Assembly (NCBI RefSeq): GCF_900129555.1
Contig: NZ_FQWC01000001.1
Span: forward strand, 620,001-684,000
Source: Flavobacterium defluvii
GTDB lineage: Bacteria; Bacteroidota; Bacteroidia; Flavobacteriales; Flavobacteriaceae
Direction of reading: 5' to 3'
Length of the DNA stretch: 64,000 bases
Both the position numbers and the translations under genes were made by a program. Below, piece after piece: positions 1-64,000 of the stretch. The notes under the pieces were generated by a model. The model saw only the letters and a list, made by a program, of their open reading frames with translations, was not told the origin of the DNA and searched no databases. Numbering within the stretch: the stretch's first letter is position 1; each line of letters starts with the position of its first letter.

Positions 1-220
1 TGAAGAAGTAAGCTATATTGAAAAAGAAGCAAAAAGTGAAGTTGGACTTAAATTAAAAACATCTAACGTAAAGGTGGTTCGTTCTATTTTTGAACACTTT
101 GATTATGATGTTCTTCGTATTGACCGCGTTTCTTTTGCTGGTTTAACTAAGAAGAATCTTCCTAGAGGAAACTGGCGCTTTTTGACAGATCAGGAAATTA
201 TCAATTTGAAAAATTCTTAG
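1..220 (+). CDS. 23S rRNA pseudouridine synthase (RluF/RsuA family), C-terminal end
   Basis: Partial gene running in from the left edge; the open frame begins at base 2 and ends at TAG 218-220 (72 residues). The visible part contains FEHFDYDV and LPRGNWRFLT, which resemble the conserved C-terminal block of RluF/RluB/RsuA enzymes (EHFGY..V...LP.G.WR.LT). Family members isomerise a specific uridine in rRNA. The catalytic Asp lies upstream, outside the window, so the exact enzyme cannot be decided. Confidence 0.8.
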   Translation, partial: EEVSYIEKEAKSEVGLKLKTSNVKVVRSIFEHFDYDVLRIDRVSFAGLTKKNLPRGNWRFLTDQEIINLKNS

Positions 221-287
221 AAAATTTTTCAAATTAATCAAATACATTAAAATCCTGTTTTCTTTTGTAAAATGGGATTTTTTTTAT

Positions 288-896
288 TCAGAAACTGAAA
301 AAGTTGTGTCCGAAAAGTGTAAAGATTGATCTTCCGATGTTTTGATTTTTATCTTCAACGGTTTCGTAAGATGAAAATCCTAAGATGATTTTAATTCCGG
401 GCTGAATGCTGTTTAAAATATCTCTTTTTTGTTCTTCCAGCAGTAATTTTAAACTGTCAAGTAACTGGATATTATTTTTAAGATAAGAGATTACGAGTAA
501 TGCAGAGAAGTTAAGTATTTCGCGAGCAGTTTCGCTTTTGATGCCGACTTCGTTTGAAATCATTTCAGAAATTCTTCCTTTTTTATTGGTAAAGATTTCC
601 TTTAACAGTACGTTTCCTTCTAAGCGATAACAGTCGTCGACTGATAAAATTCTGCCGGAAGTAAAATCGACTTCCTGATAAAAATTAGAATTATCTTCAA
701 TTAGAGAGACTATTTCCTTATAAAAGCCTGACTCTTCGGCCTTATTATAGAGACCCATTAAAACTGTACCGATCGAAACATCAATTCCTTTGATTAGGAG
801 TGCATCATTTTCAAAATAAAATTTGTTTAGTTTTGAAACAACGTTTGAAGAAATAAAACGTCTAAGCTCAATTTGTAGGTTTGGGGTCATACTCAT
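288..896 (-). CDS. DUF937-like protein
   Basis: A 202-residue soluble protein without signal peptide or membrane segment. The stretch SIGTVLMGLYNKAEESGFYKE and the helical, Leu-rich remainder resemble the DUF937 family often found in Bacteroidota; no enzymatic motif is visible. It faces the preceding pseudouridine synthase gene and lies 279 bases downstream-facing from the DUF456 gene, so it is probably a single-gene unit. Function unknown. Confidence 0.65.
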   Translation of the reverse strand: MSMTPNLQIELRRFISSNVVSKLNKFYFENDALLIKGIDVSIGTVLMGLYNKAEESGFYKEIVSLIEDNSNFYQEVDFTSGRILSVDDCYRLEGNVLLKEIFTNKKGRISEMISNEVGIKSETAREILNFSALLVISYLKNNIQLLDSLKLLLEEQKRDILNSIQPGIKIILGFSSYETVEDKNQNIGRSIFTLFGHNFFSF

Positions 897-1175
897 AACT
901 TATTAGATAATAATTTATACTTATTCAAAATAATCGATAAAGTGGGGCTTTTTATCGTTAATCAGGATAAAAATATAAAATATTTTAACATATCCAAAAA
1001 ATAAGTTAAGAATTTACACTTAATATTATAACCACTTTAACACTTAGAAACTCTAAATGCCAGTAAATATAACCCTTTCGTAATCAAAGCAAAGTGAATT
1101 ATTTTTCTTCAAAAACTTCAAATTTTTCTTAAAAAAAATAAAAAATAAGAAAAAAGCTAAGTATTTGTTATATAA

Positions 1176-1676
1176 TTAAAATAATATGTTTCGATATTCC
1201 CATGTTGTGTGAATAAAAATTCCAAGATAAACAATACAAAACATAAAGTTTATAAAACTTGATGCTAAGAACCCTAAAAGGGAACCTGTTGCGGCTTTAA
1301 ATGCTCTTTTGTGGTTTGTAGAATCAAAAATTAGCTCTCCTATAAACGCTCCAACAAATGGACCTATGATTACTCCAAACGGTATTGGTGCCAAAATTCC
1401 AACGATTAAACCAATGTTGGTTCCCCAGACTCCATAGGAACTTCCGCCAAATTTTTTGGTTCCTTTTGCGGGAATAATATAATCTAAAACTGTAATGATT
1501 ATGGTTATCAAAAGTGATATTCCTAAAACCCAGTAATTATTATCTACTGCTTTTGTTAAATATAATAGCAATAAACCAATCCAACTGCATGAAAGTCCCG
1601 GTAAAACAGGCAGAAAACTCCCTAGCATTCCTATAATCATGCATATAAAACCTAATGTAAATAATAGTAAATCCAT
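1176..1676 (-). CDS. DUF456 domain membrane protein
   Basis: A 166-residue integral membrane protein with about five hydrophobic segments. The N-terminal GMLGSFLPVLPGL and the later GPFVGAFIGEL repeat are hallmarks of DUF456 proteins, whose role is unknown. The start at 1676 opens directly with a membrane helix. It is divergent from the secreted-protein gene at 1727, with only 50 bases between the two start codons, so the two promoters overlap. Confidence 0.85.
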   Translation of the reverse strand: MDLLLFTLGFICMIIGMLGSFLPVLPGLSCSWIGLLLLYLTKAVDNNYWVLGISLLITIIITVLDYIIPAKGTKKFGGSSYGVWGTNIGLIVGILAPIPFGVIIGPFVGAFIGELIFDSTNHKRAFKAATGSLLGFLASSFINFMFCIVYLGIFIHTTWEYRNILF

Positions 1677-1726
1677 ATGTTTTTGTAATTTTGTACTTAC
1701 AATTTTATAAATATATTTAATTTAAG

Positions 1727-2110
1727 ATGCGAAGCTTTTTTCACTTGGTTGTTTTTTTATTCCTGATTTCTTCTATCAGCTTCTCTGCTTGTGCACAAAG
1801 CAAAAAACTTTCTGTTGACGATCAATTGCTGCAAGACAGTCTTTATACCAGCAGCAAGAAAAAAATAATGAATTTCTCAATGAAAGAATTTGATACGCTT
1901 TTCTTTGAATTTTTTAGTCGTAAAAATGATCCTAATACTCTTTTAACTAAAACCGAATTTTACAATTATACGGTACAGATTGCTGCATTTTCTGATCGTC
2001 TGGCAAAATTATACCCTGACCAAAAAGAAGTTGCGGCTCAAAACAAGGAACACTGGCTTTCTGAAAGTTATGAAGATTATTTAGAATACAAAGCTTCTCA
2101 AAAAAAATAG
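1727..2110 (+). CDS. Small secreted protein, unknown function
   Basis: A 127-residue protein with a hydrophobic signal sequence (residues 1-24, SISFSACAQ) which can be read either as a lipobox (FSAC) or as an ordinary cleavage site (ACAQ). The mature part is charged and helical, with no recognised domain. It is followed 49 bases later by another exported protein gene on the same strand and may be co-transcribed with it. Confidence 0.7.
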   Translation: MRSFFHLVVFLFLISSISFSACAQSKKLSVDDQLLQDSLYTSSKKKIMNFSMKEFDTLFFEFFSRKNDPNTLLTKTEFYNYTVQIAAFSDRLAKLYPDQKEVAAQNKEHWLSESYEDYLEYKASQKK

Positions 2111-2159
2111 TTGTATTTTTATACTTTAAATCACTTTTATTCAATTCAACATCAAAGCC

Positions 2160-2645
2160 TTGAAGCATTTTTTTATTTTTTTAGCTTTTATTTTTTTTAA
2201 TTCTTGTCAATATATTGAGAAGCAGGTTCCGTCTGAAAAAGAATTGCTTCAAAAAGAGCTAAAATCTATAAACTGGAAGGAAGTTGATGAATATCCAACT
2301 GTTGCTGATTGTGAAACTATTACTGAAAAAAAACAGCGTCAGAAATGTTTTTTTGATGTTATTTCTAAGCTTATTCAGGAGAAATTAGATGTCGATAGTT
2401 TGTCTATTTTGTATCCGGATCTTGATACGATACAAGTAAAAGTAACTGTTTTTCCTAATTCGAAAATGAAGTTTGAACCAGATTTCCAAAAAGATTCTGT
2501 TGCTTACGATACCATTCGAATAGACAGTATTCTTCGTGCTCGTTTGGTCAATTTTCCTAAAGTAAATCCTGCAATAAAACGAGGACTTCCGGTAAAAACC
2601 CAATTTATTCTACCCGTTATTATTAAAGAAAAAGACAAAAAGTAA
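2160..2645 (+). CDS. TonB C-terminal-like lipoprotein
   Basis: A 161-residue protein starting at TTG 2160, the first start before the signal sequence; lipobox IFFNSC puts the lipid anchor at Cys16. The mature part has the pattern EYPTVADCE...KCFFDVISKLIQ and ends AIKRGLPVKTQFILPVII, the layout of TonB-C-like domains frequent in flavobacteria. Unlike true TonB it has no N-terminal transmembrane anchor or Pro-rich spacer, so a role in energy transduction is doubtful. It converges on the glycosyltransferase gene with 14 bases between stops. Confidence 0.7.
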   Translation: MKHFFIFLAFIFFNSCQYIEKQVPSEKELLQKELKSINWKEVDEYPTVADCETITEKKQRQKCFFDVISKLIQEKLDVDSLSILYPDLDTIQVKVTVFPNSKMKFEPDFQKDSVAYDTIRIDSILRARLVNFPKVNPAIKRGLPVKTQFILPVIIKEKDKK

Positions 2646-2659
2646 TTTTTTACGGGTAA

Positions 2660-3763
2660 TTATTTTTTAAACTGACGGTCTTTCCATTCATAAGAACCAA
2701 ACAAACTGTACAAAGCCACAACTGAACTGAAAAAAGGATAAAATAAACTGCTCAGTAAAAGACTTTTAATTCTGTTTTCAGTTAAAAATTGATTCGTAAT
2801 AGAAAGCAAAATAAAGTCCACAACGAATTTAAAAAAGGCATACAAAACCCAAATTGGATAACTTAAAGTTCCAAAAAGAAATAGAATAAACGTAATTACA
2901 AAACTCAAATTTCCGAAGAAAACAATTATCCCCAGAAACTTTCCAAAATTACTTTTGTACGAACTTGTTTTTGCCGCCCAGCGTACTCTTTGATGAAAAA
3001 GAGCTTTCCAAGTTTCTGTTGGTTTTGTAATAATAACGGCTTCTTTAGCTTTTAAATAATGAACTTCTTTTGGGAATTTTTCAATGGCTTTTTGCAATAA
3101 AAAAACATCGTCGCCGCTTGCAATTTTATCATTTCCATCAAAACCATTTAGGGTTTCAAAAAGTGATTTTGTGTAAGCAAAATTGGCTCCGTTGCACATG
3201 AAACCTTTGTTGAGACCAAAACTTCCAATTGTTGCGCCTTGCAGACTGATTAGATCTAATTGTTGAAAATGATCTAAAAAAGAATTTCCACAATTATACG
3301 TCACCGCTCCGGCAAGCATAGAAACTTTATTCTCCTGTATATAATTATCAAAAGTTAAAAGCCAGTTTTTGGGAACAATACAATCGGCATCTGTTGTAAT
3401 TACCCAATTGGTTTTTACATGATTCATTGCCGTAGTTATCGCATCTTTTTTTGGTGAATTTGAAAGACGAATATTATCTATAATTGATAATTGATAATTA
3501 ACAATTGATGATTGAAATTTTTCATTTGAAGAATCATCAACTAAAATTACTTCGAATAAATCTGTCGGGTAATTTAAGTTTGAAAAACTGTTTAAAAGCT
3601 TCGGAAGATTTTCTTCCTCGTTTCGGAAAGGCACTATTATCGTAAAACTTGTCTTTGGACTTAAACTTTTATTTTGATATTTTTTTACTTTGAAAAACCC
3701 CTGTATAAGCGAACCAATGGTTATCGCATAAATGATTAATATTTCAAATAAACCAAAAATCAT
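2660..3763 (-). CDS. Family 2 glycosyltransferase, membrane-anchored
   Basis: A 367-residue GT-A glycosyltransferase: N-terminal helix (1-22), nucleotide-binding entry VPFRNEEENLP near 44, VDDSS at 76, the DxD metal-binding motif TTDADC near 125, and the processive-type QRVRW at 258-262, followed by three C-terminal helices. It probably transfers a sugar from a nucleotide donor to a lipid or polymer acceptor at the inner membrane. It overlaps the upstream gene by 4 bases (ATGA), so the two are translationally coupled. Residues 86-95 are encoded by an intergenic-type AT repeat (separate entry). Confidence 0.88.
   Translation of the reverse strand: MIFGLFEILIIYAITIGSLIQGFFKVKKYQNKSLSPKTSFTIIVPFRNEEENLPKLLNSFSNLNYPTDLFEVILVDDSSNEKFQSSIVNYQLSIIDNIRLSNSPKKDAITTAMNHVKTNWVITTDADCIVPKNWLLTFDNYIQENKVSMLAGAVTYNCGNSFLDHFQQLDLISLQGATIGSFGLNKGFMCNGANFAYTKSLFETLNGFDGNDKIASGDDVFLLQKAIEKFPKEVHYLKAKEAVIITKPTETWKALFHQRVRWAAKTSSYKSNFGKFLGIIVFFGNLSFVITFILFLFGTLSYPIWVLYAFFKFVVDFILLSITNQFLTENRIKSLLLSSLFYPFFSSVVALYSLFGSYEWKDRQFKK
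3479..3508 (-). repeat. AT-rich dispersed repeat inside the glycosyltransferase gene
   Basis: The bases read ataattgataattgataat followed by taacaattga and encode SIVNYQLSII (residues 86-95), between the VDDSS block and the next conserved stretch. The same AATTGATAATT-like units are typical of flavobacterial intergenic DNA, and a similar run (caattcacaattcacaa) is seen at 54720-54765. The frame is kept, so the enzyme carries a tolerated insertion. Confidence 0.6.
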
Positions 3764-4704
3764 TCTGCAGTTTTGGTTTTAAAATTCAACACAAAATAAC
3801 TTCCTAAAACTACTGGCAATACTACATTCAAAAACCACATTAAAGTGCTTATGAAAATTACAATCCATTCGTTTACACCAAGAATTCCGAAGAAATAAAT
3901 AGCTACACTTCCTTTTACAGCAAAATCTAAAAACTGAAAAGTGGGTAAAGATGAAGCTAAAAAGTAAACTGAAGTTATCGCTGCTATTAAAGTTAAATAA
4001 GGCAGATCTACATCAAACCCCAGAAATAAAAAGTAATATTGATGTGAGAAAACTAAATATCTTAAAATCCCTAAAATAATATTTCTTTGATGAATGGGTT
4101 TTGGAATTTCATTGATTTTATGAATTAGTTTTTCAATCGAATATCCTTTTACCTTAATCTTTTTGATTGAAAAAAGTATAATCAGAATTAATAAAAAACC
4201 GCCAAATAAGATTAAAACTGTTTTGGTTGTAATTACATTAAATTGTGCGTTGAAATAGAGCAATCCGAAAATTCCAAAAATGATCGTCAAAATCATCTGG
4301 ATTCCGTTGCAGATTAAGTTCAGGAAAACTACTCTTTTGGCTTCCGTTTTTGGATAATATAACGCTTTTCCTGCATACTCTCCTACTCCGTTTGGTGTAA
4401 AAATCCCTGCTGTTAAAGCTGCTAAAACCTGTTTTGTGGCTTCGTAAACTGAAATTTGGTGTATTACTTTGGCAAGATTCTGCCATTTTAAAATCTCAAA
4501 ATAACGATTTAAAACACTCAAAAGCAATATAAACGAGATCCCTAAAACCGACTGGTTTTTACGAAATAATACAATAAATTTCTGCCAGTCCAGTTTATCG
4601 TTATTCGCCAGCTGATTATAGATAAAATAAAATGCGCCGCCAACAATTAAAAGTTTGGCTAGAAGAACGAGGAATTGCTTAGCTTTGTGAGGAATTGAAA
4701 TCAT
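3760..4704 (-). CDS. Lysylphosphatidylglycerol synthase TM-domain/UPF0104 family protein
   Basis: A polytopic membrane protein of 314 residues with about eight helices. The N-terminal half carries the RYFEILKWQNLAK and GIFTPNGVGEYAGKALYYP signatures of the UPF0104/LPG-synthase transmembrane domain (flippase-like, no synthase domain). The ATG at 4704 is chosen because the helix begins soon after MISIPHKAK; an upstream ATG at 4722 would add a Cys-rich hexapeptide. The 4-base overlap with the glycosyltransferase suggests they act on the same lipid-linked glycan. Confidence 0.82.
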   Translation of the reverse strand: MISIPHKAKQFLVLLAKLLIVGGAFYFIYNQLANNDKLDWQKFIVLFRKNQSVLGISFILLLSVLNRYFEILKWQNLAKVIHQISVYEATKQVLAALTAGIFTPNGVGEYAGKALYYPKTEAKRVVFLNLICNGIQMILTIIFGIFGLLYFNAQFNVITTKTVLILFGGFLLILIILFSIKKIKVKGYSIEKLIHKINEIPKPIHQRNIILGILRYLVFSHQYYFLFLGFDVDLPYLTLIAAITSVYFLASSLPTFQFLDFAVKGSVAIYFFGILGVNEWIVIFISTLMWFLNVVLPVVLGSYFVLNFKTKTAE

Positions 4705-4740
4705 GCCGCAAAAGTAACACAAAGTATTGTAATAATGCTA

Positions 4741-4822
4741 TTCCACAAAGATTCGCAAAGTAATCACAAAGATGCACAGAGAAATTTTGTGAATCTCTGT
4801 GTAATCTTAGTGTAACTTGGCG
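4741..4822. repeat. Intergenic inverted repeat of the CACAAAG/CTTTG type
   Basis: The text ccacaaagattcgcaaag then gatgcacagagaaattttgtg then aatctctgtgtaatcttag contains mutually complementary arms (cacagaga / tctctgtg, acaaagat / atcttagtg). It fills most of the gap before ruvC. The same word family recurs at 19.9, 20.6, 25.3, 30.9, 31.6 and 50.3 kb. Confidence 0.6.
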
Positions 4823-4836
4823 TAATAACTTAAAAA

Positions 4837-5391
4837 TTGACAAAAGAACGCATCATATTAGGTATTGACCCCGGAACGACAATCATGGGTTTTGGATTAA
4901 TTAGAGTCATCAATAAAAAAATGGAATTTCTGCAATTGAATGAATTGCAGCTTTCCAAATATGATAATCATTACCAAAAACTAAAAATCATTTTTGAGCG
5001 AACTATCGAATTAATCGAAACACATTGTCCTGATGAAATTGCGATTGAAGCTCCTTTCTTTGGCAAAAACGTTCAGTCGATGCTAAAATTAGGACGCGCA
5101 CAAGGTGTTGCAATGGCAGCAGGACTTTCAAGAGGTATCCCGATTACTGAATACGAACCAAAAAAAATAAAAATGGCAATTACCGGAAACGGAAACGCCA
5201 GCAAAGAACAAGTTGCTAAAATGCTGCAACAGCTTTTAGGTTTAAAAGAATTACCCAAAAATCTGGATTCAACAGATGGTTTGGCCGCAGCAGTTTGTCA
5301 TCATTTCAATTCTGGAAAAGTTATCGCTGGAAAAAGCTATTCTGGCTGGGATGCTTTTGTAAAACAAAATGAGGATAAGATTCGAAAATAA
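4837..5391 (+). CDS. ruvC: Crossover junction endodeoxyribonuclease RuvC
   Basis: A 184-residue Holliday-junction resolvase. The RNase H-like fold is recognised from GIDPGTTIMGFG, IAIEAPFFGKNVQS and DSTDGLAAAVCHH, giving the acidic quartet D11, E71, D144 and D147. The likely start is TTG 4837 because there is no in-frame ATG before the essential Asp. It stands alone here, away from ruvA and ruvB, as is usual in Bacteroidota. Confidence 0.96.
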   Translation: MTKERIILGIDPGTTIMGFGLIRVINKKMEFLQLNELQLSKYDNHYQKLKIIFERTIELIETHCPDEIAIEAPFFGKNVQSMLKLGRAQGVAMAAGLSRGIPITEYEPKKIKMAITGNGNASKEQVAKMLQQLLGLKELPKNLDSTDGLAAAVCHHFNSGKVIAGKSYSGWDAFVKQNEDKIRK

Positions 5392-5430
5392 TTATATTTG
5401 TCGTAATTAATCCAAAACCCCAACTTTCCA

Positions 5431-6288
5431 ATGACAAAATTTAAAGTTATTGCGTTCGTTCTATTTACGGCGCTTATTTCATCATGTTCTTCTAATGACG
5501 GTAGTGATGATAATTCATCTTCAGAAACTTATTTCAATTTTACTTACGACAGTAAAGCACAAAAAATAAAAACATGGGAGGCGCAAAAACAAGGCGATCT
5601 CATAGAAGTTATGGGAACATCTGAAGAAGGAATCGCAATTGATTTTAAATTTAATGCCTATGGAAATCTTTATCAAGCCAGTACAAATCCTGTAACAAAT
5701 AATAATATTCCATGGCTGCAGGCTTCAGAAAATTTTACTTCTAATACTTTTACCTTTACGTTAGAAAACCTAAATACCACAAATAAAACAGTTCAGGTAA
5801 AATTTTCAGGAAAAGTATATGAAGATGGTTACGATTACGAATCAAACTTTGTTAACGTAAGCGGTTCATTTAAAGTTTCTTATAAAGAAATTACTCCACA
5901 AATTGAAGGTCTTGGTACTTCTGCTAAAATTGATGGAAAAGACTGGCATGGTTTATCATTTGACGGTACAATCGAAAATCAGGAAACAAAAATAATTTAT
6001 GTTGAAAACGACGGTGAGTATACAATTGGTATTGCTTTCCCTGATTATGATGCAAAAACAGGAACTTACAATTTTACAAGCAACAACAATGCTTATAGAA
6101 TTACTTTTCAAAAATACGATACAGCAACTCACCAAAACATTAATTATAATGTATCGGGTACTGTTACATTCACAACCCTGAATGACATTTTAGCCGCTGG
6201 AACATTTAGCTTAACAGCTACGAATCCGGAGACGAATGCAAAAATTACTATTTCGAATGGTACTTTCAAAGAAAGCGCATCATTCTAA
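5431..6288 (+). CDS. Lipoprotein of unknown function (beta-rich)
   Basis: A 285-residue lipoprotein: signal peptide with lipobox LISSC (Cys19) followed by a Ser/Asp/Asn-rich tether SSNDGSDDNSSS, typical of surface-exposed Bacteroidota lipoproteins. Two similar beta-rich halves follow, each including a Trp/Gly-containing strand and a calycin-like TFTL/FSLT pattern; it resembles the DUF6252 group of flavobacterial lipoproteins. It is followed by a strong terminator, so it is probably monocistronic. Confidence 0.72.
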   Translation: MTKFKVIAFVLFTALISSCSSNDGSDDNSSSETYFNFTYDSKAQKIKTWEAQKQGDLIEVMGTSEEGIAIDFKFNAYGNLYQASTNPVTNNNIPWLQASENFTSNTFTFTLENLNTTNKTVQVKFSGKVYEDGYDYESNFVNVSGSFKVSYKEITPQIEGLGTSAKIDGKDWHGLSFDGTIENQETKIIYVENDGEYTIGIAFPDYDAKTGTYNFTSNNNAYRITFQKYDTATHQNINYNVSGTVTFTTLNDILAAGTFSLTATNPETNAKITISNGTFKESASF

Positions 6289-6330
6289 TAAAAAAAATAT
6301 AATTTATCACTAATTACTATTGAATATTGA

Positions 6331-6358
6331 AGAGCAAGATTTAACTTGCTCTTTTTTT
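6331..6358 (+). terminator. Rho-independent terminator after the lipoprotein gene
   Basis: Perfect 8-bp stem AGAGCAAG/CTTGCTCT with a 6-base loop, followed by seven T. The T-run ends three bases before the hemW ATG at 6362. Confidence 0.85.
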
Positions 6359-6361
6359 ATT

Positions 6362-7516
6362 ATGTCAGGTATCTACATTCATATTCCTTTTTGCAAACAG
6401 GCTTGCCATTACTGCGACTTTCATTTTTCTACTTCAATGAAAAAGAAAGACGAAATGGTTTTGGTTTTAGCCAAAGAAATTGGCATGCGAAAAAATGAGC
6501 TTCTAGACTCAGCTCGAAGTGACAATGAGATTGTAGAAACTATATATTTTGGCGGAGGAACTCCTTCGGTTTTATCAAATGACGAAATAAACTTTTTAAT
6601 TTCTGAAGTTTATAAGAACTATAAAGTTGCAGCAAATCCTGAAATTACACTTGAAGCCAATCCAGATGATTTATCTGCTGAGCGAATTTTCGAATTATCT
6701 AAAAGTCCGATAAACAGATTAAGCATCGGAATTCAGTCTTTTTATGAAGAAGATTTGAAGATGATGAATCGCGCTCATAATTCGGCGGAAGCCAAAAAAT
6801 GCCTGGAAGAAGCAACTAAATATTTCGATAATATTTCGCTGGATTTAATTTACGGAATTCCGGGAATGAGCGACGAAATGTGGAGAAATAATGTCCAAAC
6901 GGCTTTAGATTTTGGCATTCCGCATATTTCGAGTTATGCTTTGACGGTTGAGCCAAAAACAGCTTTGAGCAAATTAATTCAAACCGGAAAAATTGCTGAA
7001 CCTCAGGATGAAGTGGCTTCCAATCATTTTATGATTTTGGTTGAAATGCTTCAAAAAAATGGTTTCATTCATTACGAACTATCCAATTTTGGAAAAGAAA
7101 ATTATTTCTCTAAAAACAATTCGGCTTACTGGCTGGGCAAAAAATATATCGGAATCGGCCCTTCGGCTCATAGTTATGATGGTGAAAAAAGAGGTTGGAA
7201 TATTGCAAATAATTCTCTGTATTTAAAAGCAATTCAAAACGACGAACTTCCAATTGAAACTGAGATTTTAACCATTTCAGACCGTTATAACGAATATATT
7301 ATGACGGGATTAAGAACCATTTGGGGCGTTTCTCTAGAAAGAATTGAAAAGGAATTTGGCTTGGAATATTTGAATTATCTGAAAAAACAATCTCAGAAAT
7401 TCCTGAACGACAATTTGCTTTCAATTGAAAATAACATTCTAAAACCAACTCCAAAAGGAAAATTTTTAACAGATGGAATTGCAAGTGATCTGTTTTATTT
7501 AAATTTGGAAGAATAA
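6362..7516 (+). CDS. hemW: Radical SAM heme chaperone HemW
   Basis: A 384-residue radical SAM protein. IPFCKQACHYCDFHF gives the 4Fe-4S ligands C11, C15 and C18 with the F after the last Cys pair typical of HemW; GGGTPS and EANPDDL follow, and the C-terminal HemN-like domain is present. HemW proteins carry heme rather than act as coproporphyrinogen oxidase. An upstream start at 6320 would place the whole terminator hairpin inside the coding region, so ATG 6362 is preferred. Confidence 0.93.
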   Translation: MSGIYIHIPFCKQACHYCDFHFSTSMKKKDEMVLVLAKEIGMRKNELLDSARSDNEIVETIYFGGGTPSVLSNDEINFLISEVYKNYKVAANPEITLEANPDDLSAERIFELSKSPINRLSIGIQSFYEEDLKMMNRAHNSAEAKKCLEEATKYFDNISLDLIYGIPGMSDEMWRNNVQTALDFGIPHISSYALTVEPKTALSKLIQTGKIAEPQDEVASNHFMILVEMLQKNGFIHYELSNFGKENYFSKNNSAYWLGKKYIGIGPSAHSYDGEKRGWNIANNSLYLKAIQNDELPIETEILTISDRYNEYIMTGLRTIWGVSLERIEKEFGLEYLNYLKKQSQKFLNDNLLSIENNILKPTPKGKFLTDGIASDLFYLNLEE

Positions 7517-7517
7517 A

Positions 7518-7602
7518 AATTAGACGCTGATTAAACGGATGCAGGCAACGCTGATAAATCCGTAGAAATCCGCGTTAGAATATCCGTAAAATCCGTGTTC
7601 CA
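7518..7602. repeat. Intergenic repeat of the ATCCGT/ATCTGTG type
   Basis: Between hemW and the cyclase gene: gacgctgattaaacggatg and further atccgtagaaatccgcg, atatccgtaaaatccgtg. Arms such as aacggat / atccgt and acgctgat / atccgcg are complementary or repeated. It belongs to the same family as copies at 45.8, 49.8 and 51.8 kb. Confidence 0.55.
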
Positions 7603-7603
7603 A

Positions 7604-8371
7604 ATGATTGCAATTCTTGACAATAAATATCAAATCGATTTATCAAAACCCATTGATATTTCTATTCCTTTAACAAATACAGACGAAAACCCAATTGCCT
7701 GGTATATCGAAAAACCAGTTATTGAACCCGTAGTTTTTGGAGATTGGATTGGGAAAGTTTCGGAAGGAAAATCATCTACGAATTTTAATAATATTTTCTT
7801 CAACCCGCATGGGCATGGAACGCACACGGAATGTTTGGGGCATATTACGAATGATTTTTATAGTATTAATCAATCACTTAAACAGTTTTTCTTTACAGCA
7901 AAATTGATTACGGTTGAGCCTGAGAAAATTGGAGACGATTTTGTGATTACTAAAGAAAGCATTTCGACTTCGCTCAATGTGACAAACGAGGCTTTAATAA
8001 TTCGAACAATTCCTAATTCAAAAGATAAAAGATCAAGAAAATATTCGAATACAAATCCGCCTTATTTGTCTGAAGACGCTGCAATTTTCATCCGCGAAAG
8101 CGAAATTCAGCATTTACTGATTGATTTGCCAAGTGTTGACAAAGAACATGATGAAGGAAAATTATTGGCTCATAAAGCTTTTTGGAATGTGAAAGACACG
8201 CATAATCTAAATTCTGACGCAAGATTAAACGCCACAATTACAGAAATGATTTATGTTCCTGAAGAAATTGAAGACGGAAATTATATTCTAAATCTTCAAA
8301 TCGCTTCATTCGAAAACGACGCAAGTCCATCAAAACCAATATTATATAAAATTTCAGATTTTAGATTGTAG
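7604..8371 (+). CDS. Cyclase family protein (kynurenine formamidase-like)
   Basis: A 255-residue metal-dependent hydrolase fold of the cyclase family (Pfam Cyclase). The metal-binding signature HxHGTHTE is at residues 69-76 (HGHGTHTE) and a further conserved block LLIDLPSVDKEHDEG carries Asp and His. Relatives hydrolyse N-formylkynurenine or cyclic amides; the substrate here cannot be read from sequence. ATG 7604 is preferred over GTG 7595, which falls within the repeat. The last residues (SDFRL) are encoded by an intergenic-type repeat. Confidence 0.85.
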   Translation: MIAILDNKYQIDLSKPIDISIPLTNTDENPIAWYIEKPVIEPVVFGDWIGKVSEGKSSTNFNNIFFNPHGHGTHTECLGHITNDFYSINQSLKQFFFTAKLITVEPEKIGDDFVITKESISTSLNVTNEALIIRTIPNSKDKRSRKYSNTNPPYLSEDAAIFIRESEIQHLLIDLPSVDKEHDEGKLLAHKAFWNVKDTHNLNSDARLNATITEMIYVPEEIEDGNYILNLQIASFENDASPSKPILYKISDFRL

Positions 8372-8430
8372 ATTTTAGATTACTCTACTGCAAAAAATCT
8401 AAAATCTGAACTATAAAATCTAAAATTAAA
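8353..8430. repeat. AATCTAAAATCT inverted repeat overlapping a gene end
   Basis: tcagattttagattgtag followed by attttagatt pairs with aatctaaaatctga and aaaatctaaaat downstream. The left arm includes the last codons and the stop codon of the cyclase gene, showing that the repeat spread into the coding end. Confidence 0.6.
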
Positions 8431-8832
8431 ATGATTACTGTCTCTACAGATAAAACAAAACTCGACGTTCCGTTTATACAGAACTTTTTAAAAGACATTT
8501 ATTGGGCAGCCGGACGAACTATCGACGAAGTTCAGCGCACAATTGATGCTTCGGTTTGTTTTGGAATTTATTTGGATGACAAACAAATTGGTTTTGCACG
8601 CGTCATAACTGATTATGTCGTTTTTGCTTATTTAATGGATGTTTTTATTGATGAAAAACACCGTGGAAAAGGCTATTCATCCATTTTAATCGAAACAATG
8701 ATGAATGATCCTCAATTGCAAGAAGTAAAAATCTGGCGACTGGCGACAACTGATGCACACTTTTTATACGAAAAATTCGGATTTACAAAACTGAATCATC
8801 CTGAAAAGATGATGGAAAAAATAATCAAATGA
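8431..8832 (+). CDS. GNAT family N-acetyltransferase
   Basis: A 133-residue GCN5-related acetyltransferase. The acetyl-CoA-binding motif A is VFIDEKHRGKGYSSILIE (R/Q-x-x-G-x-G/A form HRGKGYS, about residues 77-83), preceded by the beta-4 strand FAYLMDVF and followed by LATTDAHFLYEKFGF, a common ending of the fold. The substrate is unknown. Its last four bases overlap the next gene (ATGA), so the two are translationally coupled. Confidence 0.88.
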   Translation: MITVSTDKTKLDVPFIQNFLKDIYWAAGRTIDEVQRTIDASVCFGIYLDDKQIGFARVITDYVVFAYLMDVFIDEKHRGKGYSSILIETMMNDPQLQEVKIWRLATTDAHFLYEKFGFTKLNHPEKMMEKIIK

Positions 8833-9179
8833 AAACAGTCATAAAACTCGAAGAAACAGCTTTATTTATTCTCGGAATATTTCTTTTTAACCGCTTAAAT
8901 TTTGAATGGTGGTGGTTTTTGGTTTTGATTTTAGCTCCTGATTTCTCTATGATTGGGTATATTTTCGGAAATAAAATTGGTGCTTTTGCCTACAATATCT
9001 TCCATCACAAAGGAATTGCGCTTTTAATTTATGGTTTAGGATATTATTTAAGGATCGAAAGTATTGAGTTAGCCGGAATTATTTTATTTTCACATTCGGC
9101 AATGGATCGTATTTTTGGTTACGGTCTTAAATATGAAAAAGGTTTTAAATACACACATTTAGGTGAAATTGGAAAATAA
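8829..9179 (+). CDS. DUF4260 family membrane protein
   Basis: A 116-residue protein with three or four hydrophobic helices. The block LILAPDFSMIGY, the HHKG motif and the ending SHSAMDRIFGYGLKYEKGFKYTHLG are characteristic of DUF4260, a small membrane family of unknown function. It overlaps the GNAT gene by 4 bases and is 6 bases upstream of the MmcQ/YjbR gene, so the three form an operon. Confidence 0.88.
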   Translation: MKTVIKLEETALFILGIFLFNRLNFEWWWFLVLILAPDFSMIGYIFGNKIGAFAYNIFHHKGIALLIYGLGYYLRIESIELAGIILFSHSAMDRIFGYGLKYEKGFKYTHLGEIGK

Positions 9180-9185
9180 ACTGTT

Positions 9186-9557
9186 ATGAATTTAGAAACG
9201 TTTTACGAATATTGTCTGTCGAAAAAAGGGGTCAGCGAACATTTTCCTTTTGATGAAGATACTCTGGTTTTTAAAGTAGGCGGAAAAATGTTTGCTTTGT
9301 CTTCTTTATCTCAATGGGAAAAGAACGAGCAGTCTGTCAATTTAAAATGCGATCCGGACCGTGCGCAAGAACTACGAGCAGAGTATGATGAGATTAAACC
9401 CGGATATCATATGAGTAAAGTGCACTGGAATACGGTGGCTTTGAATGGAAATTTACCCGTAAAATTTGTCAAAGAATTGATAGATCATTCGTATGAATTG
9501 GTTTTCAAAAGTTTGACAAAGAAAATTCAAAATGAAATTACTCAATTAGAAAATTAG
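9186..9557 (+). CDS. MmcQ/YjbR family protein
   Basis: A 123-residue protein matching the small MmcQ/YjbR (double wing CyaY-like) fold: opening pattern FYEYCLSKKGVSEHFPFDEDTLVFKV, central KCDPDRAQELR and the late MSKVHWNTVALNG. These proteins are described as possible DNA binders but no clear function is established. Third gene of the GNAT-DUF4260-MmcQ operon. Confidence 0.88.
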   Translation: MNLETFYEYCLSKKGVSEHFPFDEDTLVFKVGGKMFALSSLSQWEKNEQSVNLKCDPDRAQELRAEYDEIKPGYHMSKVHWNTVALNGNLPVKFVKELIDHSYELVFKSLTKKIQNEITQLEN

Positions 9558-9625
9558 GCATTACATTTGTAGCGTCAGTAAAAAACTCAGCGACTTAGCA
9601 GCTTAGTAACTTAGAACTTAAAAAA

Positions 9626-10324
9626 ATGAAAGAACAATTTAAAAAATTTCTGAACGAAGAACAAGATCCAAAAGCGATTGAAAAAATCACTTCGAAACTT
9701 AACGATTTATTGATGAAAGGCGAAGAAGTTGGATACATCGCTGTGCAAAAAAAACCTGCAATTACTGTTTTTCCAGATAGTATTGTATTGACAAACAAGC
9801 GTATCATTATCTGTAAACCTAAAAATTTAGGTCTTTCTATGGATTTTACAGATTATACATGGGATGATATTGCAAGTACTTTTGTAAAAGAAAACATTTT
9901 AGGTTCTGAATTTTCATTTGGTACTAAAACAGATTTAGCAATTTCAATTGACTATATTCCGAAAATTCAGGCTAGAAAAATTTATACTTACGCTAAAGAA
10001 CAATTGGATTTATTAAAAAATCCGGTTTCTAACACTGCACCTGTTCAGGAAACTGCAGAACCAGTTTTTGAAGAAGAAGCTGAAGAAATTGAAGAAGTAG
10101 AAACGGAAGAAGTAACAAGTTTTGCAGAGATTTTACCAGCTGCGCCAGTTACTGAAACTTACGAACCGCTTCCGACTCAGCCAGCTGGAGAACGTAAATT
10201 AAGTGATTTATCTAAAGAAGAACTTTTTGATAAATTACAGAATTACAAAAAACTTCTTGATAATGGTTTAATTATGCAGGGAGAATATGATGCTTATAAA
10301 AAAGAGATTTTAAGTTATATGTAA
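9626..10324 (+). CDS. PH-like domain and SHOCT domain protein
   Basis: A 232-residue cytoplasmic protein. Residues about 35-125 form a bacterial PH-like domain (GEEVGYIAVQKKPAITVF, LTNKRIIICK). A Glu/Pro-rich linker follows, then a C-terminal SHOCT motif (KLSDLSKEELFDKLQNYKKLLDNG..., residues 190-231), a short helical hairpin usually at protein ends and thought to mediate oligomerisation. Exact role unknown. It lies 68 bases after the MmcQ gene and may be the last gene of that unit. Confidence 0.8.
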   Translation: MKEQFKKFLNEEQDPKAIEKITSKLNDLLMKGEEVGYIAVQKKPAITVFPDSIVLTNKRIIICKPKNLGLSMDFTDYTWDDIASTFVKENILGSEFSFGTKTDLAISIDYIPKIQARKIYTYAKEQLDLLKNPVSNTAPVQETAEPVFEEEAEEIEEVETEEVTSFAEILPAAPVTETYEPLPTQPAGERKLSDLSKEELFDKLQNYKKLLDNGLIMQGEYDAYKKEILSYM

Positions 10325-10384
10325 AATTAGCCTTAAAGTCAAAAGTCGAAAGTCCAAAAGCCTTATGACTTTGTCTAAAATAAA

Positions 10385-10419
10385 AAAAGCCAGAAATAGA
10401 AATTCTATTTCTGGCTTTT
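10385..10419. terminator. Bidirectional terminator between convergent genes
   Basis: Perfect 15-bp stem AAAAGCCAGAAATAG / CTATTTCTGGCTTTT with a 5-base loop, A-rich on one flank and T-rich on the other, between the PH/SHOCT gene (+) and the DUF4407 gene (-). It is flanked by AAGTCGAAAGTC-type repeat arms (10338-10356 and 10436-10482). Confidence 0.85.
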
Positions 10420-10470
10420 GTTTTGAGTCTGAATTTCGACTTTATGACTTTCGACTTTCCAACTTTCGAC

Positions 10471-11571
10471 TTATAAAGTCGCCTTCTGTTTATCTAAAAA
10501 GTTATGCGATTGTAGTTCCAGTAACTCTTTTGCATTTTTTCTTTGCAAATCATACAATCCTTTATCTTCGGCAATATCAGCGTAAACTTTATCGTGCATT
10601 TCGGCGCTGGTTTTCACTAATAAATCGCGTTGGTATTTATTTTGTGCCAAAGTTGCTTTCATTGCTGTTTCGGCTTCTTCTTGTTTAAAGTCGAATTCAC
10701 CTTTTGGAGCTAATAATTTAGCAATAATTGGCGATGTTTCGATTGCTAAAAACAGCAGCATTATAAAGAATGACGGCAACCACGGCAATTTATTCAATGC
10801 ATTTATACGCGCCATTAATCCGTCGAAACCTTCTATGATTGGCTGTGTCTGCGAAACTTTTTTATCTAAATCGGCCTGAAGCTGTACTCCCGCTTTTTCT
10901 TTTTCGGCGATTTTAGCTTCGTTTGTTTTTTTCAGAGTTTCGTATTCTTTAAGAGCTGCGTCGTGTTTTTCGCGCTTTTCTTTATAAACCGGACCTTTTC
11001 CTAGTTTTTTAGTTCCTGCAGTTCCTTCAGCTTCTGTAATATAAGTAGAATAAAGAGCATTTACTTCTTTCTCTTTCTTTACAATATCTGCTTTTAGCGC
11101 CGCAATTTCAGCTTTATTTTTATCTAAATCGGTTTTGAAATACGTTCCAATTTGCTTTTTATTGGCCAATTCCATTTCATTTTTCTCTTTCAATAAAACG
11201 GTATTGATTTCTTTTTCGAAAATTTTAATTTCTAGAGGTTTCGAAATTACAATCGCAATAATAATTGCTAATGCAATACGCGGAGTCGCCTGCAGGAATT
11301 CATCCATAAAACGATCTCTCTTTTTAATTGTTGAAACGATAAATCGGTCTAAATTAAAAATCAATAAACTCCATACAAACCCAAAAATTAAGGCCGGATA
11401 AATAGAATCAAAAACGGTGAAAAGTGCATAGGCACTGGCTAAAAATGCCATTACAGCAGTAAAAAAAACGGTGGCGCCAATACCAACATATTTGGTTTGT
11501 TCCCCTTCTGAACATCCTTCTAAAATATCTCGGTCGGCACCGGAACAAAGGATAAAAAATTGTTTTAACAT
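10471..11571 (-). CDS. DUF4407 domain membrane protein
   Basis: A 366-residue protein with N-terminal helices (residues about 30-85 and 95-115), a long charged coiled-coil section (about 125-250, many Lys/Glu/Ala), a further helix (PSFFIMLLFLAIETSPIIAKLL) and a soluble tail. The start MLKQFFILCSGADRDILE and the NLDRFIVSTIKK motif identify DUF4407. No function is known. The last codons fall in the AAGTCG repeat downstream of the terminator. Confidence 0.88.
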   Translation of the reverse strand: MLKQFFILCSGADRDILEGCSEGEQTKYVGIGATVFFTAVMAFLASAYALFTVFDSIYPALIFGFVWSLLIFNLDRFIVSTIKKRDRFMDEFLQATPRIALAIIIAIVISKPLEIKIFEKEINTVLLKEKNEMELANKKQIGTYFKTDLDKNKAEIAALKADIVKKEKEVNALYSTYITEAEGTAGTKKLGKGPVYKEKREKHDAALKEYETLKKTNEAKIAEKEKAGVQLQADLDKKVSQTQPIIEGFDGLMARINALNKLPWLPSFFIMLLFLAIETSPIIAKLLAPKGEFDFKQEEAETAMKATLAQNKYQRDLLVKTSAEMHDKVYADIAEDKGLYDLQRKNAKELLELQSHNFLDKQKATL

Positions 11572-11801
11572 GATTGATGATTTTTGATTAATGATGATAC
11601 GGCAAATTTAGCGCCAAATTTTCAATTACAATCAAATATTGATTTGTTTTTAACTGCAAATCAGTTATTTGAGATTTGAATGTTAGTTAAATATTAATAA
11701 GAATAAGGAATAACTGACGAATCATAACACTATGTTAATTTTTTTAAAGGGTTTTAGTAATACAAAGAGTCTAGTTTCGCAAAAAATCAAACTACCCCGC
11801 A

Positions 11802-14612
11802 ATGAAAAAATTCTATTTATTATTAACATTCCTATTTTTAGCCGTTTCCGGTTATGCCCAAAAAGCCATAATTTCTGGAAAAGTGCTTGATGTAGACGAC
11901 AAACTTCCTCTACCTGGAGCTATGATTCAGATTGTTGGAGAAAACAAATACACGGTTTCTGACTACAACGGCCGTTTTGAATTATTAAATATTAACGCCG
12001 GAACTTACAAAGTTGAAGTAAAATATATTGGATATACTTCTATTACTCACGAAATTACGGTTGAGCAAGGAAAAAACAATGTTCTGGATTTTGCTCTTAA
12101 AGCTTCTGAAAATGAATTGAAAGAGGTTATTGTTGGAGACATCTTAAAAGGTCAGGCCAAAGCGCTGAATCAGCAAAAAAACAATAAAAATATCGGAAAC
12201 GTAATTTCGTCTGATCAAATGGGTCGTTTTCCTGATGCCAATGTTGGAGACGCTTTAAAACGTGTTCCGGGTATTACCATGCAAAACGATCAGGGTGAAG
12301 CTCGTAATATTATTATAAGAGGTCTGGCACCGTCTTTAAACTCTGTTACTTTAAATGGTGATCGTATTCCATCAGCAGAAGGAGATAACAGAAATGTACA
12401 AATGGACTTGATTCCGTCTGATATGATTTCTACAATCGAAGTTAACAAAACGCTTACTTCAGATATGGATGCTGATGCAATTGGAGGTTCTGTAAACTTA
12501 ATTACAAGAGCAACTCCAAACGGAGAAAGAATCTCTGCAACGATTGCTGGAGGTTATTTACCAATTCGCGAACACGCAAGTTATACTGCAGGTTTTGTAT
12601 ACGGAAATCGTTTTTTTGATAACAAATTAGGCGCTGTTTTCAGCGGTTCTTATAATAATGTAGATTACGGATCTGATAATATCGAAAACGAATGGGTTAA
12701 AGATGATTTCGGAAATGAATATTTACAGGCTTCAGAAATTAGAAAATATGATGTACAGCGTATTCGCCGCAGCGGATCTGTTGCTTTAGATTATAAATTT
12801 GACGAAAACAATACCATTTTTGCGAATGCAATTTACAATTGGAGAGACGATAGAGAAAACCGTTTCAGAACTACTTATGATGATATCGAACCTATTTACA
12901 ATGGTGAAGAAATCACAGGTTTTGAAGGTCGTGTAAAACGTCAGACAAAAGGTGGTGTAGACAACAGCAGAAACAAAAACAGAAGATTAGAAGACCAAAG
13001 AGTTCAGAATTATTCGCTTCGAGGAGAACATTTAATCAATTCTACTTTAGACTTAGACTGGTCGGCAAACTATGCAAAAGCAAGAGAATACCGTCCGGGC
13101 GAGCGTTATATCGAATACCGTCAGAAAGGTTTAGAAATGTTTGAAGATTTATCAAATCCAAGATTTCCTTTAATGACAACTGTTGGAGAATCTGTTGACG
13201 AATTTAAATTTGATTCGGTTACTGAAAACACAGATGAAACCAGCGAAAGTGAATTTGGTGCAAAAGTAAATATCCGTTTTCCTTTCTCTGTAATTGCTGG
13301 AGAAAAAGGAAGATTAAGAACTGGTTTAAGACTTCGTTTGAAAGAAAAAGAAAGAAATAATATGTTCTATTCTTATGAACCGGTTAATGATGGAATGGAA
13401 TTATTATCTGAAGTTCCAAACAGTTATTATGACGGGAAAGGATTTAATCCGGGAAGTAAATATGTTCCGGGAACTTTTGCTTCGGCGGCTTTCTTAGGAA
13501 GTTTAGATTTAAACAATGCTGCTTTATTTGATAAAGAAGCTGATCCTGCAGAATATTTAGCAGTAAATTATAATGCTAAAGAGCGTATTTATGCCGCTTA
13601 TGTAAGATGGGATCAGGATTTTAATGATAAACTTTCGATGGTTTTAGGTTTTCGTATGGAAAATACGCATATCGATTATACCGGAAACAGGGTTTTGGAT
13701 GAAGAAGAATTAGAAAGTAAAATCAACAATACAAACTCTTATACTAATTTATTGCCAAGTATTTCTTTTCAATATAATGCCACAAAAAGTTTAGTTTTAA
13801 GAGCTGCTGCTACAACAGCTTTGGCAAGACCAAATTATTATGCTTTGGCTCCTTACGTAAACAATATTGCTGCAGATAAAGAAATTACAGCCGGAAATCC
13901 CGGTCTTGATGCAACATATTCATACAATTATGATTTCATGGCCGAGAATTATTTCAAATCTGTTGGTTTAATTTCCGGAGGTGTTTTCTACAAAAGATTA
14001 AATGATTTCATTTACAATTACAGCGACAATCAATATACTACTGAAAAATTTGCTGCCGATTTTCCAAATCAGATAAACCCAATTCCGGTTGGTGAAAACT
14101 GGTCTTTTTTACAATCAAGAAACGGCGACACAGTTGATGTTTACGGATTTGAAGTTGCATTGCAGCGTCAGCTGGATTTTCTTCCGGGTCAGTTCTTAAA
14201 AGGTTTTGCGGTTTATTTAAACTATACGTACACAAAATCTAAAGCAAAAGGAATTGCAGATGAAGACGGAAACGAAAGAAACGACATCAGCCTTCCGGGA
14301 ACAACGCCGCACATGTTTAACGGATCTTTATCTTGGGAAAACAAACGTTTTTCTGCCAGAATCTCAACCAACTTTACATCTGATTATTTAGATGAATTGG
14401 GTTCAGAATCATATAAAGACAGTTATTATGATAAGCAGTTTTTCTTAGATGCAAATGCTTCTTATAAAATTACGCCAAAACTTCGCTTTTTTGCAGAAGC
14501 AAATAACTTAACAAACCAGCCGTTACGCTATTATCAAGGAGTTGCTGCACACACGAAACAAGCTGAATATTATCAGCCTCGTTATAATTTCGGATTGAAA
14601 TTAGACTTGTAA
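11802..14612 (+). CDS. TonB-dependent receptor with carboxypeptidase-like domain
   Basis: A 936-residue outer-membrane receptor: signal peptide (1-19, ending GYA), a carboxypeptidase-regulatory-like domain (about 22-108, ISGKVLDVDDKLPLPGAMI), a plug domain (about 125-240, GRFPDANVGDALKRVPGI, IIIRGLAPSLNSVTLNG) and a 22-strand barrel ending in the aromatic-Leu terminus NFGLKLDL. No SusD-like partner is adjacent. The phytase gene 73 bases downstream suggests that the substrate is phytate or its inositol phosphate products; this is inference from context. Confidence 0.93.
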   Translation: MKKFYLLLTFLFLAVSGYAQKAIISGKVLDVDDKLPLPGAMIQIVGENKYTVSDYNGRFELLNINAGTYKVEVKYIGYTSITHEITVEQGKNNVLDFALKASENELKEVIVGDILKGQAKALNQQKNNKNIGNVISSDQMGRFPDANVGDALKRVPGITMQNDQGEARNIIIRGLAPSLNSVTLNGDRIPSAEGDNRNVQMDLIPSDMISTIEVNKTLTSDMDADAIGGSVNLITRATPNGERISATIAGGYLPIREHASYTAGFVYGNRFFDNKLGAVFSGSYNNVDYGSDNIENEWVKDDFGNEYLQASEIRKYDVQRIRRSGSVALDYKFDENNTIFANAIYNWRDDRENRFRTTYDDIEPIYNGEEITGFEGRVKRQTKGGVDNSRNKNRRLEDQRVQNYSLRGEHLINSTLDLDWSANYAKAREYRPGERYIEYRQKGLEMFEDLSNPRFPLMTTVGESVDEFKFDSVTENTDETSESEFGAKVNIRFPFSVIAGEKGRLRTGLRLRLKEKERNNMFYSYEPVNDGMELLSEVPNSYYDGKGFNPGSKYVPGTFASAAFLGSLDLNNAALFDKEADPAEYLAVNYNAKERIYAAYVRWDQDFNDKLSMVLGFRMENTHIDYTGNRVLDEEELESKINNTNSYTNLLPSISFQYNATKSLVLRAAATTALARPNYYALAPYVNNIAADKEITAGNPGLDATYSYNYDFMAENYFKSVGLISGGVFYKRLNDFIYNYSDNQYTTEKFAADFPNQINPIPVGENWSFLQSRNGDTVDVYGFEVALQRQLDFLPGQFLKGFAVYLNYTYTKSKAKGIADEDGNERNDISLPGTTPHMFNGSLSWENKRFSARISTNFTSDYLDELGSESYKDSYYDKQFFLDANASYKITPKLRFFAEANNLTNQPLRYYQGVAAHTKQAEYYQPRYNFGLKLDL

Positions 14613-14633
14613 AATCAATTATAAAAACGACTA

Positions 14634-14665
14634 AATTAGACAGAACTTAGCGGTTCTGTCTAATT
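14634..14665 (+). terminator. Hairpin between receptor and phytase genes
   Basis: Perfect 13-bp stem AATTAGACAGAAC / GTTCTGTCTAATT with a 6-base loop. It is followed by CATTTCAATA rather than a strong T-run, so it may act as a weak terminator or an mRNA-stabilising hairpin that sets different expression of receptor and phytase. Confidence 0.6.
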
Positions 14666-14685
14666 CATTTCAATAAAATATCACA

Positions 14686-15744
14686 ATGAAAAATAAATCG
14701 ATACTTGCTTTTTTGCTTTTATCCCTTTCATTTACAGCTTGTAAAGACGATAAATTAGCGCCCGTTTCTCCAAATGCCGTAAAACCAACAACCGTTACCG
14801 AAGCGCTGCCTCACGATACAGACGATCCATCAATCTGGATAAATCCAACAGATGCTTCAAAAAGTATTATTGTGGGAACAGATAAAGATACTGATGGGGG
14901 TTTGTATGCTTTTGATTTGAATGGAAAAATCCTGAAAAAGTCAATTCCGCTAAAACGTCCTAACAATGTTGATATTGCTTACGGACTAATGATCAACGGA
15001 AAAAAAGTAGATATTGCGGTTACTACAGAACGCGAGAGCAATAAAATTAGAATTTTCAGTTTACCTGATTTACAGCCGATTGATAATGGCGGAATTCCTG
15101 TTTTTGAAGGAGAAACAGAACGTGACCCTATGGGAGTTGCATTATACACTCGCCCAAGCGACGGAAAGATTTTTGCTATTGTAGGAAGAAAAACAGGACC
15201 TTCGGGAAGTTATTTATGGCAATATGAACTTTCCGGAAACGGAAAATTTGCTGTTGCAAAAGTGGTTCGTAAATTCGGAACGTATAGCGGCAAAAAAGAA
15301 ATCGAAGCCATTGCAGTAGATAACGAATTAGGTTTTGTTTACTATTGCGACGAACAAGCTGGTATTAGAAAATACAAAGCTGATCCGGCTTTAAACGATA
15401 ACAAAGAACTGGCTTTCTTCGGTCAGAAAGATTTTAAAGCAGATCATGAAGGAATTGCTATTTACAAAAAAACAGATTCTACCGGATATATTTTAGTATC
15501 AAACCAGCAGGCTAATTCTTTTATGGTTTACCCGAGAGAAGGTGCAAACGGAAATCCAAACAATCATCCATTATTGGCTGAAGTTCCAACTTCTACAATT
15601 GAGTGCGATGGTGCCGATGTTACAAGCGTAAATTTAGGTCCAAAATACAAAAACGGACTTTTCGTAGCGATGAGCAACGGAATGACTTTTCATTATTACA
15701 CTTGGGATTTGATTCAAAAACGAATTGATGAAACTAAGAAATAG
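14686..15744 (+). CDS. Beta-propeller phytase, lipoprotein
   Basis: A 352-residue 3-phytase of the beta-propeller family. Lipobox FTAC puts the anchor at Cys19. Family blocks include DTDDPSIWINP, GTDKDTDGGLYAFDLNG, VDIAYG, EGETERDPMGVALY and ADHEGIAIY, which supply the acidic calcium ligands. It hydrolyses phytate to lower inositol phosphates and phosphate, presumably at the outer membrane surface or in the periplasm, in step with the upstream TonB receptor. Confidence 0.92.
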   Translation: MKNKSILAFLLLSLSFTACKDDKLAPVSPNAVKPTTVTEALPHDTDDPSIWINPTDASKSIIVGTDKDTDGGLYAFDLNGKILKKSIPLKRPNNVDIAYGLMINGKKVDIAVTTERESNKIRIFSLPDLQPIDNGGIPVFEGETERDPMGVALYTRPSDGKIFAIVGRKTGPSGSYLWQYELSGNGKFAVAKVVRKFGTYSGKKEIEAIAVDNELGFVYYCDEQAGIRKYKADPALNDNKELAFFGQKDFKADHEGIAIYKKTDSTGYILVSNQQANSFMVYPREGANGNPNNHPLLAEVPTSTIECDGADVTSVNLGPKYKNGLFVAMSNGMTFHYYTWDLIQKRIDETKK

Positions 15745-15802
15745 TTCTTTTTGTTTCAGGTTTCAAGTTTCAAGTTTTAGCGAGACTTAAATCTAGTGTC
15801 AC

Positions 15803-15849
15803 ACTGAGCGAAGCCGAAGTGCTTTGCGAGGGCTTCGACTTCGCTCAGT
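15803..15849. repeat. CTTCGACTTCGCTCAGT inverted repeat
   Basis: actgagcgaagccgaag pairs with cttcgacttcgctcagt with one mismatch, loop tgctttgcgagggc. This palindrome word is widespread in Bacteroidota intergenic DNA. Confidence 0.7.
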
Positions 15850-15879
15850 CTCATAACTGTTTCACTCAACCACAAACTT

Positions 15880-15978
15880 GAAACTAAAAAAAGCTGTTCA
15901 GTCACGGTTTTCAGTCGCAGTACCCGTGTTAGTGTTTATTTTTTTTTACTGCGATTGGAAACTAAAAAAAGCTGTTCA
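15880..15978. repeat. Direct duplication of a 21-bp terminator half
   Basis: gaaactaaaaaaagctgttc plus a occurs at 15880-15900 and again at 15958-15978. The 57 bases between contain TTCAGTCGCAGT repeat words and a long T-run. Only the second copy keeps the full hairpin. Confidence 0.7.
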
Positions 15979-15996
15979 TAATGAACAGCTTTTTTA
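15964..15996. terminator. Terminator downstream of pckA (and of the phytase gene)
   Basis: AAAAAAA-GCTGTTCA-taa-TGAACAGC-TTTTTT: a perfect 8-bp stem extended by A/T flanks, usable from both strands between the convergent phytase and pckA genes. Confidence 0.85.
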
Positions 15997-16017
15997 TTTT
16001 GAATTAAATAATTCCTT

Positions 16018-17622
16018 TTATTCTGTAATTGGTGCTCCTGCTAAAATTTCAGCATTGGCAAACTCTTCAAATTTGGCAAAATTAGCTTTGAATTTCTGAG
16101 CTAATTCCAGCGCTTTTTTATCATATAAATCTTTGTCTTCCCAAGTATTTCTAGGATTTAAAATTTCGCTTGGAACATTCGGGCAAGATTGTGGTTTTGC
16201 AATTCCGAATACTTTGTGGTTTACGTACTCTACATTATCCAGTTCTCCGTTTAATGCAGCAGTAATCATAGCACGAGTATATTTAAGTTTCATACGGCTT
16301 CCTGTTCCGTATGCACCGCCTGTCCATCCAGTATTGATTAACCAAACTTTTACATCCGCATCTTTCATTTTTTTGCTTAACATTTCAGCATATTTTGTTG
16401 GATGCAAAGGCATGAAAGGCGCTCCAAAACAAGCAGAAAAATTAGGCTGTGGTTCTGTAACTCCGGCTTCTGTTCCGGCAACTTTTGCTGTATATCCTGA
16501 AATAAAATGGTAAGCAGCCTGTCCAGGAGTTAATCTTGAAATTGGAGGCAGGATTCCGAAAGAATCTGCTGTAAGGAAAAATATATTTTTTGGGTTATGT
16601 CCAATAGAACCCGGCTGAATATTATCAATATGTGTTATTGGGTAACTTACACGTGTGTTTTGAGTAATTGATACATCATCATAATCAACTTCTTTAGTTC
16701 CCGGTTTGAAAACCACATTTTCTAAAAGCGCACCTTTTTTAATAGCTCTAAAAATATCCGGTTCATTTTCTTCAGTTAAGTTGATTACTTTCGCATAGCA
16801 TCCGCCTTCGAAATTAAAAACTGTATTTTCAGAAGTCCATCCGTGTTCATCGTCACCGATTAATTTACGTTCAGGATCAGCAGAAAGAGTTGTTTTTCCT
16901 GTTCCGGATAACCCGAAGAAAATAGCTGTATCGCCATTTTTACCAACATTGGCACTACAATGCATTGGTAATGTATTTTCGAAAACAGGCAAAATGAAGT
17001 TTAAAGCAGAGAAAATTCCTTTTTTCATTTCTCCTGTATAACCAGTTCCGCCAATTAAAGCTATTTTTTTTGTAAAATCAAGAATAGCAAAGTTTGACTG
17101 ACGTGTTCCGTCTACAGCAGGATCTGCCATAAAACTTGGAGCGCAAACTACTGTCCACTCTGGTTTAAAGTTTGCTAGTTCAGACTCTTCCGGTCTTAAG
17201 AACATATTGTAGCAAAACAAGTTAGACCATGCTGTTTCTGTAACAACGCGAACGTTTAGTCTGTAATTTGGATCTGAACAAACATAAGAATCACGAACAA
17301 AAACTTCTTTGTCTGATAAAAACTTGGTTACCTTATTATATAATTTCTCAAAAGCTTCTGGTGTAAACGGGATATTTACATTTCCCCACCATACTTTATC
17401 TTCTGTGATACTGTCTTTTACAATAAAACGATCTTGTGGAGAACGCCCTGTAAACTCACCTGTATTAATCGCCAAAGCACCTGTAGAGGCCTCAACACCT
17501 TGTCCTGACTGCACAGTTATGGCATGCAGCTCATCTGCTGATAACTGGTAACGAACCGTTGCATTTTCTATTCCTAATTCTTTTAACGAAATCGATTGCG
17601 CGAAAAGTGTGTTATTGTCCAT
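16018..17622 (-). CDS. pckA: Phosphoenolpyruvate carboxykinase (ATP)
   Basis: A 534-residue enzyme converting oxaloacetate and ATP to phosphoenolpyruvate, CO2 and ADP in gluconeogenesis. The kinase-1a motif GLSGTGKT is at 237-244, the kinase-2 motif LIGDDEH follows at 254-260, and the substrate block NTGEFTGRSPQDRF lies at 53-66. The length is that of the bacterial ATP-dependent family. It is monocistronic, with its own terminator downstream. Confidence 0.97.
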   Translation of the reverse strand: MDNNTLFAQSISLKELGIENATVRYQLSADELHAITVQSGQGVEASTGALAINTGEFTGRSPQDRFIVKDSITEDKVWWGNVNIPFTPEAFEKLYNKVTKFLSDKEVFVRDSYVCSDPNYRLNVRVVTETAWSNLFCYNMFLRPEESELANFKPEWTVVCAPSFMADPAVDGTRQSNFAILDFTKKIALIGGTGYTGEMKKGIFSALNFILPVFENTLPMHCSANVGKNGDTAIFFGLSGTGKTTLSADPERKLIGDDEHGWTSENTVFNFEGGCYAKVINLTEENEPDIFRAIKKGALLENVVFKPGTKEVDYDDVSITQNTRVSYPITHIDNIQPGSIGHNPKNIFFLTADSFGILPPISRLTPGQAAYHFISGYTAKVAGTEAGVTEPQPNFSACFGAPFMPLHPTKYAEMLSKKMKDADVKVWLINTGWTGGAYGTGSRMKLKYTRAMITAALNGELDNVEYVNHKVFGIAKPQSCPNVPSEILNPRNTWEDKDLYDKKALELAQKFKANFAKFEEFANAEILAGAPITE

Positions 17623-17828
17623 AAATTTAATGTTGTGTTGTATATTATTTTTTGGTGCAACAAAATATAATTTTACTTAATACTGAACGTAAAGCCCAAG
17701 TTTGCAAATTGTTATATTTTTTTATCAAAGAAGATAAAAGCAATAAAAATTCACATAAGTAACCTTATATGTTAATTATGAGACAAAATTAAAGATTAAT
17801 TTTTACAAAGAATTTTTTTTTCTGGATT

Positions 17829-18215
17829 TTATGATTTTTTCCTCAAAATAGTAAGAAATAATACCAACCAGCCAATAATTAATAAGAAACCACCCAAAGG
17901 TGTTGCGAATACGATAATTTTAGAATCAAAAACTGTAAGACTTTTTGTAGCTAAAATATAGATCGATCCGCTAAATAGAACAACACCGGCAACAACTAAA
18001 TTATAGATCGTTTTTACAGTTTTTTCGGCGATGTCTTTTCTGGTAGAAAGAAAAAGTAAAAAGAGAGCATGGTACATTTGATAACGAACACCAACTTCAA
18101 AAGTATTTAACTCTTCAACAGATAAATATTTCTTTAGCAAATGCGCTCCAAAAGCACCAAAAATAATAGCCAACATACCTATAAAGGCACCCGTTAAAAC
18201 AATTCTTCTTTTCAT
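17829..18215 (-). CDS. DUF423 small membrane protein
   Basis: A 128-residue membrane protein with four helices. The pattern GAFGAHLLKKYLSVEELNTFEVGVRYQMYHAL is diagnostic of DUF423 (YgdD-like) proteins, which have no established function. It faces away from the saccharopine-dehydrogenase-like gene. Confidence 0.9.
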   Translation of the reverse strand: MKRRIVLTGAFIGMLAIIFGAFGAHLLKKYLSVEELNTFEVGVRYQMYHALFLLFLSTRKDIAEKTVKTIYNLVVAGVVLFSGSIYILATKSLTVFDSKIIVFATPLGGFLLIIGWLVLFLTILRKKS

Positions 18216-18401
18216 ATTTTCTAAACTTTTAATTTAAAACAAAAATACTTCATAACTATCAATATTCATTTTAGTTTTTGAAATATTTCAATCTCAAAAT
18301 TGATTTTTTTAGCCCATTTACGAATTAAATAAATATCATTTTTGAAATTAAATTTGTTATATTTATAACATTTTAATATGTTTGTGTTAAATATTAGAAT
18401 T

Positions 18402-19766
18402 ATGAGAAGCGTTTTAATAATTGGAGCAGGCAGATCGGCATCTTCGTTGATTCGTTATTTACTTGCCAAATCAGAAACCGAAAACCTGCACCTTGTGGTT
18501 GCCGATTTATCTTTGGCACTGGCCGAAAAAAAAACGCAGAAACATCCCAACGCAACACCTATTGCTTTAGATATTTTTAATACCGAAGAAAGACGTGCAG
18601 CTATTGAAAAAGCTTCAATCGTTATTTCGATGCTTCCGGCACATTTACATATTGAAGTAGCAAAAGATTGTATTCAGTTTAAAAAACATCTTGTTACGGC
18701 ATCTTATATAAGTGATGCGATGCAGAGTCTTGATGAAGAAGTTAAAAAAAACAATCTGATTTTCATGAACGAAATTGGTCTCGATCCCGGTATCGACCAC
18801 ATGAGCGCCATGAAAGTTATTGACGAAATCAGATCAAAAGGCGGCAATATGCTTTTGTTTGAATCTTTCTGCGGCGGTTTAGTCGCTCCTGAATCTGACA
18901 ATAATTTATGGAATTATAAATTTACCTGGGCACCGCGAAATGTGGTTTTGGCCGGACAAGGCGGCGCAGCGAAGTTTATTCAGGAAGGAACTTACAAATA
19001 TATTCCGTACAGCGCATTATTTCGCCGCACAGAATTCTTAGAAGTTGAGGGTTACGGAAAGTTTGAAGCCTATTCCAACCGAGATTCGCTTAAATACAGA
19101 TCAATTTACGGACTTGACGATGTCCTGACATTATATAGAGGAACAATTCGAAGAGTTGGTTTTTCGAAAGCCTGGAATATGTTCGTGCAACTCGGAATGA
19201 CAGATGATAGTTATGTTATCGAAGATTCTGAAAACATGAGTTATCGCCAATTTATGAATTCATTTCTGCCTTATCACCCAACCGATTCTGTAGAAATAAA
19301 AACGCGTTTTATTCTTAAAATCGATCAGGATGATATTATGTGGGATAAACTTTTAGAACTGGATTTATTTAACCCAAACAAAAAAATAAATCTGCCAAAT
19401 GCAACTCCTGCTCAAATTTTAGAAAAAATCTTAACCGACAGCTGGGCTTTAGAACCAGATGATAAAGATATGATCGTGATGTATCACAAATTTGGTTACG
19501 AACTAAATGGCGAGAAAAAACAAATCGATTCAAAAATGGTCTGTATTGGCGACGATCAGACTTATACGGCAATGGCAAAAACAGTCGGACTTCCGGTTGC
19601 AATTGCGACGTTGCTCATTTTAAACGGAAAAATTACTACTCCAGGCGTGCAGCTTCCTATTAAAAAAGAAGTTTACGAACCAATATTAAAAGAATTAGAA
19701 GAGTACGGTGTTATTTTTAATGAACAGACTGTACCCTATTTTGGATACAATCCGGATTTATTTTAA
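18402..19766 (+). CDS. Saccharopine dehydrogenase-like reductase
   Basis: A 454-residue NAD(P)-dependent oxidoreductase. The Rossmann motif VLIIGAGRSASSLIRY begins at residue 4, and NEIGLDPGIDHMSAMKVID together with ESFCGGLVAPESDNN are signatures of saccharopine dehydrogenase/reductase. The ATG at 18402 is chosen so that the dinucleotide fold starts at once; the one at 18378 adds eight residues. Role in lysine breakdown is likely by family but unproven. Confidence 0.87.
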   Translation: MRSVLIIGAGRSASSLIRYLLAKSETENLHLVVADLSLALAEKKTQKHPNATPIALDIFNTEERRAAIEKASIVISMLPAHLHIEVAKDCIQFKKHLVTASYISDAMQSLDEEVKKNNLIFMNEIGLDPGIDHMSAMKVIDEIRSKGGNMLLFESFCGGLVAPESDNNLWNYKFTWAPRNVVLAGQGGAAKFIQEGTYKYIPYSALFRRTEFLEVEGYGKFEAYSNRDSLKYRSIYGLDDVLTLYRGTIRRVGFSKAWNMFVQLGMTDDSYVIEDSENMSYRQFMNSFLPYHPTDSVEIKTRFILKIDQDDIMWDKLLELDLFNPNKKINLPNATPAQILEKILTDSWALEPDDKDMIVMYHKFGYELNGEKKQIDSKMVCIGDDQTYTAMAKTVGLPVAIATLLILNGKITTPGVQLPIKKEVYEPILKELEEYGVIFNEQTVPYFGYNPDLF

Positions 19767-19810
19767 TCTGGATTTCATTTTTATTTTTAGAATTTTTTTT
19801 AGTTTATTTT

Positions 19811-19845
19811 TCCGCTTTCAGAAAATCTGGAAGCGGATTTTTTTG
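19811..19845 (+). terminator. Terminator after the saccharopine-dehydrogenase-like gene
   Basis: 12-bp stem TCCGCTTTCAGA / TCTGGAAGCGGA with one G-U pair and a 3-base loop, then about seven T. Confidence 0.9.
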
Positions 19846-19854
19846 TGTTTAGGT

Positions 19855-19950
19855 TCAGAGTGAAAGAGGTTCAAAGGGACAAAGACTTTTCCTCTTAAAC
19901 TTTTAATAAAAAAACTTTGCCTCTTTGAACCTCTGCACCTTTGCTTCTTA
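19855..19950. repeat. Intergenic inverted repeat (CAAAGGTTC family)
   Basis: ttcagagtgaaagaggttcaaag on the left pairs with ctttgaacctctg on the right, with aactttgcctctttg and cacctttgc between: an imperfect long hairpin between two convergent genes. Confidence 0.65.
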
Positions 19951-19956
19951 AAAAAA

Positions 19957-20415
19957 TTACTTTTTTTCAAAATAAATACGTTTTTCTTTCTCTTCGTTTG
20001 TGTCGATATATATTCGAAAAATCACAAGGCCTTTTACTCTTTTTCCATTGCGAGAAGCTGAATTCCATTTTGGTGAAAGCTGAATAACACGCAAAGCTTC
20101 TTCATCTAGTCCGAAACCAAGATTATTTAAAAGTTTGATATCCGATAAAGAGCCGTCTTTTTCTACTATAAACTGTACAGGAATTTCTCCTTTAACTTTT
20201 TTTCTAACGGCTTTATTAGGAATTTTAAAATTGTCTTTTACAAAATCACGAAACTTATAAATACTTCCCGGAAAATCTGCAGCAATTTCTACAGACACAA
20301 AAATATCATCTGTAGATCCATCTTCTTGTTTTACTTTAAGATCCTGAGCCATGCTTTTAGTATTCACAAAAAGCAGTATCATCAATACAAAACCCTGATT
20401 AAGTATTCCTTTCAT
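19957..20415 (-). CDS. Secreted TonB C-terminal domain protein
   Basis: A 152-residue protein with a signal sequence (1-23, ending SMAQ) and a TonB-C domain (about 60-140): VKGEIPVQFIVEKDGSLSDIKLL, LDEEALRVIQLSPKWNSA and RVKGLVIFRIYI. It lacks the membrane anchor and Pro-rich spacer of classical TonB, so the domain probably sits free in the periplasm. Start ATG 20415 is preferred over 20436, which would add a hydrophilic heptapeptide. Confidence 0.8.
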   Translation of the reverse strand: MKGILNQGFVLMILLFVNTKSMAQDLKVKQEDGSTDDIFVSVEIAADFPGSIYKFRDFVKDNFKIPNKAVRKKVKGEIPVQFIVEKDGSLSDIKLLNNLGFGLDEEALRVIQLSPKWNSASRNGKRVKGLVIFRIYIDTNEEKEKRIYFEKK

Positions 20416-20475
20416 ATTCTTGTTTTTGATGAACAAATATAATTTTTTAATTAAAATTGTTCTGATATTCTCTTG

Positions 20476-20508
20476 ACAAAAAAAATCCGCTCATTTCTGA
20501 ACGGATTT
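20476..20508 (-). terminator. Terminator after the dipeptidase gene
   Basis: On the minus strand AAATCCGTTCA / TGAGCGGATTT with one mismatch and a 4-base loop is followed by eight T. It lies downstream of the dipeptidase stop at 20657, beyond a repeat block. Confidence 0.75.
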
Positions 20509-20539
20509 ATATTGAGATTAACTTTGTCAAAGTTTAAAA

Positions 20540-20656
20540 CTTTGACAAAGTTCTGCATTTAAAAACTTTGCGACCTTGCTCCCGGTAACTATAGGGATTG
20601 CGAGCAAAAATCATAGCGAACTTTGCGCAAACCTTAGTGCCTTTGCGGTTAAAAAA
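20540..20656. repeat. Intergenic repeat (ACTTTGCGACC / TAACTATAGGGATTGC type)
   Basis: Contains aaaactttgacaaagttc (internally palindromic), aactttgcgaccttgctccc, a degenerate copy of the cccgatagctatcggg palindrome (ccggtaactatagggattg), and aactttgcgcaaaccttagtg. The same modules are found at 31.6 kb. Confidence 0.65.
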
Positions 20657-22045
20657 CTACTTAGAAAGCTCCACAAAATACTTGTAAAACAACGGAATAG
20701 TTTCAATACCTTTCAAGTAATTAAAAATTCCGAAATGTTCATTTGGTGAGTGAATTGCATCGCTATCCAAACCAAATCCCATCAAAATCGTTTTGCTCTT
20801 TAATTCTTTCTCAAACAAAGCCACAATTGGAATACTTCCGCCAGAACGAACCGGAATTGCAGGAACTCCAAACGTTTCTGTATATGCTTTGTTGGCAGCC
20901 TGATATCCAATGCTGTCAATTGGCGTAACATAACCCTGACCACCGTGATGAGGCGTTACTTTTACCGTAACTCCGGCTGGGGCAATGCTTGTAAAATGTT
21001 TTGTAAAAAGTTCTGTAATTTCATGCCAGTCTTGATTTGGAACCAAACGCATTGAGATTTTAGCATAAGCTTTACTCGCAATAACCGTTTTAGCTCCTTC
21101 GCCAGTATAACCGCCCCAGATTCCGTTTACGTCTAAAGTCGGACGGATTGAGTTGCGTTCGTTGGTTACATATCCTTTTTCACCGTAAACATCGGCAATG
21201 TTTAAAGCATTTTTATATTTTTCTAAGCTAAAAGGCGCTTTTGCCATTTCTGCTCTTTCTTCTGCAGATAATTCCTGAACTTTATCGTAGAATCCCGGAA
21301 TTGTAATATGATTGTCTTCGTCGTGAAGAGAAGCGATCATTTTTGCCAAAATATTAATTGGGTTCGCTACTGCTCCACCGTACAATCCCGAATGTAAATC
21401 GCGGTTTGGTCCTGTAATTTCTACCTCAACATAACTCAAACCTCTTAAACCTGTCGTAATTGATGGTTGTTGGTTCGAAATCATTCCGGTATCTGAAATT
21501 AAAATAACGTCGTTTTTCAGTTTTTCCTGATTACGTTCTACAAACCATGCCAAACTTGCCGAACCAACTTCTTCTTCTCCTTCAATCATGAATTTTACGT
21601 TACAAGGCAAAACATTGTTTTGTACCATATATTCCAGCGCTTTTACGTGCATGTACATCTGACCTTTGTCGTCACAAGCGCCACGCGCGAAAATCGCTCC
21701 TTCTGGGTGAATGTCTGTATTTTTAATAACGGGTTCAAATGGTGGTGAAGTCCATAATTCTAATGGATCCGGCGGTTGAACATCGTAGTGTCCGTAAACT
21801 AAAACCGTTGGAAGATTTGGGTCGATTATTTTTTCTCCGTAGATAATTGGGTAACCCGGAGTGTCACAAGTTTCGACATAATCGCACCCTGCTTTTGATA
21901 AACTTTCTTTTACAGCCTCTGCTGTGTCAATAACATCTTGAGAATATGCAGTGTCGGCACTTACCGACGGAATCTTTAATAATTCGATCAATTCATTGAT
22001 AAACCGATCTTTATGTTGTTGAACGTAGGACTTAATATTTTCCAT
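20657..22045 (-). CDS. M20 family dipeptidase
   Basis: A 462-residue cytosolic metallopeptidase. Zinc-site motifs are VYGHYDVQP (His/Asp near 83-85), ARGACDDKG, the catalytic pair EGEEEVGS and RSGGSIPI near the C-terminus; the bacterial exopeptidase dimerisation domain lies between. Length and order fit the M20 dipeptidase/succinyl-diaminopimelate-like group that cleaves short peptides. A TACTTTTG promoter box sits 23 bases upstream of the start. Confidence 0.92.
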   Translation of the reverse strand: MENIKSYVQQHKDRFINELIELLKIPSVSADTAYSQDVIDTAEAVKESLSKAGCDYVETCDTPGYPIIYGEKIIDPNLPTVLVYGHYDVQPPDPLELWTSPPFEPVIKNTDIHPEGAIFARGACDDKGQMYMHVKALEYMVQNNVLPCNVKFMIEGEEEVGSASLAWFVERNQEKLKNDVILISDTGMISNQQPSITTGLRGLSYVEVEITGPNRDLHSGLYGGAVANPINILAKMIASLHDEDNHITIPGFYDKVQELSAEERAEMAKAPFSLEKYKNALNIADVYGEKGYVTNERNSIRPTLDVNGIWGGYTGEGAKTVIASKAYAKISMRLVPNQDWHEITELFTKHFTSIAPAGVTVKVTPHHGGQGYVTPIDSIGYQAANKAYTETFGVPAIPVRSGGSIPIVALFEKELKSKTILMGFGLDSDAIHSPNEHFGIFNYLKGIETIPLFYKYFVELSK

Positions 22046-22067
22046 TTAAATTATTTTTATAGAAAAC

Positions 22068-22075
22068 CAAAAGTA
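22068..22075 (-). promoter_or_regulatory. -7 promoter box of the dipeptidase gene
   Basis: TACTTTTG on the minus strand matches the Bacteroidota TAnnTTTG box and ends 23 bases before the start codon. Confidence 0.5.
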
Positions 22076-22111
22076 CAAAAAAGAGAATTAATATTTTTTT
22101 TGAAATTTTTC

Positions 22112-22141
22112 TTTGAATATTCGAAAGTATGCTTATCTTTG
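22112..22141 (+). promoter_or_regulatory. Promoter of tRNA-Leu
   Basis: TTTG (22112-22115), an 18-base spacer and TATCTTTG (22134-22141): a full Bacteroidota sigma-ABfr-type promoter, 14 bases before the mature tRNA 5' end. Confidence 0.8.
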
Positions 22142-22155
22142 CACCCACAATTACC

Positions 22156-22237
22156 GCGGATATGGCGAAATTGGTAGACGTGCCAGACTTAGGATCTGGT
22201 GCCGCAAGGCGTGTAGGTTCGAGTCCTATTATCCGCA
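22156..22237 (+). tRNA. tRNA-Leu (anticodon TAG)
   Basis: 82-base class II tRNA. Acceptor arms GCGGATA/TATCCGC, anticodon stem CCAGA/TCTGG with loop CTTAGGA giving anticodon TAG (codon CTA), a variable arm TGCCGCAAGGCGT and the T-arm GGTTCGAGTCC. The CCA end is not encoded. It has its own promoter and terminator. Confidence 0.96.
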
Positions 22238-22240
22238 CTA

Positions 22241-22275
22241 AAAAAAGCTTCTGAAGATTTTTCAGAAGCTTTTTT
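22241..22275 (+). terminator. Terminator of tRNA-Leu
   Basis: Perfect 15-bp stem AAAAAAGCTTCTGAA / TTCAGAAGCTTTTTT with a 5-base loop. Confidence 0.92.
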
Positions 22276-22402
22276 GTTTTACTGCATTCTACTTTTTGTT
22301 ATTAAAGTTGTTGATAAGCAATTTACTACAGTATTATTCCAATGATTTCTATTTTTATTTTTGAGATCAAACTTCACTTTTCAAGATTAAAAAGTCGTTG
22401 AC

Positions 22403-23293
22403 ATGAAAAAAATCTTTTTTATATTTTTATTTACTACACTCTATTCTTGCCTAGAAGGGACTTCTACATTTACTTCACCAAAAGTAACTTTTTCTAGTAA
22501 ATACATTATAATTGAAAATAGGAGTAATTACAATCTCTATAACGTCGAAATTAAATTCGCCAATAAATATAATCTAGCATATGCATCTCAACAAAAAAAA
22601 TCAAAAATTAAATTCAAGTATAATGACATCATACCTTCTTCTGCATATCGCGAATTGATCAAAAATAAGTATGAAATGAATTATCAAGATTACGAAGGCA
22701 ATAATTATCAAGTAATTAGAAAAAAAATAATTTATCAAGACATTGAAAAAATAGATAACATTTCTTTTTTAGACAAATTAAACACCGTACTTTCCTCTTC
22801 TTCAGGAATTACAATTCTATTAGCTTTATTAGCTGCTTTCGTTGCTTTACAACAGGTCAAATCAAATGTAATTTCTTCATCAAGAATTAAATGGATCGAG
22901 GAATTTAAAAACGATGTTTCAGAATATACCACAGCGGTCAGACAATTAATTCACAATTATGGTTTACATATAAAATATCGTGACGAAAATGAAGATCCAA
23001 AAATCAAAAATTATGATGAATACATTAAATACCATTACAAAGCATCTATTCATGAATCAAATTTAAGAATGAACTTAAACCTTGATGAACAAAAATATAA
23101 AGAGATAAAGACTACCCTTAATAAAATAACTGAGTGTATAGACAACGTTAATCCAAAATTAGATATAGACAAACACTATAAAGAAACTGCACTACTATTA
23201 AATCAATTAAGACATCAAAGTCAAATGGCTTTAAAAACTGAATGGAAGAAATCTCAAAAAATGTTTTATTTTAATTGGTTTTACAATAAATAA
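22403..23293 (+). CDS. Putative lipoprotein with internal TM helix, unknown function
   Basis: A 296-residue protein that matches no family I recognise. It has a signal sequence with possible lipobox LYSC (Cys16), a beta-rich outer part (20-115), a single strong helix at 133-150 (GITILLALLAAFVALQQV) and a charged helical C-terminal part (160-290) beginning SSRIKWIEEFKNDVSEYTTAV. It is markedly AT-rich and sits just downstream of a tRNA, which suggests an accessory gene. Confidence 0.65.
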   Translation: MKKIFFIFLFTTLYSCLEGTSTFTSPKVTFSSKYIIIENRSNYNLYNVEIKFANKYNLAYASQQKKSKIKFKYNDIIPSSAYRELIKNKYEMNYQDYEGNNYQVIRKKIIYQDIEKIDNISFLDKLNTVLSSSSGITILLALLAAFVALQQVKSNVISSSRIKWIEEFKNDVSEYTTAVRQLIHNYGLHIKYRDENEDPKIKNYDEYIKYHYKASIHESNLRMNLNLDEQKYKEIKTTLNKITECIDNVNPKLDIDKHYKETALLLNQLRHQSQMALKTEWKKSQKMFYFNWFYNK

Positions 23294-23311
23294 ATATCAA
23301 TTATTATTTTT

Positions 23312-23425
23312 TTATTGCGAAGATGGATTGAAATCCATCCCTACAATATAATTTGTTCCTTCGGAACGCTATATAAAATTCCGAAGGAATGATTTATTTT
23401 GTAGCTAGGGATTTCAATCCCTTGA
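23312..23425. repeat. Intergenic repeat with GGGATTTCAATCC and GTTCCTTCGGAAC words
   Basis: ggattgaaatccatccctac pairs with gtagctagggatttcaatcc, enclosing attccgaaggaat and gttccttcggaac-like hairpins. A partial second copy lies at 28176-28222. Confidence 0.75.
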
Positions 23426-23492
23426 AGACAAAGTAACCACAAAGATTGTCAATATTCGAAATCACAAACAACACGCAAAGCCCATTTTATTT

Positions 23493-23732
23493 TCATTCAA
23501 TCTCGAAATAAGGATCTAAAATTTCTGCCAATTCATTCAGCCAATAAAAACCTTGCTCTAAGTTTTCTTTTTGAGCGTAGGCAGATCCTCTTTCATCATC
23601 TCTCATAACAATTAAAGCAATTGCATAATTTAATTGCCGTATAGCTTTTGCAAAATCTTTAGCATCAATAACGTTATTAAAAAAATCTAAGAGTCTTTTT
23701 TCTGTTTCTTCCGAAAGATTATTTGTAGCCAT
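23493..23732 (-). CDS. 79-aa protein, paralogue of the protein at 44039-44275
   Basis: A small acidic helical protein of 79 residues with no recognised domain. The core LSEETEKRLLDFFNN, FAKAIRQLNYAIALIVMR and the ending FYWLNELAEILDPYFEIE are closely shared with a second copy in this window. ATG 23732 is chosen because the paralogue starts at the same place; an upstream start at 23756 adds nine residues. It is divergent from an XRE regulator gene 86 bases away. Confidence 0.72.
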   Translation of the reverse strand: MATNNLSEETEKRLLDFFNNVIDAKDFAKAIRQLNYAIALIVMRDDERGSAYAQKENLEQGFYWLNELAEILDPYFEIE

Positions 23733-23818
23733 TGTCTTATTTTTTATTTGAAACAAATATAATAATTTGTAGGCATGTATGCTATCTGTGGCGAAATAAA
23801 TCTTTCCACTTTTGAAAT

Positions 23819-24049
23819 ATGAATATTTCAGAAGAAACTTATATTGTTAATCTTGGCATTCACATTAGACAATTACGTGAAAAGAAAGACTTATCACAGC
23901 AAGGTTTAGCTGATGATTCTGGTATGACTAAATCTCAAATAGCAAGGATAGAAACTGCTAAAATTAACACTACAGTAAAAACCCTTGTAAAAATTGCCAA
24001 GGCTTTAGACATTGAACCAAAAGAATTGTTTGATTTTACTTCAAAATAA
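23819..24049 (+). CDS. XRE family HTH transcriptional regulator
   Basis: A 76-residue protein consisting of one Cro/C1-type helix-turn-helix domain: LGIHIRQLREKKDLSQQGLADDSGMTKSQIARIE (about 10-45), then VKTLVKIAKALDIEPKELFDF. A likely DNA-binding repressor acting on its own promoter and on the divergent 79-aa gene. It has no fused sensor domain. The following membrane-protein frame overlaps or abuts its end. Confidence 0.9.
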   Translation: MNISEETYIVNLGIHIRQLREKKDLSQQGLADDSGMTKSQIARIETAKINTTVKTLVKIAKALDIEPKELFDFTSK

Positions 24050-24062
24050 ACCTTTAAAAACA

Positions 24063-24371
24063 TTGAAAACAATCAAGAATCTTGATATTCTACAAAAGTT
24101 CGCTATCGCAATTCCTGTTTTATTCTTTTTGAGTTGCATAGTAAAACATTATCTGGAGAATTTCAGAGGCACTTTGATATATGCATACGGGAGTACTATT
24201 ACATTCTTCCTGAGTTTATTTTTGGTGCTTCTTTCTTTAGTTAATTCTGTTTTAATTCTTATTGATTTAAATACAAAACCAATTCCAAAATTCGTTTGGT
24301 TCTTATTGAGTATGTCTATTTTTTTCTTATTTGCCGGATTAATAATTACAATAGGATTCGATATTGCATAA
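24063..24371 (+). CDS. Small membrane protein, unknown function
   Basis: An open frame with three hydrophobic helices (about residues 14-30, 45-70 and 80-100 from TTG 24063). No ATG is available; TTG 24063 lies 13 bases after the regulator stop, while TTG 24012 would overlap the regulator gene by 38 bases. Co-transcription with the XRE gene is likely. Function and exact start unknown. Confidence 0.5.
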   Translation: MKTIKNLDILQKFAIAIPVLFFLSCIVKHYLENFRGTLIYAYGSTITFFLSLFLVLLSLVNSVLILIDLNTKPIPKFVWFLLSMSIFFLFAGLIITIGFDIA

Positions 24372-24419
24372 CTCTATTTTGAATATAGATTTCGGCTAAA
24401 GCCTTTTACTTTTAAGCAT

Positions 24420-24446
24420 AAAAAACCTCCAGCTGAAGCAGGAGGC
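24420..24446 (-). terminator. Terminator-like hairpin after the HAD gene
   Basis: On the minus strand CCTCCTGCTTCAGCTGGAGG forms a 9-bp stem with one mismatch, then TTTTTT. The hairpin is also a member of the CTCCAGC..GCTGGAG repeat family at 25.3 kb. Confidence 0.65.
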
Positions 24447-24504
24447 AATTAAATTTATGCTCATTTAGTTGAATGAACTTATATTTCTTATATGGTTTAA
24501 AATT

Positions 24505-25167
24505 TTATTTTTTACCCAAAAGCTCTAGAATCTTATCCACATTTACTTCACTATAATCATTAATATAAAAATCGCATGGCGGAAGCTGTTCTTTTGTATG
24601 CGTACTCAAAACGCCTACGACTTTCATTCCGGCATTTAATCCTGCTGTAATTCCCGAAAAAGAATCTTCAAAAACCACACAATCAGAAGGAGAAACTCCA
24701 ACACGTTCCGCCGATTTTAAATATACTTCAGGATTTGGTTTATGAAACGTTACGTCTTCTGATGACATCATCGAATCCATTTTTTCGCCAAGTTTCAGGA
24801 AATTGGCAATTAAATCCAAGTTCGCACGCGGTGCCGATGTTGCAACAGCTGTTTTGAATCCACGAGATTTTAATTCGTTTAAAAAATCCATATAATGCGG
24901 AATCGTTTCGACTTTGTCTTTGTAAATCTCTCTAAACATTCCTTCTTTTTCGTCTTCTAATTTTAGAAGTTCTTCTCCCGCAATCGGACGTTTGAAGAAA
25001 TGCGTCATGATATAACTATTGTGTTTTCCGTACATATGTTCTTCAAATTCTTCCTGCGTATACGGAATATTATATTTATCAAAAAACTTTTCAAAAGCGA
25101 CTACATGATGCGGATTGGTATGCGAAATCACGCCATCCATATCAAAAATTACACATTGCTGTTTCAT
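24505..25167 (-). CDS. HAD superfamily phosphatase (beta-phosphoglucomutase-like)
   Basis: A 220-residue HAD hydrolase. Motif I is FDMDGVI (nucleophile Asp near residue 9), motif II VATSAP, motif III lysine in FHKPNPEVYL, motif IV VFEDSFSGI. The helical cap and the GVI signature place it with the phosphoglycolate phosphatase/beta-phosphoglucomutase group; the substrate is not evident. ATG 25167 starts five residues before motif I strand; 25197 adds a Lys-rich decapeptide. Confidence 0.88.
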   Translation of the reverse strand: MKQQCVIFDMDGVISHTNPHHVVAFEKFFDKYNIPYTQEEFEEHMYGKHNSYIMTHFFKRPIAGEELLKLEDEKEGMFREIYKDKVETIPHYMDFLNELKSRGFKTAVATSAPRANLDLIANFLKLGEKMDSMMSSEDVTFHKPNPEVYLKSAERVGVSPSDCVVFEDSFSGITAGLNAGMKVVGVLSTHTKEQLPPCDFYINDYSEVNVDKILELLGKK

Positions 25168-25266
25168 TTTATATTTTTGTTTTTTTAACGACTGCAAGAT
25201 AGGGTAATAAAGGGTTATTTCACAGAGATTCGCGGAGGTTTTTCGCGGAGATTCGCAGAGTTTTTT

Positions 25267-25504
25267 AATCTCGCAAAGTCACGAAGACGCAATTTTTTTG
25301 ATTTTAAGTTGAATTGCCTCCAGCTTTAGCTGGAGGTATAATAAGATATTTCCAAAGGCTTTAGCCAAACTCGCTTTTTTTTGGCTAAAGCCCGCTTACC
25401 AACACTTTAATAAACTCCAGCTAAAGCTGGAGTCAATTCAAAAAACATTTCTAATTGGTTGCCTTGAAATAAAAAACTTTGCACCTTCGTGACTTTGCGA
25501 GATT
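25267..25504. repeat. Three nested inverted repeats between HAD and MFS genes
   Basis: Outer pair: AATCTCGCAAAGTCACGAAG (25267-25286) with its exact complement at 25485-25504. Middle pair: 25311-25335 with 25415-25439, 24 of 25 bases complementary, containing ctccagctttagctggag. Inner pair: ggctttagcc (25357-25366) with ggctaaagcc (25383-25392). They fill the 343-base gap, with more CACAGAGATTCGCGGAG words at 25220-25262; no gene is present. Confidence 0.85.
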
Positions 25505-25510
25505 AATTCA

Positions 25511-27094
25511 TCAACCAATCCAAATCTTACTTTTCATCAAAGTCACAGTTTGTCTCAAATGCTGATTGCATGCAATAAGAATTATCAAAACCAATAAACC
25601 ATAACCTACAATGGTATAAATCTCCATATCGGCCAATAATGTCGATTGTTTGGTAATGCTTCCGAAAATCTTTTTCATGGCTAAAACATTGGCATTATCT
25701 GCCGAATATCCTTTAGCAATGAAACTCTGTGTGGTGCTGGCGATGGTTTGCTGTGCTTCGGGATTTTCGCCCGTTACGAATTGGCTTAATTTAAAAAAGT
25801 GCTTTTTGTTTAAAAATACAGTTGCATTCTGCATGACGCAAAACCCAATCGTACTTCCCCAGAAACGTCCTGAAACGCCGACAATTCCCGAAGAAACCGC
25901 CATATTTGCAGGAACCGAAGAAGTAGTAAATAAAATCAACGGAACAAATAACAATCCAACTCCGATGCCCTGCAAAAAGTACGGAACAATAATATCTGAT
26001 AAAGCCACATCGGGCACAAAAAGAAACGTAAACCAAAAATGATATAAGGCAATCAGCGAAAAACCAATCAGGAAAATAATTTTGGTAGAAACCGATTTCA
26101 TGAGGAAATAAGCTGCCAAAATCAATCCGATTACATTTCCGAGTCCGTTAATGTACTGCACGCCCGCAACACGCGACGGATCCCAATTCCAAATCGAATA
26201 CATAGCCGAATGGCAAAGACTCAACGTTGCTCTGCTGATATAAAACAAGAAGAACAATAAAAACCCAATTCTCAGATTGGCGTATTTAAAAACTTCAAAA
26301 TCAAAAGTGGGTCTTTTAACCAAAAGCTCTTTGAAGATGAACAAACCTCCCGTAATGAGCGCCATGATAAGCATTAAAACCATTTGAGAAGATTCGAACC
26401 AATATTTTTTCTCGGCATACACAAAAAAGTAGGCACCGCAAAGAATAGCTGTTAAAACCAAAAAATAGCTCATCCAGTCGATTTGATACAACGGAATTTT
26501 CTTTGTGATTCGGTGCCCACGAAAAGTAACCAAGATTAAAAAGACATTTAAAACCTGTAGTCCGCCAGAAACATACAGCATGTATTTCCAATCGTAATGA
26601 TCCAGAAACCAAACCGCAATATTCATAATAAAAGGCGTTGACAACAGTAGAGAACCATAATAAAAGGAAAAACCAATTATAATGGCGTTTTTAGAATCAA
26701 ACTGCTCAATAAGCAATTGCCTGATGGTAATGGCAGGAAGCGCCATTAAGATTCCTTCGGCAACTCTCAACAATAAAAAAACCGCAAAATTATCGACATA
26801 ACCCGACGCCACAATCGTAACTCCAATTAAGGAATAAACGCCCATGAGGTAATTTTTGGCAGGAAAAAAACTCGAAAATCGGCTTTCTATGAGAATTGTA
26901 GCCAGCAGAGTTCCATACGTTACGCACATCGCGTACTGCAAATCTTCGGGCTCAATGTCCAGAAAACTTGCCGCATATGTTACGTTTGACGTATAAACTC
27001 CCAATAAAATCATGGAATGCAAAAGACAAACAAACAAAATCGTAATGATTGCCCATTTTGGAACCCATGATTTAAAAATACTTTTATCTTCCAT
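25511..27094 (-). CDS. MFS efflux transporter (DHA2/EmrB-like)
   Basis: A 527-residue transporter with about 14 membrane helices, the size and topology of drug:H+ antiporter family 2. Helix 1 begins after SWVPKWAIITILFV; the conserved loop between helices is seen as RVAEGILMALPAITIRQLL. It is two bases downstream of the HlyD adaptor gene and shares an operon with a TolC gene, so it is the inner-membrane pump of a tripartite system. Substrate unknown. Confidence 0.88.
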   Translation of the reverse strand: MEDKSIFKSWVPKWAIITILFVCLLHSMILLGVYTSNVTYAASFLDIEPEDLQYAMCVTYGTLLATILIESRFSSFFPAKNYLMGVYSLIGVTIVASGYVDNFAVFLLLRVAEGILMALPAITIRQLLIEQFDSKNAIIIGFSFYYGSLLLSTPFIMNIAVWFLDHYDWKYMLYVSGGLQVLNVFLILVTFRGHRITKKIPLYQIDWMSYFLVLTAILCGAYFFVYAEKKYWFESSQMVLMLIMALITGGLFIFKELLVKRPTFDFEVFKYANLRIGFLLFFLFYISRATLSLCHSAMYSIWNWDPSRVAGVQYINGLGNVIGLILAAYFLMKSVSTKIIFLIGFSLIALYHFWFTFLFVPDVALSDIIVPYFLQGIGVGLLFVPLILFTTSSVPANMAVSSGIVGVSGRFWGSTIGFCVMQNATVFLNKKHFFKLSQFVTGENPEAQQTIASTTQSFIAKGYSADNANVLAMKKIFGSITKQSTLLADMEIYTIVGYGLLVLIILIACNQHLRQTVTLMKSKIWIG

Positions 27095-27096
27095 TT

Positions 27097-28146
27097 TTAG
27101 TGTGCTGCGATCACAGTAATATTCATTCCCGCTCTTAAAAAGTCGGCTTGTTTGTCGCTGTCTTTCAACTGAATTCTAACCGGAATTCTTTGTTCGATTT
27201 TTACGAAGTTACCCGTTGCATTATCTGGAGGAAGCAATGAAAATCTTGCCCCGCTCGCTGGCGATAAAGAGGCAATTGTACCGACAAAAGTTTTATCGCT
27301 CAAAGCATCGGCTTTTATTTCAACATCTTGTCCAACGGTTAAATATTGCAATTGCGTTTCTTTAAAATTGGCCGTAATCCATTTTTCTTTACTTACAATT
27401 GATAATAAAGACTGACCTTCTTTTACTAATTGTCCTGGCTGTAAAGTTCGTTTTCCAACCCAGCCGTCATAAGGCGCTGTAATTATGGTGTACGAAAGAA
27501 ATAAAGCAGCATTATCTGCAACAGCTTGTTTGGATGCAATATTGGTTTGCGTTGTTGGCACATTTGCTTCGGCAACAGAAGTGCTTAAAGCTGATGAATG
27601 GATTCTATTTTTCATTTCCTGAAAATGCGCCTGAGCCGATTCGTAATCAGCCCTTACTTTCTCTAATTGCTGAGAAGTAGCCGCTTCTTCGCTTACCAAG
27701 GCTTTGTACCTTTCGTATTCTAATTTAGTTTTCCAAAGATTCGATTTGGCAGCTTCTAACTGCGCTTCGTTAATCGCTGTTGCACTTGCCGTATTTATGG
27801 CATTTTTCTGCGCCACAACGCTGCTTTGCTGTGCGTTTTGAACATCGGCAAGAGCCACATTCAATTTTGATTTATATTCACGATTGTCAATTACAACCAA
27901 AGTATCTCCTTTATGCACAAACTGATTTTCGTTAAAACGAACTTCCTGCACATAACCCGTAATACGCGACATAATTGGCGTTACATATTGTTCGACTTGC
28001 GCGTCGTTGGTTTCTTCGTGATTTCTGTTGAACACATAAAACCAAATTCCTAAAATAACACCGCTTATTACCAGCGTACACGCAATAATCGTTATTAGAA
28101 TATGAAACGTTTTATTTCTTCTAGTTTCATTTTTAATCTTAACCAT
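27097..28146 (-). CDS. HlyD/EmrA family membrane fusion protein
   Basis: A 349-residue periplasmic adaptor: one N-terminal helix (about 15-37), first half lipoyl-like domain (QVEQYVTPIMSRITGYVQEVRF), a coiled-coil hairpin (about 85-205, Ala/Gln/Glu-rich), second lipoyl half (ITAPYDGWVGKRTLQPGQLV) and a beta-barrel domain. It links the MFS pump to TolC. Gap to the MFS gene is 2 bases. Confidence 0.92.
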   Translation of the reverse strand: MVKIKNETRRNKTFHILITIIACTLVISGVILGIWFYVFNRNHEETNDAQVEQYVTPIMSRITGYVQEVRFNENQFVHKGDTLVVIDNREYKSKLNVALADVQNAQQSSVVAQKNAINTASATAINEAQLEAAKSNLWKTKLEYERYKALVSEEAATSQQLEKVRADYESAQAHFQEMKNRIHSSALSTSVAEANVPTTQTNIASKQAVADNAALFLSYTIITAPYDGWVGKRTLQPGQLVKEGQSLLSIVSKEKWITANFKETQLQYLTVGQDVEIKADALSDKTFVGTIASLSPASGARFSLLPPDNATGNFVKIEQRIPVRIQLKDSDKQADFLRAGMNITVIAAH

Positions 28147-28164
28147 AAACTTTATATTTTTAAT

Positions 28165-28229
28165 TATTCTCCCCCGGATTGAAATCCGGCGCTACAATAT
28201 GAATCGTTCCTTCGGAACTGAAAATCTAT
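28165..28229. repeat. Partial GGATTGAAATCC / GTTCCTTCGGAAC repeat
   Basis: ccggattgaaatccgg is a palindrome, followed by cgctacaatatgaatcgttc and cttcggaac: shortened copy of the element at 23312-23425. It separates tolC and hlyD genes of one operon. Confidence 0.7.
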
Positions 28230-28290
28230 ATCTATACTCTTTACTCTATTCTCTTGCTTCTTGCCTCTTTCTTCTACCAAGTCTAAAATT

Positions 28291-29646
28291 CTAGCTCTGC
28301 GGCATCATTCCCGCCGTATGAAGCAGTTCATAATGTTTTAAAACCGCATCTAATCGGGTTGAAATTTTGTTGTATTTCGCCTGAAGCAAAGCATTATCGG
28401 CATCGACCATTTCGGTAATTAACACCAATTGGTTTAAGTATTTCAGCTTTACGATTCTATAGTTTTCTTCAGCTAAATCCAAAGCTTTATCAACGACCAC
28501 AAACTTTTCAAGGATTTCCTGATATTGTGTGTGTTCTTTATACAGCTTATCCTGAATTTCCTCTTTTACAATTTCATTCTGCATTTCCTGCCATTTAATT
28601 TTGGTATTGGCCTGCTCCATTTTGGTCTTGTTTTTATATAAAGACGAAAGGTCAAAAGTGGCTTCGATCCCTACTTGTCCTAAAGTGTACAAATACGGAT
28701 TTGGCGGAAAGAATTTATAGTTTGGATAATAAAAACCGTAATTCCCAAAGAAATGAACGCTCGGAAGATAATTTCCTTTAACGAGTTTCAGTTCGGTTTT
28801 GCTGATGTTTAATTCCTGGCTTGCAATACGCATTTCTTCGTTCTGCAAAGCTTTCGTCATATAAAAATCATACGGATCTAAACCATTCATTTCGTCAAGA
28901 CTAGACGTCGTATCGATTGCAATTTCTTCGTTTTCCGGAATCTGGATCAGCGTTTTCAGATCGTGAAGCGCAATTTTTATGTTTTTGGAATTTGTAAGCG
29001 CGTTTAATTCACGATCCGAAAGCTGTAACTCGGCACGAATAACTTCGTTTTTCGTAACCGTTCCATGTTTTTGAAGCGATTGTACTTCTTTCAATCGGCT
29101 TTTTTCTTCTTTGATGTTTTCTTCAAATATTTTCTGAAGTTCCATCATTTTATAAATCGCCAGATAGTTTGCCACCACTTCAAGCACGATATCATTTTCG
29201 GCCTTTTCGGATTTTATTTTAGCGATTTCGCTTTCCTGATTGGCAATTTTGATGCCATTATTAATCTTATTTCCAGCATAAATTGGCATTTTAAAAGTCG
29301 AATTGACTTCATAAATTTCAGGAATTGCCGGAGTAACTTCTTTGTCTTTCAAAAACCCGCTTCCTTTGAATTCGGTAATATTCGTAATTCTGGAATACAT
29401 GCCGTTTAGCTGTACGTCCGGCAATCGAAGTTCTTTTCTTTCTTTAATGTTTTGCTCTGCGAGCGTAACCTCCAATTGAGATCTAAGGATTTTTTTGTTG
29501 TTTTCTTTGGCCAGTTTCAAAGCTTCTTGTAATGAAACCGTGTGGACTTCCTGCGCTTGTAAGCCATTGAATACTAAAATCATTAGGATTAACAGCAGGA
29601 TTCTGGGAAAACAATCGTCTGTAGAATTTGTTGTTTTAAGGAACAT
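28291..29646 (-). CDS. TolC family outer-membrane efflux protein
   Basis: A 451-residue outer-membrane factor. Signal region up to about residue 31 (GLQAQ), then two OEP repeats of long alternating helices: LQEALKLAKENNKKILRSQLEV at the start of repeat one and ASQELNISKTELKLVKGNYLP at the start of repeat two. First gene of the TolC-HlyD-MFS cluster, in the same direction as the AraC regulator upstream. Confidence 0.9.
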   Translation of the reverse strand: MFLKTTNSTDDCFPRILLLILMILVFNGLQAQEVHTVSLQEALKLAKENNKKILRSQLEVTLAEQNIKERKELRLPDVQLNGMYSRITNITEFKGSGFLKDKEVTPAIPEIYEVNSTFKMPIYAGNKINNGIKIANQESEIAKIKSEKAENDIVLEVVANYLAIYKMMELQKIFEENIKEEKSRLKEVQSLQKHGTVTKNEVIRAELQLSDRELNALTNSKNIKIALHDLKTLIQIPENEEIAIDTTSSLDEMNGLDPYDFYMTKALQNEEMRIASQELNISKTELKLVKGNYLPSVHFFGNYGFYYPNYKFFPPNPYLYTLGQVGIEATFDLSSLYKNKTKMEQANTKIKWQEMQNEIVKEEIQDKLYKEHTQYQEILEKFVVVDKALDLAEENYRIVKLKYLNQLVLITEMVDADNALLQAKYNKISTRLDAVLKHYELLHTAGMMPQS

Positions 29647-29726
29647 AAATACATTAATATTTGATGCTGCAAAGTTCCTTCATTTTTCTCGTGACTGATA
29701 ATTCTAAAAAGCCAAGAACATATTCA

Positions 29727-29768
29727 TTTCGGACAAACGTTAAAATTCCATTTCTCGAAAACGTTATA
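29727..29768 (-). promoter_or_regulatory. Direct repeats upstream of the efflux operon
   Basis: TTTC(n)8-type half-sites sharing AAACGTTA at 29735-29742 and 29759-29766, start-to-start distance 24 bases, 90-120 bases upstream of the tolC-like start. Two same-oriented half-sites are what AraC-family activators usually bind, and an AraC gene lies next door. Inference only. Confidence 0.35.
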
Positions 29769-29827
29769 TTAAAACACTGAAAAACAATTTATTACAAAAT
29801 ATATTTTGATTGTGATTATTTTTTGAT

Positions 29828-29910
29828 TTCTCTCGCAGATTTGGCAGATTGTGCAGATTTTTACTTTAATTCTTTAATTATCTGCTTGATCTGCCAAATC
29901 TGCGAGAGAA
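29828..29910. repeat. 22-bp perfect inverted repeat (CGCAGATTTGGCAGAT)
   Basis: ttctctcgcagatttggcag plus at (29828-29849) has its exact complement at 29889-29910, with a 39-base loop. It lies just after the AraC gene stop and could end that transcript. Confidence 0.85.
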
Positions 29911-29918
29911 AAAACAAA

Positions 29919-30740
29919 TCATTTTCTTTCCAAAATCTCTTCACCATTTAAGTAATCAGAAGGTCTTTGGCCTAAAATCTTAAAGAAAGTGTTACTGAAA
30001 GTTGGAACACTATTGTAACCAACTTCTTCGGCTACCTCTTTTACTGAAAGTTTTCTTTCCAATAAAAGTTCGATAGCTTTTAAAATTCTTCTAATCGTAT
30101 AATATTGAATAAAAGACATATTGAGATCTTTTTGAAACAAGCGATACAAAGAGCGTTCGCTGAAACCAAATTCATGCGCTACATCAGCAAACAGAATTGT
30201 TTCTCCAAGATTGTTTTCAATATGGCGCAGAATTTTTCCAAGACGTTTGTCCTTCGGCTGTGGCAATTCTAAAGGTAAATTATTAGTGCAAATTTGTGGA
30301 AGAATTGCTTTTATCGCTTTGGCAATAGTAAAATTTGGAGTTCCTTTTTTAAGATCTCCATTCCATCTATTGGTAAAAAGCATCATTTGCAACAACAAAT
30401 TGTTTACTGGATAAATTCCTTCTACCTTATAAAAGTCATCTTCTTCTTTTTCAATAGGAAAATACAGATTTCGCATCGTAACACTTTCCGATTTCGGTTC
30501 TATGCTATGCTCCACTCCACTCGGAATCCAGATAAAATGCCTTGCTGGTAAAAAATAGGTTTTAGTTTCTGTAGTTACAAAAACAACATCTCCTTCTGCA
30601 TATAAAAGTTGTGCTTTTTGGTGTCTGTGTGGCGGAATAAATAACTCACCCATCAAATCGTGGTGGCAGTAAATGCTCTTTTTATCAGCATCTACTTTTT
30701 TGATGTAGTATTTATCGAGTTTTTGACCGGAATGTTCCAT
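29919..30740 (-). CDS. AraC family transcriptional regulator
   Basis: A 273-residue regulator: N-terminal cupin-like sensing domain (HHDLMGELFIPPHRHQKAQLLYAEG, about 24-50; PSGVEHS near 95) and a C-terminal double HTH (about 165-265) with FADVAHEFGFSERSLYRLFQ, VKEVAEEVGYNSVPTFSNTF and RPSDYL. The His-rich cupin could bind a small ligand or metal. It lies upstream of the TolC-HlyD-MFS genes in the same direction and probably controls them. Confidence 0.9.
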   Translation of the reverse strand: MEHSGQKLDKYYIKKVDADKKSIYCHHDLMGELFIPPHRHQKAQLLYAEGDVVFVTTETKTYFLPARHFIWIPSGVEHSIEPKSESVTMRNLYFPIEKEEDDFYKVEGIYPVNNLLLQMMLFTNRWNGDLKKGTPNFTIAKAIKAILPQICTNNLPLELPQPKDKRLGKILRHIENNLGETILFADVAHEFGFSERSLYRLFQKDLNMSFIQYYTIRRILKAIELLLERKLSVKEVAEEVGYNSVPTFSNTFFKILGQRPSDYLNGEEILERK

Positions 30741-30827
30741 TGGTTTTTAGTACAGCACTTTTTGTGATATTAAAGATAAGAAGAAATTAAATTCTAATAT
30801 GAAATTCCAAAATTGGATTGTATAGAT

Positions 30828-30948
30828 TTTACCGCAAAGGCGCAAGGAAAAAGCGCTAAGTTCGCAAAGCCTTATCACAAAGCTTTGCGAACTTTGCGTT
30901 TATAAGCGTAACCATAAATAAAATCCTTGCGTTCTTTGCGGTTAAGCA
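30828..30948. repeat. Intergenic repeat (GCGCAAGG / CTTTGCG type)
   Basis: accgcaaaggcgcaaggaaa at 30831 pairs with tccttgcgttctttgcggt at 30924-30942; between are aagttcgcaaagcc and gctttgcgaacttt, themselves complementary. A two-layer inverted repeat upstream of the AraC gene. Confidence 0.75.
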
Positions 30949-30980
30949 AAAAAAAAGCCTTTCCGTTAAGAAAGGCTTTT
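30949..30980 (-). terminator. Terminator of the decayed tRNA-Asp copy
   Basis: AAAAAAGCCTTTC-cgttaa-GAAAGGCTTTT, identical over about 30 bases to the terminator at 31855-31884 that follows an intact tRNA-Asp. Readable on the minus strand. Confidence 0.75.
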
Positions 30981-31002
30981 AACAACTTCGTCTCGTTCTT
31001 GA

Positions 31003-31074
31003 AAACGAGAGGACTCGAACCCGTCTCGTCCTTAGACGAGATGACAGACATGTATCCTAACCAACTCATACCTT
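31003..31074 (-). pseudogene. Decayed tRNA-Asp copy
   Basis: On the minus strand AGTTGGTTAGGATACATG (31049-31066) and CGGGTTCGAGTCCT (31010-31023) match the D-arm and T-arm of the intact tRNA-Asp copies nearby, with CTGTCAT near the anticodon. The anticodon stem (CATGT..) and acceptor arms no longer pair, and a CTCGTCTAAGGACGAG hairpin has replaced the centre. A 64-codon frame across it is an artefact. Confidence 0.75.
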
Positions 31075-31076
31075 TC

Positions 31077-31322
31077 TTATTTATGATCTTGAATTAAAGC
31101 TTCTATTGACTTTCTATTTAACTTTTTCAATCTCAATTCTTCAATCAAAGCTTCTTTTTTAGTTTCAAATACTTTCGAATAAACCTAATCCCACGGTCCT
31201 TTATTTGAAGTATACCTACTTCTATTTTCATTATGATATAATAATCTTTGGGCAACATCTTCACTAAACCCTTTGTAATAAATATCAAAAGTTTTAGAAT
31301 AAATTATGTAAACGTAAAACAT
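31077..31322 (-). pseudogene. GIY-YIG nuclease gene broken by one stop codon
   Basis: From ATG 31322 the frame gives MFYVYIIYSKTFDIYYKGFS, then RLLYHNENRSRYTSNKGPWD, a TAG at codon 46 (31185-31187), and continues in the same frame VYSKVFETKKEALIEELRLK to TAA 31077-31079. YVYIIYS...IYYKGFS...RYT..KGPW is the URI/GIY-YIG domain of about 80-90 residues. Family members have a Leu (W-[DE]-L-V) where the stop lies, so one TTG-to-TAG change explains it. Confidence 0.82.
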
Positions 31323-31341
31323 CAATAAAAACTTAATGGTA

Positions 31342-31375
31342 AAAAAAAATGCCTATCGTAATGATAGGCATTTTT
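31342..31375 (-). terminator. Terminator of tRNA-Asp copy 1
   Basis: AAAATGCCTATC-gtaat-GATAGGCATTTTT, 10-bp stem; on the minus strand it is followed by a T-run (complement of nine A), 12 bases after the tRNA 3' end. Confidence 0.88.
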
Positions 31376-31386
31376 AACAACTTAGG

Positions 31387-31460
31387 CGGTCTGGACGGGA
31401 CTCGAACCCGCGACCCCATGCGTGACAGGCATGTATTCTAACCAACTGAACTACCAAACC
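31387..31460 (-). tRNA. tRNA-Asp (anticodon GTC), copy 1
   Basis: 74-base cloverleaf on the minus strand: acceptor GGTTTGG/CCAGACC with one G-T pair, D-arm with AGTTGGTTAGAA, anticodon arm CATGC-CTGTCAC-GCATG giving GTC, T-arm GCGGGTTCGAGTCCCGT, discriminator G. Sequence identical to copy 2. CCA is not encoded. Confidence 0.96.
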
Positions 31461-31477
31461 CTGCGTTATTGCGAGTG

Positions 31478-31485
31478 CAAAAATA
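31478..31485 (-). promoter_or_regulatory. -7 box of tRNA-Asp copy 1
   Basis: TATTTTTG on the minus strand (TAnnTTTG), with a TTG about 19 bases further upstream; 18 bases before the tRNA. Confidence 0.65.
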
Positions 31486-31610
31486 CAACAGATCTTCGAT
31501 TTCACAAGCTTTTTAACGAATAAAAATCAAGAAATTTTTAATTGATTAAATTCCAATATTTTAAAATTTCATTTTCAAATCAAAAAACAAGAACTTTCTT
31601 TCTTTTTTAC

Positions 31611-31705
31611 CACAAGCACTCAAGGCAAAAGCACAAAGGTCGCAAAGCTTTAAAAAAACCTTGCGACCTTTGTGTAAATCTTAGCTCCGGATAGCTATCG
31701 GGATT
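31611..31705. repeat. Intergenic repeat with CACAAAGGTCGCAAAG and CGATAGCTATCG words
   Basis: cacaaaggtcgcaaagc (31640) pairs with cttgcgacctttgtg; followed by ctccggatagctatcgggat, a copy of the 18-bp palindrome at 48306. It lies between the two tRNA-Asp genes. Confidence 0.75.
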
Positions 31706-31740
31706 GCAGTTAAAAACAAAAACCAAAAGTGTCTTAAATC

Positions 31741-31820
31741 AAAAAAGCCATCCACAAAAGTGGAAAGCTTTTCATTGGTCTAACTACTAAACCAGCTGCG
31801 AGTTACAAAGTCGCAGCAAA
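31741..31820 (-). pseudogene. Possible truncated tRNA cassette relic
   Basis: Contains a terminator-like hairpin (AAGCCATCCACaaaaGTGGAAAGCTT, 31745-31771) and then AACTACTAAACC..CTGCGAGTTACAAAG (31782-31810), which aligns with the tRNA-Asp 5' end plus promoter-proximal bases (AACTACCAAACCTCTGCG...GTTGCAAAG). The rest of the tRNA is missing. Confidence 0.35.
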
Positions 31821-31854
31821 ACAACACAACTAATCTTAGATACCGTTTTTGGGC

Positions 31855-31884
31855 AAAAAAGCCTTTCCGTTAAGAAAGGCTTTT
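31855..31884 (-). terminator. Terminator of tRNA-Asp copy 2
   Basis: AAAAAAGCCTTTC-cgttaa-GAAAGGCTTTT; on the minus strand the stem is followed by TTTTTT, 11 bases after the tRNA 3' end. Confidence 0.88.
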
Positions 31885-31894
31885 CCCAATATTG

Positions 31895-31968
31895 CGGTCT
31901 GGACGGGACTCGAACCCGCGACCCCATGCGTGACAGGCATGTATTCTAACCAACTGAACTACCAAACC
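31895..31968 (-). tRNA. tRNA-Asp (anticodon GTC), copy 2
   Basis: 74 bases identical to copy 1 at 31387-31460, with the same GTC anticodon and discriminator G. It has a separate promoter (TATCTTTG upstream) and a different terminator hairpin. Confidence 0.96.
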
Positions 31969-31986
31969 TCTGCGTTATTGCGGTTG

Positions 31987-31994
31987 CAAAGATA
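31987..31994 (-). promoter_or_regulatory. -7 box of tRNA-Asp copy 2
   Basis: TATCTTTG on the minus strand with TTG 19 bases further upstream; a full Bacteroidota promoter, 19 bases before the tRNA. Confidence 0.75.
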
Positions 31995-32054
31995 TAACAG
32001 AATTTCGTTTCTGCAAGTGTTTTTATAAAAAAAGTGAAATATTTTTTCAAAACC

Positions 32055-32981
32055 TTATCCAAAGTTTTGTTTTTCAACTAAATATGTAGTCAATATTTTT
32101 TCAAAATTATCACCTACATTTACTGGAACGTACTTAATTTGGTTCTTTGCGCAAGTTAAAGCCAGGTTTTTAAAATAAGCTGTCGCTCTTTTTTCATATT
32201 CCATTTTAACATTATCAGCAAAAATCGAAACTTCTTCTCCTGATTCTAAGTCGATAAACTTTCTTGGCGCGTTGTCAAAATCAAATTTCAATTCGGTTTC
32301 ATTATCAACAACATGAAATAAAACTACTTTGTGTTTGTTGTGTTTTAAATGCTGTAAGGCGTTAAAAAGCTTTTCATCATCTTCAGTCTGAAACATATCG
32401 GTAAACAGAATAATCATCGAACGGCGGTGCATTTTTTCTGCAATCTGATGAAGATAAGTAATAGTGTCAGTCGTTTTTTTAACTTTTGGCTGAACCAGCA
32501 ATTCTTCCAGTTTATTCAAAAGCATTCTGTGGTGACGATCGCTTCCTTTTTCCGGAGCGTAATATTCGTATTTGTCTGAGAAAACGCTTAAACCAACGGC
32601 ATCGCGCTGTTTCTTTAAAATATTCATTAAAACCGCCGAAGCCAAGACTGCAAATCCAATCTTCTTTTCATAAAATGGCTGATTCGATTTTAGTTCAGGA
32701 TAATGCATTGATGATGAATTATCGACAATCAAATGACAGCGTAAATTGGTTTCTTCCTCAAAACGTTTCGTGTACAAACGATCGGTTTTGGCAAATAATT
32801 TCCAATCGATATGTTTAGTGCTTTCGCCTGCGTTATACACTTTATGTTCGGCAAATTCAGCCGAAAATCCATGAAACGGGCTTTTGTGCATTCCGGATAT
32901 AAAACCTTCTACAACCTGATTAGCCAGCATTTCGAGGTGCTGAAAACTTGAAACTTTCTCTATTTCCGATTCGATTTTCAT
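32055..32981 (-). CDS. DUF58 family protein (vWA-like)
   Basis: A 308-residue soluble DUF58 protein. The block AGESTKHIDWKLFAKTDRLYTKRFEEET is diagnostic and is followed by a degenerate von Willebrand A fold with a MIDAS-like DNSSSM near residue 91. Such genes often neighbour MoxR ATPases, but here it is coupled to an M1 aminopeptidase gene through a 4-base overlap. Exact function unknown. Confidence 0.9.
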   Translation of the reverse strand: MKIESEIEKVSSFQHLEMLANQVVEGFISGMHKSPFHGFSAEFAEHKVYNAGESTKHIDWKLFAKTDRLYTKRFEEETNLRCHLIVDNSSSMHYPELKSNQPFYEKKIGFAVLASAVLMNILKKQRDAVGLSVFSDKYEYYAPEKGSDRHHRMLLNKLEELLVQPKVKKTTDTITYLHQIAEKMHRRSMIILFTDMFQTEDDEKLFNALQHLKHNKHKVVLFHVVDNETELKFDFDNAPRKFIDLESGEEVSIFADNVKMEYEKRATAYFKNLALTCAKNQIKYVPVNVGDNFEKILTTYLVEKQNFG

Positions 32982-35551
32982 TCGGTTTCTTTTTTAATAT
33001 TTTGTGCTTTATAAAGCAAATCTGTTGCCTGAAATAATTTCCTTTTTAAAATAGAACTAAAATTAGGGTTTTCTTTTAAGAATCGCTGTACTTCATCAAA
33101 GGCAAATTTAGAGGAATATTTTCCAACGGTATTATCGAGCCAGTCTTTCGGGAAAAAAATATCTCCCGTACGCTGGATTTCAGCAACCAAATCTAATGAA
33201 AATCTGATATACTTTTGCGCACTTTCCTGACGAAGAGGATGATGAATATTCGCCAATCCAACCTCAACCCAAGATTCTTTTTCTCGGTTTTTTTCGTCTT
33301 TTAAAGACTCCATAAAAGCATTTCTAATGGATTCGTCTTTTGATAATGACGGAAGCAGAAATTCAAAACGTTTTTGTTTATCGGGATTTGTGATTGTTGT
33401 TCTGGTTTTCTCCAAAATTTCATCGGCTTTTTCATGTTTAAAAATGGCCAGATTCATCGCCATATTGGTAAAATCGTCTTCGTTTAATTTCAAATTCGGG
33501 ATTACAATTTCTTTATTCCAGATTTGATATAATTTGGCTTTCGCCGAAGATGAATAACCCGTTGAACTGAACAAACCAAATAAAGTCTTTTTGATATTTG
33601 CAGATAAATTTGTCTGAAGACGCGAGTATAAAGTAAAACTTAACAAATTCTGAACTCTGTCCTGCTGTTTTTGGGTTAAAAACCTCCAATAAACTGTATT
33701 TAGATTATTCGATACAATTCGCAAAACCAATTCATTTTCTTCAAACTGAATTCCTTTAAAAAAACAATTAAATGCTTCATCTGGAGAAACATTTCCAATG
33801 AGCATATTTTCGTAAAGATTACTATAAGCAGATGCTCTGGCTGTATCATCTTTTAAAGTAGAAATGTAATCTAAATTATTGCCGTCAAGCGGAAAAACAC
33901 CATATCCAAAACCATTGTAATTGTAAATAATCGTGTTTGGTTTTTCAAGTCCGGCGGCTTCTTTTAAAATACTGTTTTTGTCTTTGATGTTTACGTTTAA
34001 AACCTTCACATTATCATCATAAACCAAACCAATCTGAAAAACCTGAGGCCAGATATTATTGGATTTATCTTCGGCTTTCTGTTGAATTTCAAACTTTTTA
34101 ATTTGACTTTTAGAATTATATTCTATTTTATCTGTAAAAATGGCTCTTCCTGATTTATTGACCCAGACTTCACTCCATTTTTTCATATCGAGCGGCGTTT
34201 CAGCATTAAGAATTTCTACGAGATTATTCCAGTCGGCATTGTCGTTGGCGTATTTTTTAATGTATTTTTCGATTCCTTTTTGAAAAGCTTCTTTTCCCAT
34301 TGAAGCTTCGAGCTGACGCATCATTATTGGCGCTTTATTGTAAATAATTGCTCCGTAAAGTGATCCGGCATCTTTTAAATTTTCTAAATGCTGTTTTATC
34401 GGATGTGTGCCCAAAGATCGGTCTTCCGCGAAAGCGCTGCCATAATGCGCTGTAAAAAACTGAAGATTATGATTGACTTTTGGGAAAATTGGATTCATAA
34501 TTTTATCGGCCATGAAATTGGCAAAAACTTCTTTCATCCAGACATCGTCAAACCATTTCATTGTTACCAAATCGCCAAACCACATGTGTGATGTCTCGTG
34601 TGCAATGAGTTTAGCTCGATTTAATTTCTCACTGTCTGTTGCGCTGTTGTCCAGAAATAAAGTTGATTCTCTGTATTGAATAGCACCTACGTGTTCCATT
34701 CCACCATATTGAAAAACCGGAATTGCTGCGAAATCCAGTTTTTGAAACGGAAATTTATAATTGGTATATTTTTCAAGAAAATCTAAAGATTGCTGATGGA
34801 GTTCAAAAATCGTATCGGTACTTGTTTTTATTTTTTCAGGATTATTTTCGCGATATAACATCGTCATTTCTAAACCTGGTTTTTGTGTAACACTTTTAAA
34901 TTTTCCGGCAACAAAAGAGAATAAGTATGTACTCATTTTGTTTGATTCTTCAAAAGTATAATTCGTAAAATCACCTTTTTCAGTTTTGGATTTCACATCG
35001 GCTCCAGCCAAAACTTCCCAATCATTTGGCACGGAAAGACTTAATTTATAAGATGCTTTTATATCCGGCTGATCAAAACATGGAAATAAAGTACTCGCGC
35101 GATCCGGAACTAAAAGTGTATAGAGAAAATCATCGTTTCTATTTAAAGATAAATTGCCTGCGATGAAGGAAATTGAAATGGTATTTTTTCCTGAAATTAA
35201 ATCAGAGGAAGCAATTACAATGTGTCCTTTTTCATGAACAATTTGAATACTTTTTTCGTTTACTTCAATTGATTGTATGTTCGAAGATTTCTCTTTAAAA
35301 TCTAAAAGTAAAGGCTGACTCAAATCAGACAGATTCAAATTTATATTTAAATGAGAATTGATGTTTTCCTCTTTTTGATTTGGGATTTCAAAAGACAATT
35401 CATATTGAAGACCTGAAATTTGTTTTTTACGGAAATGAGCTAATTCTTCTGAAACTCCATTTTCCAAAAATGCACTTTCTTTTTCTTTTGACTGAGAAAA
35501 GACATTCGGAATCAATATAATAAAACAAAGAAAAATGTGTAGGATTTTCAT
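32978..35551 (-). CDS. M1 family metallopeptidase (aminopeptidase N-like)
   Basis: An 857-residue exported zinc aminopeptidase. Signal peptide 1-19 (NVFSQ). The exopeptidase motif appears as GGMEH (283-287, usual GAMEN/GGMEN), the zinc motif HETSH is at 318-322 and the third ligand is E341 in WMKEVFANF. Length is that of full M1 enzymes including the C-terminal helical domain. It probably trims peptides in the periplasm. Overlaps DUF58 gene by 4 bases. Confidence 0.93.
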   Translation of the reverse strand: MKILHIFLCFIILIPNVFSQSKEKESAFLENGVSEELAHFRKKQISGLQYELSFEIPNQKEENINSHLNINLNLSDLSQPLLLDFKEKSSNIQSIEVNEKSIQIVHEKGHIVIASSDLISGKNTISISFIAGNLSLNRNDDFLYTLLVPDRASTLFPCFDQPDIKASYKLSLSVPNDWEVLAGADVKSKTEKGDFTNYTFEESNKMSTYLFSFVAGKFKSVTQKPGLEMTMLYRENNPEKIKTSTDTIFELHQQSLDFLEKYTNYKFPFQKLDFAAIPVFQYGGMEHVGAIQYRESTLFLDNSATDSEKLNRAKLIAHETSHMWFGDLVTMKWFDDVWMKEVFANFMADKIMNPIFPKVNHNLQFFTAHYGSAFAEDRSLGTHPIKQHLENLKDAGSLYGAIIYNKAPIMMRQLEASMGKEAFQKGIEKYIKKYANDNADWNNLVEILNAETPLDMKKWSEVWVNKSGRAIFTDKIEYNSKSQIKKFEIQQKAEDKSNNIWPQVFQIGLVYDDNVKVLNVNIKDKNSILKEAAGLEKPNTIIYNYNGFGYGVFPLDGNNLDYISTLKDDTARASAYSNLYENMLIGNVSPDEAFNCFFKGIQFEENELVLRIVSNNLNTVYWRFLTQKQQDRVQNLLSFTLYSRLQTNLSANIKKTLFGLFSSTGYSSSAKAKLYQIWNKEIVIPNLKLNEDDFTNMAMNLAIFKHEKADEILEKTRTTITNPDKQKRFEFLLPSLSKDESIRNAFMESLKDEKNREKESWVEVGLANIHHPLRQESAQKYIRFSLDLVAEIQRTGDIFFPKDWLDNTVGKYSSKFAFDEVQRFLKENPNFSSILKRKLFQATDLLYKAQNIKKETE

Positions 35552-35581
35552 TTTTTAAAAGATATGAGATTCGTTAAAAAT

Positions 35582-35613
35582 AAAAAAAGGTTTGACGACT
35601 GCCAAACCTTTTT
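35582..35613 (-). terminator. Terminator after the lipoprotein pair
   Basis: AAAAAGGTTTG / CAAACCTTTTT, 11-bp perfect stem with an 8-base loop and T-run on the minus strand, downstream of the gene ending at 35648. Confidence 0.9.
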
Positions 35614-35647
35614 ACAAACTCACTAATTAAACTATCCAAAAATAAAA

Positions 35648-36235
35648 TTATTCAGTTTGTTGGAAATCAAAACTTAAATCTCCTGCATTGTAATTTGAAG
35701 AAACATTGGTTGGGAAAGTTTGTGATGTTCCGCTTATCCATCTATATTCATTAAATGTAATATTTCCGGCAACAATTGGGTAAACAGTATTGGTTAGATC
35801 TGCTTTGTTCTTTTTATACCAATCGTTAGAATTCATTGTAATCATGTATTTTTTGTCTTTTTCAAGAGCCAAAACACTGATTTCTTTAGTAACCTGAACA
35901 TCTGCTGTGGCAACATTTACAGTCTCAGAACGCAATACTGTTTTTGTTGTATAGTCCCAAATCGTTACACGCACTGCAGAGTTTGTCGCAGGCAGTTTTA
36001 ACGTAATGGCTTTAATATTTCCTTTTACAGTTGGTGTAAAAGCCAATCCGAATTCGTAATCTCCAGAGTTTACAAAATTACTAACAGTATTAAATCCGGT
36101 TTGAGTATAATAAACCGCAAGCGGGTTTTCTGTTTCAAATTTTGGAGAATTGTCTTTATCGTCATCATTACTGCTGCAAGAAACGGTTAAAATTGATGCT
36201 GATAAAATGGCAAAAAGTATTTTAAAAGTTTTCAT
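35648..36235 (-). CDS. Lipoprotein with DUF4082-like beta domain
   Basis: A 195-residue lipoprotein: lipobox LTVSC (Cys20), acidic tether SSNDDDKDNS, and a beta-sandwich-like domain YEFGLAFTPTVKGNIKAITLKL...VTIWDYTTKTVLRSETV that resembles DUF4082. Probably exposed on the outer membrane. It is 39 bases downstream of the collagen-like lipoprotein gene and shares its terminator, so the two form an operon. Confidence 0.72.
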   Translation of the reverse strand: MKTFKILFAILSASILTVSCSSNDDDKDNSPKFETENPLAVYYTQTGFNTVSNFVNSGDYEFGLAFTPTVKGNIKAITLKLPATNSAVRVTIWDYTTKTVLRSETVNVATADVQVTKEISVLALEKDKKYMITMNSNDWYKKNKADLTNTVYPIVAGNITFNEYRWISGTSQTFPTNVSSNYNAGDLSFDFQQTE

Positions 36236-36274
36236 AATATCTTATTTGGTTGAATAAATTTTAATTTTCAATAA

Positions 36275-36829
36275 TTACGGCTGAATATTTAAACGTGCAC
36301 AAACTTCTTCGTAGCTCATTTTAGAATAATCTAATTTTGCAGCTTTTGCTGTCGCCTGAACTCCGCCAGGAATCAAAATATAACGCCAGTTAAGTGAAGT
36401 TGGAAGGTTTACCGTAGTTCCATCTGCAGCGTGTTTAAATCTGAAAAGCTTAATTTTTTGTACGCTTGTGATTGCTGTAATTGTATTAACAGACCCTCCT
36501 GCTGTTGATGTATAAGGCAGTGTGTAAACACCTGATCCAAAAGACATATAAACCAATACAGTTCCTTTGGCCACAATATCTGCTGATAATTCAGGAGCAT
36601 TAATAGTCGTAGATAATCCAGAAGTACCATCAATAGTTTCTGCAGTTGCTGCAGGAGCTGTCATCCAGGCGCTGTAAATAACATTTGCTGTTCCTGTTGC
36701 TCCCGCTGGTCCTGTTGCACCTGGTGCGCCATCTACTCCGTCAATGCCGTCTTTTCCGTCATCGCTGCTACATGAAATTGTAAAAATTGCTAGTAAAAAA
36801 ATCGAAAAAAAGGTTTTAGAAAATTTCAT
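36275..36829 (-). CDS. Lipoprotein with short collagen-like segment
   Basis: A 184-residue lipoprotein with lipobox FTISC (Cys20). Residues 24-47 are Gly-X-Y repeats (GKDGIDGVDGAPGATGPAG then ATGTA), eight triplets of collagen type, followed by a beta-rich globular part of unknown fold. Such segments often trimerise. It is divergent from the LytTR regulator gene at 37032 and heads a two-gene unit. Confidence 0.75.
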   Translation of the reverse strand: MKFSKTFFSIFLLAIFTISCSSDDGKDGIDGVDGAPGATGPAGATGTANVIYSAWMTAPAATAETIDGTSGLSTTINAPELSADIVAKGTVLVYMSFGSGVYTLPYTSTAGGSVNTITAITSVQKIKLFRFKHAADGTTVNLPTSLNWRYILIPGGVQATAKAAKLDYSKMSYEEVCARLNIQP

Positions 36830-36982
36830 AATAATTTTAGTTTTAAATTGGTCAAATGATTCTTATTTAATTCAATAACATTATTTTTGTAGAAATCCTA
36901 AAGCTGTCAGGGATAGTTATATTCAGCTCATGAATTAATTACGAGACAAATTTGCGTCAATAAAACCTGGGCAAAAACAGCG

Positions 36983-37018
36983 AATAGACAAACAACATTT
37001 TAAATAGACAGACGACAT
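36983..37018. promoter_or_regulatory. 20-bp-spaced direct repeats, candidate LytTR binding sites
   Basis: AATAGACAAACAACAT (36983-36998) and AATAGACAGACGACAT (37003-37018) match at 14 of 16 positions and are spaced by exactly 20 bases, two helical turns. They lie 14 bases before the LytTR regulator start and in the gap shared with the lipoprotein operon. LytTR proteins typically bind such direct repeats. Confidence 0.5.
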
Positions 37019-37031
37019 AAATATAGTTTGA

Positions 37032-37736
37032 ATGATGAAAAAATACACTTGTATTATTGTTGATGACGACGAAATTGACAGACTTACCGTGTTGTCTTTT
37101 GCTAAAAAATTCCCGATTCTGGATATTTTAGGTGTTTTTGATTCTGCCGAAGATGCGCTTCCCTTTATCGAAGAAAAAAAAGTAGATATTTTATTTCTGG
37201 ATATTGATATGCCGGATTTAAACGGTATCGAATTCAGAAAACAAGCTCTGGAAATTCCGGTTTGTGTTTTTATTACGGCGCATCCCGAACATGCCGTTGA
37301 AAGTTTTCAGATTGAAACGCTGGATTTTATTGTAAAACCTTTAAAACTGGATCGTTTCACCCAAACCGTAAACCGTATTGAAGAGTTTATGGAAATCAAG
37401 CTCAAAGCCTCTCTTTTTGAAGCCAGCATTGGCGGTGATACTATTTATATAAAAGAAGGCCATGATCAGACTAAAGTCAAACTTCACGAAATTTTATACC
37501 TTGAAGCCTTAAAAGATTATACTTTAATTATTACCGATAAAAAAAGACATTGCGTTTTGTCGAGCATTGGAAATCTTTTAAAAGAAGATCATTTTCAATC
37601 GTTTATCAGAATTCACAGAAGTTATGCGGTTCAGAAACAGTTTATTCAGAAGATGAACTCAACGGAAATCATTTTAAATAATAATGTAACCATTCCGGTT
37701 GGAAGAAGTTACAAAGAAAACTTAAACCTGATTTAG
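37032..37736 (+). CDS. LytTR family response regulator
   Basis: A 234-residue regulator: receiver domain (about 5-120) with acidic pocket DDDE at 11-14, phosphoacceptor D57 (LFLDIDMPDLNG), Thr-Ala (FITAHPE) and Lys (DFIVKPLK); then a LytTR DNA-binding domain (about 135-234, YLEALKDYTLIIT, FIRIHRSYAVQ, IPVGRSYKE). Either of two tandem ATGs may start it. Its stop codon is directly followed by the kinase start, so they are co-transcribed. Confidence 0.95.
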   Translation: MMKKYTCIIVDDDEIDRLTVLSFAKKFPILDILGVFDSAEDALPFIEEKKVDILFLDIDMPDLNGIEFRKQALEIPVCVFITAHPEHAVESFQIETLDFIVKPLKLDRFTQTVNRIEEFMEIKLKASLFEASIGGDTIYIKEGHDQTKVKLHEILYLEALKDYTLIITDKKRHCVLSSIGNLLKEDHFQSFIRIHRSYAVQKQFIQKMNSTEIILNNNVTIPVGRSYKENLNLI

Positions 37737-39824
37737 ATGAAGAAAGTCTGTTTTTTGTTTTTACTCGTCAGTATTTCTGTTTTTGCGCAGCAGGAACCTA
37801 ATTTGGCAAGACTTAAAACAAGAAACGAAAAACTTAAAGCGTGGCTGAAATATACCAATGAAATTTTAGATTTAGAAGATTATCCAAAACTGCTAGTTGT
37901 TTCACAAAAAGGCATTGAACTTTCCGGAGATCATCTGGCTTACAAGTCAAGGTTTTATTTTTTAAAAGGAAATGCATACGAATTCAACAATAATCAAAGC
38001 AGAAAAGCCGCAGACAATTATGAACTTGCCTTGAAATATGCTCAAAAGGTAAAACATCTTAAAAACGAAACCTCGGCTTTAATGCGCCTTAATTATGCCT
38101 ATTATGCTCTTAATGAAATTTCAAAAAGAAAACAATTAATAGCCTATATCAAACAAGTACTTGATACTACCAAAAATACTTATACACAGGCCGTTTTAAA
38201 TGGAAGTTTAGGTGAATATTATCTTGACTATTCTGAATATGAGAATTTTATTAATTATCAATTAAAAGCGATTAATTATAAAAAATTGCTCGTAAAAAGC
38301 GTGGCAAATACTGAAAATATTGGCGTTTCGTATTGTCAGATTGCAAGTGCTTATGTCAAAATGAAGCAATTTGATAAAGCAATTGAATATCTCAATGAAG
38401 CTAAGCCTTATATTAAAACCTCTCCTTATATAAGTGCGTTTTCATGCAATTATTATATGCAGTGTTTTGCTGCGCAGAAAAAAACCGACAGCGTAAAAAA
38501 GTATTATAAGTTAATTTATACTTATCCAACTATAAAAGATTCTTTGTTTCTTAATTTGAGTTTTGCCAACCAAAGCATGTCTAAGTTTTATGCCGATAAA
38601 GGTCAGACGAATACAGCTTATTATTATGCTAAAAAAGCGGTTTTGTTTGGGCAAAAATCTACGGATGAAGAAATCCTGATGGAGGCCAACACCATTATGG
38701 GAAGGGTTTTATATGAAAAAAGAGATTATAAAAATGCTATTGAAACGCTGAAAAAAGCCTCTGTAAAAGCACTTACGTACGATAAAGAATTCTATGTTAC
38801 GATAAATAAAAAACTATCGCAAAGTTATGCCGCACTTGGACTTTGGGAAGAAGCATTTCATTATAACGAAATCTATAGCAAATATAATGACGAAATGATG
38901 CAGGAATCTGCAAAACAAAATATTGCCAATGCCGAAGCTCGTTATCAGAATAAAACCAAACAGCAGAAAATTAAAAATCTTTCTACCGAGAACACGATAA
39001 AAAACATTCAGATTGAGGAAGCAAAAAAACAGCGTATTTATTTAATTTCAGGATTAGCTTTGGTTGGAATTATTGGATTATTATTGTTTAGGCAAAATCA
39101 AAACAGAAAAAAAACAAACCAAAAATTGCAGCTTTTAAATCAGGAACTGGATGAAGCCAATAAAATTAAAGCGAGGTTTTTCAGTATTTTAAATCACGAT
39201 TTAAGAAGTCCAATTTCAAATTTGATTCACTTTTTACATCTTCAAAAAGAAAATCCTGAATTAATAGACGAAGAAACTGCGGCCAGAATGCAGACCAAAA
39301 TCATTTCGGGAGCAGAGAATTTATTATCTTCTATGGAAGATATTCTGCTTTGGAGTAAAGGCCAAATGGAAAACTTCAAACCTCATTTTAAAGAAATTCC
39401 AGTTGAAGAAATATTTCAGGATACTCAAAAACATTTTTCAGGAATTGAAAACATCGAAATTTCATTTGAAAATCCAGAAAATCTAATTCTAAATACAGAT
39501 GAAAATTATCTAAAAACCATCATCCGAAATTTAACGGGAAATGCTATAAAAGCACTTGAAAAAAGACAAAATCCCAAAATAATCTGGAAAGCCTGGCTGG
39601 AAAACAATCAAACCTTTCTTTCCATAACCGATAATGGCGCCGGAGGAAATCAGGAAAAATTCAAAGCCCTTTACGACGATTCGGAAGTCATCGGTATCAA
39701 AACCGGATTAGGACTGCATTTAATTCGTGATTTGGCAAACGCTATTAATTGTAAAATAGAAGTTTGTTCAAAACCAGATTTCGGAACGACTTTTACTATT
39801 GTTTTTACACACATAGAGACATAG
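37737..39824 (+). CDS. TPR-containing sensor histidine kinase
   Basis: A 695-residue kinase: signal peptide (1-18), a periplasmic tetratricopeptide array (about 60-390), a coiled linker, one membrane helix (about 432-451), then a HisKA-type dimerisation box with H487 (ILNHDLRSPISN) and HATPase (NLTGNAIKAL, ITDNGAGG, GLGLHLIRDL). LytTR partners more often are of the 5TM/His_kinase type; the HDLRSP box is of the HisKA type. Directly abuts the regulator gene. Confidence 0.92.
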   Translation: MKKVCFLFLLVSISVFAQQEPNLARLKTRNEKLKAWLKYTNEILDLEDYPKLLVVSQKGIELSGDHLAYKSRFYFLKGNAYEFNNNQSRKAADNYELALKYAQKVKHLKNETSALMRLNYAYYALNEISKRKQLIAYIKQVLDTTKNTYTQAVLNGSLGEYYLDYSEYENFINYQLKAINYKKLLVKSVANTENIGVSYCQIASAYVKMKQFDKAIEYLNEAKPYIKTSPYISAFSCNYYMQCFAAQKKTDSVKKYYKLIYTYPTIKDSLFLNLSFANQSMSKFYADKGQTNTAYYYAKKAVLFGQKSTDEEILMEANTIMGRVLYEKRDYKNAIETLKKASVKALTYDKEFYVTINKKLSQSYAALGLWEEAFHYNEIYSKYNDEMMQESAKQNIANAEARYQNKTKQQKIKNLSTENTIKNIQIEEAKKQRIYLISGLALVGIIGLLLFRQNQNRKKTNQKLQLLNQELDEANKIKARFFSILNHDLRSPISNLIHFLHLQKENPELIDEETAARMQTKIISGAENLLSSMEDILLWSKGQMENFKPHFKEIPVEEIFQDTQKHFSGIENIEISFENPENLILNTDENYLKTIIRNLTGNAIKALEKRQNPKIIWKAWLENNQTFLSITDNGAGGNQEKFKALYDDSEVIGIKTGLGLHLIRDLANAINCKIEVCSKPDFGTTFTIVFTHIET

Positions 39825-39936
39825 TTTTTCTTTGTATATAGACGTTTCACTTGTTTTTAATACACATAGCTCCATGTTTTGTTTAAACAAAATGAAATGC
39901 CTTTTATTGAGTTTACAAAAACTATGTCTCTATGTG
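39810..39936. repeat. 20-bp perfect inverted repeat crossing the kinase stop codon
   Basis: CACATAGAGACATAGTTTTT (39810-39829) has its exact complement at 39917-39936. The left arm includes the last codons (T-H-I-E-T) and stop TAG 39822-39824 of the kinase gene. Confidence 0.85.
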
Positions 39937-39965
39937 TTTAGAAAAAACGGTGCTTTCTCCAAATA

Positions 39966-39997
39966 AAAAAGGCCTGAAAAAATCAGGCCTTTTTTAT
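39966..39997. terminator. Terminator between kinase and trxA genes
   Basis: AAAAAGGCCTGA-aaaa-ATCAGGCCTTTTTT: perfect stem with A and T flanks, usable from both sides of the convergent genes. Confidence 0.9.
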
Positions 39998-40016
39998 ATA
40001 AATCATAATCTTACGA

Positions 40017-40334
40017 TTACAACAAAGCGTCTAAGCTGTCAGCGTAGGCTTGTTTCGGAGCAACTCCTACTTGTTTTCCTACTACTTCACCATTTTGAAA
40101 CACCAAAACGGTTGGTATGTTACGCACACCATATTTAGCAGCAAATTCCTGGTTAGCATCTACATCTACTTTACCAACCACAACTTTACCTGCATATTCT
40201 TCGCTTAATTGGTCAATGATTGGACCAACCATTCTACAAGGACCGCACCATGCTGCCCAAAAATCTACCATTACTGGTTTATCTGATTTTAAAACTACTT
40301 CGTCAAAAGTAGCATCTGTTATTGCTAATGCCAT
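40017..40334 (-). CDS. trxA: Thioredoxin
   Basis: A 105-residue thioredoxin with the redox motif WCGPC (C30, C33), the conserved FWAAWCGPC strand-helix, the cis-Pro in RNIPTVLVF and the ending [12 protein letters not shown]. It reduces protein disulphides in the cytosol. Monocistronic, with the terminator listed just downstream. Confidence 0.97.
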
Positions 40335-40577
40335 AATTATTTTTCTTTAAAGTTATTCTCAGCTCATATCTCGGGGAGACTTTTTAAATACTTTCAGAAC
40401 TGAGGTACAAAGTTAGAAATTAAAAACAAATCATACACCATTCCCAAATTAGTTTTGATTATAAATGCATCGTCAATTATTATACTATTTCCATGTGCTT
40501 TATTTACAAGCTCTAATCATGCTGTAAAAGAAAACCGTTTTTTATTCTTACCTTTAATCATCCTGAAAATCCACAAC

Positions 40578-43040
40578 ATGAAGGAAACTTTACTTCAAAT
40601 AAAAACATTTTTCCAGTCGGTTCATTTTAAAAAATATGCCAGACGTTTTGGTATTTTTATTCTGATACTAATTGGATTGCTTTTATTAGCCTGTGGAGGG
40701 TTATCGATTTACTTCAATCAGAATAAAACCGAAATTATTGCTAAAATCAATACCAAGATTAATGAAAACATAAAAGGAAAGTTTCATATTGGCGATTTTC
40801 AGTATAAGTTTTTAACCGGTTTTCCCAATTTTACTTTGGCTTTAAAAGGTGTTGAACTCAAAGACAACAAATGGAATACGCACCATCATACTTTACTAAA
40901 AGCGCAGGAAATCGAAGCTCGTTTAAACGTTTGGAGTTTACTCCAAAAAGAAGTCAACATTCATAAAATCCTGATTAACGACGCCGATATTTACATTTAT
41001 AAAACCAAAGACGGCTACACAAACTCAAATATTTTTAAAGCGAAAAAGAAAAAATCTCCCGAAAACAAATCAAAACCAGAAACTACAATTGACGAAATCG
41101 ACCTCAGCGATGTTCATATTATTATAGATAATCAGCTTGGAAATAAATTATTTGATTTTGATGTTCACAGCTTAAAATCAAAAGTCGATTACGACGAAGA
41201 CGACTGGAATACCGATTTGTTTATCAATACTCAAATAAACAGCTTAGCTTTTAATACCGTTCACGGAAGTTTTGCCAAAGAAAAAGAACTCAAAGGAACT
41301 TTGTCTGTTACATATCACGCCGACAAACAAAAGATTGATGTTTCGACCAAAAACTTAAAAATTGGTTCTGATTCCTTTGATATTGTGGCTTATTTCCATG
41401 TTGGCAAAAGCAATTCTCTTTTCGGAATCAATATTAATACGCGCATTTTATGGAGCAATGCTTCTCATTTATTATCCGGAAATATTAGTTCAAAACTGAA
41501 TCGGTTTGATTTGAAAAAACCAATCGATGTAAACTGCGACCTAAAAGGTGATTTGAATGTGCACGATGATCCTAAAATTGTGGTTCAGGCTGTAGCCAAA
41601 AACAACAAACTCACGATTCCTGATGGACAAATTGATAAATGCAATTTCAGAGGAATTTTTACGAATAATTTTAAACCAAAAGACGGATTTAACGATCCAA
41701 ATTCGGCTGTAATTTTAACCCGATTTTCGGGAGAATATGAAAATATTCCGCTTTCCATTCCGCAAGTTGTTATCAGCAATCTCGAAAAACCAATCGCAAC
41801 CGGAAACGTAAGTTCTGATTTTGATATCGAAAGATTAAACGAAGTAAGCAACGAAAAGTGGATTCATTTTGAAGAAGGTCATGCAAAAGCCAACTTAAAA
41901 TTTCAGTTTGATATTGTCGATTTGTACATTAACAAACCCAGATTTATCGGAAATATTGATGTCGACAATGCTTCGTTTCATTATATTCCTAAAAATGTTC
42001 ATGCCGTAAAAACCAATATTCATCTCGATTTTACCGAGAAAGCTTTACTCATTAAACAAATCGCTTACAAACATAAAAAGAATACAATTTTTGTAGAAGG
42101 AAAAATTGATAATTTCCTAAACCTATATTACGACGTTCCCGAAAAAATGATTGTAAACTGGAAAATTTATTGTCCAAATATTGATTTGAAACAATTTCTA
42201 GGTGTTTTGGCTTCTTCTCAAAAAAAGAAAACCGTACTTAAAAACAATAAAAGAACAACGATTTCTAATCATCTGCGAAATGTGATCGATAAATGTGTTG
42301 TAGTTATTGATATTAAAGCAGACAAAATCAATTACAATAAACTGACAGCAACAAATACAAAAGCAACAATTTCAATGCTGGATTCTAAATTGGTCATAAA
42401 AAATGGTTCGCTCCAAACTTCTGGCGGAAGCATAACTTTTAACAGCGAAGTTTTACCAAACGGAAAAAACTATGCTTTCAGTTCAAACGCACAGGTAAAC
42501 CGAGTTGATATTGCCAGTTTTTTAAGATCGTTCAACAACTTCGGAATCACATCTTTTAATCCAAATAACATAAAAGGAAGATTAACCAGCACTGCAAACG
42601 TAAGCGGATTTATCAACAGCCGAGGTGAATTAATCACCAATTCAATGCACGGGAAACTCAATTTCAAAGTCAATCAAGGTGCATTGCTCAATTTTGAGCC
42701 GATTGTAAAAGTGGGCAAATTTGCTTTTCCTTTTCGTGATGTTAAAAATATAACTTTCAGCGATTTATCCGGAAACCTCAACATGCGCGGAGAGCAAATT
42801 GACGTGAATAATTTAACCATAAGTTCAAGCGTCCTAAACATCGATGTTGACGGAATTTATTCTTTCGGCCGAGGAACCAATCTCGCCCTGACAATTCCAC
42901 TAAGAAATTCTAAAAATGACGCCAAACTAGCCAGCAAAGCCGAACGTGATGCGGTTCGTGAACGTGGTTTTGTGCTGCATTTACTTGCTGTTGATGATGG
43001 TGGAAAAATGAAGATTAAGTGGGGGAAGAAGGAGAAGTAA
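40578..43040 (+). CDS. AsmA-like family protein
   Basis: An 820-residue protein anchored by one helix (about 24-48, IFILILIGLLLLACGGL) with a long beta-rich periplasmic part. The N-terminal AsmA pattern ENIKGKFHIGDFQYKFLTGFPNFTLALKGVELKD and the late AsmA_2-type block identify the family, which is implicated in outer-membrane lipid transport. ATG 40578 lies next to the anchor; starts up to 40455 would add an unrelated 41-residue leader. Confidence 0.88.
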   Translation: MKETLLQIKTFFQSVHFKKYARRFGIFILILIGLLLLACGGLSIYFNQNKTEIIAKINTKINENIKGKFHIGDFQYKFLTGFPNFTLALKGVELKDNKWNTHHHTLLKAQEIEARLNVWSLLQKEVNIHKILINDADIYIYKTKDGYTNSNIFKAKKKKSPENKSKPETTIDEIDLSDVHIIIDNQLGNKLFDFDVHSLKSKVDYDEDDWNTDLFINTQINSLAFNTVHGSFAKEKELKGTLSVTYHADKQKIDVSTKNLKIGSDSFDIVAYFHVGKSNSLFGININTRILWSNASHLLSGNISSKLNRFDLKKPIDVNCDLKGDLNVHDDPKIVVQAVAKNNKLTIPDGQIDKCNFRGIFTNNFKPKDGFNDPNSAVILTRFSGEYENIPLSIPQVVISNLEKPIATGNVSSDFDIERLNEVSNEKWIHFEEGHAKANLKFQFDIVDLYINKPRFIGNIDVDNASFHYIPKNVHAVKTNIHLDFTEKALLIKQIAYKHKKNTIFVEGKIDNFLNLYYDVPEKMIVNWKIYCPNIDLKQFLGVLASSQKKKTVLKNNKRTTISNHLRNVIDKCVVVIDIKADKINYNKLTATNTKATISMLDSKLVIKNGSLQTSGGSITFNSEVLPNGKNYAFSSNAQVNRVDIASFLRSFNNFGITSFNPNNIKGRLTSTANVSGFINSRGELITNSMHGKLNFKVNQGALLNFEPIVKVGKFAFPFRDVKNITFSDLSGNLNMRGEQIDVNNLTISSSVLNIDVDGIYSFGRGTNLALTIPLRNSKNDAKLASKAERDAVRERGFVLHLLAVDDGGKMKIKWGKKEK

Positions 43041-43052
43041 AGTTCTTCCTTT

Positions 43053-43095
43053 TGTCATTCCGAGGAACGAAGGAATCTCACTAGAGAATCGACAA
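43053..43095. repeat. GTCATTCCGAGGAACGAAGGAATC dispersed repeat
   Basis: gtcattccgaggaacgaagg followed by aatctcactagagaatcgac resembles the repeat common in flavobacterial gaps; attcc/ggaat arms can fold into a hairpin. Single copy in this window. Confidence 0.5.
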
Positions 43096-43207
43096 AGATT
43101 GACAATTTTCTATGCAGAAACAACTCATTATCTTTTTCTTAATTACAAATTCAATTGTTTTCAAAAGTAATTTTAGAATATTTATATTTACTGAAAACAA
43201 ATTATAA

Positions 43208-43990
43208 ATGCCACAACCAAAATCCAAACCTAGACTTTGGACACGAGACGAATTAATCGTTGCCTTAAATCTATATTTGACAATCGAATATGGAAAAGTA
43301 CATGATCAAAACCCAGATGTAATTAAATTGGGCAGTCTTATAAATAGAAGTCCCGGTTCAATATCTATGAGACTAAGTAATTTTGCTAGTGTGGATCCAT
43401 TTCACCAACAAAGAGGTGTTAAAGGTTTAAAAAATGGAATGAATCAAGTAAAACCTATTTGGGATGAATTTCACAACAATAGAGAAGAATTATTATTTCA
43501 AAGTGAAGAAATTCTTGCAACAAAAGAAAATACATCTATTAATGATAAATATGAACCTATTCTTTTTGACTTAAAAGATTTACAAGGAGAAACAGTTATA
43601 CGTGAAATAAAAACTAGAGTAAATCAATGTCTTTTTAGAAAAATGGTTCTTAACAATTATTCTAATAAATGTGCTATTACAGGAATTGATATTCCTGAAT
43701 TATTACATGCTAGTCATATAGTTCCATGGTCCAAAAACGAAAATGAAAGATTAAATATAGAAAACGGTATTTGCCTTTCTGTACTTTATGACAAAGCCTT
43801 TGATAGAGGTTTGATTGGAATAAATACAAATCATGAAATAATATTTTCTGATACACTTAAAAAGAAAAAAGAAACAGAATTCTATAACAGATATTTTAAT
43901 TTGATTGAAAATCAAAAGATATCATCTGCCAAAATCCTTCCAGGAAAAGCATTTCTCCAGTATCATTTAGACACGATTTTTAACAAATAA
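43208..43990 (+). CDS. HNH endonuclease
   Basis: A 260-residue protein. The N-terminal part (RLWTRDELIVALNLYLTIEYGK...SPGSISMRLSNFASVDPFHQQRG) is a helical domain common to a group of restriction-like HNH nucleases. The C-terminal HNH_2-type nuclease runs CAITGIDIPELLHASHIVPWSK (SHIVPW gives the His pair) and ENGICLSVLYDKAFDRGLI. No methyltransferase is adjacent. AT-rich codon use and position near other accessory genes suggest a defence-type or acquired gene. Confidence 0.88.
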   Translation: MPQPKSKPRLWTRDELIVALNLYLTIEYGKVHDQNPDVIKLGSLINRSPGSISMRLSNFASVDPFHQQRGVKGLKNGMNQVKPIWDEFHNNREELLFQSEEILATKENTSINDKYEPILFDLKDLQGETVIREIKTRVNQCLFRKMVLNNYSNKCAITGIDIPELLHASHIVPWSKNENERLNIENGICLSVLYDKAFDRGLIGINTNHEIIFSDTLKKKKETEFYNRYFNLIENQKISSAKILPGKAFLQYHLDTIFNK

Positions 43991-44001
43991 ATAATTTTTA
44001 G

Positions 44002-44030
44002 AAAAAAAGCCACTTCATCAGTGGCTTTTC
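44002..44030. terminator. Bidirectional terminator
   Basis: AAAAGCCACT-tcatc-AGTGGCTTTT, 10-bp perfect stem with A/T flanks between the convergent HNH and 78-aa genes. Confidence 0.9.
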
Positions 44031-44038
44031 ATATTTTC

Positions 44039-44275
44039 TTAATTCTCAACCTCAAAATAAGGGTTCAAAATCTCGGCTAACTCATTCAGCCAGAAATAAC
44101 CTTGTTCAACTGATTTTGGATCGATTTGCAGGGTTTCGCATTCTCGCATTAGAGACATAGCAAGAAGATAATTTACTTTTCGAATTGCTTTTGCGAAACT
44201 TTTAGGATCTGTCGCCTGATTGAAAAATTCATTTAACCGCAATTCGGTTTCTTTCGAAAGGGTGTTTACACTCAT
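44039..44275 (-). CDS. 78-aa protein, paralogue of the protein at 23493-23732
   Basis: A small helical protein without recognised domain. It shares with the 23.5-kb copy the pattern LS.ETE.RL..FFN.......FAKAIR..NY..A..(L/V)MR.....EQG.(F/Y)WLNELAEIL(D/N)PYFE(I/V)E. Here no XRE regulator is adjacent; instead the upstream gap holds the 14-bp-repeat-flanked element. The conserved C-terminal WLNELAEIL helix is the likely functional face. Confidence 0.75.
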   Translation of the reverse strand: MSVNTLSKETELRLNEFFNQATDPKSFAKAIRKVNYLLAMSLMRECETLQIDPKSVEQGYFWLNELAEILNPYFEVEN

Positions 44276-44277
44276 CT

Positions 44278-44414
44278 ATTTGAAGTTTAGGGAATATAAA
44301 ACCCATACGGGTTAGCTGTCCTACGCCTTCAAATACGCGTTGCAGTTGTTTCCAATACCGCCAGCATACCGCATGGGCAAGAAGATTTTTTGTGTTTATA
44401 ATTTGAAGTTTAGG
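44278..44414. other. GC-richer non-coding element flanked by 14-bp direct repeats
   Basis: ATTTGAAGTTTAGG occurs at 44278-44291 and again at 44401-44414. The 109 bases between are far richer in GC than the surroundings, carry a hairpin AACCC-atac-GGGTT (44300-44313) and, on the minus strand, a 17-codon frame (44374-44321) reading MRYAGGIGNNCNAYLKA. It lies directly before the 78-aa gene. The rest of the 343-base gap up to 44618 shows nothing recognisable. Confidence 0.5.
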
Positions 44415-44618
44415 ACTGCAAAGATATCAAAAAATCTGAGCCGATAATTTGAATTTCTTACAAATTAGTTTGTTTGCTGATACAGCATTTGCAGCGCGAT
44501 TTACCTTTCTCAGAAATTAAAATTTAACCCTAAAAATTTCATAATGTTTCCTTAACTCGCTTGGCTTTTCCTTCTAAAAGAAATAGATTTGAGAAACAAT
44601 CATTAAATAGAATCCGTT

Positions 44619-44933
44619 ATGAAAATTCAAATCAATACCGATAAAAACATCGAAGGACACCAAAGATTAGAAAATTATTTCTCTGAAGAATTAGAAAAAG
44701 GCTTAGCGCGTTTTGAAGATAAAATCACAAGAATCGAAGTACATTTTGGAGATGAAAACGGCGAGAAATTCAGCCTAAATGATAAAAAATGTGTTCTTGA
44801 AGTTCGTACCGCAAAATTACAGCCAATCACTGTAACAGAACACGCTGAAACTCTTGAAAAAGCTTTTAACGGTGCTTTGAGTAAAGCTAAAAAAACACTT
44901 ACTACAACTTTCGAAAAATTGAAAGCACACTAA
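44619..44933 (+). CDS. Ribosome hibernation-promoting factor/RaiA family protein
   Basis: A 104-residue short HPF/YfiA-type protein: MKIQINTDKNIEGHQRLENYFSEELEKGLARFEDKITRIEVHFGDENG, then LEVRTAKLQPITVTEHAETLEKAFNGALSKAKKTL. It lacks the C-terminal dimerisation domain of long HPF. Family members bind the 30S subunit and silence ribosomes in stationary phase. Confidence 0.82.
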   Translation: MKIQINTDKNIEGHQRLENYFSEELEKGLARFEDKITRIEVHFGDENGEKFSLNDKKCVLEVRTAKLQPITVTEHAETLEKAFNGALSKAKKTLTTTFEKLKAH

Positions 44934-44956
44934 AAATATATAGATTAAGTTTTTTT

Positions 44957-44999
44957 AAACCATATAAGTTATATAAGATAATTTATATGGTTTAATTTT
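44957..44999. terminator. Terminator-like hairpin (ACCATATAA family)
   Basis: AAACCATATAA / TTATATGGTTT with a 15-base loop, followed by AATTTTTTT. Serves the HPF gene (+) and perhaps the opposing lipoprotein gene (-). The same words form the repeat at 50295-50439. Confidence 0.7.
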
Positions 45000-45000
45000 T

Positions 45001-45684
45001 TTATGATTTTGGCAGAGGTGCTCCAACAGCGATATCACAGCGATGTCCCGGTTGTCCGTGTGGCGGATTCATTCCTTCTGCAACTGTTTTGTTGGCATCT
45101 GTACTTAATAAAGCAGGAACCGGATTTGATGAAGGCGCAGGAACGGTAACATTCTGTGTCATTGTTCCGCTTTGTGGTGTTGAAGCTGTTGTTGTAGTTT
45201 TGGCAACCGGAGAATTTAAAGGCGCTCCAACCGGAATATCACATCTGTGTCCCGGCTGTCCGTGCGACGGATTCATTCCTTTTCCAACTTTTACCGGCGC
45301 AGCAACTGTAGTGGTAACCACATTTTTTTGATTCGGATTTACTTGTACTGTTTGTCCCGGTTGCGCCTGAACTTGCTGTACTTGTTGAACCTGCTGTGTT
45401 GGTGCAGAATTCAAAGGTGCTCCAACAGCAATATCGCAGCGGTGTCCCGGTTGTCCGTGAGCCGGATTTAATCCCTTATTATCACTTAAAACTGTATTTG
45501 GGTTTGCTGCTGAAGTCTGAGTCTGCTGCTGCACTATTGAAGGTTTTTTTGTAGTATCTTTTGCCAGTCCAAGTCTTACCAATTCAGATGTTGCTGTGGT
45601 TTCTTGCGGCTCTAATTCTTTTTTGCAGGAAACAAAAAATAACGAGGTTATAATGAGTGAACTTAGTAGGATTTTTGGATTCAT
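45001..45684 (-). CDS. Lipoprotein with three HGQPGHRCD repeats
   Basis: A 227-residue lipoprotein: lipobox FFVSC (Cys20) and a Gln/Pro/Thr/Val-rich low-complexity body. The 20-residue unit G[LM]NP[ASP]HGQPGHRCDI[AP]VGAPL occurs three times (about 74-93, 136-155 and 205-224), joined by flexible linkers. Each unit has two His and one Cys, a pattern that could bind metal. The family is unknown to me; the repeat may be a surface ligand- or metal-binding motif. Confidence 0.75.
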   Translation of the reverse strand: MNPKILLSSLIITSLFFVSCKKELEPQETTATSELVRLGLAKDTTKKPSIVQQQTQTSAANPNTVLSDNKGLNPAHGQPGHRCDIAVGAPLNSAPTQQVQQVQQVQAQPGQTVQVNPNQKNVVTTTVAAPVKVGKGMNPSHGQPGHRCDIPVGAPLNSPVAKTTTTASTPQSGTMTQNVTVPAPSSNPVPALLSTDANKTVAEGMNPPHGQPGHRCDIAVGAPLPKS

Positions 45685-45792
45685 AATTTGGGATATTTAA
45701 AAAGCTCTCAAATATACTCGTTTTTTGAGATTAAACCATAATAAGTTATTTAAGATAATTTAAGTTTCGGGTCTTGCAATACTGTAAAGTTT

Positions 45793-45882
45793 TTTGCACG
45801 CAGATTTCGCAGATTAGGCAGATTTTTTAAAATTTACCTGCGTTTAATCTGTTTAGATCTGTAAAATCCGTGTGCCATCAAA
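45793..45882. repeat. Intergenic inverted repeat (GCAGATT / AATCTG type)
   Basis: gcacgcagatttcgcagatt and aggcagatttttt pair imperfectly with atctgtttagatctg and aaaatccgtgtgc. Lies before the NTF2-like gene. Confidence 0.65.
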
Positions 45883-45916
45883 AAATCCTTATCTTTAAAC
45901 TCAAATACAATCTCTC

Positions 45917-46405
45917 ATGAAAAAAACACTTTTACTGTTATTATTCGTCGCTTCTTTTGCAAATGCTCAAACCGACAAAGACAAAATCAATCAAACGCTT
46001 GATGCTTGGCACAAAGCCGCTGCCGAAGTAAAATTTGATGCTTATTTTTCTGCTTTGGCAGATGATGCTATTTATATTGGAACTGACGCAACCGAAAACT
46101 GGACTAAAAAAGAATTTTCAGTTTGGGCAAAACCATTTTTCGACAAAGGAACAACCTGGAATTTTAAAGCCTTAGAACGTAATATCTTTTTTGACAAATC
46201 TGGAAAAACAGCCTGGTTTGATGAATTGCTGGATACGCAAATGAAAATCTGCCGCGGTTCAGGAGTTTTGGTAAAAGTTGGTAAAGAATGGAAAATTCAG
46301 CATTATGTTTTATCAATGACCATTCCGAATGATGAGGTTGATGCAGTAACAAAGCTAAAAGCCCCAATTGAAGACGCTTTGATTGCGAAGCTTCAAAAAA
46401 AATAA
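45917..46405 (+). CDS. Secreted NTF2-like (SnoaL-type) protein
   Basis: A 162-residue exported protein: signal peptide 1-17 (FANAQ), then an NTF2-like alpha-beta cone fold recognised from INQTLDAWHKAAAEVKFDAYFSALADDAIYIGTDATENWTKKEF and GKTAWFDELLDTQMK...GVLVKVGKEWKIQHYVLS. Catalytic or binding function is unknown. Confidence 0.83.
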   Translation: MKKTLLLLLFVASFANAQTDKDKINQTLDAWHKAAAEVKFDAYFSALADDAIYIGTDATENWTKKEFSVWAKPFFDKGTTWNFKALERNIFFDKSGKTAWFDELLDTQMKICRGSGVLVKVGKEWKIQHYVLSMTIPNDEVDAVTKLKAPIEDALIAKLQKK

Positions 46406-46539
46406 ACATTTTTCAACTTTATTCTTATATACATAACTTTTTAAACACTTTACTAGTTAAAATATTAAATTAATTATAATGTAATTGACAAAATTGGGCG
46501 TAATTTAGGGTGTCAAAATAAAATAGTATCAAAAAAACA

Positions 46540-46579
46540 GGGTGTATTTTATAAATTTATTTAAAATAAAAATGCACCC
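46540..46579. other. Long hairpin upstream of amt
   Basis: GGGTGTATTTTAT pairs with ATAAAAATGCACCC (one G-T and one slip), about 90 bases before the ammonium transporter start and ahead of its -7 box. May be the terminator of the NTF2-like gene or a regulatory site; nothing else is seen in the 262-base gap. Confidence 0.4.
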
Positions 46580-46621
46580 GCTATTTTAACAGCCCTTAAA
46601 ATCAGAATATTTAATTTTTTT

Positions 46622-46629
46622 TAACTTTG
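46622..46629 (+). promoter_or_regulatory. -7 promoter box of amt
   Basis: TAACTTTG matches TAnnTTTG, 38 bases before the ATG. No convincing -33 TTG is present, which would fit an activator-dependent promoter. Confidence 0.5.
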
Positions 46630-46667
46630 ACCCCAAAAAAAATAGGGTTCAATTAAGTATTTGAAAA

Positions 46668-48050
46668 ATGAAAATAGAAAAACGCTGGATTATTTCCTTC
46701 ATTATGATAAGTGTTGTTTGTACTATTGGTGCATTTTGGCCAACAGTAACAGAAAATAATTATGTTTTATCAGAATTTGGAACTACAGATCACATTGTAC
46801 CAGCAGATGTTGCCTGGATGCTTACTTCAAGTTGTTTAGTATTAATTATGACACCGGGATTATCGTTTTTTTACGGCGGAATGGTGGGCCGTAAAAACGT
46901 AATTTCTACCATGTTGCAAAGTTTTATCTGTTTAGGTGTTGTTACACTTTTATGGGTTGTGGTCGCTTTTAGTCTGGCGTTTGGCGAACCGGTTGGCTTT
47001 GGTTCAGGAGATCATTTTTATAGTTTTTTCGGAAATCCAACAACTTTTGCTTTTATGGATTATGTGGGCGTTTTGCCTCATAAACAATTGGCAAGTACGA
47101 TTCCGTTTATGCTTTTTGCTTTATTTCAAATGAAATTTGCGATTATCTGTCCGGCAATTATTACGGGTTCGTTTGCAGAGCGTGTTCGTTTTATCTCTTA
47201 TTTAGTTTTCATTAGTTTATTTACCATTTTTATATATGCTCCATTATGTCACGCGGTTTGGTATCCAACGGGTGTTTTAGGAAGTTATTTTGGAGTTAAA
47301 GATTTCGCCGGAGGAACTGTTGTCCATATGAGTTCTGGTTTTGCAGCTCTGGCGGGAGTTTTAGTTTTAGGGAAAAGAAAAAACAGTCAGCATATTCCAA
47401 CAAACATTCCGTTTGTGTTATTAGGAACAGGAATGTTATGGTTCGGATGGTTTGGTTTCAACGCCGGATCTGCACTTGCTGCTAACGGAACTGCTGCAAT
47501 GGCTTTTGCAACAACCACAACTTCATCGGCAGCAGCCATGTTAACGTGGATTTTCTTTGATAGAATGAACGGAAGAAAAGTTTCTGCTCTTGGTGCCTGC
47601 ATTGGTGCCGTTGTTGGTTTAGTAGCTATTACGCCAGCCGCGGGATTTGTTTCTGTACCGGAAAGTATGTTTTTTGGATTTGTAACCGCTTTGGTTTCAA
47701 ATTCAGCTGTAAACTGCCGCTTCTCTAAAAGATTCGATGATACGCTTGACGTTTTTGCCTGCCACGGTGTTGGAGGAATTATGGGAATGATTTTAACAGC
47801 GATTTTTGCTCATGGCGAAGATGCAAGTTTACTACACGGAGGCTGGAACGTTTTTGGTCACCACATGATGGCATTGGTTCTAGTTTCTATATTTACTTTT
47901 TTTGGAGCTTATTTCTTATTTAAAGTAACCAATTTCATTATTCCGCTTCGTGTTTCTGAAGAATCAGAACATATCGGATTGGATTTATCGCAGCACGATG
48001 AAACGCTTGATCCAAAATTAAAACCAATTACTGAACCACATTACGGTTAA
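46668..48050 (+). CDS. amt: Ammonium transporter
   Basis: A 460-residue Amt/Rh family channel with about 11-12 helices. Conserved blocks are TPGLSFFYGGMVGRKN, DFAGGTVVHMSSGFAAL (pore His 1), FGWFGFNAGSALAANG and DVFACHGVGGIMGMILTAIFA (pore His 2). It moves ammonium/ammonia across the inner membrane. No adjacent glnK (PII) gene is visible in the window, unlike many amt loci. Confidence 0.95.
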   Translation: MKIEKRWIISFIMISVVCTIGAFWPTVTENNYVLSEFGTTDHIVPADVAWMLTSSCLVLIMTPGLSFFYGGMVGRKNVISTMLQSFICLGVVTLLWVVVAFSLAFGEPVGFGSGDHFYSFFGNPTTFAFMDYVGVLPHKQLASTIPFMLFALFQMKFAIICPAIITGSFAERVRFISYLVFISLFTIFIYAPLCHAVWYPTGVLGSYFGVKDFAGGTVVHMSSGFAALAGVLVLGKRKNSQHIPTNIPFVLLGTGMLWFGWFGFNAGSALAANGTAAMAFATTTTSSAAAMLTWIFFDRMNGRKVSALGACIGAVVGLVAITPAAGFVSVPESMFFGFVTALVSNSAVNCRFSKRFDDTLDVFACHGVGGIMGMILTAIFAHGEDASLLHGGWNVFGHHMMALVLVSIFTFFGAYFLFKVTNFIIPLRVSEESEHIGLDLSQHDETLDPKLKPITEPHYG

Positions 48051-48065
48051 GAATATTTTTTTTTC

Positions 48066-48114
48066 GCCACGAATTCACGAATGATTTTAAAAATACAATT
48101 CGTGGATTCGTGGC
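48066..48114. repeat. GCCACGAATTCACGAAT inverted repeat
   Basis: GCCACGAATTCACGAAT (48066-48082) pairs with ATTCGTGGATTCGTGGC (48098-48114) with one mismatch and a 15-base loop. Confidence 0.8.
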
Positions 48115-48130
48115 AAACAATTTAAAACAT

Positions 48131-48266
48131 ATAGTCCCTACGGGACATTTCATCAAATCAACATTTTTTTCTACCGATCTTTAACTCCTAACGGAGCATA
48201 TCTCGTAGAGATTAAATATCGGTAAAATCAATATCGCTCACTTTGAAGTTGTCCCGTAGGGACTAT
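48131..48266. repeat. 136-bp palindromic element with TAGTCCCTACGGGAC ends
   Basis: ATAGTCCCTACGGGAC at 48131-48146 has its exact complement at 48251-48266. Inside, taccgatctttaa pairs with the attaaatatcggta region and ctcctaacggag forms a small hairpin. A compact multi-stem element in the 350-base gap between amt and trmB, which has no gene. Confidence 0.8.
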
Positions 48267-48305
48267 ACAGATTATTTATGTAAAAAAAATCTTTTTAATC
48301 TGTGA

Positions 48306-48323
48306 TCCCGATAGCTATCGGGA
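48306..48323. repeat. 18-bp perfect palindrome TCCCGATAGCTATCGGGA
   Basis: Perfect self-complementary site; near-identical copies lie at 31684-31702 and, degraded, at 20580-20600. Confidence 0.85.
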
Positions 48324-48356
48324 GTGGCTAAAAATTAAAACCCTGTTTACACCCCG

Positions 48357-48383
48357 TTGATTCGTTTATATTCCTTAATTTTG
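48357..48383 (+). promoter_or_regulatory. Promoter of trmB
   Basis: TTG (48357-48359), 16-base spacer, TAATTTTG (48376-48383). Its position supports the GTG start at 48402 over upstream starts. Confidence 0.6.
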
Positions 48384-48401
48384 CCGAAAATTTTTGTAAA
48401 A

Positions 48402-49079
48402 GTGGGAAGTAAAAATAAACTAAAAAGATTCAGAGAAAACGAAACATTTCAAAACGTTTTTCAACCAACAAGAGAAGAAGTTGTAGGCGATTTAATGCCT
48501 TTAAAAGGGAAATGGAATTCGGATTTCTTTAAAAATGATAATCCTCTGGTTTTAGAATTAGGATGCGGGAAAGGTGAATACTCAGTTGGATTAGCAGAAA
48601 AATATCCCAACAAAAATTTTATCGGTATTGATATTAAAGGCGCACGTTTCTGGCGTGGTGCAAAGACTGCTGTCGAAAACGGACTTCATAATGTTGCTTT
48701 CGTACGTACTCAAATCGAATTAATCAATCACATTTTTGCCGAAGGCGAAGTAGATGAAATCTGGATTACTTTTCCGGATCCGCAGATTAAATATAAGAGA
48801 ACAAAACACAGAATGACAAATTCTGAGTTCCTGAAGTTGTACAAAAAAATCCTTAAAAAAGACGGTGTCGTAAACCTTAAAACCGACAGCGAATTTATGC
48901 ACGGTTATACGCTTGGGCTTCTTCATGGAGAAGGACACGAGGTATTATACGCTAATCATAATGTTTACAAAAATGAAGGAAGTCCGGAAGTTGTAACTTC
49001 GATCCAGACATTTTATGAAAAACAATATTTAGAAATTAACAAGGCAATTACGTATATTCGTTTCAAAATTAAAGACTAA
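48402..49079 (+). CDS. trmB: tRNA (guanine-N7-)-methyltransferase TrmB
   Basis: A 225-residue SAM-dependent methyltransferase that makes m7G46 in tRNA. SAM motif I is LVLELGCGKGEYSVGLAEKYP, and the TrmB signature is DEIWITFPDPQIKYKRTKHRMTN; GSPEVVTSIQTFYE is near the C-terminus. GTG 48402 (VGSKNKLKRF) is the natural start because relatives begin at the same place and a promoter lies just upstream. Confidence 0.94.
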   Translation: MGSKNKLKRFRENETFQNVFQPTREEVVGDLMPLKGKWNSDFFKNDNPLVLELGCGKGEYSVGLAEKYPNKNFIGIDIKGARFWRGAKTAVENGLHNVAFVRTQIELINHIFAEGEVDEIWITFPDPQIKYKRTKHRMTNSEFLKLYKKILKKDGVVNLKTDSEFMHGYTLGLLHGEGHEVLYANHNVYKNEGSPEVVTSIQTFYEKQYLEINKAITYIRFKIKD

Positions 49080-49120
49080 TTTAATTTTGAAACGAATCTT
49101 TTAACCGATTAACTTACTGA

Positions 49121-49759
49121 ATGGTATACCTTACTCCTATTCTTTCAGGTTTTATTGCCGCCGCAATTGGGATTATTCCTCCGGGATTAATCAACATGAC
49201 AGCAGCCAAAATAAATTTGAAAGAAGGAAAAAAGAACGCTTTATGGTTTGTTATTGGAGCGGTTTTGGTCATCTTTTTTCAGGTGTATGTTGCAGTTTTA
49301 TTTGCACGTGTCATAGATAATCGGCCAGATGTTGTAACACTTTTACGTGAAGTTGGGTTTGTTATTTTTTCGATTCTAACCATTTATTTTTTGTTTATTG
49401 CCAAAGAACCAAAAACCAAAAAGAAATCGAAAATTAAAAAGAGCAGTAAAAAAAGCCGTTTCTTTCTTGGAATGCTGCTTTCGGTATTAAACTTTTTTCC
49501 AATTCCGTATTATGTTGTAGTGAGTGTCACTCTGGCTTCATACAATCTTTTTGTATTTGAAAACACTATTATTTTCGCGTTTGTTTTAGGTTCGGTTCTG
49601 GGATCATTTGTTGTCTTATACAGCTATATTGCTTTCTTCGGAAAGATTGAAAAGAAAACGGATTACTTAATGCGAAACATGAATACTATTATTGGAAGTA
49701 TTACGGGTTTAGTTGCCGTTGTGACGCTTTTTAATATTTTGAATTATTATTTCGGGTAA
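49121..49759 (+). CDS. LysE family translocator
   Basis: A 212-residue membrane protein of six helices in the LysE/RhtB exporter superfamily: the first helix FIAAAIGIIPPGLINMTAAKINLKEGKKNA has the conserved PGP-like Pro-Pro-Gly turn and Asn. A Lys/Ser-rich cytosolic loop (KTKKKSKIKKSSKKS, about 98-112) separates the halves. It may export amino acids; the substrate is unknown. It lies 41 bases after trmB and may be co-transcribed. Confidence 0.82.
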   Translation: MVYLTPILSGFIAAAIGIIPPGLINMTAAKINLKEGKKNALWFVIGAVLVIFFQVYVAVLFARVIDNRPDVVTLLREVGFVIFSILTIYFLFIAKEPKTKKKSKIKKSSKKSRFFLGMLLSVLNFFPIPYYVVVSVTLASYNLFVFENTIIFAFVLGSVLGSFVVLYSYIAFFGKIEKKTDYLMRNMNTIIGSITGLVAVVTLFNILNYYFG

Positions 49760-49770
49760 AATTTTATAGG

Positions 49771-49950
49771 CCACAGATTATACGGATTAAAATGATTTTT
49801 ACTTTGTGGTTAGATATTTTTCACGGATTTATTTAGCAGATCTAAAAGGGTTTTAAAAAATAATCTGTTTAAATCTGCAAAATCTGCGGGAAACTTAAAT
49901 TTTAAGACAAAGCAAAAAAATCATTTTAATCCGTTAAATCTGTGGCAAAA
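49771..49950. repeat. Intergenic inverted repeat (CCACAGATT..AATCTGTGG type)
   Basis: gccacagattatacggatta and aaatgattttt on the left pair with aaaaaatcattttaatccg and ttaaatctgtggc on the right. Between are gcagatctaaaagggtttt and atctgcaaaatctgcgg. Imperfect two-arm element filling the gap before the alkyltransferase-like gene. Confidence 0.75.
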
Positions 49951-49960
49951 AAACTAATGT

Positions 49961-50287
49961 ATGGCTGAGGAAAATTTTTTCGAAAGAGTGTATGTAATTG
50001 CCAGACAAATTCCGTTTGGGAGAGTCACTTCTTATGGCGCAATCGCAAAGGCTTTAGGTACGGCACGTTCGGCACGAATGGTGGGCTGGGCAATGAATGC
50101 CTGTCATAATATGGACGATGTTCCGGCGCACAGAGTCGTAAACCAAAAAGGACTTTTGACAGGAAAACATCATTTTGACGGAACAAATTTAATGCAGCAG
50201 CTTCTGGAAAATGAAGGTATTAAAGTGGTAAACAATCAAATCGTCGATTTTGAAAAACACTTTTGGAAGCCTGAAGTTCAATACTAA
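49961..50287 (+). CDS. Alkyltransferase-like protein (Cys-less MGMT family)
   Basis: A 108-residue protein of the MGMT C-terminal DNA-binding type: QIPFGRVTSYGAIAKALG, then ARMVGWAMNACH and DDVPAHRVVNQKGLLTG. The active-site motif PCHR of true methyltransferases reads PAHR here, so the alkyl-accepting Cys is replaced by Ala (residue about 62). This is the alkyltransferase-like (ATL) form that binds O6-alkylguanine and flags it for nucleotide excision repair. Confidence 0.88.
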   Translation: MAEENFFERVYVIARQIPFGRVTSYGAIAKALGTARSARMVGWAMNACHNMDDVPAHRVVNQKGLLTGKHHFDGTNLMQQLLENEGIKVVNNQIVDFEKHFWKPEVQY

Positions 50288-50294
50288 AATTTTC

Positions 50295-50439
50295 ACCATA
50301 TAAGTTATATAAGTTCATTTAGCTTTGATTCACTTTGTCATTTAGTCTCGCAAAGTCGCGAAGTCGCAAAGCTTTTTTTATTTTCTTTGCGAGAGATCTA
50401 TACGTAATCCTTAATATGAACTTATATAACTTATATGGT
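50295..50439. repeat. Element bounded by 24-bp perfect inverted repeats
   Basis: The arm at 50295-50318 (accatataagttatataag then ttcat) has its exact complement at 50416-50439. The centre holds cgcaaagtcgcgaagtcgca and ctttgcgagagat. MITE-like shape, but no target-site duplication is evident. Related words are at 44957-44993 and 45733. Confidence 0.8.
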
Positions 50440-50447
50440 TCAAAAAA

Positions 50448-51773
50448 CTAGATCAGGCAGATCACAAAACTCGTTTTATCTTCATCAGTTTGGTAGCTTA
50501 AATAGCCGCCGTGTGCTTCGATGATGTTTTTAGAAAGCGTTAAACCAATTCCGGCGCCGTCTTTTCTTGTAGTGAAAAAAGGAAGAAATACTTTGTCCTG
50601 AATTTCAGGAGCGATTCCTTTTCCGTTGTCAGCGATTGTGATAAAAAAACGATTGTTTTCTGTATAACTTGAAACATACATTTTCTTTTCGCTTTTTTCT
50701 TTTAAGGCATACACACTGTTGGTTATCAAATTGATAATCACTTGTTCCATTTGATTTTTGTCAATCATAATTGAACGTGAACTGTGAATATCATTTATTA
50801 ATTCTATATTTTCTGCTTTCAAAATCGGACTCATAATTCGGAGGCAGTCTTCGAATAAAGCGTTAATTGGCGTCATTTGTTTGGTTGGCGTTGGCAGCAT
50901 GGCCAGTTTTCTGTAATTTTCGACAAAAACCTGCAAATGATCGCTTCTATTTATTATGGTCGAAATACTGCTTTTAATATCATCAAAATCATCTTCTACT
51001 AAATTTTCCTGATCAACAATGTGCAGTAAATTCTGCGAAAGCGCACGAATTGGTGTTAACGAATTCATTAATTCATGCGAAATAATCTTCATCAAATTAA
51101 TCCACGCTTCTTTTTCTTTTTTCTCAATAACACGCTGAATACTATCTAATAAAATAATAAAATATTCTTTGTTATAACTTTGAGTATGCGATGTTTGCAG
51201 CATAAAAGTCTGCAAATCCTGTTCTTCTATTTTTATTGAAATTGCCGATTTTAACTCGCTGAATTCTGTTTTTTCAATTTCACTGCAAAGTGATGGCAGG
51301 TAATTTTTAAGATATTTCCAATGACTGACTTTTGGAACTTTAAATAAATCTGAAAAGCAGTCGTTCATTAAAAAAATGTTCCAGTCTTCGTTATCTTTTT
51401 CCAGAATTAAAGCCGCTGTATCAATATTGTTTAAAAGCGAACGATAAATCATTTCTTTTGACGTTTGTTCCTGCTGCCGAATTTTTAAATTTTCATATAA
51501 AAGATACAGGCTTTTGAAATTGTCTTTTTTATTCTCTTCGGGAAAATTGGTCGAAAAATCATTTTGAAGAATTGAAAGCAAAGTTCTGTCGTAAAACTGC
51601 AGTTGGTTTTTGACATAAAAATACATTTCGGCCAAGAACAAAAAAACGAAAAACCCAACCAAAAGCGCGTTGTAATAAAACGTTTTGTAAATAAGAAAAA
51701 CGCAGCAGAAAAAGAGTATCATTACAAACAAAACTCTAATAAACAAAGCATTATAAAATTTCCAGTTTTTCAT
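50448..51773 (-). CDS. NtrB-like sensor histidine kinase
   Basis: A 441-residue inner-membrane kinase: two N-terminal helices (about 9-29 and 36-54) with almost no periplasmic loop, a PAS-like region (about 105-215), a HisKA box with H233 (KIISHELMNSLTPIRALSQN) and HATPase with NLITNSVYALKE, IADNGKGI and GAGIGLTLSKNII. The short loop implies sensing within the membrane or cytosol. It is downstream of the NtrC-like regulator gene (gap 160 bases with a repeat). Confidence 0.92.
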   Translation of the reverse strand: MKNWKFYNALFIRVLFVMILFFCCVFLIYKTFYYNALLVGFFVFLFLAEMYFYVKNQLQFYDRTLLSILQNDFSTNFPEENKKDNFKSLYLLYENLKIRQQEQTSKEMIYRSLLNNIDTAALILEKDNEDWNIFLMNDCFSDLFKVPKVSHWKYLKNYLPSLCSEIEKTEFSELKSAISIKIEEQDLQTFMLQTSHTQSYNKEYFIILLDSIQRVIEKKEKEAWINLMKIISHELMNSLTPIRALSQNLLHIVDQENLVEDDFDDIKSSISTIINRSDHLQVFVENYRKLAMLPTPTKQMTPINALFEDCLRIMSPILKAENIELINDIHSSRSIMIDKNQMEQVIINLITNSVYALKEKSEKKMYVSSYTENNRFFITIADNGKGIAPEIQDKVFLPFFTTRKDGAGIGLTLSKNIIEAHGGYLSYQTDEDKTSFVICLI

Positions 51774-51789
51774 TTAGTTTTAATTTTAG

Positions 51790-51898
51790 CCACAGATTAC
51801 ACAGATTAAAATGATTTTAATTTTTGTCTTTAAAATTAATTTTTCACGCAGATTAAGCAGATAAAAAAATCCTTTTAATCTGTGTAATCTGTGGCAAA
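51790..51898. repeat. Intergenic inverted repeat between regulator and kinase genes
   Basis: gccacagattacacagatta (51790) with aaatgatttt pairs with aaaatccttttaatctgtg and taatctgtggc (to 51896); caattttt-type arms and ttttcacgcagattaagcag lie between. Confidence 0.8.
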
Positions 51899-51933
51899 AA
51901 AAAAATCTTGCTTCTTGGCTCTTGCTTCTTTCT

Positions 51934-53277
51934 CTAATTCTTCAAATCGTATTTTTCTATTCTTCTGTATAAAGCAGCTCTGGACAAACCCAATTCTTCG
52001 GCGGTTTTAGAGATATTTCCGTGATGTTTAAAAAGTGCTTTTTCGATGGCTGTTTTTTCCATTTCAGATAATGGATTATCATCGTTTTCCTGAATATCTT
52101 CAAAATCCAGAATATCTAAATCAGTTACCGAAATAGTATTGTTTTCAGCTAAAATAACGGCACGTTCAATCTTGTTTTCCATTTCGCGCACATTTCCTTT
52201 CCACGGATATCTTTCTAAATACGGCGCAGCGTTTTCTTCGAAATGCCAGTTTTCCTGATTGTATTTTTCGGCAATATTTTCAAGAATAAAATTTGCCATT
52301 GGCACAATATCATCTTTTCGTTCACGCAGAGAAGGCAGGTTTATTTCCATTGTATTGATTCTGTAAAGCAAATCTTCCCGAAAAGTTTTGCTTTTTACCT
52401 CAGCTTTGATATCATTATTGGTTGCCGAAATTATTCTCACGTTTAAAGGTCTTGGCTTGCTTTCGCCCAAACGCGTAACGGTTTTAGTCTGCAGAACGTG
52501 CAATAATTTTGATTGTAAATGAAGCGGAATATTTCCTATTTCATCCAAAAAAATGGTTCCGTTCTGCGCCATTTCAAATCTACCAGGCGTATCGGTTTTG
52601 GCATCTGTAAAAGCGCCTTTTGCGTATCCAAAAAGTTCGCTTTCAAATAAATTATCACTTAAAGATCCTAAATCGACATGAATAAAAGGCTCGTTTTTTC
52701 GCGCGGAGTTTTGTTGAATAAACTCCGCAAAAACATATTTTCCGGTTCCGTTTTCACCTAAAATTAAAACGTTTGCATCGGTTCTGGCTACTTTTTCGGC
52801 AATTGCGTAGGCTTGTTTTATTTTGGGAGATGTGCCTACAAAATAACGTTTCTCTGTTTTTTCAATAACTGGTTTTTTGCTGTTTTTTCGGCTTTCGGCG
52901 ACAGCCTTATCAATTGTTTCCAGTAATTTTTCGTTGTGCCAGGGTTTTAAAACATAATCAAAAGCACCCATTTTTATTCCTTCAACTGCTGTATCAATTT
53001 TCCCGAAAGCGGTCATTAAAATCACAATTGTGTTTGGCGAAAGTATTTTTATTTCTTTCAGCCAATGAATTCCTTCGCGTCCGTCTTCAAAACCAATTCG
53101 GTAATTCATGTCCAGTAAAACGACATTTATTTCGTTTTCATTCAAAATTGAAATGATTTTTTTTGGGCTGTTTGTCGTAAAAATCGTTTCAAAATGTTTT
53201 TTGAGAATCATTTTTGCCGAAAAAAGAATTTCTTCCTGATCGTCAACGATTAATATTTGGGCTTGCTTTTTTCTCAT
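51934..53277 (-). CDS. Sigma-54-dependent response regulator (NtrC family)
   Basis: A 447-residue activator from ATG 53277. Receiver domain: DD 12-13 and phosphoacceptor D56 (VVLLDMNY), KPW. AAA+ domain: Walker A GENGTGKY, the sigma-54 contact loop reading GAFTDA rather than GAFTGA, Walker B GTIFLDEIGN, R-finger block LRERKDDI. Fis-type HTH at the end (GNISKTAEELGLSRAALYRRIEKY). A GTG start at 53328 would place the 53290-53327 palindrome inside the gene, so 53277 is preferred. Confidence 0.93.
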   Translation of the reverse strand: MRKKQAQILIVDDQEEILFSAKMILKKHFETIFTTNSPKKIISILNENEINVVLLDMNYRIGFEDGREGIHWLKEIKILSPNTIVILMTAFGKIDTAVEGIKMGAFDYVLKPWHNEKLLETIDKAVAESRKNSKKPVIEKTEKRYFVGTSPKIKQAYAIAEKVARTDANVLILGENGTGKYVFAEFIQQNSARKNEPFIHVDLGSLSDNLFESELFGYAKGAFTDAKTDTPGRFEMAQNGTIFLDEIGNIPLHLQSKLLHVLQTKTVTRLGESKPRPLNVRIISATNNDIKAEVKSKTFREDLLYRINTMEINLPSLRERKDDIVPMANFILENIAEKYNQENWHFEENAAPYLERYPWKGNVREMENKIERAVILAENNTISVTDLDILDFEDIQENDDNPLSEMEKTAIEKALFKHHGNISKTAEELGLSRAALYRRIEKYDLKN

Positions 53278-53289
53278 GCTGCAATTTTT

Positions 53290-53327
53290 TGTTCGATTTT
53301 GAACGGTCAACTGTTCATTATCGGACA
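53290..53327. promoter_or_regulatory. 15+15-bp palindrome, candidate activator-binding site
   Basis: TGTTCGATTTTGAAC (53290-53304), 8-base spacer, GTTCATTATCGGACA (53313-53327); 12 of 15 positions are complementary. It lies 13 bases upstream of the NtrC-like start and about 80 bases upstream of the -24 element of the divergent operon, the usual place of an upstream activating sequence. Confidence 0.55.
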
Positions 53328-53390
53328 CTCTGTTTTTGGATAGTTTTTAAAGTCTCTTTAAAATCAATACTTTACAAAAAATAAATTTTA

Positions 53391-53406
53391 TGGCACAGTA
53401 TTTACC
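53391..53406 (+). promoter_or_regulatory. Candidate sigma-54 (-24/-12) promoter
   Basis: TGGCACAGTATTTACC compares with the sigma-54 consensus TGGCACRNNNNTTGCW: perfect -24 hexamer and R, correct spacing, -12 element TTACC with A in place of G. It ends 28 bases before the HlyD start and lies beside a sigma-54 activator gene. Confidence 0.6.
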
Positions 53407-53434
53407 TATTGGTTATCAGTAAATTATTTAAAAA

Positions 53435-54679
53435 ATGGACAAGGTAATTCCTCGTAAAAATAGAAAATTTAGATATCTCACAATAGCAATTGGAGTTTTT
53501 TTAGCTGTGGCTGTAATCGTGTTTTTTTCTTTTAATTCAAAAAGAAGTTTAAATGTAAAAGCCGAAGAAATTTCTATTCATAAAGTTGAAAAAGCTTTTT
53601 TTGAAGATTTTGTTGTTTTTCAGGCAAAAGTCGAACCACTGAACGTAATGCTTGTAAACGTTACAGAAGGAGGATCTGTAAAAGAGATTTTTGTAGAAAA
53701 CGGTGCAATGGTTACAAAAGGCCAGTCGCTGGCGCGTTTGTATAACCCAAATACTGAACTGAATTATCTAACTCAGGAAACGGCAATTATTGAACAGATT
53801 AATAATTTGAATACGGGGAAACTGAACATTAGAAATCAGGAATTGAATTTGACCAAAGATTTGGTTTTAATCGAACATGATTATAATGATGCCAAAAGAT
53901 TATACGATTTGAATGCGAAATTGTTTGCCAAAGATGTGATTTCAAAAAACGACTGGAATACTTTTAAGGAAAGCCTTCGTTTTCAGGAAGAACGTAAAAA
54001 AACAATTCAGCAGAGCATTCAAAAAGAAAAACAATCGAATCAGCTTCAGATTTCGCAAATAAACCGCTCGATTCAAACTATGGAAAAAAGCCTTGAGATT
54101 TTACGAAATAATAAAAAGAACTTTTTGATTACGGCTCCTGAAACGGGAAGATTAACTTCATTTGAAGCTGTGTTAGGACAAACATTTCAGGCGGGTCAAA
54201 GCATTGGAAAAATTGATTCGAAAAGAGGTTACAAATTATCTGCCGATGTTGATGAGTTTTATCTGGAAAAAATTCATGAAGGCTTAAAAGGTCAGGTAGA
54301 ATTTAAAGGAAAAACTCTTGAAGTTGTGGTTACCAAAGTTATTCCTGAAGTTAAAAACGGACATTTTATTGTAGAATTGGCTTTTGCGTCTAAAGAATAT
54401 ATTGCTTTGCAAGACGGTTTAAGTTTTGGAGTGAAGCTTATTTTATCTGAGAAAAATAAAATTCTGGTGGTACAAAAAGGAAGCTTTAATCAGGAAACTG
54501 CCGGAAAATGGATTTTTGTAGTAAAAGGAAATAAAGCCGAGAGACGAAATATAAAATTAGGCCGCGAAAATCCTTCGTATTACGAAGTTTTGGAAGGGCT
54601 TAAAGAAGGTGAATCTGTGATAATTTCATCTTACTCTGATTATAAAGATATTGAAGAACTTTCGATTCAGTCGCAGTAA
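53435..54679 (+). CDS. HlyD/RND-type periplasmic adaptor of an ABC exporter
   Basis: A 414-residue adaptor: membrane anchor (about 15-35), first lipoyl-like half (VNVTEGGSVKEIFVENGAMVTKGQSLARLY), a coiled-coil hairpin (about 110-225), second half (ITAPETGRLTSFEAVLGQTFQAGQSIG), and barrel/MP domains. It is the first gene of the unit with the ABC ATPase and MacB-like permease, and is likely controlled by the -24/-12 promoter just upstream. Confidence 0.9.
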   Translation: MDKVIPRKNRKFRYLTIAIGVFLAVAVIVFFSFNSKRSLNVKAEEISIHKVEKAFFEDFVVFQAKVEPLNVMLVNVTEGGSVKEIFVENGAMVTKGQSLARLYNPNTELNYLTQETAIIEQINNLNTGKLNIRNQELNLTKDLVLIEHDYNDAKRLYDLNAKLFAKDVISKNDWNTFKESLRFQEERKKTIQQSIQKEKQSNQLQISQINRSIQTMEKSLEILRNNKKNFLITAPETGRLTSFEAVLGQTFQAGQSIGKIDSKRGYKLSADVDEFYLEKIHEGLKGQVEFKGKTLEVVVTKVIPEVKNGHFIVELAFASKEYIALQDGLSFGVKLILSEKNKILVVQKGSFNQETAGKWIFVVKGNKAERRNIKLGRENPSYYEVLEGLKEGESVIISSYSDYKDIEELSIQSQ

Positions 54680-54770
54680 GCAGTCGCAGTGTTCAGTCGC
54701 AGTTCACAGCTTACATTTTACAATTCACAACTTACAATTCACAACTTACAATTCACAATTATAAAAAGGT
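54669..54770. repeat. CAGTCGCAGT and TTACAATTCACAAC tandem words
   Basis: cagtcgcagtaagcagtcgc, gtgttcagtcgcagttcac, then three units close to ttacaattcacaac. The first unit contains the last codons (S-Q-S-Q) and TAA of the adaptor gene. A cagtcgcag copy also lies at 15912. Confidence 0.75.
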
Positions 54771-54817
54771 TTCAATCATCAATCAAAAAACGTATTTAAT
54801 AACTAATCCTTAAAATT

Positions 54818-55525
54818 ATGATTACGATACAAAATTTAACCAAAGTATTTAGAACCGAAGAAGTTGAAACTGCAGCTTTAAGCGGAATTAATTTAGAAAT
54901 TAAAAAAGGGGATTTCCTGACTATTATGGGACCTTCCGGCTGTGGGAAATCGACTTTGTTGAATATAATCGGACTTTTGGACAGCGCTTCTGATGGAAGT
55001 TACAAATTGCTGGACCAGGAAATGATTGGTTTAAAAGAAAAAGGCAGAGCGGCTGTTCGTAAAGAAAATATCGGTTTTATTTTCCAGAATTTCAACTTAA
55101 TCGACGAGCTTTCTGTTTATGATAATATCGAACTGCCTTTGCTTTACAATAACGTAAAAGCATCTGACCGAAAACAAAAAATTGAAGCTATTGCTGAGAA
55201 ATTAAATATTTCACACCGATTGAAACATTTTCCGCAGCAGCTTTCGGGTGGTCAGCAGCAAAGAGTTGCCGTGGCAAGAGCTTTGGTTAATGATCCTAAA
55301 ATTATTCTGGCCGATGAGCCAACAGGAAATCTGGACAGTAAAAATGGTAATGAAGTAATGGAACTTTTGACTGATTTACATGCCAAAGGCGCTACAATTT
55401 TGATGGTTACCCACTCTGATTATGATGCTTCTTTTTCGCAAAGAACGATTCATATGAAAGACGGAGTTATATTCTCTGAAAAACTAAATCAGAGAAATGT
55501 AGATGTTTTTATGGACGCTAAATAA
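54818..55525 (+). CDS. ABC transporter ATP-binding protein (MacB/LolD type)
   Basis: A 235-residue ATPase: Walker A GPSGCGKS (38-45), Q-loop FIFQNFNLIDELSV, signature LSGGQQQR, Walker B IILADEPTGNLD and H-loop VTHSD. The sequence is closest to the MacB/LolD/FtsE class that works with FtsX-type permeases. Second gene of the exporter operon. Confidence 0.95.
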   Translation: MITIQNLTKVFRTEEVETAALSGINLEIKKGDFLTIMGPSGCGKSTLLNIIGLLDSASDGSYKLLDQEMIGLKEKGRAAVRKENIGFIFQNFNLIDELSVYDNIELPLLYNNVKASDRKQKIEAIAEKLNISHRLKHFPQQLSGGQQQRVAVARALVNDPKIILADEPTGNLDSKNGNEVMELLTDLHAKGATILMVTHSDYDASFSQRTIHMKDGVIFSEKLNQRNVDVFMDAK

Positions 55526-55532
55526 TTACAAA

Positions 55533-55607
55533 ATGATAGACTTTGTTGTTACTGCAATCATGGTTCTGGCAGAATTTGTTTGCAAAATTTTTAATCTTCT
55601 TTTTTAA
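55533..55607 (+). CDS. Possible 24-residue hydrophobic peptide gene
   Basis: ATG 55533 to TAA 55605-55607 encodes MIDFVVTAIMVLAEFVCKIF and NLLF: a short peptide able to span the membrane. It starts 7 bases after the ATPase stop and precedes the permease gene by 53 bases; upstream bases are A-rich (TTACAAA) like other starts here. No homologue is known to me, so it could be chance. Confidence 0.35.
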   Translation: MIDFVVTAIMVLAEFVCKIFNLLF

Positions 55608-55660
55608 GGCAAAACCGGCCTTTTGACCAAAATAACTAACATAATTATAAAACGTATACC

Positions 55661-58087
55661 ATGATTTTTAACTGGTTTAAAATATTTGTTTATCATTTAA
55701 AGCAAAGCAAATTGTTTTCGCTTTTAAATGTTTTAGGATTAAGTATTGGGGTTGCCAGCGTGATTTTTGCTATTTTATACTGGAATAATGAGCACGCTTA
55801 TGACCAATGGAATCCTAAAAAAGAAAATGTATATCAGGTTCTAAATATAATAGGTTCAACCGGCGATACCTGGGCGACAAGTTCAATTCCGTTTGGGCAG
55901 ACTTGTAAAGCTACAATTCCTGAAATCGAGCAAATTTGCTTTATGAACGACTGGTACAATGAAGCTGTTGTAAAATATCAGAATAAAAAAGTAATCGATA
56001 AAAAGATCACGATATCTGATAATAACTTTTTTGATTTCTTTCCTTTTCCAATTATTAAAGGAGCCAAAAAAGATATTTTAAAAGAAAAAAACAGTGTAGC
56101 AATTGCCGAAGAACAGGCAAAACTGCTTTTTAATGATGAAGACCCAATAGGAAAATCGATTATATACAACGATAAGTCATACATTGTAAAATCTGTTTAT
56201 CGCATTGTAAAACCTTCTTCTTTTGAACCTAATTACGTTTTTGGCGATATTATTCGCGAGGGCGATATTAATAACTGGGGAAATTTCAGCTATGGTTTAA
56301 TGATTAAAATTAAAAAAGGAGCTGATCTGGCGGTAGTTTCAAAGAAAATACATAACGTAAATTATGTAAACAGAACTTTGAAAGATGCCAAAGAAAGCGG
56401 CCAGACTCCTGAACAATACATTAAAGAAAATGGCGAAATAAAAGTTGTTCTTGACCAGCTTAAAACTTTGCGTCTTCATGGTACAAAAACTACGGGATCT
56501 GCTTCCCCTGAAGGAAAAGGTAACTTACAGCTTATTTACATTATGGCTGGTTTATCGATCCTGATTTTGGTTTTATCATTGGTAAACTATATTAATCTGG
56601 CAACGGCATCTGCTATTAAACGTGCCAAAGAAGTTGGAGTTCGCAAAATTGTAGGTGCTTCAAAAAACCAAATTATTGCACAGTTTATTTTCGAAACGGC
56701 TATAATTGTAACGCTGTCCATTTTGTTTGCCCTGGCAATTGTTGAACTTTCTTTACCGTATTACAATACATTTTTAAGAAAAACCCTGACTATGAATGGC
56801 GGTGAATTTTACCTGCAGCTTATTTTGATTTTTGGATTAGTAATCATTCTTGCTGGTATATTCCCTGCCATTTATATCTCAAACTTTGAAACTTTAAAAG
56901 TTTTAAAAGGGAATTTCTCCAGAAGTAAAAGCGGTATCTGGATTCGAAATTCGATGCTTATTTTTCAATTCGGAATTGCGGCTTTCTTTATCATTGGAGC
57001 TCTAATTGTAAATTCTCAGGTTGATTATATGATGAATAAAGATCTTGGTTTTAGCGGAAATCAGGTTATCAGGATTCCGTTTAATTATCAGGATTATGCT
57101 AAAAAAGGCGATAAATACCAGCTTACCAAACAAGAAATTCTTAAAATTCCGGGAGTTGAGGAGGTTTCTACTTTCGCAGGAACTTTTGGAAACAGTACAA
57201 ATTCCAGCTCTGGTTTTACACACAATGGTGTTTTTGTTCAGCCAAGAAATGTCGAAATGGATTTTGACTTTTTGAAAATGATGAAAATTAAAATTGTTGA
57301 AGGCCGCGATTTGTCTCCAAAATTTGCTTCAGATACGATTGACAACTGGCTGATAAATGAAACGCTGGCTAAAACTTTGGGTCTTAAAAATCCAATTAAT
57401 ACGGTCATAACTTCGGGCTGGGGCGGCGAAAAAGGCATTATGAAATTTAAGGTTGTGGGCGTTGTAAAGGATTTTCACATTACCGGACTTCAAAATAAAG
57501 TTCCGCCAATGGTTTTCATCAACATGAAAACTTTAAAATGGAATAATTTTCAAAATGTGTATGTAAAAGTTTCTCCAAATAATTTATCTGAAACATTAGA
57601 TAAACTAAAAGTATATTGGGAGAAAAACGTTAATCCGGATTATCCTTTCTTTTATGAGTTTGTAAATAAAGGTTTTGCGAGAACTTATGAGGAACAAGTC
57701 AAACAAAAAGATTTGTTTTTTATCCTGAATCTGGTTGTAATTACGATTGCTATTTTCGGATTGTTTGCTTTGGCATCATTTTCGATGGAAAGAAGACTGA
57801 AAGAAATTGCAATTAGAAAAACCCTTGGTGCAGAAACAGATGTTTTACTAAAAGAATTATCAAAACAATATATTCTTTTCTGCTTTATGGGATTTGGAAT
57901 TGGTATTGTTCCGGCTTATATTTTATTGCAGAAATGGCTGGAGGATTTCGCTTTTAGAATCAATATTTCGCCAGTTCCGTTTACCGTTGCACTTATTTCG
58001 CTGGTAATGCTTACTCTGCTGATTGTTTTGGCAAAAGCGTATCAGGTTACTAAAATAGATGTTTTAAAATATTTAAAATACGAATAA
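55661..58087 (+). CDS. MacB/FtsX family ABC permease
   Basis: An 808-residue permease with two MacB-type modules: TM helix (about 20-40) plus periplasmic MacB_PCD domain (about 45-240), FtsX core 1 (about 290-410, RAKEVGVRKIVGASKNQI), a second helix and periplasmic domain, FtsX core 2 (about 690-800, RRLKEIAIRKTLGAETDVL). Ends LKYE, typical of Bacteroidota members. Probable mechanotransmitter exporting a peptide, lipid or drug. Confidence 0.93.
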   Translation: MIFNWFKIFVYHLKQSKLFSLLNVLGLSIGVASVIFAILYWNNEHAYDQWNPKKENVYQVLNIIGSTGDTWATSSIPFGQTCKATIPEIEQICFMNDWYNEAVVKYQNKKVIDKKITISDNNFFDFFPFPIIKGAKKDILKEKNSVAIAEEQAKLLFNDEDPIGKSIIYNDKSYIVKSVYRIVKPSSFEPNYVFGDIIREGDINNWGNFSYGLMIKIKKGADLAVVSKKIHNVNYVNRTLKDAKESGQTPEQYIKENGEIKVVLDQLKTLRLHGTKTTGSASPEGKGNLQLIYIMAGLSILILVLSLVNYINLATASAIKRAKEVGVRKIVGASKNQIIAQFIFETAIIVTLSILFALAIVELSLPYYNTFLRKTLTMNGGEFYLQLILIFGLVIILAGIFPAIYISNFETLKVLKGNFSRSKSGIWIRNSMLIFQFGIAAFFIIGALIVNSQVDYMMNKDLGFSGNQVIRIPFNYQDYAKKGDKYQLTKQEILKIPGVEEVSTFAGTFGNSTNSSSGFTHNGVFVQPRNVEMDFDFLKMMKIKIVEGRDLSPKFASDTIDNWLINETLAKTLGLKNPINTVITSGWGGEKGIMKFKVVGVVKDFHITGLQNKVPPMVFINMKTLKWNNFQNVYVKVSPNNLSETLDKLKVYWEKNVNPDYPFFYEFVNKGFARTYEEQVKQKDLFFILNLVVITIAIFGLFALASFSMERRLKEIAIRKTLGAETDVLLKELSKQYILFCFMGFGIGIVPAYILLQKWLEDFAFRINISPVPFTVALISLVMLTLLIVLAKAYQVTKIDVLKYLKYE

Positions 58088-58110
58088 ACTTGTAGACCAT
58101 TTTTTTAAAG

Positions 58111-58146
58111 AATCCCCGTCAGGATGTGAGAATCCTGACGGGGATT
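58111..58146. terminator. Strong bidirectional terminator
   Basis: AATCCCCGTCAGGAT / ATCCTGACGGGGATT: perfect 15-bp GC-rich stem, 6-base loop, between the convergent permease and L,D-transpeptidase genes. Confidence 0.88.
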
Positions 58147-58151
58147 TCGTT

Positions 58152-59771
58152 TTATTTAAGTGCAACAGCATCAGAATAAAGCAATTTATCTAAACGTGGA
58201 TCGCGGTCATAAACATCAGGATAAAAACCAATTTCGCCATCATCGTTTACCCAGGCCGTAAAATATCCTATATAAATTGGTATTTTCTTTTTGAGCATGC
58301 AGGTAGTTTCTTTTTCACCGCTCATGGCTTGATTAATTTTATCTACCGGCCAGTCTGGATTGTCTTTTAAAATTTCTAATGCCAGTTGTTTTGCATCTTT
58401 TACATTAATGCAGCCATGGCTGAAAATACGTTTTTCAAAATCAAATAAACTTTTTGCAGGTGTGTCGTGCAGGTAAATATCATTTGGGTTTGGAAACATA
58501 AATTTGACTAATCCTAAAGAATTATTTGGTCCGGGTTTTTGTCTCACATTTCCTCCGTTCCATTCCATGTTGTGATCTGCGAGGTAATTTTTGTCTTCGG
58601 CCATTTTGAGTTTTAATTCATTTTTTATGATACTTGCCGGAACGTACCAATAAGGACTGAAAACAATTCGGTCGATATTACCGCTAAAAATTACCGTTTC
58701 GGTCATTCGTGTTCCCACAAAAACATCCGAAACCAAATCGTATTTTCCGTTTTTTACATACACAAGTCTAAACGACGGAATATTTACCATTACATATTCA
58801 TCGGCTTTTGCCAGTTTCGTCGGAATCCATCTACAGCGTTCCATATTCAGCATAATAGTTCGGATTCTATTGCCTATTGGCTCGTTCATCTGATCGATTT
58901 GTTCTTTTGTAAAAGTATAATTCAGTTTAAGTCCGTAACGCTTTTTGTATTTCAAAACAGCGTCCATCATTTCCTGATCATAATATTTACTTTTAGAATC
59001 TTCTTTTAAATCGCCAACCACAAACAAACGTTCCCTAATCTGCTGGATCACTTTTCCGCTGTCTAAAGGCTTTAGTTCTTTAAAATTGGCTTCGTCAATT
59101 TCAATTTTTTTCCAAAGTCCGTTTTTTTCAATATTGCGGTATCTCTGTAATACATTTTGAAGTTTATAATATTGGCTAAAGAGAAGATTTTCGTCTTTAT
59201 TCAATCGGCTTGGATCTCCCATTAACGAATCTAAAATTCTATCGTACGAAATGGTCTTTGTAGGCAAAAACCATCCAATTTTTTTTAATGTTTCGGGATC
59301 GACACCAGAGTAAACATTACTTGCATAAAAGACATACATATTAGAAAGCAGCAGTTCTGTATCTATCTGCGGAAGTTTATTCGAAACGTTTTCATTAAAA
59401 ACATCATCAACCAAATCCATATAAGGCATTTCGGCATTAATGCCCTGCTCTTCCAACAGGCTTACTTTATGATACAGTAAAGCACCAAATTCGCTTACAC
59501 TTTTATCATCATACCAAATCGTCTTATATTCTTTCTTTTTATAAAGCTCTTCAACATCTTTTTGGTAATTTTTGAGTTTGGGATATTTTTTATAAAAGCT
59601 ATTTATCGAAGCTCCGTCTACTGTTCCTAAAACAATATTTTTTTTGGATTTAAAGACGTTTTTTAATTCTTTAATATCATTCTTGGATTTAAAAGCAATG
59701 CTTGTCGGATTAAAAGAAAACATTAAAAAACTACAAGCAATAATTACAATAAGAGAAGTAAAATTTCGCAT
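58152..59771 (-). CDS. L,D-transpeptidase (YcbB-like)
   Basis: A 539-residue exported protein: signal sequence (1-22), N-terminal scaffold, peptidoglycan-binding-like segment (VIQQIRERLFVVGDL...YGLKLNYTFTKEQ), and a YkuD catalytic domain with IYLHDTP...FSHGCINVKDA, giving catalytic His and Cys. The length and order fit YcbB/LdtD-type enzymes that make 3-3 crosslinks. ATG 59771 is chosen as the signal sequence starts there; 59798 adds nine residues. Confidence 0.9.
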   Translation of the reverse strand: MRNFTSLIVIIACSFLMFSFNPTSIAFKSKNDIKELKNVFKSKKNIVLGTVDGASINSFYKKYPKLKNYQKDVEELYKKKEYKTIWYDDKSVSEFGALLYHKVSLLEEQGINAEMPYMDLVDDVFNENVSNKLPQIDTELLLSNMYVFYASNVYSGVDPETLKKIGWFLPTKTISYDRILDSLMGDPSRLNKDENLLFSQYYKLQNVLQRYRNIEKNGLWKKIEIDEANFKELKPLDSGKVIQQIRERLFVVGDLKEDSKSKYYDQEMMDAVLKYKKRYGLKLNYTFTKEQIDQMNEPIGNRIRTIMLNMERCRWIPTKLAKADEYVMVNIPSFRLVYVKNGKYDLVSDVFVGTRMTETVIFSGNIDRIVFSPYWYVPASIIKNELKLKMAEDKNYLADHNMEWNGGNVRQKPGPNNSLGLVKFMFPNPNDIYLHDTPAKSLFDFEKRIFSHGCINVKDAKQLALEILKDNPDWPVDKINQAMSGEKETTCMLKKKIPIYIGYFTAWVNDDGEIGFYPDVYDRDPRLDKLLYSDAVALK

Positions 59772-60177
59772 ATTTTTAAGGTTTAAATTTTTAAACAAAA
59801 AATTATTTTAAAAAATATCGAAAACTCATAAAGAAGCTCCAAAAATAAGTTTTCATACTTTTTTGTACAATTGGAAATCTTTGATTTGAGGTACTCAAAT
59901 TTAATCAAGATAATCGAGAATTCTTATTTTTTATGCAGTAAATTTCATACGAATTTTTGCAGGTGAAATCATCAAAAATAAGTTTCGGGTATCTTATTCT
60001 CATTTCAATGCTTTAAAAAAATCGATATTCATCATTTTGACTAATCTCTATATCAATAAATACAATTTAAAAGGGTTTAAATCCGAACTTAATCTGTTAT
60101 CTTTGCAGTCTGAAATCAGTTTAAATTAACATAGAAGTTTCAAACCGATTTCTTTCCATACATAATAGCACAATAAA
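59772..60177. other. 406-base gap without recognisable gene
   Basis: Very AT-rich. Two similar words AAAAATAAGTTT at 59840 and 59975, and the promoter box of the Mrp gene at 60098; otherwise nothing supported. Confidence 0.6.
60098..60105 (+). promoter_or_regulatory. -7 promoter box of the Mrp gene
   Basis: TATCTTTG, perfect TAnnTTTG, 72 bases before the ATG, giving a leader of about 65 bases. Confidence 0.6.
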
Positions 60178-61308
60178 ATGAAATTAGATAGAAAAGAAAT
60201 TCTAAAGGCTTTAGAAACAATCACTATAGCCGGAGAAGGCAAAAATATGGTCGAAAGTGGTGCGGTTGCTAACGTAATTACTTTTGGAGATGAAGTTGTT
60301 GTTGACTTAGTATTGCACACGCCGGCGATGCATATCAAAAAAAGAGCTGAGGATGATATTAAAAAAACGATTCACGAATTAATATCTGCCGATGCAAAAA
60401 TTAAAGTAAATATTAAAGTTGAAACTCCTGAAAAAGCCGAAATTAAAGGTCGTGCAATTCCGGGAATTAAAAATATTATTGCAGTAGCTTCTGGAAAAGG
60501 AGGAGTTGGAAAATCAACAGTAACTGCAAATCTTGCCGTTACGTTGGCAAAAATGGGCTTTAAAGTCGGCGTTTTGGATGCTGACGTTTACGGTCCTTCT
60601 ATGCCGATTATGTTTGATGTTGAAAACGAAAAACCGGTTTCTATTACAGTTGACGGAAAATCAAAAATGAAACCAATTGAAAGCTACGAAATTAAGATGC
60701 TTTCTATTGGATTTTTTACAGCACCAAGCCAGGCCGTGATCTGGAGAGGCCCAATGGCGGCAAAAGCTTTAAACCAAATGATTTTTGATGCAGACTGGGG
60801 AGAATTGGATTTCATGCTTCTTGATTTACCTCCGGGAACTGGAGATATTCACCTTTCTATCATGCAGTCATTACCAATTACAGGAGCTGTAGTGGTAAGT
60901 ACTCCACAAGCTGTGGCTCTTGCCGATGCTAAAAAAGGGGTTTCGATGTTTATGCAGGATAACATTAATGTTCCTGTTTTGGGAATTATCGAAAACATGG
61001 CTTACTTTACACCAGAAGAACTCCCAAATAATAAATATTATATCTTTGGACAAGAAGGAGCAAAAAACCTTGCAGAAGACTTAAATGTTCCATTTTTAGG
61101 AGAAGTTCCAATTGTACAGTCTATTCGTGAAGCAGGCGATTACGGGCGTCCGGCAGCTTTGCAGACAGCATCGCCAATTGAAGCTGTATTTGAAGAAATC
61201 ACGAGAAACGTCGTTCAGGAAACTGTAAATAGAAATGAAAGTCTTCCGGCTACTGAAGCTATTAAAATTACAACAATGGCTGGCTGTTCTGCAGTGAAAA
61301 AAAATTAG
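60178..61308 (+). CDS. Mrp/NBP35 family Fe-S carrier ATPase
   Basis: A 376-residue protein: N-terminal MIP18/DUF59 domain (1-85), then a P-loop ATPase with the deviant Walker motif ASGKGGVGKST (105-115), DADVYGPS and LLDLPPGTGDIHL. It is thought to carry Fe-S clusters to targets. The CxxC of ApbC-type carriers is absent: the region after ENMAYFTP reads EELPNNKYYIFGQEGAKNLA with no Cys. A NifU-domain gene follows, supporting an Fe-S role. Confidence 0.92.
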   Translation: MKLDRKEILKALETITIAGEGKNMVESGAVANVITFGDEVVVDLVLHTPAMHIKKRAEDDIKKTIHELISADAKIKVNIKVETPEKAEIKGRAIPGIKNIIAVASGKGGVGKSTVTANLAVTLAKMGFKVGVLDADVYGPSMPIMFDVENEKPVSITVDGKSKMKPIESYEIKMLSIGFFTAPSQAVIWRGPMAAKALNQMIFDADWGELDFMLLDLPPGTGDIHLSIMQSLPITGAVVVSTPQAVALADAKKGVSMFMQDNINVPVLGIIENMAYFTPEELPNNKYYIFGQEGAKNLAEDLNVPFLGEVPIVQSIREAGDYGRPAALQTASPIEAVFEEITRNVVQETVNRNESLPATEAIKITTMAGCSAVKKN

Positions 61309-61388
61309 GATAATTGAGATAATGGGATAATGAGATAATTTTTTAAATTTTCTAATTGACGCATTTTCTAATTGACACATTAAATATT

Positions 61389-61628
61389 ATGACAACAGAA
61401 GAATTAACAAATAATGTTTTATTGGCTTTAGACGAGATTAGGCCATTCTTAAAGTCTGACGGCGGAGATATTTCGCTAATTTCTATAGATGATGATAAAC
61501 ATGTAAAAGTTCGTCTTGAAGGTGCATGCATAAGCTGCAGCGTTAACCAGATGACACTTAAAGCAGGAGTTGAAACGACTATAAAAAAATATGCACCACA
61601 AATTGAAACTGTGGTAAATATAATGTAA
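61389..61628 (+). CDS. NifU C-terminal domain Fe-S scaffold protein
   Basis: A 79-residue Nfu-type protein: VLLALDEIRPFLKSDGGDISL and the cluster-binding CxxC in LEGACISCSVNQMTLKAGVE. It assembles or carries a 4Fe-4S cluster between dimers. ATG 61389 is preferred over 61356. It follows the Mrp gene by 80 bases and is probably in the same unit. Confidence 0.93.
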   Translation: MTTEELTNNVLLALDEIRPFLKSDGGDISLISIDDDKHVKVRLEGACISCSVNQMTLKAGVETTIKKYAPQIETVVNIM

Positions 61629-61811
61629 CAAAAAGTAGTCTTGATCCTCTTATTTTGATTTGTCTGAATTAACAAGAATAATAGGCCTTTAAGTAATAAC
61701 TTTTGCAAAAATTCAATAAAACTACTGTAAATTTGTAGTTTTTTGAGGATTTCATAAAAAACAACATAAAGATTTAAGAGTTTTAGTTAACTATTTGTTA
61801 CATTTTTAACT

Positions 61812-61819
61812 TAAATTTG
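61812..61819 (+). promoter_or_regulatory. -7 promoter box of the secreted-protein gene
   Basis: TAAATTTG matches TAnnTTTG, 25 bases before the ATG at 61845. Confidence 0.5.
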
Positions 61820-61844
61820 TGACATAACCCTTAATCTTAATTTT

Positions 61845-62321
61845 ATGAAGAAGTTTTACACTCTATTTTTACTATTGTTTTTTGCGTCAGGCATTTATGC
61901 GCAAATTAAAACAGTCGTTGTTGACAAAGCATGGATAAGTGAAGCGGAAGAATGGTCGGATTTTACCTATTCGGGAAAAATTGTATTTTCGATTAACCCG
62001 AATGATGCACCTGGAACTTTAAGTATTGGAAATTATGATTTCCTTTATGATTTTGTTGACGGAAAAGGAAAATTTGCAAACAAAGCAACCTATAGTTCTG
62101 CTCAGTTTTTAAATCCAAGAAAAGTTTCTGTAACAACAGATAAACAAGGAGTTTTAAATTCTACTTACGAAGGTACATTAACATTTCAATCTGATAGAGA
62201 TTATTATTCAGTCGTTGCAGTAATTACAATTCTTGAAAAAAATGATTTTGTTTTGGGCGTAAAGATGCGTCTTAAAGAAAGTAACGGTAAAGAGTACGCA
62301 TTTAGCACTAAACCAAGCTAG
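61845..62321 (+). CDS. Secreted protein of unknown function
   Basis: A 158-residue exported protein with signal peptide 1-19 (GIYAQ) and a beta-rich mature part (VVVDKAWISEAEEWSDFTYSGKIVFSI, GTLTFQSDRDYYSVVAVITIL). No family recognised. It stands between the NifU and ferredoxin genes with its own promoter box. Confidence 0.68.
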   Translation: MKKFYTLFLLLFFASGIYAQIKTVVVDKAWISEAEEWSDFTYSGKIVFSINPNDAPGTLSIGNYDFLYDFVDGKGKFANKATYSSAQFLNPRKVSVTTDKQGVLNSTYEGTLTFQSDRDYYSVVAVITILEKNDFVLGVKMRLKESNGKEYAFSTKPS

Positions 62322-62379
62322 TTTATAAATACAGGATTTTTTCACGTTATAAAATCCTGCCAATAAATCCCCATAATAA

Positions 62380-62697
62380 ATGGATGTATTAATAAAAATT
62401 AAAGATCGAGAAGGAGTTATACACGAATTACAGGCTCCGACTGATATGGCAATGAATATAATGGAGTTATGCAAAGCATACGAACTTCCTGTTGAAGGAA
62501 CCTGCGGAGGAATGGCAATGTGCGCTTCCTGCCAGTGTTATGTTCTAAATGATGTTGCATTACCAGAAATGGGAGATGAAGAAGAAGCTATGCTTTCGGA
62601 AGCGTTTTATGTTAAATCTAACAGCCGTTTAGGTTGTCAGATCCCAATTACTGAAGAATTAGAAGGACTGGAATTAGAACTGGCTCCGGAATATTAA
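62380..62697 (+). CDS. 2Fe-2S ferredoxin (adrenodoxin type)
   Basis: A 105-residue ferredoxin. Cluster ligands are seen in EGTCGGMAMCASCQCYV (C-x5-C-x2-C) and the later RLGCQIP, the spacing of the adrenodoxin/Isc class. It donates electrons, possibly in Fe-S cluster assembly with the neighbouring Mrp and NifU proteins. It starts 58 bases after the secreted-protein gene and ends in a strong terminator. Confidence 0.92.
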   Translation: MDVLIKIKDREGVIHELQAPTDMAMNIMELCKAYELPVEGTCGGMAMCASCQCYVLNDVALPEMGDEEEAMLSEAFYVKSNSRLGCQIPITEELEGLELELAPEY

Positions 62698-62741
62698 AAA
62701 ATAGAAAAGCGAGAATCAAATGATTCTCGCTTTTCTATTTT
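62698..62741. terminator. Terminator shared by ferredoxin and DUF4303 genes
   Basis: ATAGAAAAGCGAGAATCA / TGATTCTCGCTTTTCTAT, perfect 18-bp stem with a 2-base loop and A/T flanks. The right arm also encodes the last residues (RKARII) and stop of the opposing gene. Confidence 0.92.
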
Positions 62742-63255
62742 CTGTTCTTTTTAATCTTTCTTCTGCATCTTCAAAATCTTCATCATGATCAATACAGAAT
62801 GAAACAAAATCTTTAGTTTTTGGAATACTATGATAAACTTCTGAAGTTCTAAATTCTAACAAACATTCACAAAATAATTCCATTAATTCTTCTACAAAAA
62901 TATTCCACGATTTGTAATCGTCTTCTGGAAGATCATTGTATATTTTATTTAACTCTTCTTCTGATAAAATATCGATAGAATCGAAACATTGATATTTCCA
63001 ATCTCCAGTATTATATCTTAAATCATTAATAGCCTCATCAGTTTTATAATTTTCAGAAAATCTTCCATTTTGATAATGATTAAGAGTTTTATCGAAATCC
63101 TCCATTGTATTGAAACACAAATTAACTTCTGCGTATTCTGCATTGCAATCGTAAGCGAATGCATAGAATTCTAGGTTTAGATTATTATCTAAAAAATCTT
63201 TTACTCCTTTAATAGTAAAACTAATAAGCTGTTGTTTTAATTTTTGCTTATCCAT
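62716..63255 (-). CDS. DUF4303-like protein
   Basis: A 179-residue acidic soluble protein. The block LISFTIKGVKDFLDNNLNLEFYAFAYDCNAEYAEVNLCFNT is like the DUF4303 family (small alpha-beta domain seen near polymorphic toxins and in orphan form). No catalytic residues are evident. It lies 13 bases downstream of the next gene and is in the same operon. A role as an immunity-type or binding protein is possible but unproven. Confidence 0.62.
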   Translation of the reverse strand: MDKQKLKQQLISFTIKGVKDFLDNNLNLEFYAFAYDCNAEYAEVNLCFNTMEDFDKTLNHYQNGRFSENYKTDEAINDLRYNTGDWKYQCFDSIDILSEEELNKIYNDLPEDDYKSWNIFVEELMELFCECLLEFRTSEVYHSIPKTKDFVSFCIDHDEDFEDAEERLKRTENRKARII

Positions 63256-63268
63256 ATATTTTTTCTTA

Positions 63269-63943
63269 TTATTTAATTAAGTCCCCTAAATCAAACTCTC
63301 TTAATAACTCATCCAAATATTTGCCTCTACTGCTTGATTCTCTTTGATATGGCGCAAATAAACTTGTTGATTTATTGAATTCTTCATTAAGTTCTTGCAA
63401 TTCTATTTTTTCATCTTCTGTCAAAGAATTAGATTTCTTTTCAATGAAATTTAAAATTCTTTTTATTGCGATTTCTTTATCGATAATGGCGTTTTCATTA
63501 TTATTTAAAGTGCAAATTCCGTACACGCCTTTCAAGAAATAATTCCACTCTTCTTCTAATGCATTTTCTATTTTTTCATTGTCGATATTTCCATTTTCAT
63601 CAAAAACATTTCCGTATGCAAAGGTTTTGTGAGCGTGGTTTTTAAGAGTTGACAACAAATTTTCTTTAAAATTTCTTTTGAATTTTTCAGGATTAAGATT
63701 CTCAACATTATCTTTAATAAGCTGTAAAATACTTGGGTGAAAATACCTTCTTTCAATACTAACTTTATGACTATCATTTAAAGAAGAACTGATTGTTATA
63801 TCTGAATTTATAACATAAGAAGGCTCTGGGACAAGTTTATTTTCGATTAATTCATTCAACTTGTCTGAAGAGATATTTGCCATTTTAGTTATTTCTTCAA
63901 ACACTATGTAATTTTCTACGATGTATTTTAGATTTTTATCCAT
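63269..63943 (-). CDS. Protein of unknown function (possibly DUF6058-like)
   Basis: A 224-residue soluble protein. The opening LKYIVENYIVFEEITKMANISSDKLNELIENKLVPEPSYVI looks like a MerR-like or HTH-like fold with a capped helix, as in DUF6058 proteins; the rest is acidic and helical with an ALEEEWNYFLKGVYGIC block. First gene of a two-gene unit with the DUF4303-like gene. No function is claimed. Confidence 0.55.
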   Translation of the reverse strand: MDKNLKYIVENYIVFEEITKMANISSDKLNELIENKLVPEPSYVINSDITISSSLNDSHKVSIERRYFHPSILQLIKDNVENLNPEKFKRNFKENLLSTLKNHAHKTFAYGNVFDENGNIDNEKIENALEEEWNYFLKGVYGICTLNNNENAIIDKEIAIKRILNFIEKKSNSLTEDEKIELQELNEEFNKSTSLFAPYQRESSSRGKYLDELLREFDLGDLIK

Positions 63944-64000
63944 TTTTACTTTTTGATTTAAATCAAATTAAGGTTTTATTTCCACTTCCAATCTAACTCT

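What the first reader, a model, noticed from the sequence alone, without database searches (positions are those of the whole stretch)
45001..45684. Lipoprotein with a triplicated HGQPGHRCD motif
Seen: three copies of a 20-residue unit NP.HGQPGHRCDI.VGAPL in an otherwise low-complexity lipoprotein; each has two His and one Cys, strictly conserved while linkers vary. Inferred: three metal- or ligand-binding beads on a flexible surface string; I know no described function.
Basis: partly seen in the sequence, partly recalled or inferred. Interest (0 to 1): 0.55.

Follow-up and report, generated by a model that had tools for sequence, protein, structure and literature searches.

The report
Lipoprotein with repeated metal-ligand-like peptide units
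A floppy lipoprotein found in many bacteria of the phylum Bacteroidota carries, as a rule, two or three copies of one short peptide with fixed histidines and a cysteine, and in one family its gene sits beside a probable copper-uptake receptor, so it may be an undescribed metal-catching tether.

Summary
Relatives in many Bacteroidota share one architecture: usually a lipoprotein signal, low-complexity linkers, 2-4 units (one in three genomes). Scored with the His, His and Cys columns masked, 389 of 389 unit-like stretches in 155 distinct proteins still carry all three. No Pfam, NCBIfam, PDB, plasmid or phage match passed; AlphaFold predicts disorder, units included.

New lead: in all eight same-order, other-family genomes listed in a 395-genome phylum sample, the gene lies under 1 kb from a TonB-dependent receptor of a kind with heavy-metal-associated (HMA) domains, in two gene orders over three genera. 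One other genome has a CopZ-like HMA gene beside it. Against: in the window's genome the related receptor is about 125 kb away, and within the genus the two genes do not co-vary. Best reading: a tethered, unfolded metal-capture (probably copper) array, working like PhtD or SilE but in neither family. Metal binding, metal identity and surface exposure are inferred.

The parts
45001..45684 (-). 227-aa predicted lipoprotein with three units
45625..45684 (-). signal peptide and lipobox ...FVSC, Cys20 as anchor (prediction by eye), followed by KKELE
45412..45468 (-). unit 1 NPAHGQPGHRCDIAVGAPL
45217..45273 (-). unit 2 NPSHGQPGHRCDIPVGAPL
45013..45069 (-). unit 3 NPPHGQPGHRCDIAVGAPL, three residues from the C-terminus
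45917..46405 (+). divergent neighbour, SnoaL_3-domain protein (PF13474, E 3.1e-31); in this position in 36 loci of the neighbour clustering, no known link to the function
44619..44933 (+). convergent neighbour, ribosome hibernation factor-like (PF02482, E 1.7e-9); downstream in 33 loci

Best explanation
The protein is a lipid-anchored, intrinsically unfolded extracytoplasmic tether whose 19-residue units are short metal-binding peptides. In each unit His4, His9 and Cys11 act as ligands; with one Cys and two His a unit leaves at least one coordination place open, so ions could be shared between units or handed on. It collects a soft or borderline metal, most likely copper, near the outer membrane and passes it to an outer-membrane uptake receptor, in Weeksellaceae-type genomes the HMA-domain TonB-dependent receptor encoded next to it. 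Shown: the units, their invariance, the architecture, the gene linkage in one family. Inferred: that the units bind metal, that it is copper, hand-over, and which face of the outer membrane it sits on.
For: (1) With the three columns masked, H/H/C is present in 389 of 389 unit-like stretches; the one nearest miss swaps Cys for His, another common metal ligand. (2) 136 of 155 proteins have no His outside the units, so His is kept for the units. (3) 151 of 155 distinct proteins have two or more units (78 with 3, 70 with 2, 3 with 4); of the four with one, L182 is cut short by the start chosen and its genome has two matches. (4) In 31 loci of the Chryseobacterium type the gene is followed on the same strand by a small Cys-rich protein, and in 30 of these 31 next by a TonB receptor (the locus of the other ends first); an OmpR-type response regulator is upstream. 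L009's receptor has HMA (PF00403, E 3.9e-11) and TonB barrel (PF00593) domains, and its HMA part matches copper chaperone models and a copper-ATPase structure. (5) In G281 and G331 the order is different, Cys-rich, (HMA protein in G331), HMA-TonB receptor, then the unit protein, on one strand; a link kept through rearrangement is more than shared ancestry of one operon. In all eight listed same-order genomes outside the window's family the two genes are under 1 kb apart (coordinates). (6) In G383, of another family, a CopZ-like HMA gene ends about 20 bp from the unit gene, convergent. (7) Some members add His-rich N-termini (L018, L119). (8) AlphaFold2 with 30 sequences: mean pLDDT 42.9, no residue >=70, one helix (signal peptide).
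Against: No binding data. The HMA link was found only in the one family plus G383: HMA-like ORFs occur in 34 of 181 loci scanned, 30 of them Chryseobacterium-type, the other four L160, L161 and L126/L159, the last two one genome (many loci carry only 1.5 kb of flank). In the window's own genus the related receptor (50% identity over the barrel, no HMA domain in its ORF; a separate HMA gene follows) lies about 125 kb away, and presence does not co-vary: receptor in 18 of 19 genomes with the unit gene and 4 of 5 without. Over the phylum sample it is 27 of 32 against 66 of 363, which relatedness may explain. G080, G122, G296, G339 and G383 have the unit gene and no receptor at E<=1e-100. Flanks elsewhere are varied and not metal-related. 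Three genomes of one genus have a single unit far from the C-terminus. Conservation extends to N1, P2, G5, V15, G16 and L19, more than bare metal ligation needs.
Confidence: 0.45

Rival explanations
1. The units are docking peptides: a folded partner in the outer membrane or on the cell wall recognises the whole NPxHGxPGHxCDIxVGxPL sequence, and copies raise avidity. Cys and His serve in the peptide-partner contact, not as metal ligands.
For: Nearly all 19 positions are conserved, including N, P, G, V, G and L, and the last unit ends within three residues of the C-terminus in 133 of 155 proteins, as for end-recognised tags. The peptide is predicted to be unfolded.
Against: No partner gene travels with the family across lineages. 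H/H/C are the positions that never change, and L025 shows a Cys-to-His swap.
Confidence: 0.22
2. Metal binding for protection rather than uptake, or zinc rather than copper: a sponge like SilE that buffers excess metal outside the cell.
For: Disorder and repeated ligands as in SilE (abstract of PMC5008109); a Cys-rich protein and a two-component-type regulator stand in the operon.
Against: The linked transporter is a TonB-dependent receptor, which is an importer class (established knowledge); no efflux pump or P-type ATPase was recognised in the stretches listed around the linked loci (names by eye). L165 has an RND-type gene nearby, but of the drug/HAE1 look rather than a metal pump (recalled).
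Confidence: 0.18
3. Heme or thiol-redox role: His/Cys bind heme, or the single Cys per unit forms disulfides between units or with partners.
For: One Cys per unit and almost always two or more units; in L164 and L038 a gene whose start resembles an alternative complex III cytochrome c (recalled) stands two genes away.
Against: No CxxC or CxxCH in the unit; two invariant His are not needed for disulfides; 3-unit proteins, the most frequent class, have an odd number of unit Cys.
Confidence: 0.08

Closest known systems
PhtD / polyhistidine triad proteins of streptococci with AdcAII
   Same: Short repeated His-motif units joined by flexible linkers on a surface protein, in an operon with the receptor part of a metal uptake system; zinc is passed to the receptor (abstract and section list of PMC3842936).
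   Different: HxxHxH motif in three-stranded beta units, zinc, Gram-positive host; here H-x4-H-x-C in a predicted unfolded peptide with a Cys, a lipid anchor, and receptor linkage in only one family of hosts.
SilE (silver-binding periplasmic sponge)
   Same: Disordered when free, with repeated His-containing metal motifs (abstract of PMC5008109).
   Different: His/Met motifs, silver resistance, sil operon with efflux genes; no lipid anchor known to me (recalled); no sequence match here.
OprC/CrtA-type and HMA-domain TonB-dependent copper receptors
   Same: The linked receptor belongs to the TonB-dependent class and has HMA domains; OprC takes up copper (listing and start of abstract of PMC8610252); a Bacteroidota genome paper also proposes a TonB-dependent copper receptor (passages of PMC11213822).
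   Different: The unit protein is not a receptor, and I found no paper that names a repeat lipoprotein partner (listings; passages of two papers).

Membership tests
Polyhistidine triad (Pht) family | HxxHxH motif | tested here: not met
   Unit motif is H-x4-H-x-C; no Pfam family passed its cut-off
Polyhistidine triad (Pht) family | operon with a metal-uptake receptor | tested here: inconclusive
   Present in Chryseobacterium-type loci and in G281 and G331; absent in the window's genome
SilE/PcoE-type metal sponge | sequence relationship or His/Met repeats | tested here: not met
   No NCBIfam or Pfam match; units hold His/Cys, no Met
SilE/PcoE-type metal sponge | disordered without metal | tested here: inconclusive
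   AlphaFold2 mean pLDDT 42.9; a low score suggests but does not prove disorder
SilE/PcoE-type metal sponge | binds metal ions | not testable with these tools
   needs a bench assay
Surface-exposed Bacteroidota lipoprotein | export signal C-X-K-(D/E)2-X behind the anchor Cys (Capnocytophaga), SDDFE in F. johnsoniae (PMC5080379 passages) | tested here: inconclusive
   Window has C-KKELE: K at +3, E at +4, L at +5. 32 of 155 relatives fit C-X-K-(D/E)2, 38 have KK[DE]L[DE], 81 other, 4 no lipobox
Any curated protein family or solved structure | score above the curated cut-off, or a significant PDB match | tested here: not met
   Best Pfam E 0.37, best NCBIfam E 0.12, both below cut-off; PDB best E 1 and 0.98

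The most novel reading that the evidence does not exclude
A new kind of outer-membrane metal capture: unfolded metallopeptide units, H-x4-H-x-C within an almost fixed 19-residue frame, tethered by a lipid and working two or more together to hold copper(I), which is then handed to an HMA-armed TonB receptor. Where the receptor gene is elsewhere in the genome, the tether would serve it in trans, or serve other cuproprotein supply.
Probability: 0.22. Interest if true: 0.72.

Novelty: new variant of a known kind. Interest (0 to 1): 0.5.

Why it matters
How Gram-negative bacteria take up copper across the outer membrane is known in few cases. If the units bind copper, this gives a compact, testable capture motif found in many lineages of a phylum that is important in soil, fish, mouth and gut, and a tag by which to recognise copper-handling genes there. 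It would also be a short metal-binding peptide with unusually strict conservation, of possible use in protein design.

Tried and rejected
Curated domain: rejected, nothing above cut-off. Mobile or viral origin: no match in plasmids or phages, none for the exact DNA pattern in viral contigs. Solved relative: only chance matches, such as nine residues of a zinc finger and HGxxGH in SmbP. A second copy in the own genome: none at E<=10. Phylogenetic co-occurrence with the receptor as proof: rejected, because within the genus there is no association. 'Never a single unit': rejected by L173, L175 and L179. Chance hits: G242 and G288 (E 0.005, 0.009, partial) were dropped from the count of 34, leaving 32. 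Promoter and terminator scans: 5 and 2 sites against 2.8 and 1.2 expected, not informative. No second structure job and no fold search were run, since the model has no confident fold.

Full report
What is there. The finding's coordinates hold one ORF on the minus strand, 227 residues. It starts with a lipoprotein-type signal (...FFVSC-KKELEP) and has three copies of a 19-residue unit, NPxHGQPGHRCDIxVGAPL, separated by 46- and 49-residue linkers rich in Thr, Gln, Pro, Ala and Val; the third ends three residues before the C-terminus. Unit pairs differ at 1-2 residues but at 4-6 synonymous codons, so the likeness of the units is old and held by selection rather than a fresh duplication (inference). 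Shuffled versions of the protein do not approach the self-match.

Relatives. A profile of 34 units hit 34 of 395 phylum genomes at E<=0.01, of which I keep 32 (two partial hits dropped), and 36 of 395 class genomes at E<=1e-5; the two samples overlap. In the window's own genus 19 of the 24 sampled genomes have it. The own genome has one gene.

Architecture. After removing two duplicates and adding the window's own protein there are 155 distinct proteins: 78 with three units, 70 with two, three with four, four with one. One of the four (L182) is cut short by the start chosen and its genome has two matches; the other three (L173, L175, L179) are one genus with a single unit followed by a tail of more than 50 residues. 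The last unit ends within three residues of the C-terminus in 133 of 155. A lipobox is seen in 151 of 155; L085 and L149 look membrane-anchored and L126 simply secreted (by eye). 136 of 155 have no His outside the units.

Invariance test. My first tally (301 units in 119 loci) could not test His and Cys, because the pattern demanded them. Scoring with columns 4, 9 and 11 masked, 389 stretches reach a score of 5 and all 389 have H, H and C; nothing else reaches 5. The nearest miss (L025, score 3.9) has both His and a His in place of the Cys, followed by unrelated sequence; one H/H/C stretch (L038) has lost the second half. Each locus was picked for having at least one canonical unit, so the free evidence is in the remaining units of each protein.

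Structure. AlphaFold2 with 30 aligned sequences gave mean pLDDT 42.9 and pTM 0.12, with one helix, the signal peptide. The units are not predicted to fold alone. This fits a linear peptide motif, whether for metal or for a partner.

Neighbours. In the window the gene stands between a divergent SnoaL_3 protein and a convergent ribosome hibernation-like factor, an arrangement seen in many Flavobacterium loci (36 and 33 loci) and not informative. In 31 Chryseobacterium/Kaistella-type loci the gene is followed on the same strand by a small Cys-rich protein and, where the stretch is long enough (30 of 31), by a TonB-dependent receptor; an OmpR-type response regulator and, before it, a protein that looks like a sensor kinase (by eye) are upstream. 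In L009 the receptor has HMA and TonB-barrel domains by Pfam; its HMA part resembles CopZ and copper-ATPase domains. In two further genera, G281 and G331, the same kinds of genes stand together in another order, with the unit gene last. All eight genomes listed as same order but not same family have both genes under 1 kb apart by the coordinates. In G383 a CopZ-like HMA gene is convergent and about 20 bp off.

Against the link. Elsewhere I found no HMA gene nearby: 34 of 181 loci have an HMA-like ORF, all in the cases just named (many loci hold only about 1.5 kb of flank on each side). The window's genome has a related set, a Cys-rich protein, a TonB receptor 50% identical over the barrel and an HMA protein, about 125 kb away. 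Receptor presence is 27 of 32 in genomes with the unit gene and 66 of 363 without, but 18 of 19 against 4 of 5 within the genus, so the phylum figure may be relatedness. Five genomes have the unit gene without such a receptor at E<=1e-100.

Mechanism. The most likely reading is a tethered metal scavenger: His4, His9 and Cys11 hold a soft or borderline ion, units share ions or pass them on, and an outer-membrane receptor takes them. Copper is preferred because of the HMA partner, but HMA domains also bind other soft metals. The closest workings are PhtD with AdcAII, where a repeated His-motif surface protein hands zinc to a receptor of the same operon (abstract of PMC3842936), and SilE, a disordered His/Met sponge (abstract of PMC5008109). 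It is a member of neither: the motif differs and no sequence match was found. Surface exposure is open: the published signal is C-X-K-(D/E)2-X in Capnocytophaga and SDDFE in F. johnsoniae (passages of PMC5080379); the window's KKELE fits only in part, while 32 of 155 relatives fit the former.

Literature. No held paper contains any of six motif strings. Listings on copper TonB receptors and Bacteroidota and passages of two papers show no repeat lipoprotein of this kind; this is a limited library and I did not read those papers whole.

Verdict. A real, undescribed and strictly conserved repeat lipoprotein family of Bacteroidota; metal capture is the leading but unproved function.

Noticed in passing
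window 44955-44995; 44964-44985 and 45741-45762; 50296-50316 and 50418-50438: A palindromic intergenic repeat (core ACCATATAAGTTATATAAG) between the lipoprotein and the convergent gene folds well as RNA (-13.3 kcal/mol, z -6.4); a 22-nt part recurs upstream of the gene. The own genome has 25 copies with up to one mismatch against 0 for the reversed control, several as inverted pairs.
   Followed up: partly
L169:7060-10013 (own genome C14, about 539-542 kb): Copper-type cluster in the own genome: small Cys-rich protein, TonB receptor and separate HMA protein; the receptor ORF lacks the fused HMA domains of the Chryseobacterium type.
   Followed up: partly
L170:731-6551 (own genome C18, about 671-677 kb): Second metal-looking cluster: an RND pump of CusA look, HMA-containing TonB-receptor N-terminal fragment, Cys-rich protein, next to transposase-like genes (names by eye).
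   Followed up: no
L025:unit-like stretch at residue 45 of the protein: A half unit NPAHGEPGHTHD in which His replaces the invariant Cys.
   Followed up: partly
window 44039-44275 (-): 78-aa ORF with no significant Pfam or NCBIfam match, with relatives downstream of the lipoprotein in 17 loci.
   Followed up: no
L018, L080, L091, L171: An approximately 1135-aa envelope-type protein of unknown name is near the unit gene in several genera (7 loci in the clustering).
   Followed up: no
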